Source: Planctomycetaceae bacterium
Lineage (GTDB): Bacteria > Planctomycetota > Planctomycetia > Pirellulales > UBA1268
Length of the DNA stretch: 63,462 bases
Assembly: GCA_947449135.1 (NCBI GenBank)
Contig: CANFQO010000011.1
Coordinates: forward strand, 1 to 63,462
Reading direction: 5' to 3'
Shown: positions 1 through 63,462 of the stretch, one piece after another
Layout: the number at the start of each line of letters is the position of its first letter
Position numbering within the stretch: position 1 is the stretch's first letter
The notes under the pieces: generated by a model
Seen by the model: only the letters and a program-made list of their open reading frames with translations
Told to the model about the DNA's origin: nothing
Database searches by the model: none
Position numbers and translations under genes: made by a program

Positions 1-288
1 GCCGATCTAGCCCCGATCTGGACGCAGGCCGACCGTTCGCTCAAAGGGCATGCCTCGATCATCGCCTCGGCTGACAGAGTTCTTCTGCTCACGGCGGCCG
101 GGGAGCTGATCCTTCTCGATGCTGGTGCCGAACAGTTTGCCCCGCTGGCTCGGCAGAAGCTCTTCGCCCGCGAGGTATCGCTCCACGCCCATCCGGCCGT
201 CGCCGACCGATCAATCTATGTTCGCGGCCCCGGCAGCCTGCTCTGTGTCAGCCTTGAAGGAGCCCCACTGCCTCCTCCTGGTAGCTAA
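1..288 (+). CDS. C-terminal end of a PQQ-like/beta-propeller protein (partial)
   Basis: The open frame runs in from the left edge and stops at a TAA at 286-288, giving the last 95 residues of a protein. The residues alternate hydrophobic strands and turns typical of PQQ-like or BamB-type beta-propeller blades: one blade contains LLLTAAGELILLDAG and the final one IYVRGPGSLLCVSLEG. Proteins of this family in planctomycetes are usually secreted or periplasmic and have varied roles, so no specific function can be given. It is on the opposite strand from the small genes that follow and marks the border of the cassette array. The start and most of the protein are outside the window. Confidence 0.7.
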   Translation, partial: ADLAPIWTQADRSLKGHASIIASADRVLLLTAAGELILLDAGAEQFAPLARQKLFAREVSLHAHPAVADRSIYVRGPGSLLCVSLEGAPLPPPGS

Positions 289-471
289 CAATCGGCTGGC
301 GGCGACGATAGCTGACCGATCACTCACCTTCTCGATCCCGTTGCTTCGTCCGCGCCTTCACGTCGAGCTGCGCGTGCCCGATCACCGCAGCGGGACACTC
401 ACCGATTCCCGCGTCCCCATGGGCCGCGAAACGGAGCGAAACCCACGACGAGGAAAGCAGATCGACTTTCG

Positions 472-560
472 GCGGAACGGGAAAACTGATCAGCGGCGGA
501 ACATGGGCCCTGCGCCACCCCTGGATTCTATCCGCCGTCTGATCAAGCGTTTGTTTAGGC
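472..560 (-). repeat. integron attC site 1
   Basis: Read on the minus strand, an R''-like box GCCTAAAC (553-560) holds the TAA stop of the upstream gene, and an R'-like box GTTCCGC closes the other end (472-478). Between them the L boxes CTTGATCAGACGGCGGA and CCGCCGCTGATCAG are complementary except for one extra base, the unpaired base expected in the L box of attC. The inner sequence shares GGATAGAATCC with sites 3 and 5. Length 89 bp. The R'' box has one base more than consensus, so its activity is less certain than that of site 5. Confidence 0.8.
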
Positions 561-782
561 GGAACGCTTCGCAAACGCTCGGACTGCAGCCTTCGGTACC
601 TCAATCGGCACAAAGAAATTGTCCGGGTAGAGGTAGTCTTCGCCCGATTCATCCACGACGCGGACGAGGCCTTGGGAGGCGGCTGCAGCATCCGCGACAA
701 GGCGATAGACCTTTCGCAATTCGAGCGATGCCGGGACGCCCGCATTTCGGACGCAGATCGCAAAACGAGCTGACTTCTGCAT
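555..782 (-). CDS. small conserved protein, cassette cargo
   Basis: 75 residues starting MQKSARFAICVRN. It resembles a short planctomycete family I know only as hypothetical, with the pattern ASLELRKVYRLV followed by RVVDESGEDYLYP and a PIEVP motif near the end. No signal peptide or membrane segment is seen. The ATG at 780-782 is chosen because it lies 2 nt after the stop of the upstream gene, which suggests translational coupling; the longer upstream reading frame is out of the pattern. Its TAA stop lies inside the R'' box of attC site 1, as is common for integron cassette genes. Function unknown. Confidence 0.75.
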   Translation of the reverse strand: MQKSARFAICVRNAGVPASLELRKVYRLVADAAAASQGLVRVVDESGEDYLYPDNFFVPIEVPKAAVRAFAKRSA

Positions 783-784
783 GG

Positions 785-1021
785 CTAGGCCTTCACAAAA
801 CGCTTGATCTTGAACTCTTTTCGCCCGATTCCGTGAGACTGATACCAATGTACTTCGGCAAGGCGATGCGTGCCATTCGGCAGCCGAACTTCGGCGATTC
901 CTTTGAGCTTTAGCCACCGAACACCGCCGTAAAGCTTGCGAAGCCGAAGCCGCACGCGCACCGAGCTACCGAGGGCGATGGGCTCGATGTCGCGAATCTC
1001 ACTGACGATCGTGAACCACAT
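785..1021 (-). CDS. small basic hypothetical protein, cassette cargo
   Basis: 78 residues, starting MWFTIVSEIRDIEPIALG, rich in Arg and Lys (pI clearly basic) and with a predicted beta-rich pattern such as VRVRLRLRKLYGGVRWL. I do not recognise the family. The ATG (1019-1021) is the first start after the R' box of attC site 2, which is where a cassette gene is expected to begin. It is followed after 2 nt by a second small gene, so this cassette carries a two-gene unit. No signal peptide is visible; a cytoplasmic protein or nucleic-acid/protein binder is possible but not shown. Confidence 0.6.
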   Translation of the reverse strand: MWFTIVSEIRDIEPIALGSSVRVRLRLRKLYGGVRWLKLKGIAEVRLPNGTHRLAEVHWYQSHGIGRKEFKIKRFVKA

Positions 1022-1052
1022 CGTTCCGGAACCTCGGAAAGAGAATGCGATG

Positions 1053-1140
1053 TCCTAACGACCAAGTTGATCGGCGGCTTACACCGGTTTATCCACACCG
1101 CCGGCCGCAAGCCGTCGGCTGATCTGGCGACTGGTTCGAC
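1053..1140 (-). repeat. integron attC site 2
   Basis: On the minus strand the element runs from R'' GTCGAAC (1134-1140) to R' GTTAGGA (1053-1059). Inner boxes GATCAGCCGACGGCTT and AAGCCGCCGATC are complementary apart from unpaired bases in the first. The TGA of the TIGR03067 gene lies 7 bases upstream of R'', and the ATG of the next gene is about 30 bases after R'. Length 88 bp. The central sequence differs from sites 1, 3 and 5, as expected for attC sites, in which structure rather than sequence is conserved. Confidence 0.83.
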
Positions 1141-1146
1141 ACCTTA

Positions 1147-1611
1147 TCAGGGCGAAGGAGATTCTTCAGCCCGCCGCAATTCGAACAATTGCAGTTCTGA
1201 ATTCGGTGGACATTCGAAGCGACTAGGTCGAGCAACCGCCGGCTTGTCCGAAATGCACAGTTGTGCAATATCGCCATCAATCCGGCAGATGCCTTTGCAG
1301 ACGCCACCTTTGCCGAAACCATTTAGTAACTTCGCGTCGACGAGTATCTCCGTGTCGTTCTTGGCGAGTGCAGTCTCGAATCGCGCCGTCACGCGTTTGC
1401 CATCGACAACGAATGAGTAGCGCCATGCGTCGCCGTCAACATCAAACCAGAATGACTCCGGTGGCTTGGGGACCGAGAGATCTTTGCCATCGATGACAAG
1501 CTTCGTAACGATCCATCGTCCGTTGAGATCTGGGGCTGGTTCCTCGCCGTACAGCTCTGCAGTTATGAGCATCGTAGCCAACAGGCCGCACATCGCGCTT
1601 CGAAGAGTCAT
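1147..1611 (-). CDS. secreted TIGR03067-domain protein, cassette cargo
   Basis: 154 residues. The start MTLRSAMCGLLATMLITAEL gives a signal peptide; the earlier in-frame start would add a poly-Arg stretch and is unlikely. The mature part fits the planctomycete TIGR03067 domain: an opening DLNGRWIVTKLVIDGKDLS, a central strand-rich part, and the family's closing pattern ICRIDGDIAQLCI ... RPSRFECPPNSELQLFELRR. The family is thought to be a lipocalin-like beta barrel of unknown ligand, secreted or periplasmic. Its stop is 7 bases from the R'' box of attC site 2, so it is the last gene of its cassette. Confidence 0.8.
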   Translation of the reverse strand: MTLRSAMCGLLATMLITAELYGEEPAPDLNGRWIVTKLVIDGKDLSVPKPPESFWFDVDGDAWRYSFVVDGKRVTARFETALAKNDTEILVDAKLLNGFGKGGVCKGICRIDGDIAQLCISDKPAVARPSRFECPPNSELQLFELRRAEESPSP

Positions 1612-1663
1612 TGGCAGAGTCCTTGCTGCAAATGTCGAAGGATCGAATTGATCAGCTCGCGAC

Positions 1664-1972
1664 CTAGGACGCCTCCTGCGCCTTGCTGCCACAGTTCAAC
1701 ACAATCGCGTCCCAGCCCTGCAGGCCGATGGGAGTGTTCGCGAAATCGCTTGGTTGCACAAGGATGTGGTAGCCGGTAGCCGATCGCTCCACCTGATCAG
1801 CCATGTACAACAGTTGTTGTGCAAGCCATCGGAATCCATCCGGCGTGCCTTCAATGTCTAAAGAACATTGCTCCGTCTCTTCGGGGGCGTCGTCGACGTA
1901 GACCATCGAACGCCGAGTGGTGAACCGGAGGCTGCCAGTGTTTAATTCCGTCACTTGTTTCGGAGTGGGCAT
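1664..1972 (-). CDS. small hypothetical protein in the cassette array
   Basis: 102 residues with no signal peptide. The pattern DIEGTPDGFRWLAQQLLYMAD looks like an amphipathic helix, flanked by strands. I recall similar short planctomycete proteins with GFRWLA motifs but no function. A GAGAG sequence lies 5-10 bases before the ATG. It begins 67 nt after the stop of the propeller lipoprotein gene and ends 52 nt before the TIGR03067 start, with no attC on either side, so the three genes sit in one long cassette or in cassettes whose attC sites have been lost. Confidence 0.65.
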   Translation of the reverse strand: MPTPKQVTELNTGSLRFTTRRSMVYVDDAPEETEQCSLDIEGTPDGFRWLAQQLLYMADQVERSATGYHILVQPSDFANTPIGLQGWDAIVLNCGSKAQEAS

Positions 1973-2039
1973 GGTTGCTCTCTGTGCTGGGGCCGAGGGA
2001 AGCGGGGCAGGTCAGACTACGATTTCAAATTCCCCGTCA

Positions 2040-3041
2040 TTACTTCGGTTCGTCTCGTTCAAACTTGAAATGAGCCACGTACACCAGCGTCTTCCCGTCC
2101 GCCGACCAACACTGGTCGCGGTTGTTCGTGGCAGTCTGGCCGGCCACGAGGCTGGGGATCGAATCCTTGGTCGGATCAAACTCGAACAGTTGGGAACGAC
2201 CGGTCGGTGCGGAGAAGGCCGTGAACACGACGCGCTTCCCGGATGGATGCCATGCGACGTCCCTGTTGTTGTTGCGTCCGACGCTCAAGATACGAACGCC
2301 GACACGGTTGGCGTCCTGCTCTGCTTCGGGTAACTGAAGCGCCTGCACCACCAACGCAGTCTGTCCGTGTGGCAACTGGACGACCCCACACAACGAACGG
2401 CAGTCGGGGCTCCACGCCATGTTCCAGCCCCATTCGAGAGTTGAGTCCTGCTCGTACACTTCGCCGGTGGCCACGTTCTTGACGATGAGAGCGCCGCCGC
2501 GCGAGTACGCCCAGTATTTCCCATCCGGCGACCATTGGATGCCCCAGCCCGCCTCGTCGATGAGTTCCCGCTCTTCCGTTGTGAGGTCGAGAACGAAGAC
2601 GCCCCGCGGCGCATTGCACGAGAATGCAAGTCGCTTGCCGTCGACGGACCAACTCGGCATGGCGCCGTTGCCCAAGCACTCCAGATCGGTCCCGTCAGGC
2701 TTCACTGTGAGCAGTTCGGTTGCCTCGAGGCCCGTCCCGGGCCTGTTCCCGTCGAATGCGATCAAGTCTCCGGCGGGTGAGACGGCGGGCGATCCGATGC
2801 TTGGATGAGATGGAACGTCGCACAGGGGTCTGAGGCGTTTGCCGTCGTGCGACAGGAGCATCAGCATTTCGGGCTTCGCCATCCGGAACACTTCGGAAAC
2901 GCCGCTTGCTTCGGTGGGGCCGGCTTGGCCAGTCAGGCCGCCTGCATCATTCCCACTCGTTGTTTCTTGGGCCTCGGAGGGGGCGGACACGCACGATGCA
3001 AGCAGCACAACGATCAGCCCGCCATACAAATGTCGATTCAT
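2040..3041 (-). CDS. TolB/WD40-like (PD40) beta-propeller lipoprotein
   Basis: 333 residues. The start at 3041 is supported by AAGGAG 8 bases upstream. The leader MNRHLYGGLIVVLLASCVSA has a lipobox (LASC), so the protein is probably a lipoprotein. The body contains repeated PD40 propeller signatures: SPAVSPAGDLIAFDGNRPG, PSWSVDGKRLAFSCNA, IQWSPDGKYWAYSRGG, MAWSPDCRSL, VAWHPSGKRVVFTAF and CWSADGKTLVYVAHF, about six blades. Such propellers bind proteins or ligands in the periplasm; the specific role is unknown. It is larger than a usual integron cassette gene. Confidence 0.8.
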   Translation of the reverse strand: MNRHLYGGLIVVLLASCVSAPSEAQETTSGNDAGGLTGQAGPTEASGVSEVFRMAKPEMLMLLSHDGKRLRPLCDVPSHPSIGSPAVSPAGDLIAFDGNRPGTGLEATELLTVKPDGTDLECLGNGAMPSWSVDGKRLAFSCNAPRGVFVLDLTTEERELIDEAGWGIQWSPDGKYWAYSRGGALIVKNVATGEVYEQDSTLEWGWNMAWSPDCRSLCGVVQLPHGQTALVVQALQLPEAEQDANRVGVRILSVGRNNNRDVAWHPSGKRVVFTAFSAPTGRSQLFEFDPTKDSIPSLVAGQTATNNRDQCWSADGKTLVYVAHFKFERDEPK

Positions 3042-3456
3042 GGTCGTCTCCTTGAATGTGGAGGTGGATAAAGTATTTCTGGGGGCGACTGGCAAACCTG
3101 TGGTCCACGAATCTGACGGCCAACTTGTATTTTTACAGTCCTCACATCCACCAAGTCCTGCTTGTCATCGCGCCGAGTGATCCGCAGCGATGTCCCTTGC
3201 AAGTCTCTGAATAGCCTCGGCCTGTGCCGGCGAACCAAACCCCCATGCAAATGCTTCACGCTCTTTTCGCAGTGTAGCCACCCGTGTTGGGGGATACTAC
3301 TTCAGCCGGCCTCGAACAGATCGATGTCGCTCGGGAAGCCAAGCGAAAGAGGAGGCTCGGGCCGCTTCAGATCAGCCGCGGAGTGACCGCTGGAGCCAGG
3401 CCACGCCTCCCGGCCGCCTGCTGCAGCGATTGGTGCGGTGACGAAACCTATTCTCC
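3042..3456. other. gene-free stretch in the cassette array
   Basis: 415 bases with no convincing gene. Short frames exist on the minus strand (3038-3280) but lack a credible start and composition. The part at 3367-3420 still has a GATCAGCCGCGG segment resembling an attC inner box, so a decayed attC site after the 3457-3963 gene is possible. The sequence CGGGTGGCTACACT (minus strand, about 3271-3284) recurs in nearly the same form at about 5647-5660. Confidence 0.4.
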
Positions 3457-3963
3457 TCAGCCTCCTTCGACTTCATCGCTCGCGGCCCCCGAACCGGAAC
3501 GGGTCGTGGCGAGAAACAATTCCAGACCGTCCAGATCGGCCTGCGTCAGCCAGATGGTCGTGGCCATGGTCTTCGCGACATGTGGATAGAGATAGACGAC
3601 CCTGCACCCGCGTCTGTCGGCGCAACGGCTATCGACGCTCGCAGCTTCCGGGCACTGCACGGCACACTTCAAGATCGCATCGGCCAGATCCGCGACAGTC
3701 CTGGGCTGAATAATCGTCGCGTGCACTGCAACCAAGTGGGGGCTCTCGACCTCAAGGAAGCAACAGCCTTCCATGGGAGCGTGCCCCTCAATCCAGCATA
3801 ACGATGCGTGCTCGTGCCCGACAACGACTGGCCCGCACTCGTCCAATCGCATCAAACGAGGGCCGCTATACAGCCCGTATGCCTTGATGGATTGGACGGC
3901 CAGATTCTCCAGCGTCATGCCGAGAAGTCGAACGCGATCAGCATCAGTCGGCGACACAGTCAT
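3457..3963 (-). CDS. hypothetical protein, cassette cargo
   Basis: 168 residues from the ATG at 3961-3963, which follows a GGTGGTGAG ribosome-binding-like sequence and lies 30 bases after the R' box of attC site 3. An upstream TTG would add six residues. The protein is Cys-rich for its size (CGPVVVGHEH, SLCWIEGHAPMEGCCFLEVE, ILKCAVQC, SRCADRRGC) and mixes strands and helices. I recognise no family and see no signal peptide. The several Cys and His residues could bind metal, but no classical zinc motif is present. It is the first gene of a long cassette. Confidence 0.65.
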   Translation of the reverse strand: MTVSPTDADRVRLLGMTLENLAVQSIKAYGLYSGPRLMRLDECGPVVVGHEHASLCWIEGHAPMEGCCFLEVESPHLVAVHATIIQPRTVADLADAILKCAVQCPEAASVDSRCADRRGCRVVYLYPHVAKTMATTIWLTQADLDGLELFLATTRSGSGAASDEVEGG

Positions 3964-3992
3964 GCTCACCACCAAAAACAAAAACGTGGTTT

Positions 3993-4081
3993 ACCGAACG
4001 AACGAACTGATCAGCGGCGGAACACTGGCTCTGTCTCTCCGCTGGATTCTATCCAGCGACTGATCCAGCGATCGGTTCTGT
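3993..4081 (-). repeat. integron attC site 3
   Basis: Minus-strand R'' ACAGAAC (4075-4081) follows the TGA of the upstream lipoprotein gene by a single base; R' GTTCGGT occupies 3993-3999. L boxes TGGATCAGTCGCTGGA and TTCCGCCGCTGATCAG pair with mismatches and an extra base. It shares the central GGATAGAATCCAGCGG with sites 1 and 5. Length 89 bp. Confidence 0.83.
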
Positions 4082-4082
4082 G

Positions 4083-4535
4083 TCACGGCACCGCTTCCGG
4101 AGGCAAGTCAATCTCGGGGCGGGTGAGGTGTTCAGCTTTGGTACCCACGAAGAACGGCATCCACGTGATGTACACTCCATTTCTGGTTGTCGTCGCCGTG
4201 CCGCCGCCGCGCAGGCCGACTGCCTCAGGCGTGTCTGGGCGCGTCGGCAACGGACTTCCGTCGTCGTAATGTGCTGTGAAACGTTCGTTCCATCGATGCC
4301 ACACTTTCGCTGGCTTGAGTGACCGCACCCGCAGGACACCATCAGCCGGGATGACGGCGCGGTAACCATCGAAGTCCAGCGGAACATCCTGCCCTTCGGG
4401 ATCGAGCACAATCCAAACCGGGCCGACGTACCCCTTGGGGACCACCATGACAAACGGTGTAAGTTCAGGGTCGGCACAGGAGAGGAAGAACGCCACCGTA
4501 AGCGTCAACGGCAAGGCCAGCCACACTCGATGCAT
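4083..4535 (-). CDS. small lipoprotein, cassette cargo
   Basis: 150 residues. The start at 4535 is chosen because AGGTGG lies 4-5 bases upstream; the earlier in-frame ATG at 4547 would lie only 6 bases from the R' box of attC site 4. MHRVWLALPLTLTVAFFLSCADPEL is a lipoprotein signal with lipobox FLSC. The mature part is strand-rich (TPFVMVVPKGYVGPVWIVLDP), similar in feel to small secreted proteins of planctomycetes with an immunoglobulin-like fold, but I recognise no family. The TGA is one base from R'' of attC site 3. Function unknown. Confidence 0.75.
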   Translation of the reverse strand: MHRVWLALPLTLTVAFFLSCADPELTPFVMVVPKGYVGPVWIVLDPEGQDVPLDFDGYRAVIPADGVLRVRSLKPAKVWHRWNERFTAHYDDGSPLPTRPDTPEAVGLRGGGTATTTRNGVYITWMPFFVGTKAEHLTRPEIDLPPEAVP

Positions 4536-4552
4536 CGTCCACCTCATTTCCG

Positions 4553-4640
4553 ACTGAACGGTTGCGATCAGCGGCACGCGACCTTGGACGAATCAAACCG
4601 GCCGAATTTATCGCGAGTCCGCTGCTTTGCCTCGTTCGGT
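4553..4640 (-). repeat. integron attC site 4 (divergent)
   Basis: Minus-strand R'' ACCGAAC (4634-4640) and R' GTTCAGT (4553-4559) enclose L boxes CAGCGGACTCGCGA and TCGCGTGCCGCTG, which are complementary apart from a bulge. The sequence is unlike the other sites but the layout and the 88 bp length agree, and the following gene starts 18 bases after R'. The R' box deviates from GTTRRRY at one position. Confidence 0.68.
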
Positions 4641-4659
4641 GATTTCATGTCCATATCAG

Positions 4660-4980
4660 TCAGGCTCGCGAAAGTGTCACGGCCGTGCCATAGACCAGAA
4701 CTTCCGTAACGCCCTGCTCGAACTCAGTCGCGTCGTATCGCATGGCGATTACTGCATCAGCACCCTTCTCGCGGGCGTGCTTCACCATGCGTTGATAAGC
4801 CTGCTCACGGGCGGCTTCGCAGACCTCGGCGTACGCCTCAATGTTGCCACCGAGAACTCTGTTGACCCTACCTCGAAAACCTTGGGTGATGCTCGGCGAG
4901 CGGACGACGATTCCACGGACAATCCCGACGTAGCTGGCGACTGCACATCCAACGACGTCATTGCCAGTTGTCACAATCAT
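4660..4980 (-). CDS. YbjQ/UPF0145-family protein, cassette cargo
   Basis: 106 residues, matching the YbjQ family over its whole length: an opening strand region MIVTTGNDVVGCAVASYVG, RGIVVRS, a helix with EAREQAYQRMVKHAREKGADAVIAM, and the closing VTEVLVYGTAVTL. YbjQ proteins are small pentamer-forming cytoplasmic proteins of unknown function, possibly in metal or stress response. The ATG at 4978-4980 is 17 bases after the R' box of attC site 5, the position expected for a cassette gene, and attC site 4 follows the gene. High confidence in family, none in function. Confidence 0.88.
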   Translation of the reverse strand: MIVTTGNDVVGCAVASYVGIVRGIVVRSPSITQGFRGRVNRVLGGNIEAYAEVCEAAREQAYQRMVKHAREKGADAVIAMRYDATEFEQGVTEVLVYGTAVTLSRA

Positions 4981-4997
4981 CGCATGACTCTCCGAAT

Positions 4998-5086
4998 GCC
5001 TAACGGCAAAGCTGATCAGCGGCGGACTATCGGCACTGATCTGCCGCTGGATTCTATCCGCCGTCTGATCCAGCGCGTGGTTATCC
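4998..5086 (-). repeat. integron attC site 5 (best match)
   Basis: Minus-strand R'' GGATAAC (5080-5086) contains the TAA stop of the upstream gene. R' GTTAGGC (4998-5004) fits the GTTRRRY consensus exactly. The inner boxes CTGGATCAGACGGCGGA and CCGCCGCTGATCAG are complementary except for an extra A in the first, the hallmark unpaired base of attC. Length 89 bp. The predicted crossover lies between G and TT of the R' box at 5003/5004 on the minus strand. Confidence 0.9.
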
Positions 5087-5485
5087 CACCCGCGCTTGAT
5101 AAAAAAGCTCGCCTAGGGTGATGTCTTGTCGCCAGATCGTCTTGAGGTCAACGCCGTAGTTGGTCTTGAATGCGCGACCCAGGCTCTCCAGTTCCATCGC
5201 ATCGGCTACGGACCAGTCCGGCGGATTCACACTGCGATAGACGGCCATGACAGCATCGTCCGGGCGGAGCTTGAGGACATGCTTGCGGCTGATCGCGAAG
5301 GCATCGACGAATAGTTGCAGGAAGCGGCGAATGTCCGTTTTGCTCGCGGCGGGAAAAGCCTGTCGCCAACTCCTGCCAGCGCAGTTCCGCGAGCCGATCG
5401 AGGAGATGGCACGGCGCTGTATCGCCCCGCTGGCTACGGCCAGCAAGAGGACTCCGGCCAGCAGCGCTACAAATGCCCACCACAT
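5081..5485 (-). CDS. membrane-anchored hypothetical protein, cassette cargo
   Basis: 134 residues from the ATG at 5483-5485. The start MWWAFVALLAGVLLLAVASGA is one membrane segment, followed by a cytoplasmic or periplasmic domain of about 110 residues (RRFLQLFVDAFAISRKHVLKL ... LGELFYQARVG). No family is recognised. A longer frame reaches 5575, but GTTATCC at 5491-5497 (minus strand) is the exact complement of this gene's own R'' box GGATAAC at 5080-5086 and looks like the left edge of the cassette, so the gene most likely starts after it. No ribosome-binding site is evident. Confidence 0.62.
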   Translation of the reverse strand: MWWAFVALLAGVLLLAVASGAIQRRAISSIGSRNCAGRSWRQAFPAASKTDIRRFLQLFVDAFAISRKHVLKLRPDDAVMAVYRSVNPPDWSVADAMELESLGRAFKTNYGVDLKTIWRQDITLGELFYQARVG

Positions 5486-5753
5486 ATTCTGGATAACGTA
5501 AATTTCAACGGTCCGTGTAATCACCCCCGCCTGCGCGATAGCGCCCCCACACTGCAGTACGCGGTTCCGACTCAAGTGTCAGTACCTGCTGGAGTTTCGG
5601 CCGGCTAGGCATCTGGTTACTTGGGCGTTAACGCGCCAGTTGGCGAAGTATAGCCACCCGACAGATTCTCCACCCAGTCCGTTGCCAAGGCCCGGCGGGC
5701 GAGCCATGTCGAGCCAGATAGGGACGGGCTATGGATGGCTTTTCCAGAGACCG

Positions 5754-6725
5754 CTAGTTTGGAGGCTTAGCGTTGCGATTCGCCGCCTTCCACTCCGTCG
5801 CGTCACGGAAGCGAACGATCGAGTCAGTCTCCACGAATTCACCGCCGTCACGGGTCGTGAGTGCATATAAGGTGCGGGCGGGAGTCTTGGCTATGTCCAG
5901 GAAATAGACATAGCTGTCGCAGTTGGCAAAATAGCAGGCACCATCGAACCGTCCGCCAAATGTGGAAACGGTTCGGCGATCTGTCGGATGATACACGTGC
6001 CGGGCCGTAGACAACCCGGCAGCAGTCCACGGTCCCAGTTCATCTTGGATTTGGCCCAACGCCAGCGTGCGTGATGTGCCGTCGGCAATAGTCGCCCATC
6101 CGCCCAGGATCGCTATTCCGCTTGTCTCCGGAAACGCACCGTCATCAATCCCCTTGGCGCCGCGGACGAATGCAAAATGGGACGTTGCGTATCCTTGCTG
6201 ATCGCGAAACGGCGCCGATCCCGGAGCCAGAAAGGCGGGGACAATCGTCCTGGCCGCCTTGACGTTAGCAGGATCATCCCAGCCCTTTGTCAGATCGATT
6301 GTGTCAAAGAGGGTCTGCGCCATTTCGCCCAGTTGAGCGTCAAAGATCGGTACGTCTTTGCCGTCCTTGAAATATGTCAGACGTCGAAGATACGGAAGCA
6401 GAAGAACCAAACCGCTCAATCGTTTCTCAGCCGGGATGTTGGCGTTGGGCACCACGCTGGGCGGGAGAACACCATTCGCGTCGTGGTAGGCGTTGACGGC
6501 CCGGATGAGACCGTACAGGTTTCTTTGGATAATGTCCCCGGCTTGCTGGTCATCCAATCCCGACCATTGCGTCCGGAGTTCCAGTTCGTCGAGAGTGAAC
6601 CGAAGTTCCCCCGATCGATCGGGAGCCTCAGTTGCCGAATCATCTGCAGAAGTGTTCGGACAAAGACACACAGTGCCAAGCAGGACGACCAGAGGGAAGA
6701 GTCGTTTTATCATTCGCGTGTTCAT
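5754..6725 (-). CDS. secreted DUF1559-like protein
   Basis: 323 residues. The start MNTRMIKRLFPLVVLLGTVC gives a signal peptide ending near TSADD. Two stretches match the planctomycete DUF1559 family: IQRNLYGLIRAVNAYHDANGVLPPS with VLLLPYL soon after, and the ending ATIADGTSRTLALGQI with a GG/DGT turn. Typical DUF1559 proteins start with a type IV pilin-like prepilin motif; here a plain signal peptide replaces it, so this is a divergent member. The family is very abundant in planctomycetes and its function is unclear. No attC site is seen around it. Confidence 0.7.
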   Translation of the reverse strand: MNTRMIKRLFPLVVLLGTVCLCPNTSADDSATEAPDRSGELRFTLDELELRTQWSGLDDQQAGDIIQRNLYGLIRAVNAYHDANGVLPPSVVPNANIPAEKRLSGLVLLLPYLRRLTYFKDGKDVPIFDAQLGEMAQTLFDTIDLTKGWDDPANVKAARTIVPAFLAPGSAPFRDQQGYATSHFAFVRGAKGIDDGAFPETSGIAILGGWATIADGTSRTLALGQIQDELGPWTAAGLSTARHVYHPTDRRTVSTFGGRFDGACYFANCDSYVYFLDIAKTPARTLYALTTRDGGEFVETDSIVRFRDATEWKAANRNAKPPN

Positions 6726-6892
6726 TGCTAGGTACAAGGCTCGTGGCAGTGGGGGAACGGAAGCGTTGACCGGTCGCATCTGCCAACGATGATTCACTTT
6801 TTTAAAGGCGATATCAGTGGGCTCCACGTCCATCAAGTCGTTTGGCCCGGGACGCTCGGTGAAAGTAGCCTCGTTGCGCTATGCGCCAACGA

Positions 6893-7448
6893 TTAGGTCA
6901 TCGCCTTACCGCATTGGTCGCAAAAGCGGGCGTTCGGATCATTCAACTCGCTGCAACTGGCACATGGCTTGGTCTTCGCCAGCGCTGTGCCGCACCCTTT
7001 GCACAAAATTCGCCGATAGGTCGTTGTCGGAGTTGCATTTGTGGCATCGCACGACCGGCACGTACTGCGAGGGCGCGCCAGCCCGAAGGCCTTCGCCTAC
7101 AGCGGCTGCCACGTCGCGCACGGCGTCCTTTGTGCCCTCGGCCATGTAGTTCACCGCATCTTTGCCGACCGGTGCCAACTCATGAGCCATGTAGCGACGG
7201 ACCGCGCCCATGAATGCGAACTTGCAGATGTGTGTCCCAAGCGTGACGAGAAGTCCCCCGACCGGCAAGCACCAAAGATATTCATAGAAATCGCCCCGAC
7301 TATCGAACGACGTCTTCGGGATGCCGAAAACCATAAAGGTTAAGCCAGCGATGACGATCAACGGCCCCACCACACGGAGGGTATCCCGCGTCTGCTCATG
7401 CTCGGGATCAGTCTGCCGAGGCGTATCGGAATGAGGCTGTTGTGGCAT
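6893..7448 (-). pseudogene. zinc-ribbon membrane protein interrupted by a +1 frameshift
   Basis: From the ATG at 7446-7448 the frame encodes a soluble lead, two membrane segments (TLRVVGPLIVIAGLTFMVFG and WCLPVGGLLVTLGTHICKFAF) and a linker, then the first half of a zinc ribbon, CHKCNSDNDLSANF. One extra base at about 7004 (C on the plus strand) shifts the frame, after which the track ends at 6939 without Cys pairs. Skipping that base restores CKGC, CASCSELNDPNARFCDQC and a stop TAA at 6893-6895, i.e. two complete double-zinc-ribbon motifs. This is a real frameshift, a sequencing error, or less likely a programmed one. The intact protein would be 184 residues. Confidence 0.8.
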
Positions 7449-7543
7449 AAACGATTATGACCTGCTCGTGAACGACTGAAGTGATGCTGTTGCAGCCAAG
7501 CGATTCACAGTCAGCAAACACCTGAGCCGTAACTCGCGTGCAA

Positions 7544-7999
7544 TCATTTGCTATCCACCGCTTGCTGGAACAACAGCAGATCGTTGTTGTCGAACGACTG
7601 CCCCGTGATTGCTACGTTTTTAGTAATCGTTGATCTAATGGTTGGAGCACTGACGACCTTGCCGTTGAGAACAATTGCGAGTTTCTTGCTCAGGTTGCGT
7701 GAAGTTATTTCTCCCATCGCTTTTGCCCCTTCCTCGGTAAGAGTGAGCAGAAGCACCGGAGAGTTTAGGTCTTTTTCGAACGACACCTTCTCTAAATGGC
7801 GACCGCTCAGTGCAACTTCGTTGGAGACGAAAATGGAATTGCTACTGCCACGAACCCCCATCTCCTTCCACCCAGCCGTATCGTTGTCGTCTGCCAGTCG
7901 AAACTCCAGTAGCGGTGCCGGCTCTTGAGCATGGACTTGATCGCAAGGAACGAGCAGGCAGGACACGAGAACGGCAACTCGGACAATCGATCTCAACAT
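7544..7999 (-). CDS. stand-alone SecD-like (P1 head) secreted protein
   Basis: 151 residues with signal peptide MLRSIVRVAVLVSCLLVPCDQVHA. The mature protein resembles the P1 head subdomain of the SecD translocation subunit: LEFRLAD near the start, VLLLTLTEEGAKAMGEIT, then KKLAIVLNGKVVSAPTIRSTIT and a TGQSF turn. It has none of the six SecD membrane helices and no SecF part, so it is not a translocase. Stand-alone copies of this domain occur in planctomycetes and their role is unknown. GAGG lies 7 bases before the ATG. It is the last minus-strand gene before the strand switch at about 8.1 kb. Confidence 0.78.
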   Translation of the reverse strand: MLRSIVRVAVLVSCLLVPCDQVHAQEPAPLLEFRLADDNDTAGWKEMGVRGSSNSIFVSNEVALSGRHLEKVSFEKDLNSPVLLLTLTEEGAKAMGEITSRNLSKKLAIVLNGKVVSAPTIRSTITKNVAITGQSFDNNDLLLFQQAVDSK

Positions 8000-8322
8000 G
8001 AGTGCCTCGCAGAAGTAGAGATGTATGGGCGGATACAGTTTACGACTAATGGCTCACAGCCAGAGGATTATCCATCACGCTGAAGCCTGCCCGTGAGTCC
8101 ATTGCATCGGGCGCCTCCGTCAGCGTCATTCATGGGGGCAGGTCAGCGGTCATGGGAGCCTCTTTCACGAAACGGGTACCTGCCGACGGCGTATTCATCC
8201 CGCCCCCCTAGCGATATCAATGACATTTTATATGCTAGCTACGGAGAGGGGCGTGGGACAGTCTAGGAAAGTCTGGGCTTGCGGAAGGCCGCGCCGTGAA
8301 AACACACAGGGGTGGAGTCGCG
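8000..8322. other. gene-free divergent intergenic region
   Basis: 323 bases between divergent genes, so it should hold promoters for both. I see no convincing -35/-10 pair; an AT-rich stretch at 8218-8235 is the likeliest place for the plus-strand promoter. No RNA structure or repeat is evident. Confidence 0.4.
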
Positions 8323-9918
8323 ATGATGGACATGCGGGACCATCACCGACTGGCAGTGCGACACGCACAGTTCGTTCTGCTCATGGCCGCACTGTTCATG
8401 GTTGCACTGCTGTGTCCTTTCATGCCAGGGCCGCTGGCCGCAGCCGCGGTCGATGACGGCGATCAGCCGGCCGTTGCCGCTTCCCCAACCGACGTGTCGG
8501 TCGACCGCCCGATCCGCGGCCGTCTCGTCAATGCGGAGGGCCGCCCCGTGGGCGGGGCAACGGTCTCAGTGAAGATGACACGGAGGGGCAACAGGGGGCA
8601 ATCTGGCAGCGATGGGGTTACGCCCTCGGCTGTCAGTGATGAAAAGGGACGGTTCGTATTGCTGGCTGAGGAGGGAGTCACGTCTGTCGGTATCGCGATC
8701 ACGGCCACAGGGTATGCCGGTCGCGACATTGAAATGACACCCGGCGACGGGCCGGAACGCACGATCCGAGTCTCGCGCGGTGCCACGATCACCGCGACGA
8801 TTGTCCGCGACGGCGTGCCGTGTTCCGGTCTCAAGATGGGCGTCAGGCAACTCGATCGCGACAACTTTGGGTATTACGTCTACGGGGTGCATGCCGTCAC
8901 CGATGCCGACGGGCGGGTTCGCTTCGACCATCTCCCGGGTGCGGGCCGCTATGCGATCTATTCCGTCGCGAGCAGCCGGCCGCAGCCGGCCGTGATTCTG
9001 ACGACCTTCTTCAAGACTCCAGGGGGAGGCGTGGCCCGCGATCTCGGCAGAATCGAGGCTGTTGAGCCACGGTCGCTCACGGGTCGATTCGTCTTTGACG
9101 CCGGAGCCACGCTGCCACCAGACGCGCCCGTGTTTCTCTTGCGGCCACTGGTTGCGGAGTCGGTCCAAGCGAAGGTCGCCGCTGACGGCTCCTTCGAGTT
9201 CCAGGGCCTGCCGCCGGAGGGCTACAAGCTGGCTTTCCACGCTGACGGATTCAGGATCGACCCGAGTCGGCTGGTCTGGCAGCTCGTTGAACAATATTAC
9301 GCGGGCCTGCCCGTTTATGAATCGCTGCGGGACGTGGTCATCCCGCTGGCCGTGGGTGATCCACCTGATTATCGCTTCATGAAGAGTAAGCCGTCCGGTG
9401 TCCGCATCGATGACCAGCAGCGGCTCGTTGATCAGGAGGACAATCCGGTGCCCCTGCCGCGAACGATCCGAGGCACTGTCGTCGATCCTGCTGGACGGGC
9501 AGTGGCCGACGCGAAGATCCTTTCGGAGATACCCGGGATTTTTAACTTTCGCGGTGAGCCCAGCACCTTGACGGCTGCTGATGGCAGGTTCGAACTTACT
9601 GCGTTGCCCGACACGCCGATCGTCGTGAGTGCATATGCCCCCGGTGTCCAGCCGGGCGTCGGATCGAGGACCGTGGACTACATGACCATTACGCTCGTGC
9701 CGCCCGAGGAGCAGGAGATCCGGCTCGTCGTCGACCCGTCGCTCGAACGCATCATGCCCGACCTCGATCCACCCCCTGGCCCCACGAAACAATCGTGGTG
9801 GCCTTACGCGTTGCTCATCTCGTCACTCCTTCTCTCATTGCCGGAGTGGCTCAAAATGGCACGCCGGCAATGGGAGAAACTTTCCGAGACACAAGCTAAG
9901 ACACAAGCTAAGACTTAG
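8323..9918 (+). CDS. secreted protein with carboxypeptidase-regulatory-like domains and C-terminal anchor
   Basis: 531 residues from the ATG at 8323, preceded by GGAG; a GTG at 8296 is the longer alternative. After a leader with a hydrophobic stretch (FVLLMAALFMVALLCPFMPG) come several immunoglobulin-like domains with the signature of carboxypeptidase regulatory-like folds: IRGRLVNAEGRPVGGATVSV near residue 60 and IRGTVVDPAGRAVADAKIL near residue 390, each followed by a DGRF-type turn. One membrane segment near the end (WWPYALLISSLLLSLPEWL) anchors it, with a basic tail containing the duplicated pair TQAKTQAKT. Likely exposed outside the inner membrane; partners unknown. Confidence 0.75.
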   Translation: MMDMRDHHRLAVRHAQFVLLMAALFMVALLCPFMPGPLAAAAVDDGDQPAVAASPTDVSVDRPIRGRLVNAEGRPVGGATVSVKMTRRGNRGQSGSDGVTPSAVSDEKGRFVLLAEEGVTSVGIAITATGYAGRDIEMTPGDGPERTIRVSRGATITATIVRDGVPCSGLKMGVRQLDRDNFGYYVYGVHAVTDADGRVRFDHLPGAGRYAIYSVASSRPQPAVILTTFFKTPGGGVARDLGRIEAVEPRSLTGRFVFDAGATLPPDAPVFLLRPLVAESVQAKVAADGSFEFQGLPPEGYKLAFHADGFRIDPSRLVWQLVEQYYAGLPVYESLRDVVIPLAVGDPPDYRFMKSKPSGVRIDDQQRLVDQEDNPVPLPRTIRGTVVDPAGRAVADAKILSEIPGIFNFRGEPSTLTAADGRFELTALPDTPIVVSAYAPGVQPGVGSRTVDYMTITLVPPEEQEIRLVVDPSLERIMPDLDPPPGPTKQSWWPYALLISSLLLSLPEWLKMARRQWEKLSETQAKTQAKT

Positions 9919-10072
9919 GGGCCGCGGCCTGTGTCGGAGGAGATACCGCCGCCGGAGACTCCGCAGCGCGGCGGGAAACAATGAATCGCTGCCCAATGAG
10001 CCCTGGAAAACCGGGAGCCCTGGAAAACCGGCTCAAAAAATGGGCATGTTCGCTTCGACCTTCTTCACCAAA

Positions 10073-10162
10073 CGGAGAGGGCGGGATTCGAACCCGCGGT
10101 CCAGCTTTTGACCGGACACGTCTTTAGCAAAGACGCGCATTCGACCGCTCTGCCACCTCTCC
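10073..10162 (-). tRNA. tRNA-Ser (GCU)
   Basis: A 90-nt tRNA with acceptor stem GGAGAGG/CCTCTCC, a long variable arm typical of class II tRNAs, the T-loop GGTTCGAATCC and anticodon loop TTTGCTAAA with anticodon GCU. The terminal CCA is not encoded. It ends 92 nt before the M28 peptidase start on the other strand. Confidence 0.95.
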
Positions 10163-10254
10163 TGACACCGGCAAAAACCAGCATGGACTGGGATCGTGCC
10201 GGGCGGTCTATTCTGGACCCCATCCGCCGGTCACGCAAGGAGGCTTCACGCGTC

Positions 10255-11658
10255 ATGAGGATCACGAGGATTCCGGTCCTGCCGGTATTGGCGGCCATGG
10301 TCGCCGTCACGGCTGCGGCAGCTTCGACGCCAGCCGGTTTTGCCGCCGAACTGATGGCCGCTGCCCGCTCGAGCATTCAAGCCGAAGACGCCAAGCGACA
10401 CATCTCGGCCCTGGCCGACGATGCCCTCGAAGGCCGCGAAGGAGGCAGTCGGGGGGGCCGGGCCGCAGGGAGCTACGTCGTCAGCCACCTCGAAAAACTC
10501 GGTCTCGAGCCGGCCGGCGACAACGGCAGCTACTACCAGCAGTTTGGCGGGATGCGGAACATCCTCGCGCTCGCCCGCGGCAGCGATCCGTCGGTTGCCA
10601 ATGAGCTGATTGTGGTCGGTGCCCACTACGATCACGTCGGCTACGGCAACTCCGAGAATAGCTACGGTCCCTTTGGCTTCGTCCACAACGGCGCCGACGA
10701 CAATGCCTCCGGCGTGGCGGGCCTCATCGAGGTGGCCGAGGCGATGCAGCACCTACCGAACCGTCCGCGTCGGCCCATCCTCTTCGCGTTCTGGGACGGC
10801 GAGGAAAAGGGGCTCCTCGGCTCCTACCACTTCGTGCGGGTGCGGCCGGCAATGCTCGCTCCGATGTCAGTGGTCTTCTCAGTCAACCTCGACATGATCG
10901 GCCGACTCCGCGGCGAACGCCTGGAGATCTTCGGGGCTCGCACGTCAGAGGGCCTGCGGACGGCCGTGGTGCGGTCCAACAACCGGCAGGGTGCGGTGCC
11001 CCTCGAACTCGTCTTTGACTGGGCGATCGAGGAGGACTCTGACCACTACCCCTTCATCGCCGCCAAGATCCCCACCGTCATGTTCCACACCGGACTGCAT
11101 GATCAATACCACCGCCCCGGCGACGACGTGCAACTCATCAACTTCGACGGTATCGAGCCAGTGGCGCGGCTCACCCTCGATTTCGTGACCGCACTGGCCA
11201 ACGAGCCCGGGTCGCCGCGATCGTTTCGTCCTCAGGCACGCAGTGAATCCGACGCCACCAAGAAGGCACTCGAAGCCCAGGCCCAAAGCGAGCCTTCCGT
11301 TGCAACAGCCTCGCAGCCAGGCACGGCCACCGGGCAGACGACCGATGGACAGGCACCCATCACTGCTGCCCAGCGGCCCCGCTGGGGGATTGGCACCCGG
11401 GCCGATGCAGGCGAGCCCACGAATCCCGTCGTCGTGCGCATCACCGCCGGTTCTCCAGCGGCACAGGCAGGACTGGCGTTGGGAGACCGCATAGCCGCGA
11501 TCGACGGGACCGACATCCTCAGTCAGGCAGACATGGTTGCGAGGCTTGCGGCCGCCGGGAACCGAGTTGCGGTGGATGTCGATCGCAAGGGCAGGATGTT
11601 CAGGCTTGAGATGACGGCCATTCAGACGAACGCAGCGGAGACGCCACCGCTGAAGTGA
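10255..11658 (+). CDS. secreted M28-family zinc peptidase with PDZ domain
   Basis: 467 residues from the ATG at 10255, preceded by AAGGAGG; the longer frame starts inside the tRNA. The leader MRITRIPVLPVLAAMVAVTAAAAS is a signal peptide. The M28 zinc centre is complete: H124 and D126 in GAHYDHVG, D148/D149 in GADDNASG, E183/E184 in DGEEKG, an Asp in NLDMIGR and a His in FHTGLHDQYHRPGD. A Pro/Gln/Ala-rich linker of about 60 residues leads to a C-terminal PDZ domain (GSPAAQAGLALGDRIAAIDG). Probably an aminopeptidase or glutaminyl-cyclase-like enzyme outside the cytoplasm; substrate unknown. Confidence 0.9.
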   Translation: MRITRIPVLPVLAAMVAVTAAAASTPAGFAAELMAAARSSIQAEDAKRHISALADDALEGREGGSRGGRAAGSYVVSHLEKLGLEPAGDNGSYYQQFGGMRNILALARGSDPSVANELIVVGAHYDHVGYGNSENSYGPFGFVHNGADDNASGVAGLIEVAEAMQHLPNRPRRPILFAFWDGEEKGLLGSYHFVRVRPAMLAPMSVVFSVNLDMIGRLRGERLEIFGARTSEGLRTAVVRSNNRQGAVPLELVFDWAIEEDSDHYPFIAAKIPTVMFHTGLHDQYHRPGDDVQLINFDGIEPVARLTLDFVTALANEPGSPRSFRPQARSESDATKKALEAQAQSEPSVATASQPGTATGQTTDGQAPITAAQRPRWGIGTRADAGEPTNPVVVRITAGSPAAQAGLALGDRIAAIDGTDILSQADMVARLAAAGNRVAVDVDRKGRMFRLEMTAIQTNAAETPPLK

Positions 11659-11705
11659 TGACCGGGGGGCCATCGTTTACCACCGGCCGCAACGGCAACT
11701 GGTGA

Positions 11706-12140
11706 TCAGTCGTCGTCGTCTTCATCCTCTTCGTCTTCTTCTTCGTCGTCGTCGTCGTCTTCCCAGTCTTCGTCGTCGTCTTCCCAGTCTTCGTCTTCTT
11801 CTTCGTCACTCTCTTCTTCGTCTTCTTCTTCCTCGTCACCCTCTTCTTCGTCTTCGTCTTCTTCATCCTCGTCGTCTTCGACTTCTTCCCACTCGTCGTC
11901 CTCGTCTTCGAGTTCCTCATCGTCCTCGTCTTCATCCTCGTCGTCCTCGTCTTCATCTTCATCGTCGTCGAAATCATCGTCCTCGTCCTTCGCCGCAAGC
12001 ACGGCAAGACGGTCGAGGCCGGCTCCAACTGCCGCATCGAAGAGATCCTCTGCAGCGAGCAGTTCTGGGAGTTCACTCCACGAGAACACGTCGGCGGTCA
12101 GCACTTCTTGATGGCCTCGGCCACTCGTCGCAATCGTCAC
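11706..12140 (-). CDS. protein with an extremely acidic Asp/Glu tail
   Basis: 144 residues from a GTG at 12138-12140, chosen because AGGAGG lies 7 bases before it; the frame itself extends upstream to 12227. About 50 ordinary residues (TIATSGRGHQEVLTADVFSW, ELPELLAAEDLFDAA, LDRLAVLAAK) are followed by about 95 residues almost entirely Asp and Glu with scattered Trp, Val and Ser. The tail is encoded by GAY/GAR runs and is therefore a simple-sequence region, likely to vary in length between strains. Acidic tails occur in nucleic-acid mimics and chaperones, but no family is recognised. Codon bias and composition differ sharply from neighbours. Confidence 0.65.
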   Translation of the reverse strand: MTIATSGRGHQEVLTADVFSWSELPELLAAEDLFDAAVGAGLDRLAVLAAKDEDDDFDDDEDEDEDDEDEDEDDEELEDEDDEWEEVEDDEDEEDEDEEEGDEEEEDEEESDEEEDEDWEDDDEDWEDDDDDEEEDEEDEDDDD

Positions 12141-12596
12141 GGCAATACCTCCTGAAGTCTGTTCATTGTCACGGCAGCGGCGCTGCTGGCTCGCAACAAG
12201 TGAACAAAAGGACGGAACGAAAGACAATCAGCAAACCTAGTATTGAAAATCGGCAAGGAAACTCAAGACTCGAACCAACAGACGTCAAACACAACGGAAC
12301 TCAAATCACGCGAAGCCAGACCTGAAAAATCAACTTCTTGCATGAGGATGCATCGAGGATGTCGTCGAGCACCAGACATTTCTGTACCCGATCGTCCGAA
12401 ATGATCCAACAGGCTAAACAAAAAAAAGACACGCGGGCGAATAATTCGGGACAGGCTGCCATCCGCGAATCGGTTTTTTCGCGGAGGTGACGCGAAAGTG
12501 TGTCGCCGAGTTGGCCCAGGTGCAAGTGACCGGTTTTCAACGCGTGGCCGGCTTACGGGCCGGAAGGCCAAAAACCCGGTTTCAGCCCGGTTTTAT
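12141..12596. other. gene-free intergenic region
   Basis: 456 bases with lower GC than the surroundings and an A-run at 12419-12428. Short frames on both strands lack credible starts and composition. It holds the upstream region of the acidic protein gene and the downstream region of scpB; I see no clear promoter or terminator. Confidence 0.4.
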
Positions 12597-13343
12597 TCAC
12601 GGAAGATCGGCAGGCGGATCGGCTGCCGCCTGTTCCTCCCCCGGGGGCTCAACGGGAGGCAAATCCTCGATCCTCGCCAGGCCAAATGCCTCAAGAAACC
12701 GCCGAGACGTTACGTAGACATTGGGACGGCCAAGATCCTCGGTGCGGCCCCCGATCGCTACAAAATCCCGCTCCATCAATTGCCGCAGCATATCTTCGCA
12801 GCCTACGCCGCGAATGGACTCGATTTCCCCCCGTGTGACCGGTTGCCGGTAGGCGACAATGGCCAAGGTTTCGAGTGCTGCCCCCGAAAGACGGGTTTCG
12901 GGCGGAGTGCCCAGAAGGCGACGCACCCACGGGCCGAGCGTCCCCCGGGTCAGCAGACGGAAGCCGCCGGCGAGCTGTTCGACGCGAAACGCAGCCCCGG
13001 CATCGTCCTGGAGACGCTTGAGTTCGCGGATCAGTACCCGGGCCCGGGTGCCATCAGCAAGCCTCGCAAGCTTGGCCAGCCGCCGGGTCGACAACGGCTC
13101 ACGTGCCAAAAACAACGCGGCCTCCAGGCGGGCCAACTCGTCCGACCGTAGATGCGGCCCGGTACCGATAGGCTCCTCCGCAGCCGGGCCAGCAGTCTGG
13201 GGCTTGCGCCGCCAGCGTTGACGGCCGGCACAGCGGCGGGTTTCGAGGCCGGGGGGTGGATACCAGCCGAGATTGACGCCCCGCCGCCCTATGCTGCCGA
13301 GTTGCCCGCGAAGCCGACCCGATGAAGCCGTTTTGCGGTGCAT
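12597..13343 (-). CDS. scpB: segregation and condensation protein ScpB
   Basis: 248 residues from the ATG at 13341-13343. After about 60 basic, low-complexity residues, the ScpB winged-helix pair follows: LEAALFLAREPLSTRRLAKL, then RVEQLAGGFRLLTR, and the second winged helix LSGAALETLAIVAYRQPVTR with IESIRGVGCEDMLRQLMERD and GRPNVYVTSRRFLEAFGL. ScpB works with ScpA and Smc to organise and segregate the chromosome. The tail is Pro/Glu-rich. scpA is not adjacent, although the two are often neighbours. The basic N-terminal extension is not usual for ScpB, so a later start cannot be excluded. Confidence 0.9.
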   Translation of the reverse strand: MHRKTASSGRLRGQLGSIGRRGVNLGWYPPPGLETRRCAGRQRWRRKPQTAGPAAEEPIGTGPHLRSDELARLEAALFLAREPLSTRRLAKLARLADGTRARVLIRELKRLQDDAGAAFRVEQLAGGFRLLTRGTLGPWVRRLLGTPPETRLSGAALETLAIVAYRQPVTRGEIESIRGVGCEDMLRQLMERDFVAIGGRTEDLGRPNVYVTSRRFLEAFGLARIEDLPPVEPPGEEQAAADPPADLP

Positions 13344-13385
13344 GGCCAAAAACGCCTGGACACAGCCGGAGGGCCGTTGGGCTCG

Positions 13386-14093
13386 TCAGCGGAAACGATC
13401 GCCGGGCGAGGACATCCCGCCGGCGGACGCCGTTGGCGGCGGAATCGCCACCCTCTGCTGCCAGGCCAACACCTGCTCAAGCAACGCGGCCGAGGCGGAT
13501 CCTGGATCATGGCCGGTCGCCTGAAAAACCCGTTGCAGCTGTCCGGTCGCGTCGACTGGCACGCGGCAGGAACTGCTGTGGAGTCCTTCGGATCCCGGCA
13601 GGGGCTGACAGTCAAACGACACCGCACCCAAGTCCTTGAGTTGCGTCTCGATTGCCAATTGGTCGCGAGCCTGCTGGTCGCGGGCCTGTCGTGTCCGGTC
13701 GGCCAACTGGGCGACCAGTGGTGGCACAGTTGGGGTCGTCGTGGCGGCCGCTCCCTCGTCGACGGCAAGCAGCCCACCGGAAACCATCGGCGCCCCGGTC
13801 GCGGCGGTCGGGAGGGCCGTGGCAGTCTGTGTTGGTGGATTACTGACGGGCGTCACCCCAACGGAATGAGCGGCGAGCACAGGATCCCGTTTTTCGTCAG
13901 TCGCCAACTGTAACGCGACGGGCTCCCGGGCAACCGCGTCAGAGTCGGAGGTGTTTCCCAGCCAGCCACTCGCGACCGCCACGCAGTTGCGGCGGACTGC
14001 CGCCCGGAAATCCTGGGGAATCAAGTGCGAAAACATCGCCAGCGACGGCACCACCAGCATGCAGCTCACCAGCAGCAGGGAACGTAGCTTCAT
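13386..14093 (-). CDS. hypothetical membrane-anchored or secreted protein
   Basis: 235 residues from the ATG at 14091-14093 (an upstream frame adds a basic, unlikely lead). MKLRSLLLVSCMLVVPSLAMF is a signal or anchor segment. A Thr/Ala/Pro-rich linker follows and then a helical part (LVAQLADRTRQARDQQARDQLAIETQLKDL) that may form a coiled coil, and a C-terminal region with FDCQPLPGSEGLHSSSCRVPVDATGQLQRVF. No family is recognised. It lies 42 nt upstream of scpB on the same strand and may be co-transcribed with it. Confidence 0.65.
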   Translation of the reverse strand: MKLRSLLLVSCMLVVPSLAMFSHLIPQDFRAAVRRNCVAVASGWLGNTSDSDAVAREPVALQLATDEKRDPVLAAHSVGVTPVSNPPTQTATALPTAATGAPMVSGGLLAVDEGAAATTTPTVPPLVAQLADRTRQARDQQARDQLAIETQLKDLGAVSFDCQPLPGSEGLHSSSCRVPVDATGQLQRVFQATGHDPGSASAALLEQVLAWQQRVAIPPPTASAGGMSSPGDRFR

Positions 14094-14327
14094 GGCGTTC
14101 GGGCGATGGGCGTTCGGGCTTATGAGCAAGGGCGTTCCGGGCGCTAACGGGCCGCGGATGGGAGGGGGGACGATAGCGGTCCGTCGACGGGCATTCAACC
14201 CGAAATCGCGGGCCGAAATGGTGGTATCACGGTCGGTACCCGGGCTCTAGCCGATGGGGGTGCGATAGGCCATCATCCTGGAAACGAGTTATCGTGTCCC
14301 ACAATACCGGGACGGCCAGGAGGTTCG

Positions 14328-15449
14328 ATGTCAAGGATCGCCATCAGTCTGTGCGGTGAAGGCCGCGGCCACGCGACCCGGATCAGCACGCTGGTCGAGC
14401 ATCTCGAACACGACCACGACATCCTGCTGTTCACGTCAGCTGATGCCTGGGAGCTGCTCTCGAAACGGTTCGGTGAGCAGCACCCGCGGGTCCGTGTCGT
14501 CGAGATTCCGGGCATTGTCTTCCAGTACACCGACAGTCGGCTCGACGTGATGCGTTCGATCGCGGCGGGGCTCGACTACCAGGCCCGCCAGTTGGGCCCC
14601 CTTGTCGATCGGTTGATGAAGGACCTGGACAGCTTTCAAGCTGATCTCGCCATCACCGACTTCGAACCTGCCCTGCCGCGAGCCGCCAGCCGGCAGGGAA
14701 TCCCGCTGGTGAGCGTCGACCACCAGCACTTCCTCATGGCCTACGACCTCGATGCACTGCCGTGGTCGCTCCAGTGGAACGCCTGGTTCATGAGCCACGC
14801 CGTGTGGATGTACGTGGTCGAGGCGGCAGACACCGTCGTCTCCGCGTTTTTCCGGCCGCCGCTCCGTCGCGGGTGGGAGCATGTGGTGCAGGTGGGGCCA
14901 CTCCTGCGTCGCGAGATCACGGCAGCGGTTCCGCACGATGGCGGGTTTCTGCTGAGCTACCTGCGCCGTCACACGCCATTTTCGGCAGTCGAGTCACTTG
15001 CCGACTGCGGCCTGCCTGTGAAGGTGTATGGTCTCGGATCGCGAGAGAGCATTGGCAACGTCTCGTTTCACGCAATCGACGAGCGTCGGTTTGTCGAAGA
15101 CCTGGCGGGGTGCCGGGCACTGGTGAGCGCCGCCGGCAACCAGCTCATCGGCGAAAGCCTGCATCTTGGCAAGCCGTTGCTCGTGCTCCCCGAACGAGCC
15201 CATTCGGAGCAGCTCATGAACAGCTCATTCCTGGCCGCCATGGGGTGCGGGGATGTCGCGTTGCTCGAGGAGGTAACGCCGGCGCGGGTCCGCGGATTTC
15301 TTGACGGACTCGATGGCTATGCGCCGGCGCTGGCGAGCACGGTCGGCAAGATGGATGGCACGCCCGATGTGCTCCGCGTGATCAATCACCGGCTGGCTGG
15401 CCACGTGGAAGCAACCACAGCCCGATCGCCGGGAGGATTGCCCGCATAG
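14328..15449 (+). CDS. glycosyltransferase-like protein (MJ1255/MurG-like fold)
   Basis: 373 residues starting MSRIAISLCGEGRGHATRI, the Gly-rich N-terminal loop of GT-B glycosyltransferases of the MJ1255 group. The C-terminal donor-site signature is VSAAGNQLIGESLHLGKPLLVLPE, followed by HSEQLMNSSFLAAMGCG. This family is found in archaea and bacteria and is thought to transfer sugars to cell-surface or lipid acceptors; the donor and acceptor are unknown. It overlaps the 3' end of rdgB on the other strand by 68 bases. AGGAGG lies 9 bases before the ATG. Confidence 0.85.
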   Translation: MSRIAISLCGEGRGHATRISTLVEHLEHDHDILLFTSADAWELLSKRFGEQHPRVRVVEIPGIVFQYTDSRLDVMRSIAAGLDYQARQLGPLVDRLMKDLDSFQADLAITDFEPALPRAASRQGIPLVSVDHQHFLMAYDLDALPWSLQWNAWFMSHAVWMYVVEAADTVVSAFFRPPLRRGWEHVVQVGPLLRREITAAVPHDGGFLLSYLRRHTPFSAVESLADCGLPVKVYGLGSRESIGNVSFHAIDERRFVEDLAGCRALVSAAGNQLIGESLHLGKPLLVLPERAHSEQLMNSSFLAAMGCGDVALLEEVTPARVRGFLDGLDGYAPALASTVGKMDGTPDVLRVINHRLAGHVEATTARSPGGLPA

Positions 15450-16014
15450 CCCTCGCCCGGTGGCTGATCACCGCCTTCACGGCCGGCGAGAGTTCTCCAA
15501 AGGTGCGCTGGTATTCCGGCACGATGAAGAGCGGGTCGTAGCCGAAGCCGCCGGCCCCCACCAGACGGTCGGCGATCACGCCGCAGCAGACTCCACTCGA
15601 CACGGCCACGATGCGACCGGTGGGATCTGAGAGCGCGGCGTGACAGGCATAGTGTGCCGCCCGCGCCGCCGCCGGCTGGGACGCGAGCCGCTCCAGGAGC
15701 AGTGAATTGTTTCGCGCATCGGTGGCACCGGGGGCCGAGAACCTTGCCGAATAGATGCCAGGGGCACCCCTCAGAGCGTCCACCACCAGGCCGCTGTCTT
15801 CGGCCAGCACCCAGCGGCTCAGGGCCGTGGCCTGCTGCGACGCCTTCAGTGCCGCATTCTCGGCGAAGGAACTGCCTGTCTCCTCGACATCGATTGCACC
15901 CACCAGACCGGCGAGCGAGCAGCAGGTGATGCCCTGCGGCTCGAGCAGTTCAGCCAACTCGCGGAGTTTTCCGGCATTGGTGGTGCCGAGCACGAGCGAC
16001 ATTGCGGCATTCAT
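15382..16014 (-). CDS. rdgB: RdgB/HAM1 non-canonical purine NTP pyrophosphatase
   Basis: 210 residues. The family's N-terminal motif LVLGTTNAGKLRELAELL, the central ALKASQQATALSRWVLAEDSGLVVDALRG (with the catalytic SGLVVDAL), SARFSAPGATDARNN, and the closing GGFGYDPLFIVPEYQRTFGELSPAVK are all present. The enzyme hydrolyses ITP, dITP and XTP to monophosphates and so keeps them out of DNA and RNA. The ATG at 16012-16014 is preferred; another in-frame ATG at 16000-16002 is possible. Its 3' end overlaps the convergent glycosyltransferase gene by 68 bases; it follows the next gene upstream by 37 nt. Confidence 0.92.
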   Translation of the reverse strand: MNAAMSLVLGTTNAGKLRELAELLEPQGITCCSLAGLVGAIDVEETGSSFAENAALKASQQATALSRWVLAEDSGLVVDALRGAPGIYSARFSAPGATDARNNSLLLERLASQPAAARAAHYACHAALSDPTGRIVAVSSGVCCGVIADRLVGAGGFGYDPLFIVPEYQRTFGELSPAVKAVISHRARAMRAILPAIGLWLLPRGQPAGD

Positions 16015-16051
16015 GGACCAGTGTGACACCGGGGGTGGATGAGGGCTGCAT

Positions 16052-17134
16052 TCAACGCTGGCCGGTCGGCACGCGAGGGACATCGATCGGCTTGGGCTGC
16101 ACGTCGAGCAGGACGCCGTCGATGCTGCGGGGCATGATCTGTCCCATTGCCAGCTTCGCCGGGTCAGGACCGAGTTCCTTCACGATGCGAATGATCTCGG
16201 GATGCGTGGCCAATTTGCCGTCTGCTTGTTGCAACGCCAATTGATCGATGCTGCCGACGCAGACCATGCTCGACTCGCGGTCATGAAATTCCCACGCCTG
16301 CCAACCGCTGCGGCGGAGCGTTTCAGTGAGCCGGTGGGCCTTCTCTGCCGCTTCCACCAGCCGCCCCTGAAACTCCACATCCTTGCCACCATCCTCGATC
16401 GCCTTCTGGTCGAAGGTCCCGGCGCCTGTGAAGGTCGCCACACGCACGCTGTATCGACCTGGGCAGTCGAGCAGGCTGTTGGTGACATCTGAATTCATGT
16501 CGAGCACGAACTTGTCCACCTGCTGTCTGGTGAAGAAGTCCTCGGGCAACAGCGGATTGGGGATCACGAATGCCAAGTGCATCGGTCCCTTGACGGCATT
16601 TTTGTCGAGGCCCATCATCCGCCGGAAGTCAGAGAACGATTGGCTTTTTCCGCTGCCGTCGGCGAGCGCCTCGGGCTGAAGGTTTTTGATTTTGGCGAGC
16701 ATCTTTTGGCCGCGAGGATCGTCGAACGAGGCAAAATCGCCCACCAGCACAGCGACCTCGACGACTTGCTCCGACTTGGCAAACCGCATCTTCTTCGGCG
16801 AGCCATCGGGATTCAGGCCCAACCCCCGCTGGTTACCCGTGAAGTCAAACGATTTCTCGTGCGTGTAGGCTTTGAGCTTGTGGCTTCCACGAAGTTCCTG
16901 CACCAGCCGACGGGCGTCATCGCGGGCTCCCTCACCACGAAAGGTCGTCGCCAACACCAGCCATGGACCGTCGCTCTCAGCCAGTGGGAACATCGCCTTG
17001 GGGTCGACTGACTCCTGCGAAAACCAGGCTGTGGGGAGCCAGCCCGTCTGTGCCTTGGCGTCGGCAGAGAACGAGACGAGGCTGACGGTCAGCAGCACAA
17101 CGAGAATCCGGAGGGACGACGCACGAACGCTCAC
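16052..17134 (-). CDS. secreted hypothetical protein
   Basis: 360 residues. MSVRASSLRILVVLLTVSLVSFSADAKA is a signal peptide. The mature part is an alpha/beta mix with no membrane segments; features are WLVLATTFRGEGARDDARRLVQELR near residue 58, VAVLVGDFASFDDPRGQKMLAKIK near 127, SVRVATFTGAGTF near 228 and AHRLTETLRRSGWQAWEFHDRESS near 270. The pattern of a helix followed by WQAW..D resembles SPOR-like folds, but I cannot assign a family. It precedes rdgB on the same strand by 37 nt. Confidence 0.7.
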   Translation of the reverse strand: MSVRASSLRILVVLLTVSLVSFSADAKAQTGWLPTAWFSQESVDPKAMFPLAESDGPWLVLATTFRGEGARDDARRLVQELRGSHKLKAYTHEKSFDFTGNQRGLGLNPDGSPKKMRFAKSEQVVEVAVLVGDFASFDDPRGQKMLAKIKNLQPEALADGSGKSQSFSDFRRMMGLDKNAVKGPMHLAFVIPNPLLPEDFFTRQQVDKFVLDMNSDVTNSLLDCPGRYSVRVATFTGAGTFDQKAIEDGGKDVEFQGRLVEAAEKAHRLTETLRRSGWQAWEFHDRESSMVCVGSIDQLALQQADGKLATHPEIIRIVKELGPDPAKLAMGQIMPRSIDGVLLDVQPKPIDVPRVPTGQR

Positions 17135-17323
17135 GCTGCGGGCTCCTGATACGGCTCGGGGGTTTCTTGTTGGCGTGGAGGGGCTTTGGGGATGCGGGAC
17201 AATAGCGGCAGTCCGCCGCCGGCACCAGAGCGTTTACCCACTGGAAAGACCGGGAAGATGGGCGGCTGGTAGATTGGGATAGGTCGGTTTCGAGATTGCT
17301 GTCGACAGGATTCTGGCGGAAGG

Positions 17324-17806
17324 ATGGATGTCGTGGTGCGAAAGATGTCATGTCTGCGGTCGGCTGTAGCTGCCACCATGGTGGCGGTGTGGCTGACCGC
17401 GTTGATCCTGCCACCCGTACTCCTGTTGAGGACTCGCGCGAACTGGCTTGCGCAACTCGATCACCCCGAGGCCCAATCGAATTGGGACACTTTTCGAAGC
17501 GACATGCGGCAGCAGTCGGGCCGCGATGGGCCGGTGCAGAGGAAAGTACCGAAGAGCGTCGAACCACCCGCACGCGTCTGGCTCCGGGACTATTTCCGGC
17601 TGGCAGTAGTGGCGTGGGTGCTGTTCGTGGGCGTGCTGGGCGGATTCTTCTGCCTACTCGTGGTAGGAGTGCTCCGCGGTGCAACTACCGAACTCAGCGT
17701 CAGACCAACGGGAGCATCGCCGTCTTCGGCTTCACTTTCCGAGGATCAAACCCGCCGTCATGACGACGACAACAAACAGCACGAGCGTGATGCCGAGAAC
17801 ACCTAG
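17324..17806 (+). CDS. small membrane protein, hypothetical
   Basis: 160 residues with two membrane segments, AVAATMVAVWLTALILPPVLLL near the start and VVAWVLFVGVLGGFFCLLVVGVL near residue 100, and a charged tail ending HDDDNKQHERDAENT. The loop between the helices is basic. No family is recognised. A longer frame runs on the other strand, but the hydrophobic segments here argue for this one. The end overlaps the small minus-strand membrane ORF at 17732-17875. Confidence 0.55.
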   Translation: MDVVVRKMSCLRSAVAATMVAVWLTALILPPVLLLRTRANWLAQLDHPEAQSNWDTFRSDMRQQSGRDGPVQRKVPKSVEPPARVWLRDYFRLAVVAWVLFVGVLGGFFCLLVVGVLRGATTELSVRPTGASPSSASLSEDQTRRHDDDNKQHERDAENT

Positions 17807-17875
17807 TAAAGAAAACACGGTGGCGACCTGCTGAGGAATGATTGCCCGCGGATGCCGCGCCGCGACACCGGTCAT
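17732..17875 (-). CDS. small single-pass membrane protein, hypothetical
   Basis: 47 residues from the ATG at 17873-17875: a basic lead MTGVAARHPRAIIPQQVA and one membrane segment, VFSLLGVLGITLVLFVVVVM, that ends near the C-terminus. Such small membrane proteins are common and seldom characterised. It overlaps the plus-strand gene at 17324-17806 by 75 bases, so at least one of the two start or end choices may be wrong. An 18-bp inverted repeat lies just upstream of its start. Confidence 0.45.
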   Translation of the reverse strand: MTGVAARHPRAIIPQQVATVFSLLGVLGITLVLFVVVVMTAGLILGK

Positions 17876-17890
17876 GGGATCGTAAACAGC

Positions 17891-17930
17891 ACCGCCTGTG
17901 CGAACAAGGCGGCTTGTTTGCACAGGCGGT
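17891..17930. repeat. 18-bp inverted repeat with 4-nt loop
   Basis: Arms 17891-17908 and 17913-17930 are complementary with one G/A mismatch; the loop is GCGG. In RNA this would form a very stable hairpin. No T-run follows on either strand, so it is not a normal intrinsic terminator. It lies 15 bases before the start of the small membrane ORF and between two minus-strand genes. Confidence 0.8.
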
Positions 17931-18049
17931 ATGACTGACGGGCGGCCCGCGCCCCTGACATGTCGGGCCCCTCGTCGAGTTCGCTCCTTTTTCCACCCAC
18001 GTTTTCCACCCAAGGCAAGGGTGTCGAACGGGTCATCCCCGCAGGCGGG

Positions 18050-18673
18050 TCAGTCGCGAAGCGGCCTGCGAAAGACCTCCTCGGCGACGGTTTGCCGTGC
18101 CGTTCGGCCGATGTCGTCGAGCGTCCGTCGCTGCCCAATGGTGTGCCAGGGCGTCACGTCTGCCAACTCTGGCATCAGTTCCAGAATCTGTTCGATCAGC
18201 ATCGATACCATGCGGGCTGTGGTGGTGTCCAAAGAGCGTTCGCGAATCGCCGCGGCCGTCTTCATCAGCTTCACCATGCGGGACCGCTCCAGCACTGGCC
18301 CAGAGAGCTGCCCCTCACCTTCGACGAGCAGTTCTGCAACCGGCACCTCCAACACCTCCTGCCACTGCAGCAGATCGGAGACTCGCAGATCACAGTCGGG
18401 CTGCTCCTGCCGACGCACCGCTGACAGCGGTGCGCCCAGCCGACGCGAGACGTTGCGGAGCGTCACGCCCTGAAGTCTCCGCACCTCGGCGATGCGATGC
18501 AGTTGCCGCTGCTGACGCTGGGGAGTCCGCAGGCTTGCGTCACCTCCGTCCTCCGCAGCCCGCAACGCGTCGGAGTGCTCGACATCGGCGACCGCCAGCG
18601 GGTCATCGAGCATGTCGTCCCCGTCGTCGTCGTGTTCATTCCGGCATCCGTTCCGGCAGTCAACTGTGGCCAT
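18050..18673 (-). CDS. helix-turn-helix (XRE-like) regulator, hypothetical
   Basis: 207 residues from the ATG at 18671-18673 (an in-frame ATG 18 bases earlier is possible). An acidic N-terminal part (NEHDDDGDDMLDDPLAVADVEH) is followed by LHRIAEVRRLQGVTLRNVSRRLGAPLSAVRR, which reads as an XRE-like helix-turn-helix, and then ILELMPELADVTPWHTIGQRR near the end. It is probably a DNA-binding regulator. The target is unknown; the YgfZ-Nudix fusion gene starts about 200 bases away on the other strand. Confidence 0.6.
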   Translation of the reverse strand: MATVDCRNGCRNEHDDDGDDMLDDPLAVADVEHSDALRAAEDGGDASLRTPQRQQRQLHRIAEVRRLQGVTLRNVSRRLGAPLSAVRRQEQPDCDLRVSDLLQWQEVLEVPVAELLVEGEGQLSGPVLERSRMVKLMKTAAAIRERSLDTTTARMVSMLIEQILELMPELADVTPWHTIGQRRTLDDIGRTARQTVAEEVFRRPLRD

Positions 18674-18871
18674 GGTTCTATCCCTCTGCACATGAGCGGG
18701 GAGCCGCGAGAGGCCCCCGATATCCGACCTTCGACCGCCATGTTTGTCGTGGCATTGCGGTGAGTTCTCTTACGCAGCGTCTCGGCAGAGCGTTCGCGCC
18801 GTGAGGGAAAATTTCTTGGTACTCTGCTGCCAGACGCCGCAGACGCACCGCCCCACAGCGAGCCACACGCC

Positions 18872-20458
18872 ATGAATTCGCAGGAAAAGCCCGAATACCG
18901 CGAACAATCCTCATCCGTTCACCCGGCTCCCCCGCCGCAGCCAGTCGGCTATGACGACCTGCGGCGGACGCTGGCCTGGGGGGACGCTGGCCGCCGGACG
19001 GTGTTGACGGCCCGTGGGCCCGATGCCGTGAAGTTCGTCGAGAATTTCACGACGGCCGCCGTCTCCCCGCTGGTGTCGTCTACGGGTACCGAGGGCTTCT
19101 TTGCCGACTCTCGGGGCTGGGTGCTTGCGCTGGCGAACATTCTTCGCACTGAGGACGGCATTTGGATCGATGCTCCGGCGGGGCTGGCCACCAATCTGTG
19201 GGAGCACCTGGAGCGGTATCACATCCGCGAACGATTCGAGTTGACGGACGAGTCGGGAACAACTGAGCACCTGATCCTCGCTGGTCCGCAGGCCGATGCC
19301 TGGCTGACAGCGCGGTGTAATGTGCCGCCGCCCGTGGAACTGCTGCACCATGTCCGCGGCCTCCTTGGCGAGGTGCCCGTCGCGATTGTCCGCGTTGACT
19401 GGTACGGACCAACGGGATTTCTCATCCAGACCGCGACATCCCACTACCAGCAACTGGTCGACTGGATGGATACTCAGTGCATTCCCCGGGCGTCTGCTGC
19501 CGCGTGGGAGGCAGCCCGCATCGAGGCAGGCATGCCCGCACCGGCCGATATTCCCGAGAAGACGCTGCCGCAGGAACTGGGCCGAGACCGTCGGGCGATC
19601 TCGTTCACCAAGGGCTGCTACCTTGGCCAGGAGACCGTGGCGAGAATTGACGCCCTGGGACATGTCAACCGCCGGTTCGTGGCGGTCGCGATCGATGGTG
19701 GCTCCCACCATGCCGAAGGCGCGATGGTCCGGGCGGGAGACGAAATCGTCGGTCGGCTGACGTCCGTCTGCCCCTCGCCTGCTGTCGGTGGCAGCCTCGG
19801 GCTTGGGCTCCTCCAGGCGAAAGCCCTCGATGCCGGTCGGTCTTTGGATGTGGACGGCGATGCTGCCCGTGTGGTGGCGCTGCCGCTGCCAGTGACCGCC
19901 ACCCGCCCAGCTGCCAACGGTGAACCGCCGGACGATGCGTCACTCGATGAGGGAGAACTGCTGCTCGAAGCCAAACGGTTCCGAGTCGTGAGAGTGGCGG
20001 AAGCGTGCGCGGATGGCAGCCACCGCCACCGCGAGGTCGTCAGGCATCCCGGCAGCGTGGTGATCGTGCCGCTGGTGTCGCCGCATGAGGTCTGTCTCGT
20101 GGAGGTGGTCCGCGTGGCCGTCGGCCGGACGCTCCTGGAACTCCCCGCCGGCACGCTCGACCGGGTCGAGTCCCTGGAAGAAGCGGCGCGGCGGGAGTTA
20201 GCCGAGGAAACGGGCTACCGTGCCGGCCGGATCATGCCGGCCGGTGTGATGTGGATGTCGCCGGGCATCCTTCGGGAGCGGATGCATCTCTTCGTGGCCG
20301 AGGACCTGATCGCAGGGCCGCAGGCGCTCGAACCCGGGGAGCAGATCCGCACCCGCGTGGTCGCGTGGGATGAGGCCATCGCGATGTGCCTCGACGGCCG
20401 GATCGACGATGCCAAGACGATCGCCGGCCTGCTGCTGACCGACGCCCGCCGCCGCTAG
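18872..20458 (+). CDS. YgfZ (folate-binding Fe-S repair) fused to a Nudix hydrolase
   Basis: 528 residues. Residues about 30-330 are a YgfZ/GcvT-type folate-binding protein with the diagnostic K-G-C-Y-x-G-Q-E motif at 247-254 (KGCYLGQE); YgfZ helps assemble or repair iron-sulfur clusters. Residues about 360-528 are a Nudix domain of the ADP-ribose pyrophosphatase type, with RHPGSVVIVPLV and a complete Nudix box at 427-449 (G, five residues, E, seven residues, REL-EE-GY). No stop or frameshift separates the two parts, so this is a real fusion. The ends of this gene and the convergent UPF0104 gene overlap by 4 bases. Confidence 0.9.
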   Translation: MNSQEKPEYREQSSSVHPAPPPQPVGYDDLRRTLAWGDAGRRTVLTARGPDAVKFVENFTTAAVSPLVSSTGTEGFFADSRGWVLALANILRTEDGIWIDAPAGLATNLWEHLERYHIRERFELTDESGTTEHLILAGPQADAWLTARCNVPPPVELLHHVRGLLGEVPVAIVRVDWYGPTGFLIQTATSHYQQLVDWMDTQCIPRASAAAWEAARIEAGMPAPADIPEKTLPQELGRDRRAISFTKGCYLGQETVARIDALGHVNRRFVAVAIDGGSHHAEGAMVRAGDEIVGRLTSVCPSPAVGGSLGLGLLQAKALDAGRSLDVDGDAARVVALPLPVTATRPAANGEPPDDASLDEGELLLEAKRFRVVRVAEACADGSHRHREVVRHPGSVVIVPLVSPHEVCLVEVVRVAVGRTLLELPAGTLDRVESLEEAARRELAEETGYRAGRIMPAGVMWMSPGILRERMHLFVAEDLIAGPQALEPGEQIRTRVVAWDEAIAMCLDGRIDDAKTIAGLLLTDARRR

Positions 20459-21459
20459 ACAGGCGGCACAGGACGAATGGCTGCCGCTGGCGTGGCCGAT
20501 GGTTTGCGGTCGAGCATGAAGAGGACCGCGCCGATCAGTCCGATCATGATGCTGCCCGCCAGCCAAAGCAGCCCGATGGCGACCGCCTGCTCCGGCAGAA
20601 CACCATAGGGTGCGAGCAGGAATTCGAGGCCCTGCTCACGGATTCCGAAACCAAGCATGCTGATTGGCAGCGTCATGGCAAGCGTTACCAGCGGCACCAC
20701 GGCAAACCACACGGCCATCGGCAATACCACGCCCAGGGCCCGGGCGATGAGAGCTATGGCGACCGAACCGCCCATCTGAACGAGCAGGCTCCAGCCGATG
20801 GCCTGCGTCATGAGGCTTGGCCGCATCTTGTAGGGGAGCAACTGGGCGATGAACTGCCGCGCCGCGTGATGTTCGGGCAGAATCGCCAGCACGCGGTCGA
20901 GCGATCCGACACTCAGCCAGAAGATCGTGATCGCGGCTGCCAGCAGTGACGCTCCCACGGCAAGCGTGGCGGACACCCCCAAGGAGAGTTCCTTCGACAG
21001 CAGGGCGGTGCCTGCCAGCACGCCGAGCGCCGCCAATCCGGTGAGCCGGTCGGCAAGAACTGTGCAGCCGGCCAGCAACCGGCCCGGTGTCGAGTCGGCG
21101 AGTCGATATGCCTTGACCACGTCACCGCCGATCGACGAAGGCAGGCAGAGGTTGAAGAACTGCCCCTCGAAAAAACGCCAGACGAATGTTGTTACGGGAA
21201 AGGGAAAGCCGATCGGGCGGGCGAGAGCAGCCCAGCGGATGGCAGCAATCCCCTGCACGAGGAAACTGACCGCGAGTCCCGCGCACCACCAGCGCCAGTC
21301 GCACTGCTCCAAAATCGACAAGAGCTTGCGCCACTCGATTCCCCTCAGGACGATCGTCAACAGGGCCACGGTGGCCGCCAGACGCAGTGTCAGCGTGACC
21401 CAGCCCGGCAACCGCCGGGAGGAACGGGAGACCGTCGGATCGCTGGGTGCGTGCTTCAT
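20455..21459 (-). CDS. UPF0104/AglD-like multi-pass membrane protein (LPG synthase membrane domain)
   Basis: 334 residues from the ATG at 21457-21459. About eight membrane segments are visible, and the order and motifs fit the lysylphosphatidylglycerol-synthase membrane domain / UPF0104 family: GIEWRKLLSILEQCDWRWW, FFEGQFFNLCLPSSIGGDVVKAYRL (the family's signature) and GFGIREQGLEFLL. Members act as flippases or transfer factors in envelope lipid or glycan synthesis. The longer frame adds a Met-Phe-rich lead without support. Convergent with the YgfZ-Nudix gene. Confidence 0.88.
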   Translation of the reverse strand: MKHAPSDPTVSRSSRRLPGWVTLTLRLAATVALLTIVLRGIEWRKLLSILEQCDWRWWCAGLAVSFLVQGIAAIRWAALARPIGFPFPVTTFVWRFFEGQFFNLCLPSSIGGDVVKAYRLADSTPGRLLAGCTVLADRLTGLAALGVLAGTALLSKELSLGVSATLAVGASLLAAAITIFWLSVGSLDRVLAILPEHHAARQFIAQLLPYKMRPSLMTQAIGWSLLVQMGGSVAIALIARALGVVLPMAVWFAVVPLVTLAMTLPISMLGFGIREQGLEFLLAPYGVLPEQAVAIGLLWLAGSIMIGLIGAVLFMLDRKPSATPAAAIRPVPPV

Positions 21460-21769
21460 AGGAAACGAACGGGGAGTCGAGCTGAAAAACAAGGGAACGC
21501 CGGCCGATGGCAGCCGATCTCTAGGGAAGAATCATGGCATCCCGGTTCGTCGGTGTCACCGGCAAAGAAGTGCCGCTAAATCCGTGTCACAACCTGCCTG
21601 CCGCTCTGTAGGGTGGTAATCGCCGCGGCCGCAGATCCCATTCTGGGGCAGTTTCTCAGTGCTCCCGGTCGATACAATGAACATGCGACAGAGGCGATCT
21701 CGCCACCTATTCGCGGTACCATACCGAACGGGATCCCCCGTGACTCCCCGGAGAGTGTAGGCCACACCC
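21460..21769. other. gene-free divergent intergenic region
   Basis: 310 bases between the divergent UPF0104 and exosortase genes. It must hold both promoters. GATACAATG at about 21672-21680 has a plausible -10 (TACAAT) for the exosortase gene, with only a poor -35 about 16 bases upstream. Nothing else is evident. Confidence 0.4.
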
Positions 21770-22939
21770 ATGCCGGTTCCTGTCCTGCCTGCGAAGCAAC
21801 CGCGAGCACCGCTGCCACCTACGGTGGCGGCGGACGCCGGACGGACTTTCCCTGACGATTGCTCCCTTGGAGAGTCGATCAGACTGCGCTGGACCGCCCT
21901 CGTGGAGGATCTGCGCCTGCCGGAACAGAGGCAGACCCTGATGCTGGTAGCAGCACTCGCGGTGATGCTGATGTTCAGCTACTGGCCGGGCCTCATTCGC
22001 GCGAAGGAATCGTGGAACAACCCGCAGTATTCCCACGGCTGGCTTGTGCCGCTGTTTTCATTGGTCATGCTGTTCTGGTGGCGGCAGCCGACTAGGCCCG
22101 TGAGTTTCTCGGCACGGATCGTGGGCCTGAGCTTGCTGGTTGCAAGCCTCGCCATGAGGCTCTTCGTCGCTCGTTACCGCATCATCACCGTCGACATGTA
22201 TACGTTCGTGCCGGCATTGGCGGGCGCGGTGCTGCTGGGCGGGGGCTGGAGCATGTTCCGCTGGGCGTGGGCGCCGGTCGCCTTCCTGATCTTCATGTAT
22301 CCGTTGCCCGACGAGGCGACACGCTATCTGCTGGGGCCGTTGCAGACGTTGGCAACGATGGTCAGCACCTATGCGATTCAGACCCTGGGCGTGGACGCCA
22401 TTCGTGAGGGAAACCAGATCGTTGTCGGCGAGAGGCATCTCGGTGTTGTCGATGCTTGCAGCGGCCTACGAATGCTCACGATTTTCATCGCCCTTTCCGT
22501 GGCCATTGTCATGCTTGGAGAATTGACGTGGTATGAGAATCTGGTGATTCTGGGCAGTGCCATTCCCATTGCCCTGGCGGTGAACGCGATCCGGATCACG
22601 TTGACGAGCGTGATGTATACGATCGATCCGGATCTTGCCGAGAAAATCTTCCACGACTGGGCCGGCTACTTCATGATGCCTCTGGCCTTGGGAATGCTGT
22701 ATCTCGTTCAGAAAGTGCTGACAAGCCTGTTCGTTCCTGAAGAAACGGCAGTGGCGACCGTGGCCCCGATAACGGGACTGAAGGTGCCCGGGCTGAGGCC
22801 GGCGGGGGTGATTCCGAGGGGGCCGAGTGCCGCCGGGAACCGCCACGTTCCTGGGGTAGGTTTGGCTGAGGCGATGCCCCTACCGGGACAGATTCCTCCG
22901 GCTGGACGGACCATCCCGGCGACAGAACGGGGCCAGTAG
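21770..22939 (+). CDS. exosortase (EpsH/XrtA-like cysteine transpeptidase)
   Basis: 389 residues with about eight membrane segments. The exosortase catalytic triad is complete: C230 in VDACSGLRML, R275 in VNAIRIT and H295 in FHDWAGYF. Exosortases cut and transfer proteins with a PEP-CTERM-type C-terminal signal at the outer face of the inner membrane and are usually encoded next to polysaccharide genes. The Pro/Gly/Ala-rich tail of about 80 residues after the last helix is not part of the usual domain. It starts the polysaccharide locus: kinase, EpsI, gmd and fcl follow on the same strand. Confidence 0.92.
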   Translation: MPVPVLPAKQPRAPLPPTVAADAGRTFPDDCSLGESIRLRWTALVEDLRLPEQRQTLMLVAALAVMLMFSYWPGLIRAKESWNNPQYSHGWLVPLFSLVMLFWWRQPTRPVSFSARIVGLSLLVASLAMRLFVARYRIITVDMYTFVPALAGAVLLGGGWSMFRWAWAPVAFLIFMYPLPDEATRYLLGPLQTLATMVSTYAIQTLGVDAIREGNQIVVGERHLGVVDACSGLRMLTIFIALSVAIVMLGELTWYENLVILGSAIPIALAVNAIRITLTSVMYTIDPDLAEKIFHDWAGYFMMPLALGMLYLVQKVLTSLFVPEETAVATVAPITGLKVPGLRPAGVIPRGPSAAGNRHVPGVGLAEAMPLPGQIPPAGRTIPATERGQ

Positions 22940-23064
22940 GGGTAATAAGGGTAGAATCAGAGCATCGAGACGTCAGTGGTGCCGCGACGCATGCCATCTG
23001 TCTTCGGCAACGGTGTCTGTGGGGTGTCCCCGCCAGGACGGCCCAACAAGGATGTATTGACCCG

Positions 23065-25296
23065 ATGATCGACCCGAACGCAGCCATGGATGAACAATCG
23101 ACAGCCAGTTCGGCCGGCGCACTCGCCGTTCGGAATGGGTCTTTGGCGCCGCGTCAGCAACTGCCGGAGTATCCGACGGGGCCGTTGCCATCGTCCAGCG
23201 GACCCGACCAGGCGACCATCGGCGTTGACTATGTCCGCGCCATCCATGCGTTTCGGCGCCGCTGGCTGTCTGCCACGGCCCTGGGGCTGCTGCTGGCGAC
23301 CCTGACAGCCGTGCCGGCATGGATTTTCATGCCCCGCGGATATGAAGCTGTGGCCTGGCTTCGAGTGAGGGACAAGGGGGGCATGCTCAGTCAGGGACGC
23401 GACACAGCTGAGTACGAGTCTTACAAAAAGACTCAATTGCAGTTAATGAAAAGTCCCTACGTGCTGCAGGCGTCCCTCCGGAAACCGGGAATCGAGGGAT
23501 TGGAGACGCTCCGCGAGGCAGGACCCGATCCGATCGATTGGCTTTCGCGTTCATTGATGGTAACTGCGGCGCCGGAATCAGAGGTTGTGCAAGTGCGGCT
23601 GCGAGGCAAGCAGGCGGACGATGTCGCCAAAATCCTCAACGCGGTGATCACGTCGTTCCTCGACGACATTGTCAACAAGGACCGCACCGACCGGCTCGGC
23701 CGTCGCGACGCGCTCGAGAAGAAATTCAAGGAGAACATGGCCGAACTGCGGACTCGCCGTGAGACGCTGAACAATCTCGCCCGCACCCTCGGCACGAGGG
23801 ACAGCGCCGAGGTGGCCACCCAGCGCGGCCTGCTGATGGATCACGTGAGTACGTTGCGGAGCCTGCTCGTTCAGACACAACGGGATATTGCAGCCATCGA
23901 TGCCGAACTGTGGATCGCCGACGCCCGTGCGAGCGGAGAGATCTCGCCGGAGGAATCGCTTCCCGAGGAAATGATTGAAGCCACACTCGCGCGAGACCCC
24001 CAAATCATCGAGCTGAAAGACCGACTGGCCGGTCTCGAAGAAGCGATCTCGTTTCAGGAACAGCGAAGCGCCCGGAGCGGCAGCGAGCCGGCCGTCCGGA
24101 GGCTGCGTGCCCAGGGACAGGAACTCGTCGAGCGGATCGAGAGCAGGAGCCGGGAGCTCCGTCCGGCGATCGTTTCCCAACTGATGAACGATGCCGTCGG
24201 ACGGCGGATGGAGACGCCGGTGGTTCTCAAGAAGCGGCGGGAGATGCTGGCCAAGACCCTCGAGGACACGTCGAAGGAATTCGACAAACTGTCGAAGGAG
24301 GTCACCGAACTCGGCAAGGCCAACGCCGACATGGACGCGAGAAAAGTCGAACTGGAACATCTGCAGAGGGTGACCGATCAGATCGGGATCGAGCTGGAAA
24401 GCTCGGCGCTTGACCTCAACATGCCCAACCGCGTGACCCTCATTGAGCCCGCCGGCGTGCCCCGCGGAAACGACAGACTATTCCGCATCCTCCTCACCAT
24501 GCTGGCGGGAATGACCGGCCTCGTGATCGGCGGCGGAGCGATCGTAATGCGGGAGTACCTGCGGGATCACCTCAATGTGACTGAGGATATTTCGCGACGC
24601 GTGGGCGTCAGGGTGCTCGGTACCTTTCCGCAGGTCTCCAGGCTCAAAAAGGGACGGGACTACGGTGCCGTGATGGCAGAGAGCGGCGATTCCATCCGGA
24701 CACTCATCGCCCAGAATGGCCGTGAGGCGCCCAAGGTGATTCTCGTCACCAGTGCGGTCGAGTCAGAGGGCAAGACGACGTTTGCCGCCCAGTTGGCGGC
24801 CAGCCTGGCGCGTGCCGACAAACGTACGCTGCTTCTGGACGGTGACCTGCGGCACCCCGGCGCCCATGTCGCGCTGGAGTTGGAACTGCGTACCGGCCTG
24901 CCCGAACTCCTGCGCGGCGAAGTCGGCAACGACGAGGTGGTGCAGCCCACAGGCATTGAAGGCCTGTTCGCGGTGACGGGTGGAGCTTGCGATTATGCTG
25001 CAATCTCGGCGTTGTCGCGGCCCGAACTGGCCCGGATCATCCAGGGTTTTCGGGATTCCTTCGACCACATCGTGATCGACGGCGGGCCCGTGCTGGAAGT
25101 GTCGGACTCGCTCCTGTTGGGCCAGCAGAGCGATGCGGTGATCCTCTCGACCATGCTTGATGTGAGCTGTGTGCCGCAGGTGAATGCTGCTGTCGACCGG
25201 CTAATGTCAGTCAACGCGAGGTTGTTGGGAGTGATCGTGCACGGCGGCACCGTGGCTCCGCCGCGGCGGCGGTCAGCCTTGCCGGTGCCTGCGTAA
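23065..25296 (+). CDS. Wzc-like chain-length determinant / bacterial tyrosine kinase
   Basis: 743 residues. Layout: a long proline-rich lead; a first membrane segment (SATALGLLLATLTAVPAWIFM); a periplasmic part of about 380 residues with coiled coils; a second membrane segment (ILLTMLAGMTGLVIGGGAIVM) near residue 480; and a cytoplasmic BY-kinase domain. The kinase has Walker A SAVESEGKTT (563-572), Walker A' LLLDGDLRHP (DGD at 592-594) and Walker B HIVIDGGPVL. The C-terminus ends in PPRRRSALPVPA and lacks the Tyr cluster of classical Wzc, so control by autophosphorylation is unlikely or altered. It should set chain length in polysaccharide export. Confidence 0.9.
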   Translation: MIDPNAAMDEQSTASSAGALAVRNGSLAPRQQLPEYPTGPLPSSSGPDQATIGVDYVRAIHAFRRRWLSATALGLLLATLTAVPAWIFMPRGYEAVAWLRVRDKGGMLSQGRDTAEYESYKKTQLQLMKSPYVLQASLRKPGIEGLETLREAGPDPIDWLSRSLMVTAAPESEVVQVRLRGKQADDVAKILNAVITSFLDDIVNKDRTDRLGRRDALEKKFKENMAELRTRRETLNNLARTLGTRDSAEVATQRGLLMDHVSTLRSLLVQTQRDIAAIDAELWIADARASGEISPEESLPEEMIEATLARDPQIIELKDRLAGLEEAISFQEQRSARSGSEPAVRRLRAQGQELVERIESRSRELRPAIVSQLMNDAVGRRMETPVVLKKRREMLAKTLEDTSKEFDKLSKEVTELGKANADMDARKVELEHLQRVTDQIGIELESSALDLNMPNRVTLIEPAGVPRGNDRLFRILLTMLAGMTGLVIGGGAIVMREYLRDHLNVTEDISRRVGVRVLGTFPQVSRLKKGRDYGAVMAESGDSIRTLIAQNGREAPKVILVTSAVESEGKTTFAAQLAASLARADKRTLLLDGDLRHPGAHVALELELRTGLPELLRGEVGNDEVVQPTGIEGLFAVTGGACDYAAISALSRPELARIIQGFRDSFDHIVIDGGPVLEVSDSLLLGQQSDAVILSTMLDVSCVPQVNAAVDRLMSVNARLLGVIVHGGTVAPPRRRSALPVPA

Positions 25297-25347
25297 AGCG
25301 CGCGTGTTCGGGGGCCACGAGGGAGCCAGCAACAAATCGAGGGACGT

Positions 25348-28143
<2,796 letters not shown>

Positions 28144-28173
28144 CGCCGCCGGACCCGGCCAGTCTGACCACCG

Positions 28174-30597
28174 TCAGTCAGCCGGTTCCAGAGCACCGTG
28201 GCCGAGAATGAATTTTCGGGTGCCGGCGGGGCCGTCAAAGATGACGGTGCCGACAGCGCGAGGGCCTGTTCCACTGATGCCACAGATGCTGCCCTCGCCG
28301 TATTCGGGATGCCGTACCCTTTGTCCCATCTCGTAGGTTCGCTTGACCGGTTGCAGTCCCCCCAAGCGGCTCGCGAGGTCCGTAGCCCGCTCAATCGCCG
28401 CATCGAGTCCTCGCCGGCGGGCCGAGGCTGGCCGCTCCGTTTTTTTCTTCGGTGAGGCATGCTCCTCATATGCATCCGACTCGTCTAATTCCAGCACCAG
28501 ACCGTCGGGGCGACGCATCGAGGGGCCACCTCCCGGTGCTGCGCCAGTGCCGTCGGCCGAGTCGTCGCTGGCGACCTGAGCGTAGTCGTCTTCGACCACC
28601 CCCCACCTGGCCCATGTCGCGGCCGATGCTGGCGCTTCCGTGCCGGTTACGACCGTCTCGGTACCGGTCATCTCTGTCAGGAACAGGCTCGGAGCGGAGA
28701 TCCGGCGGGTCCCACGGTAGTCACGCATACGAGCGGCACTGGCGTGCACCTCCTCTCGACCCCGCGTGATGCCGACGAACACCAACCGGCGTTCTTCTTC
28801 CATCTGTTCCGGCTGATCGATGCTCCGTTCATGGGGCAGGATGCCATCCTCCATCGCCACCAGATAGACCACGGGAAATTCCAGTCCCTTGGAGGCGTGG
28901 AGCGTCATCAGCGACACCCGGTTTTCCTGAGCGTCCCAAACGTCGGTATCGGCGACCAACGCCGTGGTTTCAAGGAATGACCCTAGGGCATCGTCGTCCG
29001 GCGTGGTCGGCTGGAAGGTTTCGCCGAATTGCCGTGCGGCTGTGACGAGTTCCTCGACGTTGGCGAGCCGATCCTCCCCCCCCTCGTCGCCGCCGTCCTC
29101 CGCGAGCATTCGTCGATATCCAGTCTTTTCAAGCACCGCATCGAGCAAGGCCGCCACGCTCCCTGTCGGCCCACCGGCCTGCGCTGCCAACTCGCCATGA
29201 AGCCGCGCAAACTGCACCAGCGCCGTGCCGGAACGCTTCGAGATGCCAGGAATCCTCGCCGCCTCGGCCGCCGCCTCCAGCAGACTGACACGCTTGTCAC
29301 TCGCCCATGACAGCAGGCGATCGAGCGACTGCTTCCCGATCCCGCGTGGAGGCACATTCACCACCCGTAGCAACGCCTCGTCGTCGCGGGGATTCTTGAG
29401 GAGCCGCAACCACGCGACGGCATCACGAATCTCCCTTCGCTTGAAGAACTCAAGCCCGCGCACCAATTGGTAGGGTACGCCACGACTGCGGAGGGCCACT
29501 TCCAAAGACCGCGAGAGGGCGTTGGTGCGAAAGAGGATTGCGAAATCTCGTGGTGTCCTTGAACCATCGGAAAGTGCCTGCGCGATTTCATCCGCAATCC
29601 GATCGGCTTCGTCGTGGCTCGACGCATCGAGAACGATCCGCACCGGCGAGCCCGGGGCTGCATCCGTGATCAACCGCTTCGGCTTTCGACGGCTGTTGTG
29701 GGCGATGAGCCGATCGGCTGTACCGAGAATATTGGAAGTACTGCGATAGTTGTGTTCGAGCTTGACGACCGTGGCCGAGGGATAATCCCGCTCGAACTCG
29801 AGGATATTGCGGATGCTCGCGCCGCGCCAGCCATAGATCGCCTGGTCCGGATCGCCAGTCACCGCGAGATTTGGGTGATCGATCGAGAGACCTCGCACAA
29901 TGCAATATTGCACCGCGTTTGTGTCCTGGTATTCGTCGACAAGGATCCACCGGTGCCGCGCGTCGAGCATTCGTCGCAGGTCGGGGTTGTCGATCAGCAT
30001 GCGGGCGATGTGCACGAGCAGGTCATCGAAGTCAACCGAGTTTGCCTCCAGCATCATCTGTTGGTAGGCAGGCCAGACCCGCTTGGCGACCTCGTCGACA
30101 GGACGACCCCATCGGGGCTCGAACGACTCTGGCGTCGTCAGTTCGTTCTTCGCCCGGCTGATAACCCCCGCCACACGGTCGATCGGGGTGTGCGTCAACG
30201 ACAGCCCAAGTTTCTTGGCCGCACGCTTCAGCAGTGAGCCGGCATCATCGGGATCGAGGATCGAATAGTCGCTTGTCAATCCGACAAGGCGTGCGTTCTT
30301 TCGCAGCAGGCGAGCGGCAAACCGATGAAATGTACCCATCTCTACCGGTTGCGGACCGACGAGCTCCGACACTCGACGCCGCATTTCATCAGCCGCCTTG
30401 TTGGTAAAGGACAGCGCCACGATCTGTTCTGCAGGAACGCCGGCCGAGATCAGGTGCGCAATTCGGTGGGTCACGACGCGGGTTTTACCGCTGCCGGGGC
30501 CTGCTAGCACCAACAGCGGCCCCTCAACATGCGTGGCCGCACGCTGTTGCGATGGATTCAACGTGTCGAGGGAAAGGGCTGAAGAATGGGCAGGCAC
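28174..30597 (-). CDS. pcrA: UvrD/PcrA-type superfamily 1 DNA helicase
   Basis: 807 residues starting at a GTG (30595-30597). Walker A AGPGSGKT at about 32-39, motif Ia LSFTNKAADEMRRR, motif II ILVDEYQDTN, motif III VTGDPDQAIYGWRGA, motif IV LEHNYRST, motif V MTLHASKGLEFPVVYLV and motif VI RRLVFVGITRGRE are all present. A C-terminal extension (EHASPKKKTERPASARRR) ends with a Tudor-like region seen in PcrA proteins (YEMGQRVRHPEYGEGSICGI). It unwinds DNA in repair and replication restart. It is convergent with fcl, with 30 bases between the stops. Confidence 0.95.
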   Translation of the reverse strand: MPAHSSALSLDTLNPSQQRAATHVEGPLLVLAGPGSGKTRVVTHRIAHLISAGVPAEQIVALSFTNKAADEMRRRVSELVGPQPVEMGTFHRFAARLLRKNARLVGLTSDYSILDPDDAGSLLKRAAKKLGLSLTHTPIDRVAGVISRAKNELTTPESFEPRWGRPVDEVAKRVWPAYQQMMLEANSVDFDDLLVHIARMLIDNPDLRRMLDARHRWILVDEYQDTNAVQYCIVRGLSIDHPNLAVTGDPDQAIYGWRGASIRNILEFERDYPSATVVKLEHNYRSTSNILGTADRLIAHNSRRKPKRLITDAAPGSPVRIVLDASSHDEADRIADEIAQALSDGSRTPRDFAILFRTNALSRSLEVALRSRGVPYQLVRGLEFFKRREIRDAVAWLRLLKNPRDDEALLRVVNVPPRGIGKQSLDRLLSWASDKRVSLLEAAAEAARIPGISKRSGTALVQFARLHGELAAQAGGPTGSVAALLDAVLEKTGYRRMLAEDGGDEGGEDRLANVEELVTAARQFGETFQPTTPDDDALGSFLETTALVADTDVWDAQENRVSLMTLHASKGLEFPVVYLVAMEDGILPHERSIDQPEQMEEERRLVFVGITRGREEVHASAARMRDYRGTRRISAPSLFLTEMTGTETVVTGTEAPASAATWARWGVVEDDYAQVASDDSADGTGAAPGGGPSMRRPDGLVLELDESDAYEEHASPKKKTERPASARRRGLDAAIERATDLASRLGGLQPVKRTYEMGQRVRHPEYGEGSICGISGTGPRAVGTVIFDGPAGTRKFILGHGALEPAD

Positions 30598-30763
30598 GGG
30601 AATTTCGCGTGGTGTGCAGGCCGAGGAAACCGGCCCTCGCGCCGAGGTTTATGCGGTGCGCTGGTAGCCAGTTTTTGTATGTTTGGAGTATATTCAGCGA
30701 GTCACGTTCTCGGGCGCGGTTGCCCGCTGAATCACGCAATTCATATCGCACGGGAGGGACCCC

Positions 30764-31090
30764 ATGCCCCGCATTCCTTATAAGAACCTAACCCAGTCTG
30801 ACGAAATGGCTGAGAAGCTCGAAATGAGCACGGCCGAGATCGGGCTGTCCGTCCGCACCACCAACTGTCTTGAGGAAAAAGGCATCTTTACGGTCCATGA
30901 CCTGCTCAACTGCACCCGTGCCGATCTTCTTTCGATCTCCAACTTCGGTGAAAAAACGCTGGAAGAGGTCTATCGCTCCCTTGAAAAAATCGGGTTTTAC
31001 CGCACCAGCCCCGCGTTGCCCGCCGGGATCGACGGGCCGCGGTCGCTCCGCGGAACCGAGACTCACGAAGAGGCCTGCAGCCAAGCTTGA
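30764..31090 (+). CDS. free-standing RNA polymerase alpha C-terminal domain protein
   Basis: 108 residues, with GGGAGG about 7 bases before the ATG. Residues about 20-85 match the alpha-CTD: IGLSVRTTNCLEEKGIFTVHDLLNCTRADLLSISNFGEKTLEEVYRSLEKIGF, the helix-hairpin-helix that binds UP elements and activators. There is no N-terminal domain, so it cannot form the alpha dimer. Similar small proteins exist in planctomycetes. The full-length rpoA is not in the window. It may compete with or recruit the polymerase; function inferred only. Confidence 0.85.
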   Translation: MPRIPYKNLTQSDEMAEKLEMSTAEIGLSVRTTNCLEEKGIFTVHDLLNCTRADLLSISNFGEKTLEEVYRSLEKIGFYRTSPALPAGIDGPRSLRGTETHEEACSQA

Positions 31091-31202
31091 TGCCAGTCAA
31101 AAAAAGAGAGTGTCATTTGTGAGGCGGGCAGCGTCGGTGGTGCAGACTGCATCGTCCTGGGCGTAGGGAGACAGTGCATTGTCGGCCCGCAGGAGATGGA
31201 TC

Positions 31203-32573
31203 GTGAGGCTGCCGCGATTTTATGCCAAAAAGCGTGGGCATCGGCGGACGGGTTCCCGCGAATGGGGAGTCGTGGGTGACGGTCTCTTCCACGGTGCACT
31301 CCTGTTGGCGGGGATGTGTTTCGGAGGTCTGCTTGTTTCCGGAGTAGCGGCTCCCGAATGGCGGATCAATCATGAGTTCCGTGAAACGACCGGCACGATC
31401 CTGGCCAAGGGCTTAGCCAAAACGACCGTTGCAGATCCGCCGGCAACGGTGATCACGAACTGGCGGCCCTGCCTGCTGGTGCGCTATTCGGCCAACGGCG
31501 TCATGCATGAGTCATGGAGCCATAGCACCACCGCCATAAACACGTCCGACCGTGAGGTCGCATTGCGGCGGTTGTCGGAATGGGCATTGGGAACCGAGGT
31601 CGTCTGCTGGTATGACCCCGCGTCTCCCACGATGGTGGTGCTGCAGCGCGGGTACAACTGGTGGTTGTGGCTGCTGTCCTTCCTCCTGCCCGGAGCCCTT
31701 GTGCTCATCGGCGGCACCGGCTTGGTGCGGGTGATCCGGGCATGGGGTAAATCAGAAGAGCATCGGGCCGCATCCGCCGGGATCTCCGAACTGCTCGATC
31801 CACTGGCTCAACCAGCGCTGGCGGCCCCCGGCTATCCCGCGGTGCCCATATGCGACGATCTTGTCAATTCACCCGGCACCGTCCTGCGATATCGGCTGCC
31901 CATCGAAAGTCCTGAGAGTTGGACCCTCGTGGGGTTCGGGTTGTTCGCCCTCCTATGGAATGCCGTGGTGGTCGTGCTGGCAGTCGGCGCCGGCCTCGAC
32001 CTGCTGGGGGGTAGGATCGACTGGTGGCTGTTTGCCCTTCTGGTGCCATTTCTTGGCGTGGGCATTGGCGGCATCACGCTGTTCATCAGAAGCCTCGTGT
32101 TCGCGACAGCTGTCGGGCCAACACAGCTTGAGATTTCGGATCATCCACTTCTTCCCGGTGGTCGTTATGACGTGCTCCTCGCTCAGGGCGGCACAGGAAC
32201 TTTTCAGACGCTCACGCTCTCGCTCGAACTGGAGGAGCAGGCGACATTCCGACAGGGAACCGACACCCGTACGGAGCAGGTGGTTGTGTGGAGGCAACAG
32301 GTGGCGTGTTTTCATGATGTGAGCGCGGCAACCGATTCCCGATTCGAGGCGAGGGCGGTTGTCGATGTGCCGAACATTGCGATGCATTCGTTCACGTCGG
32401 CACACAATGCCGTCCGATGGCGACTCGTCGTCCGCGGCACTCCCGAACGTTGGCCGGAGTTTTGCCGTACTTTTCCCATGGTGGTATTTCCCGTTGGCGT
32501 CGACTTGCCGGAGTCGGCATCCCGTTCACTCGTGGTCCATACGCGAACGCCGTCACAGGAGGTGACGCAATGA
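31203..32573 (+). CDS. DUF3592-domain membrane protein
   Basis: 456 residues. The GTG at 31203 is chosen since AGGAG lies 8 bases before it; an upstream TTG at 31179 is less likely. The domain order is: membrane segment (LFHGALLLAGMCFGGLLVSGV); an extracytoplasmic DUF3592 domain (TTGTILAKGL, RPCLLVRYSANGVMHES, VCWYDPASPTMVVLQRGY); two further membrane segments (WLWLLSFLLPGALVLIGG, VVVVLAVGAGLDLLGG); and a strand-rich C-terminal domain (YDVLLAQGGTGTFQTLTLSLELEEQ). It overlaps the next start by ATGA, so it is translationally coupled. No role is known for the family. Confidence 0.8.
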   Translation: MRLPRFYAKKRGHRRTGSREWGVVGDGLFHGALLLAGMCFGGLLVSGVAAPEWRINHEFRETTGTILAKGLAKTTVADPPATVITNWRPCLLVRYSANGVMHESWSHSTTAINTSDREVALRRLSEWALGTEVVCWYDPASPTMVVLQRGYNWWLWLLSFLLPGALVLIGGTGLVRVIRAWGKSEEHRAASAGISELLDPLAQPALAAPGYPAVPICDDLVNSPGTVLRYRLPIESPESWTLVGFGLFALLWNAVVVVLAVGAGLDLLGGRIDWWLFALLVPFLGVGIGGITLFIRSLVFATAVGPTQLEISDHPLLPGGRYDVLLAQGGTGTFQTLTLSLELEEQATFRQGTDTRTEQVVVWRQQVACFHDVSAATDSRFEARAVVDVPNIAMHSFTSAHNAVRWRLVVRGTPERWPEFCRTFPMVVFPVGVDLPESASRSLVVHTRTPSQEVTQ

Positions 32574-32998
32574 CCACTGCAACAGACCGGGTGCCTTCCA
32601 AACCAAAAATCGAGGTGCAGTTCGACAGGCCCCACCGGCAGCATGAACCCCGTGATACCCTCGCCGTCCGTTATCGAATCGAGGGGTGCGATGGCGAACG
32701 CATCTGTGCGATCGAGCATTCCGTCCTCTGGTACACCGAAGGCAAGGGTGAGGAGGATCTGGGCGTGCATTTTTTCCAGCGGGTCACCGACCGGGCCATG
32801 ATGCCGCCGGCGACGACAGCCGGCGCTTTCTCCACTCCGCTGCCGCAGAGTCCGCTTTCCTATGAAGGAGTGATCGTCAAGGTTCGCTGGTGCGTTCGTG
32901 TGAGACTCTTCTTCGATGGCTCACGGGACTTTGTGTCTGAGCACGTGTTCAATGTGGGCCATATACCTCCCGCCCGCATGCCGTCGGCGAGGGCCTGA
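32570..32998 (+). CDS. small beta-rich protein, possibly arrestin-like
   Basis: 142 residues from the ATG at 32570, preceded by AGGAGGTGA and overlapping the stop of the DUF3592 gene (ATGA). It is almost all beta strands: KIEVQFDRPHRQHEPRDTLAVRYRIEG, ICAIEHSVLWYTEGKGEE, and SPLSYEGVIVKVRWCVRVRLFF. The pattern resembles arrestin-like sandwich proteins and also the C-terminal part of the DUF3592 protein upstream, suggesting the two may interact or derive from one another. This is inference; I recognise no named family. Confidence 0.65.
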   Translation: MTTATDRVPSKPKIEVQFDRPHRQHEPRDTLAVRYRIEGCDGERICAIEHSVLWYTEGKGEEDLGVHFFQRVTDRAMMPPATTAGAFSTPLPQSPLSYEGVIVKVRWCVRVRLFFDGSRDFVSEHVFNVGHIPPARMPSARA

Positions 32999-33001
32999 CC
33001 G

Positions 33002-33727
33002 ATGCCAGGCATGGTTTCGAATCCATTTTCGACGCGGCATACGCGGCCGGGCAGCATCGCTCCGCTCGACGCCACGGGGAGGCCAGTCGATCTGGATGTG
33101 CTGCTCGATCGATTGCACGGCTTCGGTGGCACGGCGGCCATCGTGGGGCCGCATGGGAGCGGCAAGTCGACACTCCTGACGCATCTTGCTACCTGTCTCG
33201 AGCGGGATGGCAGACGAGCGCCACGAATACGCCTGCATTCCTGGGCTGACATACCGGCGGCCTGGAGGGCGATCCACCGGGCCGCTCCCGGCGACACCGT
33301 CTGCATTGACAGTTGGGAATGCACTGGCCGTCTCGTTGGTGGTCTGTTGCGAATCCTGGCCCGCGTGACAGGCTGCCACCTGCTCGTGACATCACACCAC
33401 CGAGTCGGCTTTCCGGAACTACTGCAGTGCACCACGAGCCCAGCGCTGCTGCGATCCATTGTCGGAGGCCTGCCCGCACACGGACTCTGGCTGGGAAAAG
33501 TCATCCACGCCGAGGACATCGACCAGGCTTTTGCGAACCACGGGGGCAATCTCCGCGAGTCGCTCTACGAACTCTATGACCGGTTCGAAGCGGCTGCTTC
33601 CCCGATTCAGTGCGTCGGTGGTGACGGTTCTATCGACCATACCGGTCTTACCGGCATCTACCGTAAAATTCATGAATCCGCAGACGGATTTTCTTACGTA
33701 GGCGCACCAGAGCGCAACCTAGGCTAG
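33002..33727 (+). CDS. P-loop ATPase, third gene of the DUF3592 operon
   Basis: 241 residues, starting 3 bases after the previous stop. A Walker A GPHGSGKST is at residues about 49-57 and a Walker B-like strand DTVCIDSWE at about 99-107, followed by LLVTSHHR (sensor-1-like). The fold is of the AAA or STAND type without an obvious helicase or transporter signature. It has no membrane segment, so the DUF3592 membrane protein could be its partner. Function unknown; the strict coupling of the three genes suggests one complex. Confidence 0.75.
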   Translation: MPGMVSNPFSTRHTRPGSIAPLDATGRPVDLDVLLDRLHGFGGTAAIVGPHGSGKSTLLTHLATCLERDGRRAPRIRLHSWADIPAAWRAIHRAAPGDTVCIDSWECTGRLVGGLLRILARVTGCHLLVTSHHRVGFPELLQCTTSPALLRSIVGGLPAHGLWLGKVIHAEDIDQAFANHGGNLRESLYELYDRFEAAASPIQCVGGDGSIDHTGLTGIYRKIHESADGFSYVGAPERNLG

Positions 33728-33789
33728 GGAAGATGGTGATCGAGCCGGCGAAACCGGCCGGTCGGCCCACCGAGCCTCAGGAGTCTGCG

Positions 33790-34980
33790 ATGAGAATCCG
33801 TCGTTCCTTTTTCGTCATGCTGCTGGCAGCTGGTACCGCAGGCATGATGCCGACTACCTGCACAGCGCAGTGCTGCCTGACAGACCTCTTCGCGGGCTGC
33901 CGCAAGCCGCCGGCGGCCTATGCCGTTGCTCCCGTTCCCGCGCCGATCATGGCACCGGTCATGGCGCCAGTTGCGGCACCGATCCCCGCGCCACCGCCAC
34001 CGGTCGTTGTGCCCGTTCAGCAGGTGAGCTATGTGCCGGAAACGACCTACAAAACGCAGTACCAGTGCGTCCCTGTTACCAGCTACAAGCCGTCCAGCGA
34101 GATCGATCCCTGCACGGGATGCCCGCGTGAATGCATGGAGCAGGTGACGCAGTACGTACAGCAACCGGTCAATGTGCCGGTCACGCAGTACCGCGCCGTG
34201 TATTCAACGAAGTACGTGCAGATGCAGCCGGGGTATACCGGCGCAGGCACCGGAGCCTACGCCGCGCCGGGAGCGGTAGGAGCGCCCATGATGGCACCGG
34301 CTTCCGCCGGCACGGCCCCCAGTCCGTTCGCATCGTCCGTTCAAGCGCCGCCGCAGGCGTGGGGATCGGCTGGGACGGATGTGTCACAGCAACTCATCCA
34401 GCCTGGAATGCCGCAAAATATTGCCGCTCCGGCGATGGCCCCCGCCATGGTCCCGCAGCAGGGATACCAGCAGCCCACGTTCCAGCAGCCCGTCGTGCCA
34501 CAGAGTGGCATGTATGCCACGCCCGCGCCGTCGGCAGTGCAGCCACAGCCAACCGCCCCCCCCACGCTCTCGCCCACGCCCTCGCTGAAACCGATTCCTG
34601 AACTTCAGCGAGTGCCGGGTCAGAGTGGCGTGGGCTCTGCCCCTTCGTCGCAGCCCGCGGTCCCCGTCAGCCCCGGTGCCGCACCGTCGGTACAGACCTA
34701 TCGGTCCCCTCTCACCACCGTACCGCCGCCGTCCCTTGCCCCGATGGGCGGAAATGGCACCACGAGTGGCACTGGCAGCGGCACAAGCACGAGCGGCAGC
34801 AATGGCATGCCTGTTCTCCCCGGGGGTGGCCCCAGTGCTGCGACCGGTGCTTTTCCGAAGCTGCTTGAGCCGACCGGGCACACGACCTCGTGGCAGCCTG
34901 CCGCCGGCTGGCAACCGTCCCAGTTGGCACGGCCGTCTGGATACCCGACCGCTGCCCTGCCCGGCCGCGTACAGGAATGA
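33790..34980 (+). CDS. secreted Pro/Ala/Gln-rich envelope protein
   Basis: 396 residues from the ATG at 33790 (AGGAG lies 6 bases upstream; an earlier start at 33733 adds a lead without a signal). MRIRRSFFVMLLAAGTAGMMPTTCTA is a signal peptide. Near the start are Cys pairs (CCLTDLFAGC) and a conserved core with YVPETTYKTQYQCVPVTSYKP, DPCTGCPRECMEQVTQYVQQP and VTQYRAVYSTKYVQ. The rest is low-complexity Pro, Ala, Gln, Ser and Gly. Planctomycete genomes carry many such Cys- and Pro-rich secreted proteins, which may build the protein-rich cell wall. Function unproved. Confidence 0.75.
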   Translation: MRIRRSFFVMLLAAGTAGMMPTTCTAQCCLTDLFAGCRKPPAAYAVAPVPAPIMAPVMAPVAAPIPAPPPPVVVPVQQVSYVPETTYKTQYQCVPVTSYKPSSEIDPCTGCPRECMEQVTQYVQQPVNVPVTQYRAVYSTKYVQMQPGYTGAGTGAYAAPGAVGAPMMAPASAGTAPSPFASSVQAPPQAWGSAGTDVSQQLIQPGMPQNIAAPAMAPAMVPQQGYQQPTFQQPVVPQSGMYATPAPSAVQPQPTAPPTLSPTPSLKPIPELQRVPGQSGVGSAPSSQPAVPVSPGAAPSVQTYRSPLTTVPPPSLAPMGGNGTTSGTGSGTSTSGSNGMPVLPGGGPSAATGAFPKLLEPTGHTTSWQPAAGWQPSQLARPSGYPTAALPGRVQE

Positions 34981-35072
34981 TCGGGCTTGATACGATACCG
35001 GCAGCCTGACCCTGCATGACGTCGCCTGTTCCCCAGGGTGATTGAGCAGAGGAAGCCGTCCTGAGGCGCGCC

Positions 35073-36842
35073 GTGACGAATGCCGATATCGCGACAACCT
35101 TCGAGCACATCGCCGATCTGCTCGAATATCAGGGTGGGAACGTTTTCCGAGTGCGGGCCTACCGAAATGCCGCCCGTACGATCGGCGCCATGGTCGAATC
35201 GTTGGCTGCTGTTCGTGCCGACTCGAAACGATCCCTGACCGATCTCGAAGGGATCGGAGCCGATCTGGCAGACAAGATTGGCTCCCTTCTGGACACCGGC
35301 GAATTGCCGCTGCTGGCAGAGTTGCGGAAGTCAGTGCCGGCAGTGGTGTTCGAACTGATGCGGATACCTGGGCTCGGTCCCAAGAAAGTGAAGCTTCTCG
35401 TTGATGCCCTGGGTATCGACTCACTCGATTCACTCGAAACAGCCTGCCAGGAAGGGCGGGTCGCGGACGTCAAGGGATTCGGCGCCAAGACGCAGGCTGC
35501 GATCCTCGGCAACATCGGTTTTGCCAAAAGCCCGGATCACGCTCGGCTGTTGTGGGAGGAAGCCGATGTGATCGTCCAGGATGTACTCGCCTGGATGCGC
35601 GAGTGCCCGCAGGTGCGGCAGATCGAGGGAGCCGGCAGTTGGCGGCGGGGCCGGGAGACCGTGGGCGATCTCGATTTTGTTGTGGACAGCACCGACGCCT
35701 CCGCCGTCATGGACCGGTTGTGCGCCTGGAAGGAGACATCGGCGGTTTTGGTTCGCGGAGACACCAAGACCAGCGTGCGGGGGCCGCGGGGCGTCCAAAT
35801 CGATCTGCGGGTAGTCGACCATGGCTCGTTTGGAGCGGCCATGCAGTATTTCACAGGCTCGAAGGAGCACAATGTGCGGCTCCGGTCCCTGGCGAGGGAG
35901 CGTGGGCTGACAATCAACGAATACGGCGTGTACGAACTCGCTTCAGACGCCCCGGACGACGCCCCTCGGGCAAAGGGTTCCTTCGTTGCGGGAGCCACTG
36001 AAAAGGATGTCTACGGGGCGGTGGGGCTGTCTTGGGTGCCGCCAGAACTCCGCGAGGGCCGCGACGAGATCGTCGCGGCCGCGCACGGCCAACTGCCGAA
36101 CTTGGTCGAGTTGGCCGATATCCGTGGCGATCTCCACATGCACACTACCGCCACCGACGGCGAGGACACGCTTGCAGAGATGGTCCGAGCGGCGATCGCG
36201 CGGGGGCTTCACTACATCGCGATTACCGACCACAGTCAGCGGGTAACCATGGCCCGAGGGCTCGACAAACGTCGGCTCTTCACACAGTGGGAAGCGATAG
36301 ACAGGCTCAACGAGTCCTTGGTCGAGAATGGCCAGCAGCCGATTGTGGTGCTCAAGGGCATCGAGGTCGACATGCTCGAGAAGGGTGGGCTCGATCTGCC
36401 CGATGACGTTCTGGCGAAGGCCGACTGGGTGGTGGCCAGCCTCCATTACGGGCAGAACCAGTCGCGGGAACGGATCACCGCCCGGATCATCGAGGCGATC
36501 GAAAACCCACATGTGAGCGTGATTGGTCATCCCACCGGCCGGCTCCTCAACCGCCGTCCGCCGTATGACGTCGATATCGAGGCGGTGATCGCGGCGGCAG
36601 GACGGACCGGCACATTCCTGGAGATCAATGCCAATCCGTGGCGGCTGGATCTCAACGAACACCATGCGGCAGCCGCGAAGAAAGCGGGCGTACAAATCGT
36701 GATCTCCACCGATGCGCACTCGACACGGGGGCTGGATGTGATGCGGTGCGGCGTGCTGCAGGCCCGCCGCGCCGGCCTTGAGGCTGGCGACATCGCCAAT
36801 ACGAGAACCCTCGCGGGCCTCCGGAAGCTCATGAAGCCGTGA
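35073..36842 (+). CDS. polX: DNA polymerase/3'-5' exonuclease PolX
   Basis: 589 residues from a GTG at 35073. The N-terminal X-family polymerase has the HhH segments (YRNAARTIGAM, LEGIGADLADKIGSLL, GLGPKKVKLLVDAL) and the nucleotidyltransferase motif ETVGDLDFVVDS with metal-binding Asp residues. The C-terminal PHP domain has DLHMHTTATDGEDTLAEM, HYIAITDHSQ, and ISTDAHSTRGLD, giving the metal-dependent exonuclease. PolX fills gaps in base-excision repair. An HhH-to-PHP length of about 590 residues is usual. A hairpin repeat follows the stop by 16 bases. Confidence 0.95.
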   Translation: MTNADIATTFEHIADLLEYQGGNVFRVRAYRNAARTIGAMVESLAAVRADSKRSLTDLEGIGADLADKIGSLLDTGELPLLAELRKSVPAVVFELMRIPGLGPKKVKLLVDALGIDSLDSLETACQEGRVADVKGFGAKTQAAILGNIGFAKSPDHARLLWEEADVIVQDVLAWMRECPQVRQIEGAGSWRRGRETVGDLDFVVDSTDASAVMDRLCAWKETSAVLVRGDTKTSVRGPRGVQIDLRVVDHGSFGAAMQYFTGSKEHNVRLRSLARERGLTINEYGVYELASDAPDDAPRAKGSFVAGATEKDVYGAVGLSWVPPELREGRDEIVAAAHGQLPNLVELADIRGDLHMHTTATDGEDTLAEMVRAAIARGLHYIAITDHSQRVTMARGLDKRRLFTQWEAIDRLNESLVENGQQPIVVLKGIEVDMLEKGGLDLPDDVLAKADWVVASLHYGQNQSRERITARIIEAIENPHVSVIGHPTGRLLNRRPPYDVDIEAVIAAAGRTGTFLEINANPWRLDLNEHHAAAAKKAGVQIVISTDAHSTRGLDVMRCGVLQARRAGLEAGDIANTRTLAGLRKLMKP

Positions 36843-36858
36843 CGACACCGATCCTTCC

Positions 36859-36879
36859 ACCGCCCCCGGCGGTTTGGGC
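36859..36879 (+). repeat. 21-bp repeat, copy 1 (hairpin after polX)
   Basis: A 21-bp sequence with the hairpin ACCGCC-CCC-GGCGGT followed by TTTGGGC, starting 17 bases after the polX stop. An identical copy lies at 36993-37013. The stem with a short T-run could act as a weak terminator for polX. Confidence 0.7.
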
Positions 36880-36992
36880 CGGCAGAGCGATTCAGGGTTA
36901 GCGAGAGTGGCTTATTCGACTCGCGAAGGGAGCCGGGGGTCGCTGGAAGCCGAAGCGAGTAGGGCTATCCTGCCCCCGAGTCGGAGGCTTTC

Positions 36993-37013
36993 ACCGCCCC
37001 CGGCGGTTTGGGC
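36993..37013 (+). repeat. 21-bp repeat, copy 2
   Basis: Exact second copy of the sequence at 36859-36879, 134 bases away, with the same hairpin. It lies just before the stop of the convergent formylglycine-generating enzyme gene. Duplicated hairpins between convergent genes may be terminators or part of a dispersed repeat family. Confidence 0.7.
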
Positions 37014-37024
37014 ACTGATGCAAT

Positions 37025-38176
37025 CTACCGCGACTTCACGCAACGGAAGCCGATGTGGTTGCAGCCGCTCGAGGGCTCACCCTTGCCGCGGGTGCCAACG
37101 ATGTAGCGGGAGCAGTATTCCTCGGTGCAGAGGAACGAGCCTCCCCGAAGCACCCGTTTCTTTTCATGCGGCTCCAGAGGATCGAAACTCTCCTGCGGAC
37201 CGAGCGGGTTTCGCTCAGGCTTTCCCGCCGCGTGTGCCGTGGCGTAGGTGTCGTGCCGATACCAATCGGAACACCATTCCCAGACGTTTCCCGACATATC
37301 GTGGAGGCCATAGGCGTTGGCGGGATAACTCCCGACCGCTGCGACTCCGGCGTACCCATCGGCGGCAGAATTCTCGAGTGGAAACCTGCCCTGCCAGGTA
37401 TTGGCCATGAAGCGGCCGCTGGGTCGGAATTCATTGCCCCACGGATACAGCATGCCTGTGAGTCCACCCCGGGAGGCACACTCCCACTCGGCCTCAGTCG
37501 GGAGCCGCTTGCCCGACCACACGGCGAAGGCGGCGGCATCCTCGTGGGCAATCTGCACGACGGGATCGTCGTCATGGCCCGCGATCGAACTGTCGGGACC
37601 TCTGGGGTGCCGCCAGTCGGCCCCAGGCACGTAGTTCCACCACACGTAATGATTGGTCAGGGGCACCGGGCCTTCCGGCGGCGTGAAGACCAGCGCACCG
37701 GGCACGAGATTTTCGGGCGGCGCCCCTGGAAAATCCTCTGGCTTCGGCGGTCGTTCCGCCACCGTGATGTACCCCGTCGCCGCCACGAATTCGGCGAAGC
37801 GAGCGTTCGTGACCTCGGTGCGATCCATCCAGAATCCATCCACGTGTACGCGGTGAATCGGACGTGCGTCCCGCATCGGGTCAGGACCTCCGAACGGCTG
37901 CCCACGGGGATCGGCACAGCCCATCGAGAATTCGCCGCCGGGAATCCAAGCCATGCCTTCTGGCGACTCCTGCGACGCCGGATACGACTCCACCTCGGTC
38001 TCCTGAAATCCACCGACTTTGGCCTGTGGCGTGCTGCTTCTGCGGTCGAGGATCATCGCAACCGCGACTGCCAGGAATGCGGCAGCGAGAAGCACCATTC
38101 CAATCTGCACGGGAATTCCACGGCGGCGTCGCCGGGGGGGCTGTTGAGCTGCAGTGCGTGGCGATGACTGTTTCAT
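37025..38176 (-). CDS. formylglycine-generating enzyme (sulfatase-modifying factor)
   Basis: 383 residues from the ATG at 38174-38176. A single membrane segment near the start (IPVQIGMVLLAAAFLAVAVAMIL) anchors it. The FGE-sulfatase domain runs to the end, with MAWIPGGEFSMGC, FWMDRTEVTNARFAEFV, LPTEAEWECASRGG, YGLHDMSGNVWEWCSDWY and RVLRGGSFLCTEEYCSRYIVG. C350 and C355 in the last motif match the two catalytic cysteines of true FGE. It oxidises a Cys in sulfatases to formylglycine, which planctomycetes need because they encode many sulfatases. The start overlaps the stop of the CHAD gene (ATGA), so the pair is coupled. Confidence 0.92.
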   Translation of the reverse strand: MKQSSPRTAAQQPPRRRRRGIPVQIGMVLLAAAFLAVAVAMILDRRSSTPQAKVGGFQETEVESYPASQESPEGMAWIPGGEFSMGCADPRGQPFGGPDPMRDARPIHRVHVDGFWMDRTEVTNARFAEFVAATGYITVAERPPKPEDFPGAPPENLVPGALVFTPPEGPVPLTNHYVWWNYVPGADWRHPRGPDSSIAGHDDDPVVQIAHEDAAAFAVWSGKRLPTEAEWECASRGGLTGMLYPWGNEFRPSGRFMANTWQGRFPLENSAADGYAGVAAVGSYPANAYGLHDMSGNVWEWCSDWYRHDTYATAHAAGKPERNPLGPQESFDPLEPHEKKRVLRGGSFLCTEEYCSRYIVGTRGKGEPSSGCNHIGFRCVKSR

Positions 38177-39087
38177 GCGGAATGACGGAGCGTGCGATCG
38201 AGGCGCCGCTCGAGCGAGCGGCGGCGGGTACGATTCCACCACTTGCAAAAGGCCTTGCGTGCCCGATTGGCTTTTTTATTCTCATCGCCACACAACGCAA
38301 CAATCATATCCCGATTGTGTCCAGCGTTGATGCTGCGGGACCAGCGATACAGCCGGTCGGCCGCAGACGCATGATCAGTGCATTCGCCCAGCGTCTTTTG
38401 GAGTCGCTCCAGTGCTCTCTGACAACGGCCCCTTACGTCGGCAGGAAACACGGAGGAGAAGATCTCCATCGCGTAGCGAAGCTTTTTGCCCTCGATGCGA
38501 AGCGAGTGAATGTCGTCGTTGTCGCGAAGGGCTCGGCCTGCAGTGTCGACAAAAGAGGCAACAATCGGGCCGAATCGCCGTCGCGCAAAGGCCCGAAAGC
38601 TCGTCCGACGTCGACGGACAGAAACGTCTTCGAGCAAACGGTTCACGCGGGACGGCCAACCGGCGTCCTTGAGCTTTTTGAGTTGTGCGCGAATGGGATC
38701 CCGCGATTTTCGTCGCTGTTGTGCAAGCATCGCAACCAACTGTCTTCGCGCGCTGGTCGCACTGTTCTTCCGAAGGCGGTCGGTGAGCACGTCGAGGTCA
38801 CGAGCCTCGCCTGCGGCCCTTCGCACTTGGCGAAGTTTCTTCTCGAACCACTTGCGACGTTTCGCTGGAATCACACCGCGAAAGACATCGACTGCCGCCA
38901 GCGTGCGACGCGTAGCCACTCGCAACGTATGCACATGCTCCGCATAGTCAGACATCGAGCAGACAGCGCGGAGTTCTGTCCACACGGTGTCAAAGCGTTC
39001 CCGCAACATTTCCGCGGCGACGTAGCCCACGGGCGCATGGTAATCGATGCGCACGATCGAACTGTCGGAGGCCACCATCGGGACCAT
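38173..39087 (-). CDS. CHAD-domain protein
   Basis: 304 residues. Two helical repeats with conserved basic residues fit the CHAD domain: HVHTLRVATRRTLAAVDVFRGVI in the first, and DIHSLRIEGKKLRYAMEIFSSVF in the second. CHAD proteins bind inorganic polyphosphate and are often found near polyphosphate or triphosphate enzymes. No CYTH or polyphosphate kinase is next to it here; instead the formylglycine-generating enzyme follows with overlapping stop and start codons. An alternative start four codons downstream is possible. Confidence 0.9.
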   Translation of the reverse strand: MVPMVASDSSIVRIDYHAPVGYVAAEMLRERFDTVWTELRAVCSMSDYAEHVHTLRVATRRTLAAVDVFRGVIPAKRRKWFEKKLRQVRRAAGEARDLDVLTDRLRKNSATSARRQLVAMLAQQRRKSRDPIRAQLKKLKDAGWPSRVNRLLEDVSVRRRRTSFRAFARRRFGPIVASFVDTAGRALRDNDDIHSLRIEGKKLRYAMEIFSSVFPADVRGRCQRALERLQKTLGECTDHASAADRLYRWSRSINAGHNRDMIVALCGDENKKANRARKAFCKWWNRTRRRSLERRLDRTLRHSA

Positions 39088-39223
39088 TCCACTCGCTGCG
39101 GCACAGACGGCGGCGCGAACGCCGGTCAGGCGCCGTGCCGAGGACGCCTCAAACTACTCTAACGGCTTGAGGTGGCCGGATTCCAGCGGGACAGCCAACG
39201 AACCGCTGTCCAGCCGACCGTAT

Positions 39224-40150
39224 TCAAAACGCGTTCGTGCCGCCGACCTCGTTGGACATCGGCTGAGCAGATGCTGGCGGTTCGACAGCCATCTTGGTCA
39301 CGATGATGCGAGACGTGAAGACGGTGCCCGACCCCATGGCCCCCTCACCGCTCCAACGGCGACCTGTGATTTCGACCTGATCGCCTGGAGCGACAAGATC
39401 GAGTTGGGCTGCATCGACAATCATGATCTCCGCGTCATCGGCAAGCGAGAGAGAGAGACGGCGAATTTTTCCCGCATCGACCTTCAGCAGAAGAATGCCG
39501 TTGCGACATTGTACGACAGTCCCGACGACGGTATCGAGTGTACCGGGACGAATAGGGTCGGGAATGAAGCCGTCGGGAGGCGTGACGATGTCAAGGTTCC
39601 GAACCGGATCAGCGGCCCGGCCCTTGTTATCCACCTGCGCACGGAGACGGACTGTCATGCCAGGTTTGAGCGCCGCCGCGGAACTTCGTCCGCCAACCTG
39701 CATGTGGGTCACGCCCGCAGGGTGGAGCTGTGCAATCAGCACTGCGGCTGTCGAATCATCGCTCGTTCCTTCTGTGAACGCGACCATGCCGCCGGCCAAG
39801 GTACCGGTCGTTGCCCGCACCCGGCCACTGAAGGATTCCTCCGGGAGGTTGTCGATCACCATTTTGTTGCGTTCGACGGGCGTCGTGATCGCCTTGTTCG
39901 TGCCCCGACAGGCACCCAGATTCCACAGCCTTTCGTAGCTCTTTTGGATGGCGGCTGACTTGTAGAACGGCCCCCAGTGAAGGGTGCCGTCGGCTGCCAC
40001 GGGAGGCAGTGGGTCGTGTGAATCTGCATACGGATTGTAGGGCGTGGCTTGCGCCCATACTGGCCCGGCAAAAACGCTCGACAACGCGACCGCCCAGAGC
40101 AGTCGCCTCACCCGAAGGCAGAGCGGAACGAGACGATTCCAGCGAGGCAT
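39224..40150 (-). CDS. secreted hypothetical protein
   Basis: 308 residues from the ATG at 40148-40150, with GGGAG 7 bases upstream. A basic lead and signal peptide (WAVALSSVFAGPVWAQAT) are followed by NPYADSHDPLPPVAADGTLHWGPFYKSAAIQKSYERLWNLGACR, common to several planctomycete secreted proteins. The C-terminal two-thirds is strand-rich (VIDNLPEESFSGRVRAT, MTVRLRAQVDNKGRAADPVRNLDIV, LDTVVGTVVQCRNGILLLKVDAGKIRRLSLSLADDAEI), like repeated OB-fold or beta-barrel strands. No family assigned. Confidence 0.7.
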   Translation of the reverse strand: MPRWNRLVPLCLRVRRLLWAVALSSVFAGPVWAQATPYNPYADSHDPLPPVAADGTLHWGPFYKSAAIQKSYERLWNLGACRGTNKAITTPVERNKMVIDNLPEESFSGRVRATTGTLAGGMVAFTEGTSDDSTAAVLIAQLHPAGVTHMQVGGRSSAAALKPGMTVRLRAQVDNKGRAADPVRNLDIVTPPDGFIPDPIRPGTLDTVVGTVVQCRNGILLLKVDAGKIRRLSLSLADDAEIMIVDAAQLDLVAPGDQVEITGRRWSGEGAMGSGTVFTSRIIVTKMAVEPPASAQPMSNEVGGTNAF

Positions 40151-40255
40151 TGGTGAACTCCCGTTGCGGGGGAGGGGCGACGGAAAGACGGTTCCGGAAC
40201 CTGCAGAACGCCCGGTTCTTTCCTCTCTCGACACTAGTTCGGCCGCTCTGACGAA

Positions 40256-40298
40256 TCAAAACAGCCGGCTTCTTAAAAAGCCGGAAATGCTGTTTTTT
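40256..40298 (-). terminator. intrinsic terminator after rpoC
   Basis: A stem CCGGCTT/AAGCCGG with outer CAGC/GCTG pairs and a loop containing TTAA lies 70 bases after the rpoC stop. On the minus strand it is followed by TTTTG; on the plus strand by TTTTTT, so it may work in both directions. It marks the end of the rpoBC transcript. Confidence 0.78.
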
Positions 40299-40367
40299 CC
40301 GGTCACAATGGTGCAGGACGACCCTTGGCCGCCCCGTCCCAACATCACCGCCTGCCCCCAGCGGCTT

Positions 40368-44690
<4,323 letters not shown>

Positions 44691-44776
44691 GTGTCATCTC
44701 CTTGGAATCAGTCAGTCGTGTTGATCAATCAGCTTGTCTCATCCGCTGCCGCTCTAGCAGCACCAACAGGGGCCGC

Positions 44777-47700
44777 TCACACTCGCCGCTTTTCCAGCGA
44801 CATGTTGAGGGCCAGGCCACGAATCTCGTTGGTGAGCACGTCGAAGCTGGCGGGCGTGCCAGCCTCGAGAGTGTTCTCACCCTTCACCATGCTCTCGTAG
44901 ATCTTGGTGCGGCCTTCGACGTCGTCGCTCTTGACGGTGAGCAATTCCTGAAGGATGTAGGCGGCACCGTACGCTTCCAATGCCCACACCTCCATTTCGC
45001 CAAACCGCTGACCACCAAACCGAGCCTTTCCGCCCAGCGGCTGCTGCGTGATGAGCGAATAGGGTCCCGTGGACCGGGCATGCACCTTGTCGTCGACCAG
45101 GTGGTGCAGTTTGAGCATGTAGATGTAGCCGACCGTCGTCTCCTGCTCCATCTTCTCGCCCGTGCGACCGTCATAGAGTTGTGCCTTGCCATGCCGCGGC
45201 AGCCCGGCCGTGTCGAGAACGGCATTGATTTCGTCCTCGCTGGCACCGTCGAAGACCGGCGTGATCGCCTGGAAGCCAAGCTTCATGCCCGCCCAGCCGA
45301 GGTGGGTTTCGAGAATCTGCCCCACGTTCATGCGGCTCGGCACACCAAGCGGATTGAGAAGAATCTGCACCGGCGTTCCGTCCGCCAGGAATGGCATGTC
45401 TTCCTTCGGGAGGATCTTGGCGATGACACCCTTGTTACCGTGTCGACCGGCCATCTTGTCACCCACCGAGATCACCCGGCGTGCGGCGACGTACACCTTC
45501 ACCATCTGAAGCACGCCGGGCCGCAATTCATCGCCCCGCTTCATGCTATTGAGTCGGCGATCGCGGGCGTCGATGGCGGCATCAACAGCCGGCCACATCG
45601 TCTTATGGAGCTTTTCGATATCAGCCTTCCGCTGCGGAGACCGGAGATCGAGATCTTCGAGCTTGAATGATGCGGCTCGCTCGGCCACGACCTTATGGTC
45701 CTGGTTCCGCACCAGCGGGCTGCCGTCGGTAGCAGTCAGCGGCTTCTGCAAAACCTTCTCAATTTCGGTGACCATCGCAGCGAACACTTCGGCCACCTGG
45801 GCATTGCCGATGTTCTCAGCTTCCTTGAGCTGCTTTTCGAACTCGCGACGCTCCTCTTCAGAGAGGCTCATCCTCCGAGAAAATCTCTCCGCCGCGATCA
45901 CGATGCCCTCAACGCCAGACGGCACCTCCAGCGAGTCGTTCTTCACGTCTTCGCCGGCACGGCCGAAAATGGCATGCAGGAGCTTTTCTTCAGGAGTGAG
46001 CTCGGTCTTGCTCTTGGGAGAAACCTTGCCGACGAGGATGTCGCCCGGTCGCACGTAGGTCCCGATGCGAACGATTCCACTCTCATCGAGGTTGTGCAAG
46101 GCTCGCTCGCCGACATTGGGGATGTCGCGAGTGAACTCCTCACGGCCCAGCTTCGTGTCGCGGATTTCGATGTCGTATTCCTCGATATGAATCGAGGTGT
46201 AGACGTCATCCTCCACCAGTTCCTCGCTGATAATGATGGCGTCTTCGAAGTTGAAGCCGTCCCACGCCATGAAACCCACAAGGACATTGCGGCCGAGGGC
46301 CAACTCCCCCTTGTAGGTCGCGGCACCGTCAGCGAGCACCTCGCCCTTTTCGACCTTCTGGCCGAGCTGCACGATCGGCTTCTGGTTTTGGCATGTCCGC
46401 TCGTTGAGACCGACGTATTTGCGAAGTTTGTATGTGTCAACGGCACCAGATCCCGCTGCCGGCGCCACCTCGATCGACTCGGCGTCAACGTAGGTCACAG
46501 TGCCCTTCTTGGCAGCCCGCACGATCAGACCAGAGTTGACCGCCACGTCCCGCTCCATGCCGGTGGCGACGATGGGCGGCTCGGTCACGAGCAGCGGCAC
46601 AGCCTGCCGCTGCATGTTGGAACCCATCAACGCACGATTCGCGTCATCGTGCTCAAGGAACGGGATGAGCCCCGCCGAAACGCCAACCATTTGGCTTGGC
46701 GCCACGTCAATGTATTCGATTGAATCGGCAGGCACGAGCACGAAGTCGCCACGATACCGGGCAATGATCGTATCACCCTCGAGCTTGCCATTCACGACCG
46801 TGGCGTCGGCAGGCGCGAGATGGGCCTCATGCTCCTCGTCGGCCCGCAGCCAGACCACGTCGTCCGTAAGCTTGCACTTCGAAACCTTGCGATACGGCGT
46901 GACGAGAAACCCGTAGGAATCGACGCCCGAATAAATGGCAAGACTGGAAATCAGCCCGATGTTCGTACCTTCCGGGGTTTCGATCGGACAGATTCGGCCA
47001 TAGTGCGAGATGTGTACGTCGCGCACTTCGAACCCCGCACGCTTGCGATTCAAGCCGCCAGGACCGAGCGCTGAGAGACGCCGCTCGTGGGTCAGCATCG
47101 AAAGCGGATTGGTCTGGTCGACCACCTGCGAGAGCTCGCCACGGCCGAAGAAATACTCGATGGCAGCAGAGATGCTCTTGGGATTGATGAGGGTCCGCGG
47201 CGACATCTCGGCGACGTCCTTGAGACTCATTCGCTCTTGGACCGTGCGGCGCAGCTTCAGAAACCCCTTGCGGAGTTCGTCGCTGGCAAGCTCATCGATC
47301 GTACGAAGACGGCGGTTGCCGAGGTGATCGATGTCGTCAACCTCGACCTCGCCCTCACCATCACTGAGCTGGAGCATGTATCTGATCGCGGCGATCAGGT
47401 CGTCGGGACGCAGCGTCATCTCGGTTTCGGGCACCGAGAGACCGAGCTTGCGGTTGATGCGAAAGCGACCGACACGGCCGAGGCGGTAGCGATTGGTGTC
47501 CTTGAACTTCTCATCGAACAGCGTCCTGGCCTTATCGAGCGCGGGCGGATTGCCCGGCCGGAGTCGCTGATAAATCCTCACCAATGCATCTTCGTGGCTC
47601 GGAGCAACAGCCGTGCGCTTCTTCGATTCGTCGGAGTCCTCTTTGAGGCTGTTCATCAGGAGCGGCACCTTCTGCTCCTGCATCACCTCGACCGCCTTGA

Positions 47701-48535
47701 GCCCCGAGGTGCAGATCAGCTCGGCCATGTCATGAGAGATCTTGACGCCTGCATCGACGATGATCTCGCCGGCCCGTTCACTGCCCTTCGGATAGACGAT
47801 GTCGTCAACGGCAATCCGACCCTCGAGCTTGGGCACGCTGCGCGCCCCAACCACCTTCTCGACGCTGGTCTTGTAGAACAGCTTGAGGATCTCGGAATCG
47901 CGACTGAATTTCGGATCCATTGCTCGCAAGAGCGTCAGGGCCGAAAACTTTCCACTCTGGTCGATGCGAACCTGGAGCGTGTCTTTCTTCGACACGTTGA
48001 GTTCGATCCAGCTACCCCGCTCAGGGATGATTCGACAGTTGTAGGTCTTGCGATCGCTCGACTCGGTGTCGGCAACGAAGTCGATACCAGGCGACCTGTG
48101 AAGCTGACTAACGACCACCCTCTCGGCGCCATTGATGATGAACTCGCCACCACCCAACATGATCGGGATGTCACCGAGATAGACCTCTTCTTCGATGGGC
48201 TGCTCGCGGGTTAGCCTGAGCAGGACCCGCAGAGGCCGTCCATAGGTCAGCCGCAACTGCCGGCATTCGTCCGGATCGTAGCGAGGCTTCCCCAACTCGT
48301 AACGGAGATACTCGATCTTGACCGTCTTGTCATAGCTCTCGATCGGAAAGATCTCGCGGAGCACGCCCTCGATACCGTGGTCTTTCCGCTTGTTCGCAGC
48401 GACGTCGTACTGCAGGAACGCGTCGTAGAAACGCGTCTGGATCTCGGTGAGGTCGGGAATGGAGTGACTGGCGCGGCTACTGCCGAAATGACGAACCTCA
48501 GTGGGCTGGAGACGGCGAACGGCGCGAGTGGCCAT
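44777..48535 (-). CDS. rpoB: DNA-directed RNA polymerase subunit beta
   Basis: 1252 residues. The rifampicin-binding region is clear ([34 protein letters not shown]), as are [60 protein letters not shown] and [30 protein letters not shown]. The rifampicin region reads [17 protein letters not shown] with Asn in place of the Met or Asn commonly there and the key Asp, His and Arg intact, so it is not obviously resistant. It is separated from rplL by 279 bases containing a hairpin and a promoter-like sequence. Confidence 0.98.
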
Positions 48536-48751
48536 AGAAGAAAGGCTCCTGGGCAGGGCTTCTTAAGCGACGTGGAAAGCTGACGGGGCTTCAGGGTCGG
48601 TCCGTAGCGCAAGCCAGCCAGACAACACCACAGCGGGATGAGACTTTCCCGACAGGAGTCATCAAGCAGGGGCTAATAAAAGCACGGTGCCGACAGAAAC
48701 AGAGAAGGGAGCGCAGAAGGGAAATAGGGCGGGAGCAGCGACGCTGCAAAA

Positions 48752-48793
48752 ACTATACCAAATGGCAGGCGGAAGACCAAGCCTCCGCCTGCC
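48752..48793 (-). promoter_or_regulatory. rplL-rpoB hairpin overlapping a promoter-like sequence
   Basis: On the minus strand a perfect 10-bp inverted repeat (48764-48773 with 48784-48793) with a 10-base loop lies just after rplL. A promoter-like pair overlaps it: -35 TTGGTC (48775-48780), a spacer of exactly 17, and -10 TATAGT (48752-48757). In other bacteria this gap holds an attenuator that sets the ratio of ribosomal proteins to polymerase subunits. Here the hairpin and promoter share bases. Confidence 0.6.
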
Positions 48794-48814
48794 AGCGGTA
48801 AATATTCGCGGTTT

Positions 48815-49234
48815 CTACTTGATCGAAACCTTGGCGCCCGACTCCTCAAGTTCCTTCTTGAGCTTCTCGGCATCGGCCTTGGAAATGCCTTCCTTGACCT
48901 TTGCCGGGGCACCTTCAACGAGATCCTTGGCCTCCTTGAGGCCCAGGCCCGTGGCAGCCCGCACGACCTTGATGACACCGATCTTGTTGTCACCGAAGGC
49001 GTCGAGAACGACGTCAAACTCGGTCTTCTCAGCGGCGGCTTCGGCAGCACCACCGGCACCGCCAGCACCAGGAGCGGCCATCATCACCGCGCCGCCGGCG
49101 GCGGGCTTGATGCCGTGAACCTCATCGAGGTAGTCGGAGAGTTCCTTTGCGGCCTTGAGGGTCAAGCCGACGATCTTGTCGCCAAGATCCTTGGTTTCCT
49201 TGGTGAATTCACGTGTTGCTTCAGCCGTTGCCAT
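48815..49234 (-). CDS. rplL: 50S ribosomal protein L7/L12
   Basis: 139 residues from the ATG at 49232-49234, with AAGGA upstream. The N-terminal dimerisation helices, an Ala/Gly-rich hinge ([17 protein letters not shown]) and the C-terminal domain ([38 protein letters not shown]) are complete. The protein forms the stalk that recruits translation factors. The lead before the first helix ([20 protein letters not shown]) is slightly longer than usual. It lies 176 bases after rplJ. Confidence 0.96.
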
Positions 49235-49410
49235 CGCTCGAGATCCTTTCCCTTCGAAAAATTGACGGTCGATTGGCACGACCGGTCAGGTGTGATGTGA
49301 ATTGGTTTGGTGTGCGGGTTCTTACCGTGGAGGCCTGCAGGGGGAACCCAATGTCATACCATGAACTTTGCTCGCGCGAAGACCACCGCAAATTTTGCGG
49401 CGGAAATCGC

Positions 49411-49962
49411 TCAAGCCGCCGGAGCCTCTCCGCCCGAGCCCTTTTCCAGATCCTCGACCCGGGACGAAATCTGACCTGCCAACATCCCGCCGACAGCCAC
49501 AATCTGGCCGGAAAGCGTGGATGCCAGCCCGGAAATCTGCCCGGAAAGGATGGAAAGTTGTTCGGCCCGTGTCGGCCACTTGGCCACCCGCTTGATGTCG
49601 CCCGCGTCGAGGCGGGCACCGTCGAGGGCTCCACCGCGGCACTCCAGACCCTCGAAATCCTTGACTGATGTCAGGCGGTCGAGTTCCTTGGCGAGATCGA
49701 CGACGTCCTCGCCGCCCCACGCAATCGCCAGCATTCCCTCCGTGGTGGTAAACGCTGGTCCGATAGGCGTGTCGAGAGTGGCACGGCGAACGAGGCTGTT
49801 TTTCACCATTTGCAGATGAATCTTCTTCTTCCGCAGAGTATGCCTCAACTGCGATGTCTTCTGGGCATCAAGCCTGCCCAGGCTGACGACGACCACGTCG
49901 GCCACGTTTCCGAGCCGCTTCTTCAGGTCGTCCACCAACATGTCTTTGACGATTTTGCTCAT
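49411..49962 (-). CDS. rplJ: 50S ribosomal protein L10
   Basis: 183 residues. The N-terminal L10 domain (MSKIVKDMLVDDLKKRLGNV, HLQMVKNSLVRRATLDT, GMLAIAWGGEDVVDLAKEL) is complete; the C-terminal helix that binds L7/L12 is followed by a Gly/Ala/Gln-rich stretch (LSILSGQISGLASTLSGQIVAVGGMLAG) that is longer than in the standard protein. It forms the base of the ribosomal stalk and, in other bacteria, represses its own operon. Confidence 0.95.
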   Translation of the reverse strand: MSKIVKDMLVDDLKKRLGNVADVVVVSLGRLDAQKTSQLRHTLRKKKIHLQMVKNSLVRRATLDTPIGPAFTTTEGMLAIAWGGEDVVDLAKELDRLTSVKDFEGLECRGGALDGARLDAGDIKRVAKWPTRAEQLSILSGQISGLASTLSGQIVAVGGMLAGQISSRVEDLEKGSGGEAPAA

Positions 49963-50051
49963 ACTCGAGTCGCTCTTGCCAAGGGGTTATCGAAGTGATT
50001 GGGAGTCGGGGTGTAACGAAGGGGCTCTTGCCGGCCCAAGCCGAAAGACTG

Positions 50052-50732
50052 TCACCCAGCGACCATGATTCCAGGAGTCATCGTGGCGGAAATCGACACG
50101 CTTCGCACGAACTGCCCACGCACGCTCGAGGGCTGCAGTGACTGAATGTGGTCCACGAACGCCCGAATATTGGCAACGAGCTGGGCAGGATCGAAGCTCG
50201 ACTTGCCCACGACGGCATGCACGATGCCGGTTGGGTCGTTTCGAAACTCAACCTTGCCGGCCTTGTACTCGGCAACAGTCTTGCTGATATCTGCGGTCAC
50301 CGTGCCGGCACGCGGACTGGGCATCAGTCCCCGAGGGCCCAGCACCTTCCCCAACGGCCCAACCAGGCCCATCATGTCGGGGGCAGCAATGCAGACGTCG
50401 AAATCTGTCCAGCCTTCCTTGATCCGCTTGGCGAGGTCATCGCCACCGACTGCCTCGGCACCAGCCGCCTTGGCATCCTCTGCCAGGTTTCCCTTGGCAA
50501 ACACGACTACCCGCTTGGCTTTGCCGATACCGTGCGGCAATACCAGCGAACCGCGGATGATCTGGTCGGCCTGCTTCGGATCGATCCCGAGCCGCATGTG
50601 AACCTCGACGGACTGATCGAACTTCGTGGCGGGAAAGCTCTTCAGAACCCCCACTGCGTCGGCCAGCGGAATCGGGTCGTCGGTCTTCGGCTTCAGAGCG
50701 AGCATCGCCCGCATGCGCTTGGAAAAGGACAC
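50052..50732 (-). CDS. rplA: 50S ribosomal protein L1
   Basis: 226 residues from a GTG at 50730-50732. The L1 signatures are present: [34 protein letters not shown], and [24 protein letters not shown]1 binds 23S rRNA at the L1 stalk and, in many bacteria, represses the rplKA mRNA. It lies 94 bases after rplK and 89 before rplJ. Confidence 0.97.
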
Positions 50733-50826
50733 GGCAGAAATCCTGAAAGGTGAACTAAAAAAACGGTCTTGGTAACGAATGAAACTGGAACCAGCGAAAT
50801 CGATACTACTGTACGGAGACGACGAC

Positions 50827-51252
50827 TCAACCCTCGACGGTGATGCCCATGCTGCGGGCTGTGCCCTCGATCATCCGCCGGGCATACTCGCCGTCACGGG
50901 CATTGAGGTCAGGCGTTTTCAGCCGCACGATCTCGTCCAACTGGGCCTTTGTGACTTTCCCGACCTTGTCCTTATTGGGGACACCCGAGCCCTTGGCAAG
51001 ACCCGCCGCCTTTTTCAGCAGCGCCGCTGCCGGCGGGCTTTTGGTGATGAATTCGAACGAGCGATCGTTGTAGACCGTGACGACAACGGGAATGGGCATC
51101 CCGGCAGCCTCTCGCGTGCGATCGTTGAACTGCGAGACAAACTGCCCAAGGTTGATTCCGAAACGGCCGAGCGACGTGCCAACTGGCGGTGCGGGCGTAG
51201 CCTGACCACCTGGCACCTGGAACTTCGCTTGACCAACCATCTGCTTCGCCAT
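50827..51252 (-). CDS. rplK: 50S ribosomal protein L11
   Basis: 141 residues, the family's normal length. The Pro-rich N-terminal motif ([29 protein letters not shown]) that binds thiostrepton-type antibiotics and the C-terminal rRNA-binding domain ([32 protein letters not shown]) are complete. First ribosomal gene of the cluster, 112 bases after nusG. Confidence 0.97.
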
Positions 51253-51364
51253 CTGCCTACCCTTTCATCGCCGCTGGTGCGGATATCCGGTCGCTCTTAA
51301 AACTCGCTGCTATGTTGCCACAAGGACGTCGCTCAGTCGACAGCCCACTGGTTTTATGCGGTTG

Positions 51365-52153
51365 TCACACCGACTCGATCTGCCAGTATTCGATGTCCAC
51401 GGGAGTCGAGCGGCCAAAGATGCTCAGCATCACGGTCACCCGACCGTTGGCTTCGTCGATCTGCTCCACCTCGCCCTCGAAGTTTTCGAAGGTGCCCTCG
51501 TTGATCTTCACACGATCGCCCTTCTTGAAGGCGATCTTCAGGCGAGGCGACTCGTCGGCCTTGACCTCGGCCTTGTTGAGAAGCTTCGCCACGTCCTGCG
51601 GCAGCATCGGGCTGGGCCGACCTGCCGATCCCGTGAAGTCGCCGATGCCACCTGTTTCTCGGACGAGATACCAGGTGTCGTCGTTGAGGAGCATGTTCAC
51701 CAGAATGTATCCGGGGTACAGCTTCCGCCAGACCACCCGCTTCTTGCCGCCCTTGAACTCGGAAACCTGCTCCTTGGGCACCACAACGTCGCCAAAATAC
51801 TTGTCGAGCCCCTGCATTTGGATCCGTCGCATCAGCGTCTCGCGAATGGAGTCCTCGCGGTTGCTTTGCACCTTGAGGATGTACCACTGGCGGTCGCCAG
51901 CTATCGGCTGGTCGTCGACATCGCCAGATGTCGCGACTGGCTTCGCGTCCTCACTGCCGGAAAAGGGGTCGGCCAGTTCCGCAGGAGTGCCGTCGTCTTC
52001 TTCATCATCGGCCAACTGACCGGAGTGATCAGAACCGCCGGCAGCCGCCGCGTGCGGATCCGCAGACGCGGAACCGTGCAGGCCTTCGACCTCAGAAGCG
52101 ACCGATTCGTCGCGTGGGTTGTCGGATTCGTGCGTGTTGTGCGAGACGTTCAT
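51365..52153 (-). CDS. nusG: transcription termination/antitermination factor NusG with acidic N-terminal extension
   Basis: 262 residues from the ATG at 52151-52153. The NGN domain starts at about residue 89 (WYILKVQSNREDSIRETL ... PGYILVNMLLNDDTWYLVRETGGIGDF) and the KOW domain is near the end (GDRVKINEGTFENFEGEVEQID). Before the NGN domain is an 88-residue extension rich in Asp, Glu, Ser and Ala, not present in most NusG proteins. NusG couples RNA polymerase to Rho or the ribosome. Its start lies 23 bases after the secE stop. Confidence 0.95.
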   Translation of the reverse strand: MNVSHNTHESDNPRDESVASEVEGLHGSASADPHAAAAGGSDHSGQLADDEEDDGTPAELADPFSGSEDAKPVATSGDVDDQPIAGDRQWYILKVQSNREDSIRETLMRRIQMQGLDKYFGDVVVPKEQVSEFKGGKKRVVWRKLYPGYILVNMLLNDDTWYLVRETGGIGDFTGSAGRPSPMLPQDVAKLLNKAEVKADESPRLKIAFKKGDRVKINEGTFENFEGEVEQIDEANGRVTVMLSIFGRSTPVDIEYWQIESV

Positions 52154-52176
52154 GGGCTTCGGACTGCCTTCGGGAT

Positions 52177-52674
52177 TCAACGCGGGCCTTGGATGGCTCT
52201 GAGGACAAACCACCAGAAGAGATCGTACGCGGCGAGAATTGCCGCAAGGGCGAAGATCAGGAAGATGACCACCGCCGAGCTGCGAACGACCTCGTCGACC
52301 GAAGGCCAGGAAACCTTGGTCATCTCCGTTTCCACAGCAATGAGAAAATCAGCGAACAGGGGATAATTCACCAGCCGGAAGGCGAACCACAGCCCGGCGG
52401 CCAACAGCAGACCGGGCACAAGAAACCGCAGCACGCCCATGTCAGGCGAAAAAGCCGCTCCGCCACCCGACACCATCCCCGACTCACCCACACCAGCGAA
52501 CCAGATGGGCAGCAACTGCGACAGCCGCCACACCCCGGTGGCCAGCGTGATCGCAAGCACGGCAAACGTCACCTGCCGGGCGACCTTGCCCTGGTTTCGC
52601 TTGTAGACGCCAAAGCTCAGGAGATCCCTCCAGAGCCCGCTGCCGACGGTTTGATTGTGGTTAATTCCGGCCAT
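52177..52674 (-). CDS. secE: preprotein translocase subunit SecE, three-helix form
   Basis: 165 residues from the ATG at 52672-52674, with AGGA upstream; the longer frame runs back into the tRNA-Trp. The conserved SecE core is near the end (VETEMTKVSWPSVDEVVRSS followed by a membrane segment). Two further membrane segments precede it (VTFAVLAITLATGVWRL, FLVPGLLLAAGLWFAFRL), as in the three-helix SecE of Escherichia coli rather than the single-helix form of many bacteria. It is part of the SecYEG channel in the inner membrane. Confidence 0.94.
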   Translation of the reverse strand: MAGINHNQTVGSGLWRDLLSFGVYKRNQGKVARQVTFAVLAITLATGVWRLSQLLPIWFAGVGESGMVSGGGAAFSPDMGVLRFLVPGLLLAAGLWFAFRLVNYPLFADFLIAVETEMTKVSWPSVDEVVRSSAVVIFLIFALAAILAAYDLFWWFVLRAIQGPR

Positions 52675-52738
52675 TATTCCTGACATCCATGAATGAAAGT
52701 TTCGATGTGGGTGCGATCCATCGCCACATATGAAAAAG

Positions 52739-52811
52739 CAGGGGCGGCGGGGATCGAACTCGCAACCTCTGGTTTTGGAGACCAGCGCTCTGCCAGTTGA
52801 GCTACGCCCCT
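52739..52811 (-). tRNA. tRNA-Trp (CCA)
   Basis: 73 nt with acceptor stem AGGGGCG/CGCCCCT, T-loop GTTCGATCC and anticodon loop TCTCCAAAA (anticodon CCA). It lies between tuf and secE, a common position in bacteria. Terminal CCA not encoded. Confidence 0.96.
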
Positions 52812-52909
52812 GTGGTCGTGGGGCCCCGGTCACCGGGGCCCCACTTCCTAAGGATCTTACGAACGACGCTATCGAAGACTGTCTTCTTGGTTCGGGCTGC
52901 TCCGTGGGA

Positions 52910-54109
52910 TCAGTCGAGGATCTTGGTCACAACGCCCGAGCCGACCGTCTTGCCACCTTCGCGAATGGCGAACCGCACACCGTCGTCCATGGCGATCGGC
53001 ACCATCAGCTCGACCTCCATCTTGACGTTGTCGCCCGGCGAGCACATCTCGACGCCGCCAAGCAGCTTGGTCGAGCCGGTCACGTCGGTCGTACGGAAGT
53101 AGAACTGCGGCCGGTAGCCGGCGAAGAACGGCGTATGACGGCCGCCTTCTTCCTTCGAGAGCACGTAGACTTCGCACTCAAACTTCTTGTGGGGCTTGAT
53201 GGAGCCCGGCTTGGCGAGCACCTGGCCACGCTCGATGCCTTCACGAGCCACACCACGGAGGAGGCAGCCCACGTTGTCACCGGCCTGTCCGCTGTCGAGT
53301 ACCTTCTTGAACATCTCGACGCCCGTGCAGGTGGTCTTCTCAGCCTTTTCCTTGAGGCCGATGATCTCGACTTCGTCGCCCACCTTCACCATGCCACGCT
53401 CGATACGACCCGTGGCCACCGTTCCGCGGCCTTCGATCGAGAACACGTCCTCGATCGCCATCAGGAACGGCTTGTCGAGTTCACGCATCGGCTCGGGGAT
53501 GTAGCTATCGACGGCATCCAGCAGATCGGCGATGCACTTGTTCGCAGCAGGGTCCGCCGGGCTGTCGTAGGCCGGCTTGCCGGCACCACGAATGATCGGC
53601 ACATCGTCACCAGGGAAACCGTACTTCGTGAGCAACTCACGGATTTCCATCTCGACCAGGTCGAGAAGTTCCGGGTCGTCCACGAGGTCGACCTTGTTGA
53701 GAAACACGACGAGCGCCGGCACGCCGACCTGCTTCGCGAGCAGGATGTGCTCACGAGTCTGCGGCATCGGGCCGTCGGCAGCGCTCACCACGAGAATTGC
53801 GCCGTCCATCTGGGCGGCACCCGTGATCATGTTCTTGATGAAGTCGGCGTGGCCCGGACAGTCGATGTGGGCGTAGTGCCGCTTGGCGGTCTCATACTCC
53901 ACGTGACTGACGGCGATGGTCACCGTCTTCGTTTCGTCACGAACGGTGCCACCCTTGGCGATGTCGGCGTAGCTCTTGGCCACGGCCAGATTCTTCGCTG
54001 CCTGCACGGCGACGAGCGCACCGGTCAGCGTGGTCTTGCCGTGGTCGATGTGTCCAATGGTGCCGACGTTGACGTGCGGCTTGCTCCGCGTGAACGAGTC
54101 CTTTGCCAT
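52910..54109 (-). CDS. tuf: elongation factor Tu
   Basis: 399 residues, the usual length. GTP-binding motifs are all present: [14 protein letters not shown] (P-loop), [12 protein letters not shown] (DxxG), [10 protein letters not shown] (NKxD) and domain II/III signatures ([51 protein letters not shown]). EF-Tu brings aminoacyl-tRNA to the ribosome. It follows a run of four tRNA genes in the same direction and precedes tRNA-Trp. Large frames on the other strand are shadows of this highly biased gene. Confidence 0.99.
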
Positions 54110-54392
54110 GCTTTACTCCCTCGATCTTCCTCTCTTGTGGCTGCAGGCCTTTGGGCCTGCGTCGGATGTGAGTCTCAAAAACGTTTGGTGGTCAAAACCG
54201 ACAGCGTCCGACCGGAGACCGCCCGGCCGGACTTGTATTGGATGCGAACAGACCTGGAACGATGACCTGACTTTCCCAGGAAGAGCTTTGTACGAAAAAA
54301 AAAGGGGTTTGTCTTGGGTCTTCGGTCTTGAGGCTGTTTGAGCGGTGGATTTTGGGCGGTCGAGCCCGACGCGGTGGGTTGCCGGACGGCAG

Positions 54393-54466
<74 letters not shown>

Positions 54467-54605
54467 AAAAGAAAACAGTTCAGGCGGGCCATCGGCATGC
54501 CGGGAAGTCTGACTTGAGGGTTTCGGGCAATCTGGCGAAGAATTTCGGGTCGGGCTGTGGTGAACACGGATGCTGGGAGCTGCTGTTTCAGACGCAGGGA
54601 CGGGA

Positions 54606-54676
54606 AGCGGGTAGAGGGAATCGAACCCTCGTCTTCAGCTTGGAAGGCTATTGCTCTACCATTGAGCTACACCCGC
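54606..54676 (-). tRNA. tRNA-Gly (UCC)
   Basis: 71 nt with acceptor stem GCGGGTG/TACCCGC, T-loop GTTCGATTC and anticodon loop CTTCCAAG (anticodon UCC). Third tRNA of the tuf operon. Confidence 0.95.
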
Positions 54677-54743
54677 ATCGACGAATTCAGCCGCGATGTA
54701 TTCAGCCATATTGAGCAGACGTGAGCCGGAGCACACGTGGCAG

Positions 54744-54826
54744 TGGGGAGTGCAGGATTCGAACCTGCGAAGGAAAAATCCATCAGATTTACAGTCTGAC
54801 CCCTTTGACCGCTCGGGAAACTCCCC
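54744..54826 (-). tRNA. tRNA-Tyr (GUA)
   Basis: 83 nt with acceptor stem GGGGAGT/ACTCCCC, a long variable arm, T-loop GTTCGAATC and anticodon loop CTGTAAATC (anticodon GUA). Second tRNA of the tuf operon. Confidence 0.95.
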
Positions 54827-55067
54827 GTGTGCCCGGGCCGATTGGGCCGCGAGCATCGACGGATGATGTGCTTGTGTGCTGTCTTCGGCTCTGCGACTCA
54901 GCAATGGCTGCCCGCGGGACTTGTTCGCTTGTTGGACGTGACCTCTGGCGTGTGATCGGGTGACGGGTGTGAAGGGGTATTCGCGTTTTGGTGCTGGATC
55001 GCTGACTGAGGGAATCGCCTCGGCGAGTTGAATCCAGACACGTATTGGCGGCTGGTACATCATGCTG

Positions 55068-55140
55068 AGCTAGCGGCGGGAGTTGAACCCGCAACCTGCT
55101 GATTACAAATCAGCTGCTCTGCCAATTGAGCTACGCTAGC
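55068..55140 (-). tRNA. tRNA-Thr (UGU)
   Basis: 73 nt with acceptor stem GCTAGCG/CGCTAGC, T-loop GTTCAACTC and anticodon loop ATTTGTAAT (anticodon UGU). First gene of the tRNA-tuf operon. Confidence 0.96.
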
Positions 55141-55169
55141 GGTTTGGTCCAAACCGCGGGGAATCACGT

Positions 55170-55197
55170 AGTGTACGGATTCGAAAAGCCCGTGCAA
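55170..55197 (-). promoter_or_regulatory. promoter of the tRNA-tuf operon
   Basis: Minus strand: -35 TTGCAC (55192-55197), 16-base spacer, -10 TACACT (55170-55175), 29 bases before the mature end of the first tRNA. Both hexamers are close to the sigma-70 consensus. Confidence 0.7.
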
Positions 55198-55252
55198 GAC
55201 GGCCAAGCGGGCGGTTTTTCAGCCCATTCAGCACCGGGTTTTCCCAGGAAAC

Positions 55253-56458
55253 TCACGAAAACGCCAGTTCCAGCATGGAGAAATCGTCGTTGAAATCATC
55301 CTTCGCCGAAATCTCTCGGATTCGGGCAAGCAGGCGATCAAGCCGAACCCCAGATTCGGGGGGGGCCTCGGAGAGCGTGGCGACAAAGTCGTCGAACGCC
55401 CACATCGATCCGTCTGGACGACTGACTTCAAACGCGCCGTCGCTGTAGACAAACAGCCGACTGCCCACTGGCACACCGACCTCGCCCGAATTGAACTCCA
55501 GCCCTTCAACGGCACCGATGAGCGGCCCGTCCGACTCCAGCATCGCAGGCTTTTGGCCGGCGCCGGGTGCCAGCAGCAACGCCGCCGGATGCCCGCCTCC
55601 AGCCCAGCGGATCGTGCGCGATGAGATCTGGTAGACGCCGTACCAGATGGTGAAAAACATGTCGTTCTGACGCTCCATCGGAAACGCCTTGTTGAGCGCG
55701 GCCAGCACGGCACTCGGGTCGTGGAAGTTGGTCTGCGGCAGCGCCTCGCTGCGGATCGAATTGAGCGCCGACACGCTCAGGAGCGCGGCCCCCACGCCAT
55801 GGCCGCATACGTCCAGCAGATAGACGGCAATGTGGTCATCATCAAGACTGTGGTATCCGAAGGCATCGCCCCCCAGTTCCGCCGAGGGCACGAACCGCCA
55901 GTCGGTCTCAATCGGACCGATCCGCTGCGGCGGGGGGAGCAGGGACCGCACATAGTGCGCCGCCGTCTCGAGATCGTTGGCAAGCACCTGGCGGCTGGCT
56001 TGGAGCGCCGCAAAGGCCTCATTTCGCTCGATCAGCGCGATGTAGCCGCGGGAGTGGTAGCGGAGCCGGGCCAGAAGTTCCAATCGGTCAGGCAGTTTCA
56101 CGACATAGTCGTTGGCCCCAAGCGCGAAGGCCTCGGCCTTCACTGCAGCCTCTTCCTTGGCGGAGAGCACGATGATCGGCACGTCACGAAACCGCTCGGT
56201 GGCTCGAAACTGCCGGACGAGTTCCAGCCCGTCGATGGACGGCATCACGAGATCCTGCAGGATCACGGTGGGCTCGATCTGGGCTGCAACCTCAAGGGCA
56301 GTGCTCGCGTCGCGGCAGAAATGAAAGGCTATGCCCTCCTCGCCAACGAGCATGCGACGAACCGCCTCGCCGATGATCGGCTGGTCGTCAACGAGCAGCA
56401 CCGTCGTGCCGCGGGATGCCGGGTTTTTCTGGGCGGCCAGATCCACGGTGTGCGCCAC
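55253..56458 (-). CDS. response regulator with PP2C/SpoIIE-type phosphatase domain (RsbU-like)
   Basis: 401 residues if started at the GTG at 56456-56458, the last likely start before the receiver domain; another GTG is at 56444-56446 and the frame runs further upstream. The receiver domain has VLLVDDQPIIGEAVRRML, LQDLVMPSIDGLEL (phosphorylated Asp), and PIIVLSAKEE, GANDYVVKL. A helical linker leads to the SpoIIE-type domain: RFVPSAELGGDAFGY, VYLLDVCGHGVGAALLS, GGGHPAALLL and the closing DFNDDFSMLELAF, with the metal-binding Asp residues. Such proteins dephosphorylate anti-anti-sigma factors in stress signalling. No partner switch genes are in the window. Confidence 0.9.
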   Translation of the reverse strand: MAHTVDLAAQKNPASRGTTVLLVDDQPIIGEAVRRMLVGEEGIAFHFCRDASTALEVAAQIEPTVILQDLVMPSIDGLELVRQFRATERFRDVPIIVLSAKEEAAVKAEAFALGANDYVVKLPDRLELLARLRYHSRGYIALIERNEAFAALQASRQVLANDLETAAHYVRSLLPPPQRIGPIETDWRFVPSAELGGDAFGYHSLDDDHIAVYLLDVCGHGVGAALLSVSALNSIRSEALPQTNFHDPSAVLAALNKAFPMERQNDMFFTIWYGVYQISSRTIRWAGGGHPAALLLAPGAGQKPAMLESDGPLIGAVEGLEFNSGEVGVPVGSRLFVYSDGAFEVSRPDGSMWAFDDFVATLSEAPPESGVRLDRLLARIREISAKDDFNDDFSMLELAFS

Positions 56459-56718
56459 GATCCACGGGGAAAAAGTCGTGAGCCTACCACACACCCCGTG
56501 TTGGTGGTGGCCTTGTCGACGACCGCTTCGCAGCCATGCACTCGTGGTTGTAACACCAACTGAGAACGCATCTGACTTAGGTTTAACACCGGCTTCAGGG
56601 GCGGCAAAAGTCTCGTCGCGGGGGCCGCGGCGGCCCAACGCTCCTCGAGCTTCCGCCGACCCCCTCGCCTACGTCTCAAGGTTTGCCAACGCGTCTCTCC
56701 AGCTATCTGAAATCCGCT

Positions 56719-57159
56719 CTAGCCCTTTTTCTTGGGTCGGCACGCCGGCGGTTCGGCAAGGGAAAAGACGAGGACCTCTTCGCCGGTGACGGTGGAAATG
56801 TCGTGGTGAACGCTGACGAGTTTGACGCCGACGGCCTGTTCCACAATCGATTCCAGCTGCGGGCGACCTGTGGCCACCATGTGGGCCCGCACCTGCTTGA
56901 GCAGGGCCCGTCCGTTGCCTCTGTCGTGCCCGTGGGTGATGTCCGGCCGGTCATCCCCATGACCAGTGCCGTCTGATGGTTCGTGTCGCGGTGCAATGAG
57001 TTGCCGCTCGGCCGGTGTCAGCGCTCCTTGCAGCCTGACGATCAGCAGCGACCCGACAAGGTGCGCATGGATGTCGCGTGGACCCCGACCAAGAAACTCT
57101 TGCTGGAATCGTGAGATGCCGTCACAGACGGCTGCCTCGATTTCGCCCTGGGATTTCAC
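56719..57159 (-). CDS. mpsC: MpsC/DUF2294-family protein (copy 1)
   Basis: 146 residues from a GTG at 57157-57159 with GAGG 8 bases upstream. It matches the DUF2294 family, now named MpsC: KSQGEIEAAVCDGISRFQQEFLGRGPRDIHAHLVGSLLIVRLQGALTPAERQL, and after a His/Gly/Asp insertion LLKQVRAHMVATGRPQLESIVEQAVGVKLVSVHHDISTVTGEEVLVFSL. MpsC is the third component beside MpsA and MpsB (DabB/DabA) in Staphylococcus, a system for membrane potential and bicarbonate uptake. It lies 231 bases after csrA. The insertion of about 18 residues (SDGTGHGDDRPDITHGHDRG) is not in copy 3. Confidence 0.85.
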   Translation of the reverse strand: MKSQGEIEAAVCDGISRFQQEFLGRGPRDIHAHLVGSLLIVRLQGALTPAERQLIAPRHEPSDGTGHGDDRPDITHGHDRGNGRALLKQVRAHMVATGRPQLESIVEQAVGVKLVSVHHDISTVTGEEVLVFSLAEPPACRPKKKG

Positions 57160-57390
57160 TGAATACCTCAAAGATGACGCTGATAAAGCATGCCGCCCAC
57201 GCGCTGTGGAATGCCCCCGAAGCAGCACTCCTGAGAGCAGATCGGGGTTTCCTCCGCGCTGCCCAGTCAGTCCGGGAATGACTCCAGTCGCAGCCTTGCG
57301 ACCTGCCCACGCGGCCATGCCGACGATCGGCCTGCGGAGAAAAAGCCCCCGAAACCGGTGCGCCGCCGCGTAGTGCCGACCAACCTGTCG

Positions 57391-57684
57391 CTACCGCCGC
57401 TGTCCAGCCTCGACCTCGCCATCGACCGTGGAGGGTCGAAGCCGTGCGGCCGCCTGGCCGTTGCCGTTGCCGTTGCCATTGCCGTTGCCGTTGGGGCCGG
57501 CGTCGCCGTTACAGATTCGGTCCCAGACCTCTCGGCGATGGATTGGCATTCGGGTGTCGGCCTCGAAACCAAGCCGTACTCTCCCACCCTCGATCTCCAG
57601 AATGGTGATTTCGAGCACCACCTCGAGATCCTCAGGCCGGCCAATCACTACGCTTTCGCGATTCTTCCTCGTCAGCACCAACAT
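57391..57684 (-). CDS. csrA: carbon storage regulator CsrA with Asn-Gly repeat tail
   Basis: 97 residues; CsrA is normally about 60-70. Residues 1-60 are canonical (MLVLTRKNRESVVIG, VLEITILEIEGGRVRLGFEADTRMPIHRREVWDRI), including the R/L residues that bind GGA motifs in mRNA leaders. The tail is NGNGNGNGNGNGQAAARL, encoded by a run of six-base repeats, then RPSTVDGEVEAGQRR. CsrA controls translation and stability of mRNAs, often in carbon metabolism. Its gene lies between two MpsC-type genes on the same strand, which suggests it controls or is controlled with them. Confidence 0.93.
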   Translation of the reverse strand: MLVLTRKNRESVVIGRPEDLEVVLEITILEIEGGRVRLGFEADTRMPIHRREVWDRICNGDAGPNGNGNGNGNGNGQAAARLRPSTVDGEVEAGQRR

Positions 57685-57724
57685 AGGTCACCTTCTTCAT
57701 GGTTGTGGGTCCTTCCAGACAGGG

Positions 57725-58189
57725 TCAGTTGCGGGCGGATCCGTTGCCGCCCGCTCCGTTCGAATGCACATGGTCATTGATCGGCACGCCCAGAGCTGGG
57801 AGCCCCTGGCCGAGCAGAAAGAGTTCCACGGCCGGGTTGGTCGTCAGCGTCTTGAGCACGCTGCCGGTCGTCGTGTCGACGTGGGCGATCGCGCCGCGGA
57901 GTTCAACACCCGTGCTGCGGCGGACATGGCTCCGGAGGGCGTGGAGCGAGTTATCGAAAAGGTAGCGGTGGAAATCCCGCACCCGGCTCGATCCTTCCTC
58001 GTCAGCCGCCAGTCGGCGCTCCACGGGCGAAAAGGCCTCGTGGAGATTGACGACCATCCATTGCCCATCCGCCACCACCGTAACGCTCCGTGGCGCTCGC
58101 CCCAGCAGGAGGTGTTCGAACGAGCCGGCCGCCTGAGCCACCTGCCGGGCGACACGTTCATCAAACTGTTGTTTCATCGTTGTGCTCAT
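57725..58189 (-). CDS. divergent MpsC/DUF2294-type protein (copy 2)
   Basis: 154 residues from the ATG at 58187-58189 (a second ATG four codons later is possible). The pattern is that of the family but more distant: FEHLLLGRAPRSVTVVADGQWMVVNLHEAFSPVERRLA corresponds to the GRGP ... VRL.G.LTPAE region of the other copies, and HALRSHVRRSTGVELRGAIAHVDTTTGSV to the C-terminal TG region. No membrane segment. It is 40 bases upstream of csrA, and downstream of the promoter-terminator unit at 58248-58451, so its expression may depend on readthrough of that terminator. Confidence 0.65.
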   Translation of the reverse strand: MSTTMKQQFDERVARQVAQAAGSFEHLLLGRAPRSVTVVADGQWMVVNLHEAFSPVERRLAADEEGSSRVRDFHRYLFDNSLHALRSHVRRSTGVELRGAIAHVDTTTGSVLKTLTTNPAVELFLLGQGLPALGVPINDHVHSNGAGGNGSARN

Positions 58190-58247
58190 TGGTTGTGACT
58201 GCTGCAGCCCGTGTTGGCGTCATGGCTCCACCGGCGGCGGAATGTGT

Positions 58248-58302
58248 AAAAACAAAAAAAGCCGGCGAGAGAGAGTGCCCAAAGGCTCTCTTTCTCGCCG
58301 GC
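58248..58302 (-). terminator. strong intrinsic terminator on the minus strand
   Basis: Stem GCCGGCGAGA/TCTCGCCGGC with further AG/CT pairs, a loop of about 10 bases, and then TTTTTTTGTTTTT on the minus strand. No minus-strand gene ends before it; the nearest gene upstream on this strand is far away. It lies 59 bases before the start of the MpsC-type gene at 58189. On the plus strand there is no T-run. Confidence 0.9.
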
Positions 58303-58417
58303 TTACGCTGCGACGGACCGCCCGGACCAAGGCCGGGATGCCCCTCGACTCGTCTTCCGCATTAGGATGTTTGTGCCGAAATTCCGCTGCGATACGCGAT
58401 CACAGCAGATGTTCAAC
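58248..58417 (-). ncRNA. candidate small RNA or attenuated leader, about 170 nt
   Basis: The region between the promoter at 58424-58451 and the terminator at 58248-58302 would give an RNA of about 170 nt. It holds two more hairpins: one of 8 bp (58386-58393 with 58399-58406, loop ACGCG) and CCCGG/CCGGG at about 58321-58337. A 19-codon frame (58303-58362, encoding MRKTSRGASRPWSGRSVAA) ends with its stop directly against the terminator stem, which is the layout of a leader peptide. No known RNA family is recognised. Confidence 0.6.
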
Positions 58418-58423
58418 GACCGT

Positions 58424-58451
58424 ATTATAGTGCGCAAACAGGGGAACGCAA
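58424..58451 (-). promoter_or_regulatory. strong promoter on the minus strand
   Basis: -35 TTGCGT (58446-58451), 16-base spacer, perfect -10 TATAAT (58424-58429). Predicted start about 58417. An alternative -35 CTTGCG gives a 17-base spacer. It is the best promoter seen in the window. Confidence 0.8.
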
Positions 58452-58784
58452 GACGTCTGCGTAATTTGCGAAGGCTAGGTTGTTTGCGATTATTTTGCGT
58501 TTCTTGCAGGCGATTTCACGCTGAGAGATCAGCGATTGAGTCTTGCGATCTGCTGCGTGCGCATTCGTGGAATCTCCGTCGGGAAACACACGACATCGAC
58601 GACCCAAGCACCGGCTGAACAACTGCCGCTGAGAACGACTGCTGGCGCCATCCTTAAGCGACCTCATTTACCCAGACGGAAGTCGTTCGTTCTTGTTCAT
58701 GAGCCGAGTGAACTCCGGCCGAAACCTCCTGCTACGACCCGACCCCCTCTTGGGTGGGGTCCTCGTGTCGCGGAGGCTGTTGCC

Positions 58785-59198
58785 ATGGACGCTCTGAGAT
58801 CGCAGGGAGAGATCGAGGCCGCGGTCTGCGACGCAGTGTCGCGGTTTCAGCAGGAATACATGGGTCGCGGCCCCCGGCATGTGCACACTCACCTGATCGA
58901 AAACAAACTCTTCGTCCATCTCGAGGGGGTTCTGACGACCGCGGAGCAGCGACTGATGGATGCGCACAGCAACGGCAACAGCCGTGGAGCGGAACTGCTC
59001 AAGCAGCTCCGCAGCCACCTGGTCGTGGCCGGCAAGGCGCTGCTCGACACGCTCGTCCGCGATGCCACAGGGACGCAACCGGTGAGCGTGCATCACGACA
59101 TCAGTCCGACCACTGGAGAGGAAGTCCTCGTGTTCACGCTCTCCGCGGCGCCGCAGTGCCGCGGCCGCAACGGTTTCCACGACCGCAGGCGTAAATAG
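58785..59198 (+). CDS. mpsC: MpsC/DUF2294-family protein (copy 3)
   Basis: 137 residues from the ATG at 58785. It is clearly a paralog of copy 1: SQGEIEAAVCDAVSRFQQEYMGRGPRHVHTHLIENKLFVHLEGVLTTAEQRL, then LLKQLRSHLVVAGKALLDTLVRDATGTQPVSVHHDISPTTGEEVLVFTL. It lacks the His/Gly/Asp insertion of copy 1. The C-terminus is basic. It is the first of three plus-strand genes, with dabA 295 bases and dabB further downstream, so an mpsC-dabA-dabB operon is likely. Family role: accessory to the DabAB/MpsAB membrane system. Confidence 0.87.
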   Translation: MDALRSQGEIEAAVCDAVSRFQQEYMGRGPRHVHTHLIENKLFVHLEGVLTTAEQRLMDAHSNGNSRGAELLKQLRSHLVVAGKALLDTLVRDATGTQPVSVHHDISPTTGEEVLVFTLSAAPQCRGRNGFHDRRRK

Positions 59199-59266
59199 CA
59201 AGGTCCGAGACAGATTTCCGATCCACCGCGTTCCCAGTCGGTGGCCGAGGGCGTCGGCGCGTCGAA

Positions 59267-59321
59267 CCGCCGGCGGCGTTGGGCAGGGGTCCGTATGGTC
59301 TCCTAACCCCGCCGCCGGCGG
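59267..59321 (+). repeat. 12-bp perfect inverted repeat before dabA
   Basis: Arms 59267-59278 and 59310-59321 (CCGCCGGCGGCG and its complement) with a 31-base loop, between copy 3 of mpsC and dabA. A stable hairpin of GC pairs without a T-run; possibly RNA-stabilising or regulatory. Confidence 0.6.
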
Positions 59322-59492
59322 CAGCGATGCCGCCCCAGACGGCAAGCCAGGCCTGCCTGAACAGCTGCTTTCGGCATTGCAAGGTCTAGACCCGCGTGGT
59401 TTTCTGCCGCTGCGGAATCTCTGCGATATTCTCTATTCTGCGGCGGAGATTCCCCGCGAAAAGTTGGCCCACCAGGTCTTTCCATCGACAGC

Positions 59493-62400
59493 ATGACGCA
59501 CATCAACGTGGCGGGCCCTGGCTCGTCTGATGCCGCAGACCCGCGGGCAGATGCGATCCAGCGGTCGATCGCGCACGCGGCCCACTTCCTGCCTGCCCAG
59601 GGGCCGATCGGCGTGTTCGTGCACCACAACACGCTGCACGCATTCGAGGAGCAGCCGTTCGACGAGGCGGTCATTCGTGCCTCCCGTATCTTCGGCACCG
59701 AGCCATTCCTCCCGGAAAGCCGCTACCGCGACGAACTCGCCCGTGGCCGCATCCGCGAGACCGATATCGAGGCCGTTCTGGACCAGGAACCGGCCTGCAG
59801 GAACGGAAGCCCGCTAGCCGGTGGCCGCGTCTCCGTGCGGCAACTCTACCGGGCACTGCTGCTTCACCCGGTCCGCCAGGAATCGGATGCCGCTGTCCGT
59901 TGGACGCTCACCGAAAGCGATGTGCTGGAGCGGTTGCGCACAGATCTATCCCCTGAAATCCATTGGCGGTTGGTGAGCGACGATGGCATGGGCGGCGCCA
60001 ATGAGGCGGACGGCCCGCTTGCCGATTCCGACGACGAAGCCACCAGACGGGCAACGTTCGCTCGAGATCCGGGCGCTGCCGGCGAACGCCGGGCAGCAAG
60101 CGAACTATGGCATGCCTGCGTGGAGGCGGTGGCGCTCACCCGGGCCGCGGTGGTCCACGTGCAGCCTCCCGTGCGGCATCGCGATCTCATTTGTGCGGTT
60201 GACTCGTACATCGATACGGATGTGCTCGTCCATCCGCTGCTGATTCGAATCTGCGCCGCCTTTCTCGATCAGGGAGTCGCAGCCTGGGCGATGCCCGGAC
60301 GTGAACACGGGCTGCTGGCAGCGGCCACACAGGTGTATTCCGGCCGCTTTGGCCCCACGGAACCCTGGAGCGCCAGGCTGCCGAGTGCTCTGCGAGACAT
60401 TCGTGGGCTCCCGGCGGTTGATGTGATCGCAGCGGAACTCGATCGACTCGGCGTTCCCGAGAAGGACTGGCAGGAATTCATCGTCAAATCCCTGCTCGCC
60501 CTCCGTGGATGGGCGGGGATGATCCATCATCTGGAAGAGCGGCCCGACCGGGCTCCGGTGGAGGCCGTGCCGGCGAAGCTCATCGATTTCCTGGCGCTGC
60601 GATTGGTCTGCGACCGCGTCGCCGCTGAATGGGCGGCCCTGCAGCTCGGGTTTGAACGGAGGGACTTCGAGAACGGCGACCGATCACAGGGCAGCAGCCG
60701 GCTGTCCAGCCTATGGACAGAGCTCCGCGACCGCTATCCCGCACAACGCGGCCCCGGCAGTCTGGCGCGGGCGTTCCTGCTCCACCAGGTGTCGCAGCTC
60801 GTCGGGATCACCGCCCGCGACATTCGTGGACTCGACGAGAACGAGCTTGTCCGGCTCGAACAAGCCATTGCAGGCTTTGACGACATCGCCCGGCGTCGTC
60901 TGTTCCACCTCGCGTACGAGCGGCGGCACCGCATCGAGGTGCTCGACGCGCTGGCGGCGCAGTCCGGGTTCGCAATGCCACCGGCAGCCGATCGGCCGCT
61001 TGCTCAGGTGGTCCTTTGCATCGACGAGCGGTGCGAATCGTTCCGGCGTCACTTCGAGGAGCTGGGGCCTCGCTACGAGACGTTTGGCACCGCCGGCTTC
61101 TTTGCCGTGCCGATGTACTACAGGGGTGTGGACGACTGGCACGCATCGCCATTGTGCCCGATCGTGATGCGGCCGAAACACACCGTCGTGGAGGTGCCAG
61201 AGGAGGCTGCGGCGGCCCGCCACGAATTGAATCGCACCATGCGACGTCGCATCGGACAGATGTCGGGCGGGCTTTCCACGGGGAGTCGCACACTCCTCCG
61301 CGGCGGGCTGTTCACGGCCTTTGCGGGGGCCGTGGCTGCGGTGCCGCTCGTGGCACGCGTGGTCTTTCCCCGCCTCACTGCCAGGCTCGGTCGCCGGGCC
61401 GCCGAACTGGCCGGCCGCAGGATCCCCACTCGGCTCGAACTCGACCGCGACGACGAACAGCTTCCGGATGCCGACGGCCTGCAAGCGGGATTCAGCGTTG
61501 CCGAGATGGCCGACATGGTCCGCCGCGTCTTGCAAGACATCGGCATGACCGCCGTGTTCTCGCGGATCGTGGCGGTGATCGGACACGGGTCATCGAGCCT
61601 GAACAATCCCCACGAGAGCGCCTACGACTGCGGTGCCTGTGGCGGCGGCCGCGGCGGCCCCAATGCGAGAGCGTTCGCCACCATGGCCAATGACGAACGC
61701 GTTCGCGCGCGGCTGGCGGCTGAAGGCCTCGTGATCCCCGCCGACACCCGTTTCATCGGCGGCATGCTCGATACCTGCTCCGACGACATCACATGGTTCG
61801 ATGTCGGCCGTCTGCCCGAGAGCCATCGGACAGACTTGGAGCGATTGCAGGGGGCATGCATGGCGGTCTGTGCAGCCAATGCGCACGAGCGTTGCCGCCG
61901 ATTCGAGACCGCCCCGCTCGATGTCTCTCGCGATGAGGCGCACGCGCACGTGGAAGCCCGCAGCGTCGACCTGGCGCAGGTGCGCCCGGAACTCGGCCAC
62001 GCGACCAACGCCGTGTGCATCATCGGTCGCCGATGGCGCACTCGCGGACTATTCCTCGACCGGCGTGCATTCCTCGTGTCCTATGACCCGGAAACCGATG
62101 ACGACGGCACGATCTTGGCAAGAACGCTGGCTGCCGTCGGGCCAGTAGGAGCGGGCATCAATCTCGAATATTTCTTTTCCATCATCGATCGGCTCGGCTA
62201 TGGTGCCGGCACGAAACTGCCCCACAACATCACCGGACTGATCGGAGTGATGGACGGCCATGCCAGTGACCTGCGGACGGGGCTGCCGTGGCAGATGGTG
62301 GAAATCCACGAACCAGTCCGGTTGCTTGTGGTCATCGATCAGACTCCCGAAAAAATCTTGGCCGCAGCCGAGGCGGTGCCGGCGGTAAAGCGACTGGTGG

Positions 62401-62606
62401 TAAACAGCTGGATCCAGCTCGTTTCCTGGCATCCGCACACCGGCGCGCTCGCCGTCTTTGAGAACGGCGAATTCGTGCCGTATCGGCCCGAGCGGATCGA
62501 TATCCCGGTGGTCGAGCGGTCCGTCTCGTGGTATGCCGGTCATCGTGATCATCTGCCTCCAGCCAGGGTGCTTGCCGCGGCCATTGGCCAAGGAAAACAG
62601 GCATGA
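59493..62606 (+). CDS. dabA: DabA (DUF2309) inorganic-carbon transporter subunit, MpsB homolog
   Basis: 1037 residues. The DUF2309 family zinc site is complete: C509 and D511 in VVLCIDERCESFRRHF, H698 in GHGSSSLNN and C713 in ESAYDCGACGGGRGG, a beta-carbonic-anhydrase-like arrangement with spacings of 2, 187 and 15. Other conserved stretches are PIGVFVHHNTLHAFEEQPFDEAV near the start and YFFSIIDRLGYGAGTKLPHNITGLIGVMDGHASDLRTGLPWQMVEIHEPVRLL near the end. With DabB it takes up CO2/bicarbonate driven by the ion gradient. The TGA overlaps the dabB ATG. Confidence 0.95.
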   Translation: MTHINVAGPGSSDAADPRADAIQRSIAHAAHFLPAQGPIGVFVHHNTLHAFEEQPFDEAVIRASRIFGTEPFLPESRYRDELARGRIRETDIEAVLDQEPACRNGSPLAGGRVSVRQLYRALLLHPVRQESDAAVRWTLTESDVLERLRTDLSPEIHWRLVSDDGMGGANEADGPLADSDDEATRRATFARDPGAAGERRAASELWHACVEAVALTRAAVVHVQPPVRHRDLICAVDSYIDTDVLVHPLLIRICAAFLDQGVAAWAMPGREHGLLAAATQVYSGRFGPTEPWSARLPSALRDIRGLPAVDVIAAELDRLGVPEKDWQEFIVKSLLALRGWAGMIHHLEERPDRAPVEAVPAKLIDFLALRLVCDRVAAEWAALQLGFERRDFENGDRSQGSSRLSSLWTELRDRYPAQRGPGSLARAFLLHQVSQLVGITARDIRGLDENELVRLEQAIAGFDDIARRRLFHLAYERRHRIEVLDALAAQSGFAMPPAADRPLAQVVLCIDERCESFRRHFEELGPRYETFGTAGFFAVPMYYRGVDDWHASPLCPIVMRPKHTVVEVPEEAAAARHELNRTMRRRIGQMSGGLSTGSRTLLRGGLFTAFAGAVAAVPLVARVVFPRLTARLGRRAAELAGRRIPTRLELDRDDEQLPDADGLQAGFSVAEMADMVRRVLQDIGMTAVFSRIVAVIGHGSSSLNNPHESAYDCGACGGGRGGPNARAFATMANDERVRARLAAEGLVIPADTRFIGGMLDTCSDDITWFDVGRLPESHRTDLERLQGACMAVCAANAHERCRRFETAPLDVSRDEAHAHVEARSVDLAQVRPELGHATNAVCIIGRRWRTRGLFLDRRAFLVSYDPETDDDGTILARTLAAVGPVGAGINLEYFFSIIDRLGYGAGTKLPHNITGLIGVMDGHASDLRTGLPWQMVEIHEPVRLLVVIDQTPEKILAAAEAVPAVKRLVVNSWIQLVSWHPHTGALAVFENGEFVPYRPERIDIPVVERSVSWYAGHRDHLPPARVLAAAIGQGKQA

Positions 62607-63462
62607 CCAATCACGACCTCGTCTCGCTTCTCATTGTCTGCCAACTCGCCGCCCCGGCGGCGACAGTGGCACTCGTGGGCGTGCCCGCGCTGCTCGGCTG
62701 GCCACCGTCCGAGCGGGCCACGTCGCGGATCGTCGGGGGAGGTTTTGCCGCCGGTTTCATCGCCGGCCTGCTCACACTGGCGGCACTGGCGGCACGAGGC
62801 TTCGCACCGGAGATCGTCCACGTGGGGTCGTGGTTCGCGGTGGGACACCACGAGGCCACGATCGAACTCGTGGCCGATGCGCTCTCCGTGCCGTATGTCT
62901 GCTTCTCGACCGGTCTCTGCGGCTTGGTCAATGCCTTCGCGGGCAAGTACCTCCATCGCGAGCCTGGATTCACCCGATTCTTCCTGCTGTTGGCGGTCTT
63001 TGGCACCGGCATGAACCTGATGGTGCTTGCGGGCAGCATCGACGTGCTGTTCGCAGGCTGGGAACTGCTCGGCATCTCATCGACCCTGCTGATCGGTTTC
63101 TTCCTCGAACGCGGCAACGCGGTGCGGGCGGCGCTGCGGGCATTCGCGACCTACCGTGTCTGCGATGTCGGGCTGCTTGCCGCTGCCGTGATGGTGCATC
63201 GGGCGGTCGGGTCGGGCGACTTCGATCGGCTCTTCGGCGAGAACTGGCCCCACGGCACCTGCCTCGTGCCCGCCGCCACGGCCACCATCGTGTCGCTCTT
63301 GCTCGTCTTTGCAGCGATGGGCAAGAGCGCGCAGGTGCCGTTCTCAGGCTGGCTGCCGCAGGCCATGGAAGGCCCGACGCCTTCGAGCGCCATCTTCTAT
63401 GGCGCCCTCTCGATCCATGCCGGGGCCTATGTGCTCCTGCGGTGCGAGGCGCTCTTGGAGCA
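62603..63462 (+). CDS. dabB: DabB/MpsA, NuoL-like membrane subunit (partial)
   Basis: The ATG at 62603 overlaps the dabA stop (ATGA). The first 286 residues run off the right end. There are at least eight membrane segments, and the proton-antiporter signature is present: GWELLGISSTLLIGFFLERGNAVRAALRAF, and GKSAQVPFSGWLPQAMEGPTPSSAIFYGALSIHAGAYVLLR. In NuoL the last part reads ALIHAATMVTAG; the FYGALSIHAG form is that of DabB. It forms the ion-driven membrane half of the DabAB complex. Confidence 0.94.
   Translation, partial: MTNHDLVSLLIVCQLAAPAATVALVGVPALLGWPPSERATSRIVGGGFAAGFIAGLLTLAALAARGFAPEIVHVGSWFAVGHHEATIELVADALSVPYVCFSTGLCGLVNAFAGKYLHREPGFTRFFLLLAVFGTGMNLMVLAGSIDVLFAGWELLGISSTLLIGFFLERGNAVRAALRAFATYRVCDVGLLAAAVMVHRAVGSGDFDRLFGENWPHGTCLVPAATATIVSLLLVFAAMGKSAQVPFSGWLPQAMEGPTPSSAIFYGALSIHAGAYVLLRCEALLE

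Follow-up and report, generated by a model that had tools for sequence, protein, structure and literature searches.

The question raised by this locus is what a promoter and a terminator without any clear gene between them are doing ahead of an mpsC-like/csrA/mpsC operon in a planctomycete. In the first-pass annotation of the window (the whole analysed stretch of DNA, 63,462 nucleotides), the unit was considered to be either a new small RNA or a leader that controls the operon by attenuation. On the minus strand, the interval from 58451 to 58250 contains, in this order, a promoter, two hairpins (one at the 5' end and a second, irregular one) and a strong terminator; as had been stated, the MpsC-like gene is the first gene after the promoter. 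The parts of the unit and the genes behind it are as follows.

58424..58451, minus strand: putative promoter TTGCGT-16-TATAAT, from the sequence and from enrichment of the same hexamers and spacing at this distance in relatives
58375..58417, minus strand: 5' hairpin of the probable leader, from the fold, beginning at the predicted transcription start (about 58417)
58357..58359, minus strand: nearly invariant CGG, 5' strand of the proposed switch helix P0, from conservation in 150 relatives
58305..58353, minus strand: irregular (middle) hairpin P1-P2-P3, conserved core, from covariation (16/16 pairs change on both sides)
58299..58301, minus strand: nearly invariant CCG, 3' strand of the proposed P0 and foot of the terminator stem (146-150/150, almost no compensatory change)
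58254..58304, minus strand: intrinsic terminator, long stem-loop and T tract, from the fold (17/20 pairs change on both sides in relatives)
58250..58363, minus strand: whole conserved core matched by covariance models R1 (118.4 bits) and R2 (102.5 bits)
57725..58189, minus strand: first gene after the leader, MpsC/DUF2294 family (PF10057, 3.3e-12)
57391..57684, minus strand: csrA, second gene of the operon (PF02599, 9.3e-17)
56719..57318, minus strand: second MpsC/DUF2294 gene, given as the open frame, with the true start probably further in (PF10057, 1.1e-30)
55253..56638, minus strand: next gene downstream, response regulator with a SpoIIE-type phosphatase domain (PF00072 and PF07228)

The promoter had been called a near-perfect sigma-70 site, a description that fits the perfect -10 hexamer (TATAAT, 58429-58424) and the 16-nt spacer but not the -35 hexamer (TTGCGT, 58451-58446), which shares only three of six bases with TTGACA. 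A simple promoter scan of the window did not list the TTGCGT-16-TATAAT site, because its -35 is only half consensus. Sites resembling TTGC[AG]T-16-TATAAT (at least 9/12) precede 70 of 147 relatives versus 3.5% of random stretches, mostly 40-66 nt before the core and most commonly with the 16-nt spacing, while a clear match is absent from about half of the copies. This conservation supports the view that the promoter is real despite its weak -35. The predicted 168-nt RNA folds at -83.6 kcal/mol, compared with -59.1 +/- 4.1 kcal/mol for shuffled sequences (z -5.96), and the strong intrinsic terminator noticed before is borne out, with its stem and T tract at 58304-58254. The two other hairpins that had been reported are also present in the fold, at 58417-58375 and 58353-58305; the segment of the former has a mean fold z of -2.27 in the 53 relatives with a clear promoter.

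When 59 relatives were searched at the DNA level, clear homologs appeared in many genomes of the host family, several of which have two or three copies, and the downstream 110 bases were the best-conserved part. In the loci that were fetched, the gene immediately after the element was csrA or the first of an mpsC-like/csrA operon. Weak BLAST matches (L035, L038, L039 and L040) were judged by eye to be coding or chance and were left out. Covariance model R1 was built from an alignment of 30 cores and model R2 from 150 matches. At E <= 0.01, R1 matched 49/72 genomes of the family and 137/296 of the order, tallies that also count some chance matches and antisense echoes of the terminator; at E <= 1e-4, it matched 77/297 genomes of the class and 14/294 of the phylum. 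R2 matched 21/100 genomes in another family of the same order at 1e-6, one of them with 15 matches, and 8/294 genomes of the phylum, five of which are outside the class. A DNA-pattern scan of named genomes gave mostly chance matches, and only planctomycete-type records passed the model among the matches listed; the true matches among the named records listed were Pirellulales, Planctomycetia, Planctomicrobium-labelled, Phycisphaerales and some Kuenenia-labelled records. A large part of the host family has the RNA, and its distribution across Planctomycetia is patchy. Against Rfam 15, no family exceeded its gathering threshold in the window or in 12 diverse loci, and relaxed thresholds gave nothing relevant.

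The comparison across relatives, which the annotation had proposed as a check, found a conserved structure, the opposite of the outcome that was said to speak against the unit. Both-sided change occurred in 33 of 36 pairs in at least one of 149 distinct sequences, and 719 compensatory cells were observed versus 190.7 expected, a number reached by none of 500 shuffles, in an alignment fitted to the model, so that the counts lean towards structure. An unfitted MAFFT alignment of the 30 cores gave the same strong covariation, and sliding the pair partners abolished the signal. Three stretches are nearly invariant: the upstream CGG, a GAC that opens P1, and the CCG of the terminator foot. Among 150 relatives, the G positions of the CGG are G in 149-150 (1-2 changes) and its first position is C or U in 147. 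The terminator pairs next to the CCG vary with compensation whereas the CCG itself hardly varies, which suggests that the terminator stem is not the only constraint on these three bases. P0 and P1 are separated by a 3x3 purine-rich loop (A.G, N.A, G.A). Covariation and the position ahead of genes together mark a conserved structured domain in a 5' leader, as in riboswitches.

A possible partner of the CCG is the upstream CGG, and the three-pair helix between them (P0) has a mean predicted probability of 0.987 when the RNA is cut before the 3' arm of the terminator. In the full-length RNA the predicted probability of P0 falls to 0.004 and that of the terminator is 0.99. According to these computations, P0 and the terminator compete for one CCG, and the platform excludes the closing helix. 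The lack of variation in P0 leaves no covariation to be seen, and extra pairs beyond the three fit no better than chance. The minimum-energy state of the full-length RNA is always the terminated one; a riboswitch-type aptamer-closing helix, which needs stabilisation to prevent termination, has the same layout as P0. We infer that P0 is a switch and that binding activates the genes, as well as the nature of the signal. Transcription would start near 58417, and the 5' hairpin and P1-P3 would fold first. When AAGCCG emerges, its CCG could pair with the upstream CGG to form P0 and close an aptamer-like structure. Without anything to hold P0, the terminator hairpin would take the CCG and end transcription at about 58254. 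With P0 held by a ligand or protein, zipping of the terminator up to the U tract would be blocked, and readthrough into mpsC-csrA-mpsC would follow.

Whether the RNA acts in cis can be judged from the genes behind it. Among 79 copies with a recurring downstream family, the distance from the end of the element to the chosen start codon is at most 45 nt in 35 and at most 60 nt in 40, the start codons having been picked mechanically and a few being clearly too far in. Most BON genes begin 16-26 nt after the element. No promoter fits such short gaps without overlapping the conserved terminator, which means that readthrough is needed for these genes, and the same-strand placement ahead of many unrelated genes together with the short gaps argues for a cis leader. 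Of the two possibilities given in the annotation, the leader is therefore retained, with the terminator often 16-45 nt ahead of the start of many unrelated genes, and a free small RNA is disfavoured.

MpsC-like genes formed the largest downstream cluster in the first set. A Pfam search of 96 sampled downstream proteins, in which the MpsC number was held down by the sampling, identified response regulators (Response_reg, 12), BON (8), MpsC (8), CsbD (7), PEP-CTERM (7), histidine kinases (HisKA, 6), CsrA (5), ice-binding-like (3), KaiC (2) and DUF4142 (2) proteins, as well as single cases of Usp, acetate kinase, DUF2934, an oxidoreductase and a fatty-acid desaturase. CsbD genes number just 1-5 per genome. 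Four copies of the element occur within a 20-kb cluster of one genome, where they precede BON, response-regulator and sensor genes; the host genome has two copies, the csrA-operon leader and a second upstream of the gene for an 881-aa surface-type protein. The common theme of the controlled genes is mostly general stress and signalling, but a simple stress theme does not account for the secreted PEP-CTERM-type proteins or the large secreted proteins. The annotation had also pointed to CO2; this link is not supported, as dab genes are beside only some copies, most copies having none nearby, and the other controlled genes share the stress theme.

The unit is best read as an orphan, riboswitch-like attenuator. 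It is quite probable that the element is a conserved planctomycete 5'-leader RNA that conditionally terminates transcription of the gene behind it and heads a stress-type regulon. Narrower and distinctly more tentative is the proposal that the element represents a riboswitch class not described before, which would sense a stress signal inside the cell (e.g., an alarmone or an ion) and, by antitermination, switch on a general stress regulon in planctomycetes, with as many as about 15 genes per genome.

The closest competitor, possible but somewhat unlikely, is antitermination by a dedicated RNA-binding protein, possibly CsrA, which would recognise CGGANGAC/GUAAGCCG and hold the antiterminator, the RNA itself binding no small molecule. 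GGA is part of CsrA sites, which the conserved GGA of the element resembles, and csrA itself is among the controlled genes; however, the base two before the GGA is usually U and not the A of the CsrA consensus, and a GGA site leaves the equal constraint on the distant CCG unexplained. CsrA genes are also on hand in every class genome searched, and for this very reason their co-occurrence with the element is uninformative; the protein is universal in the class whereas the element is patchy. A stand-alone trans-acting small RNA beside csrA (e.g., a CsrA sponge), with separate promoters for the genes behind it, is improbable. Such an RNA would have its own promoter and strong terminator, as observed, and csrA is often close to the element, but this account is at odds with same-strand copies directly ahead of many unrelated genes at gaps too short for a promoter, with a single conserved GGA that lies outside the hairpin loops, and with a full-length RNA that does not keep one fold and whose fixed bases form an alternative helix. 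Very improbable is a plain constitutive terminator that senses nothing and serves only to reduce basal expression or to insulate the gene; the always terminated full-length fold agrees with it, but it has no need for the conserved P1-P3, the purine loops, the nearly invariant CGG far upstream or the unvarying foot. Attenuation through a leader peptide, at which the annotation had hinted, was rejected as scarcely credible: the 19-codon Arg-rich ATG frame does exist (58362-58303, minus strand) and its TAA abuts the terminator, but only 16/150 relatives keep a comparable frame, and the region changes in length by single bases.

Compared with terminator-platform riboswitches (fluoride, lithium and orphan candidates), the proposed attenuator likewise has a folded 5' leader domain, a helix that excludes the terminator and several copies ahead of related genes; it differs in that no Rfam class is matched and in its unusually broad stress-type gene set. 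CsrB/RsmZ-type sponges are similar in the position beside csrA here and in carrying GGA, but they have many such motifs, in contrast to the one conserved GGA of the element, which is not in a loop, and the element precedes many other genes. The Rhodopirellula-1 motif is listed in Table 1 of Weinberg et al. 2010 (PMC2864571) for Planctomycetes and Proteobacteria as probably cis-regulatory, with a possible switch left open and without an Rfam accession there. By that description alone, it resembles the element in being planctomycete, probably cis-regulatory and without an Rfam entry, and the two may be the same RNA; the table entry also covers Proteobacteria, whereas the limited pattern scan for the element gave no proteobacterial match among the matches listed. 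A yjbJ/CsbD-associated motif, reported as a weak riboswitch candidate (PMC11109978), precedes a CsbD-family gene and has two hairpins, of which the second resembles a terminator; compared by description only, the element shares the two hairpins, the terminator-like second one and a CsbD gene behind, but that report, unlike the present case, has no mention of Planctomycetes or csrA.

Beyond the Rhodopirellula-1 lead, the literature search found no description of the element and nothing linking it to a stress regulon, a P0 switch or a spread of this size; RNA-based control of planctomycete stress genes was not found in the searchable literature either. The collected evidence suggests a candidate regulon-wide attenuator leader. 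One structured leader shared by BON/OsmY-like, CsbD, Usp, CsrA, MpsC and signalling genes would delineate a stress regulon from sequence alone. Its copies also point to genes of unknown role that are probably co-regulated, among them the MpsC family next to the DAB carbon transporter, and the orphan RNA itself allows a direct search for its ligand.

Several additional observations concern the copies of the element and their surroundings. Tandem same-strand copies, 20-270 nt apart, were present in L200 (5466-5576 and 5843-5953) and L209 (5684-5787 and 5806-5914), and these pairs resemble tandem riboswitches. Several metagenome-assembled genomes labelled Candidatus Kuenenia carry the element (L080, L085, L090, L106 and L132); L085 is the same contig as in a genome of the host genus, so the Kuenenia label looks wrong. 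Large surface-type proteins with an N-terminal motif like MNVFDTLFPKRT are directly behind the element in L030, L036, L037, L042, L244 and L246. The number of csrA copies ranged from 1 to 17 per genome across the class genomes searched, all of which had the gene. In the window, the C-terminal extension of csrA contains a run of Gly-Asn codons (57440-57495, minus strand; GNGNGNGN), a possible variable repeat. The SpoIIE-type response-regulator gene stays adjacent to the operon in several relatives. A third MpsC gene (58785-59198, plus strand) is divergent from the operon and precedes dabA (59493-62606, plus strand), and several relatives likewise have the element between two divergent MpsC-family genes. 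Further downstream of the operon, at 52739-55140 on the minus strand, five tRNA genes are clustered around an EF-Tu gene, all on the same strand.
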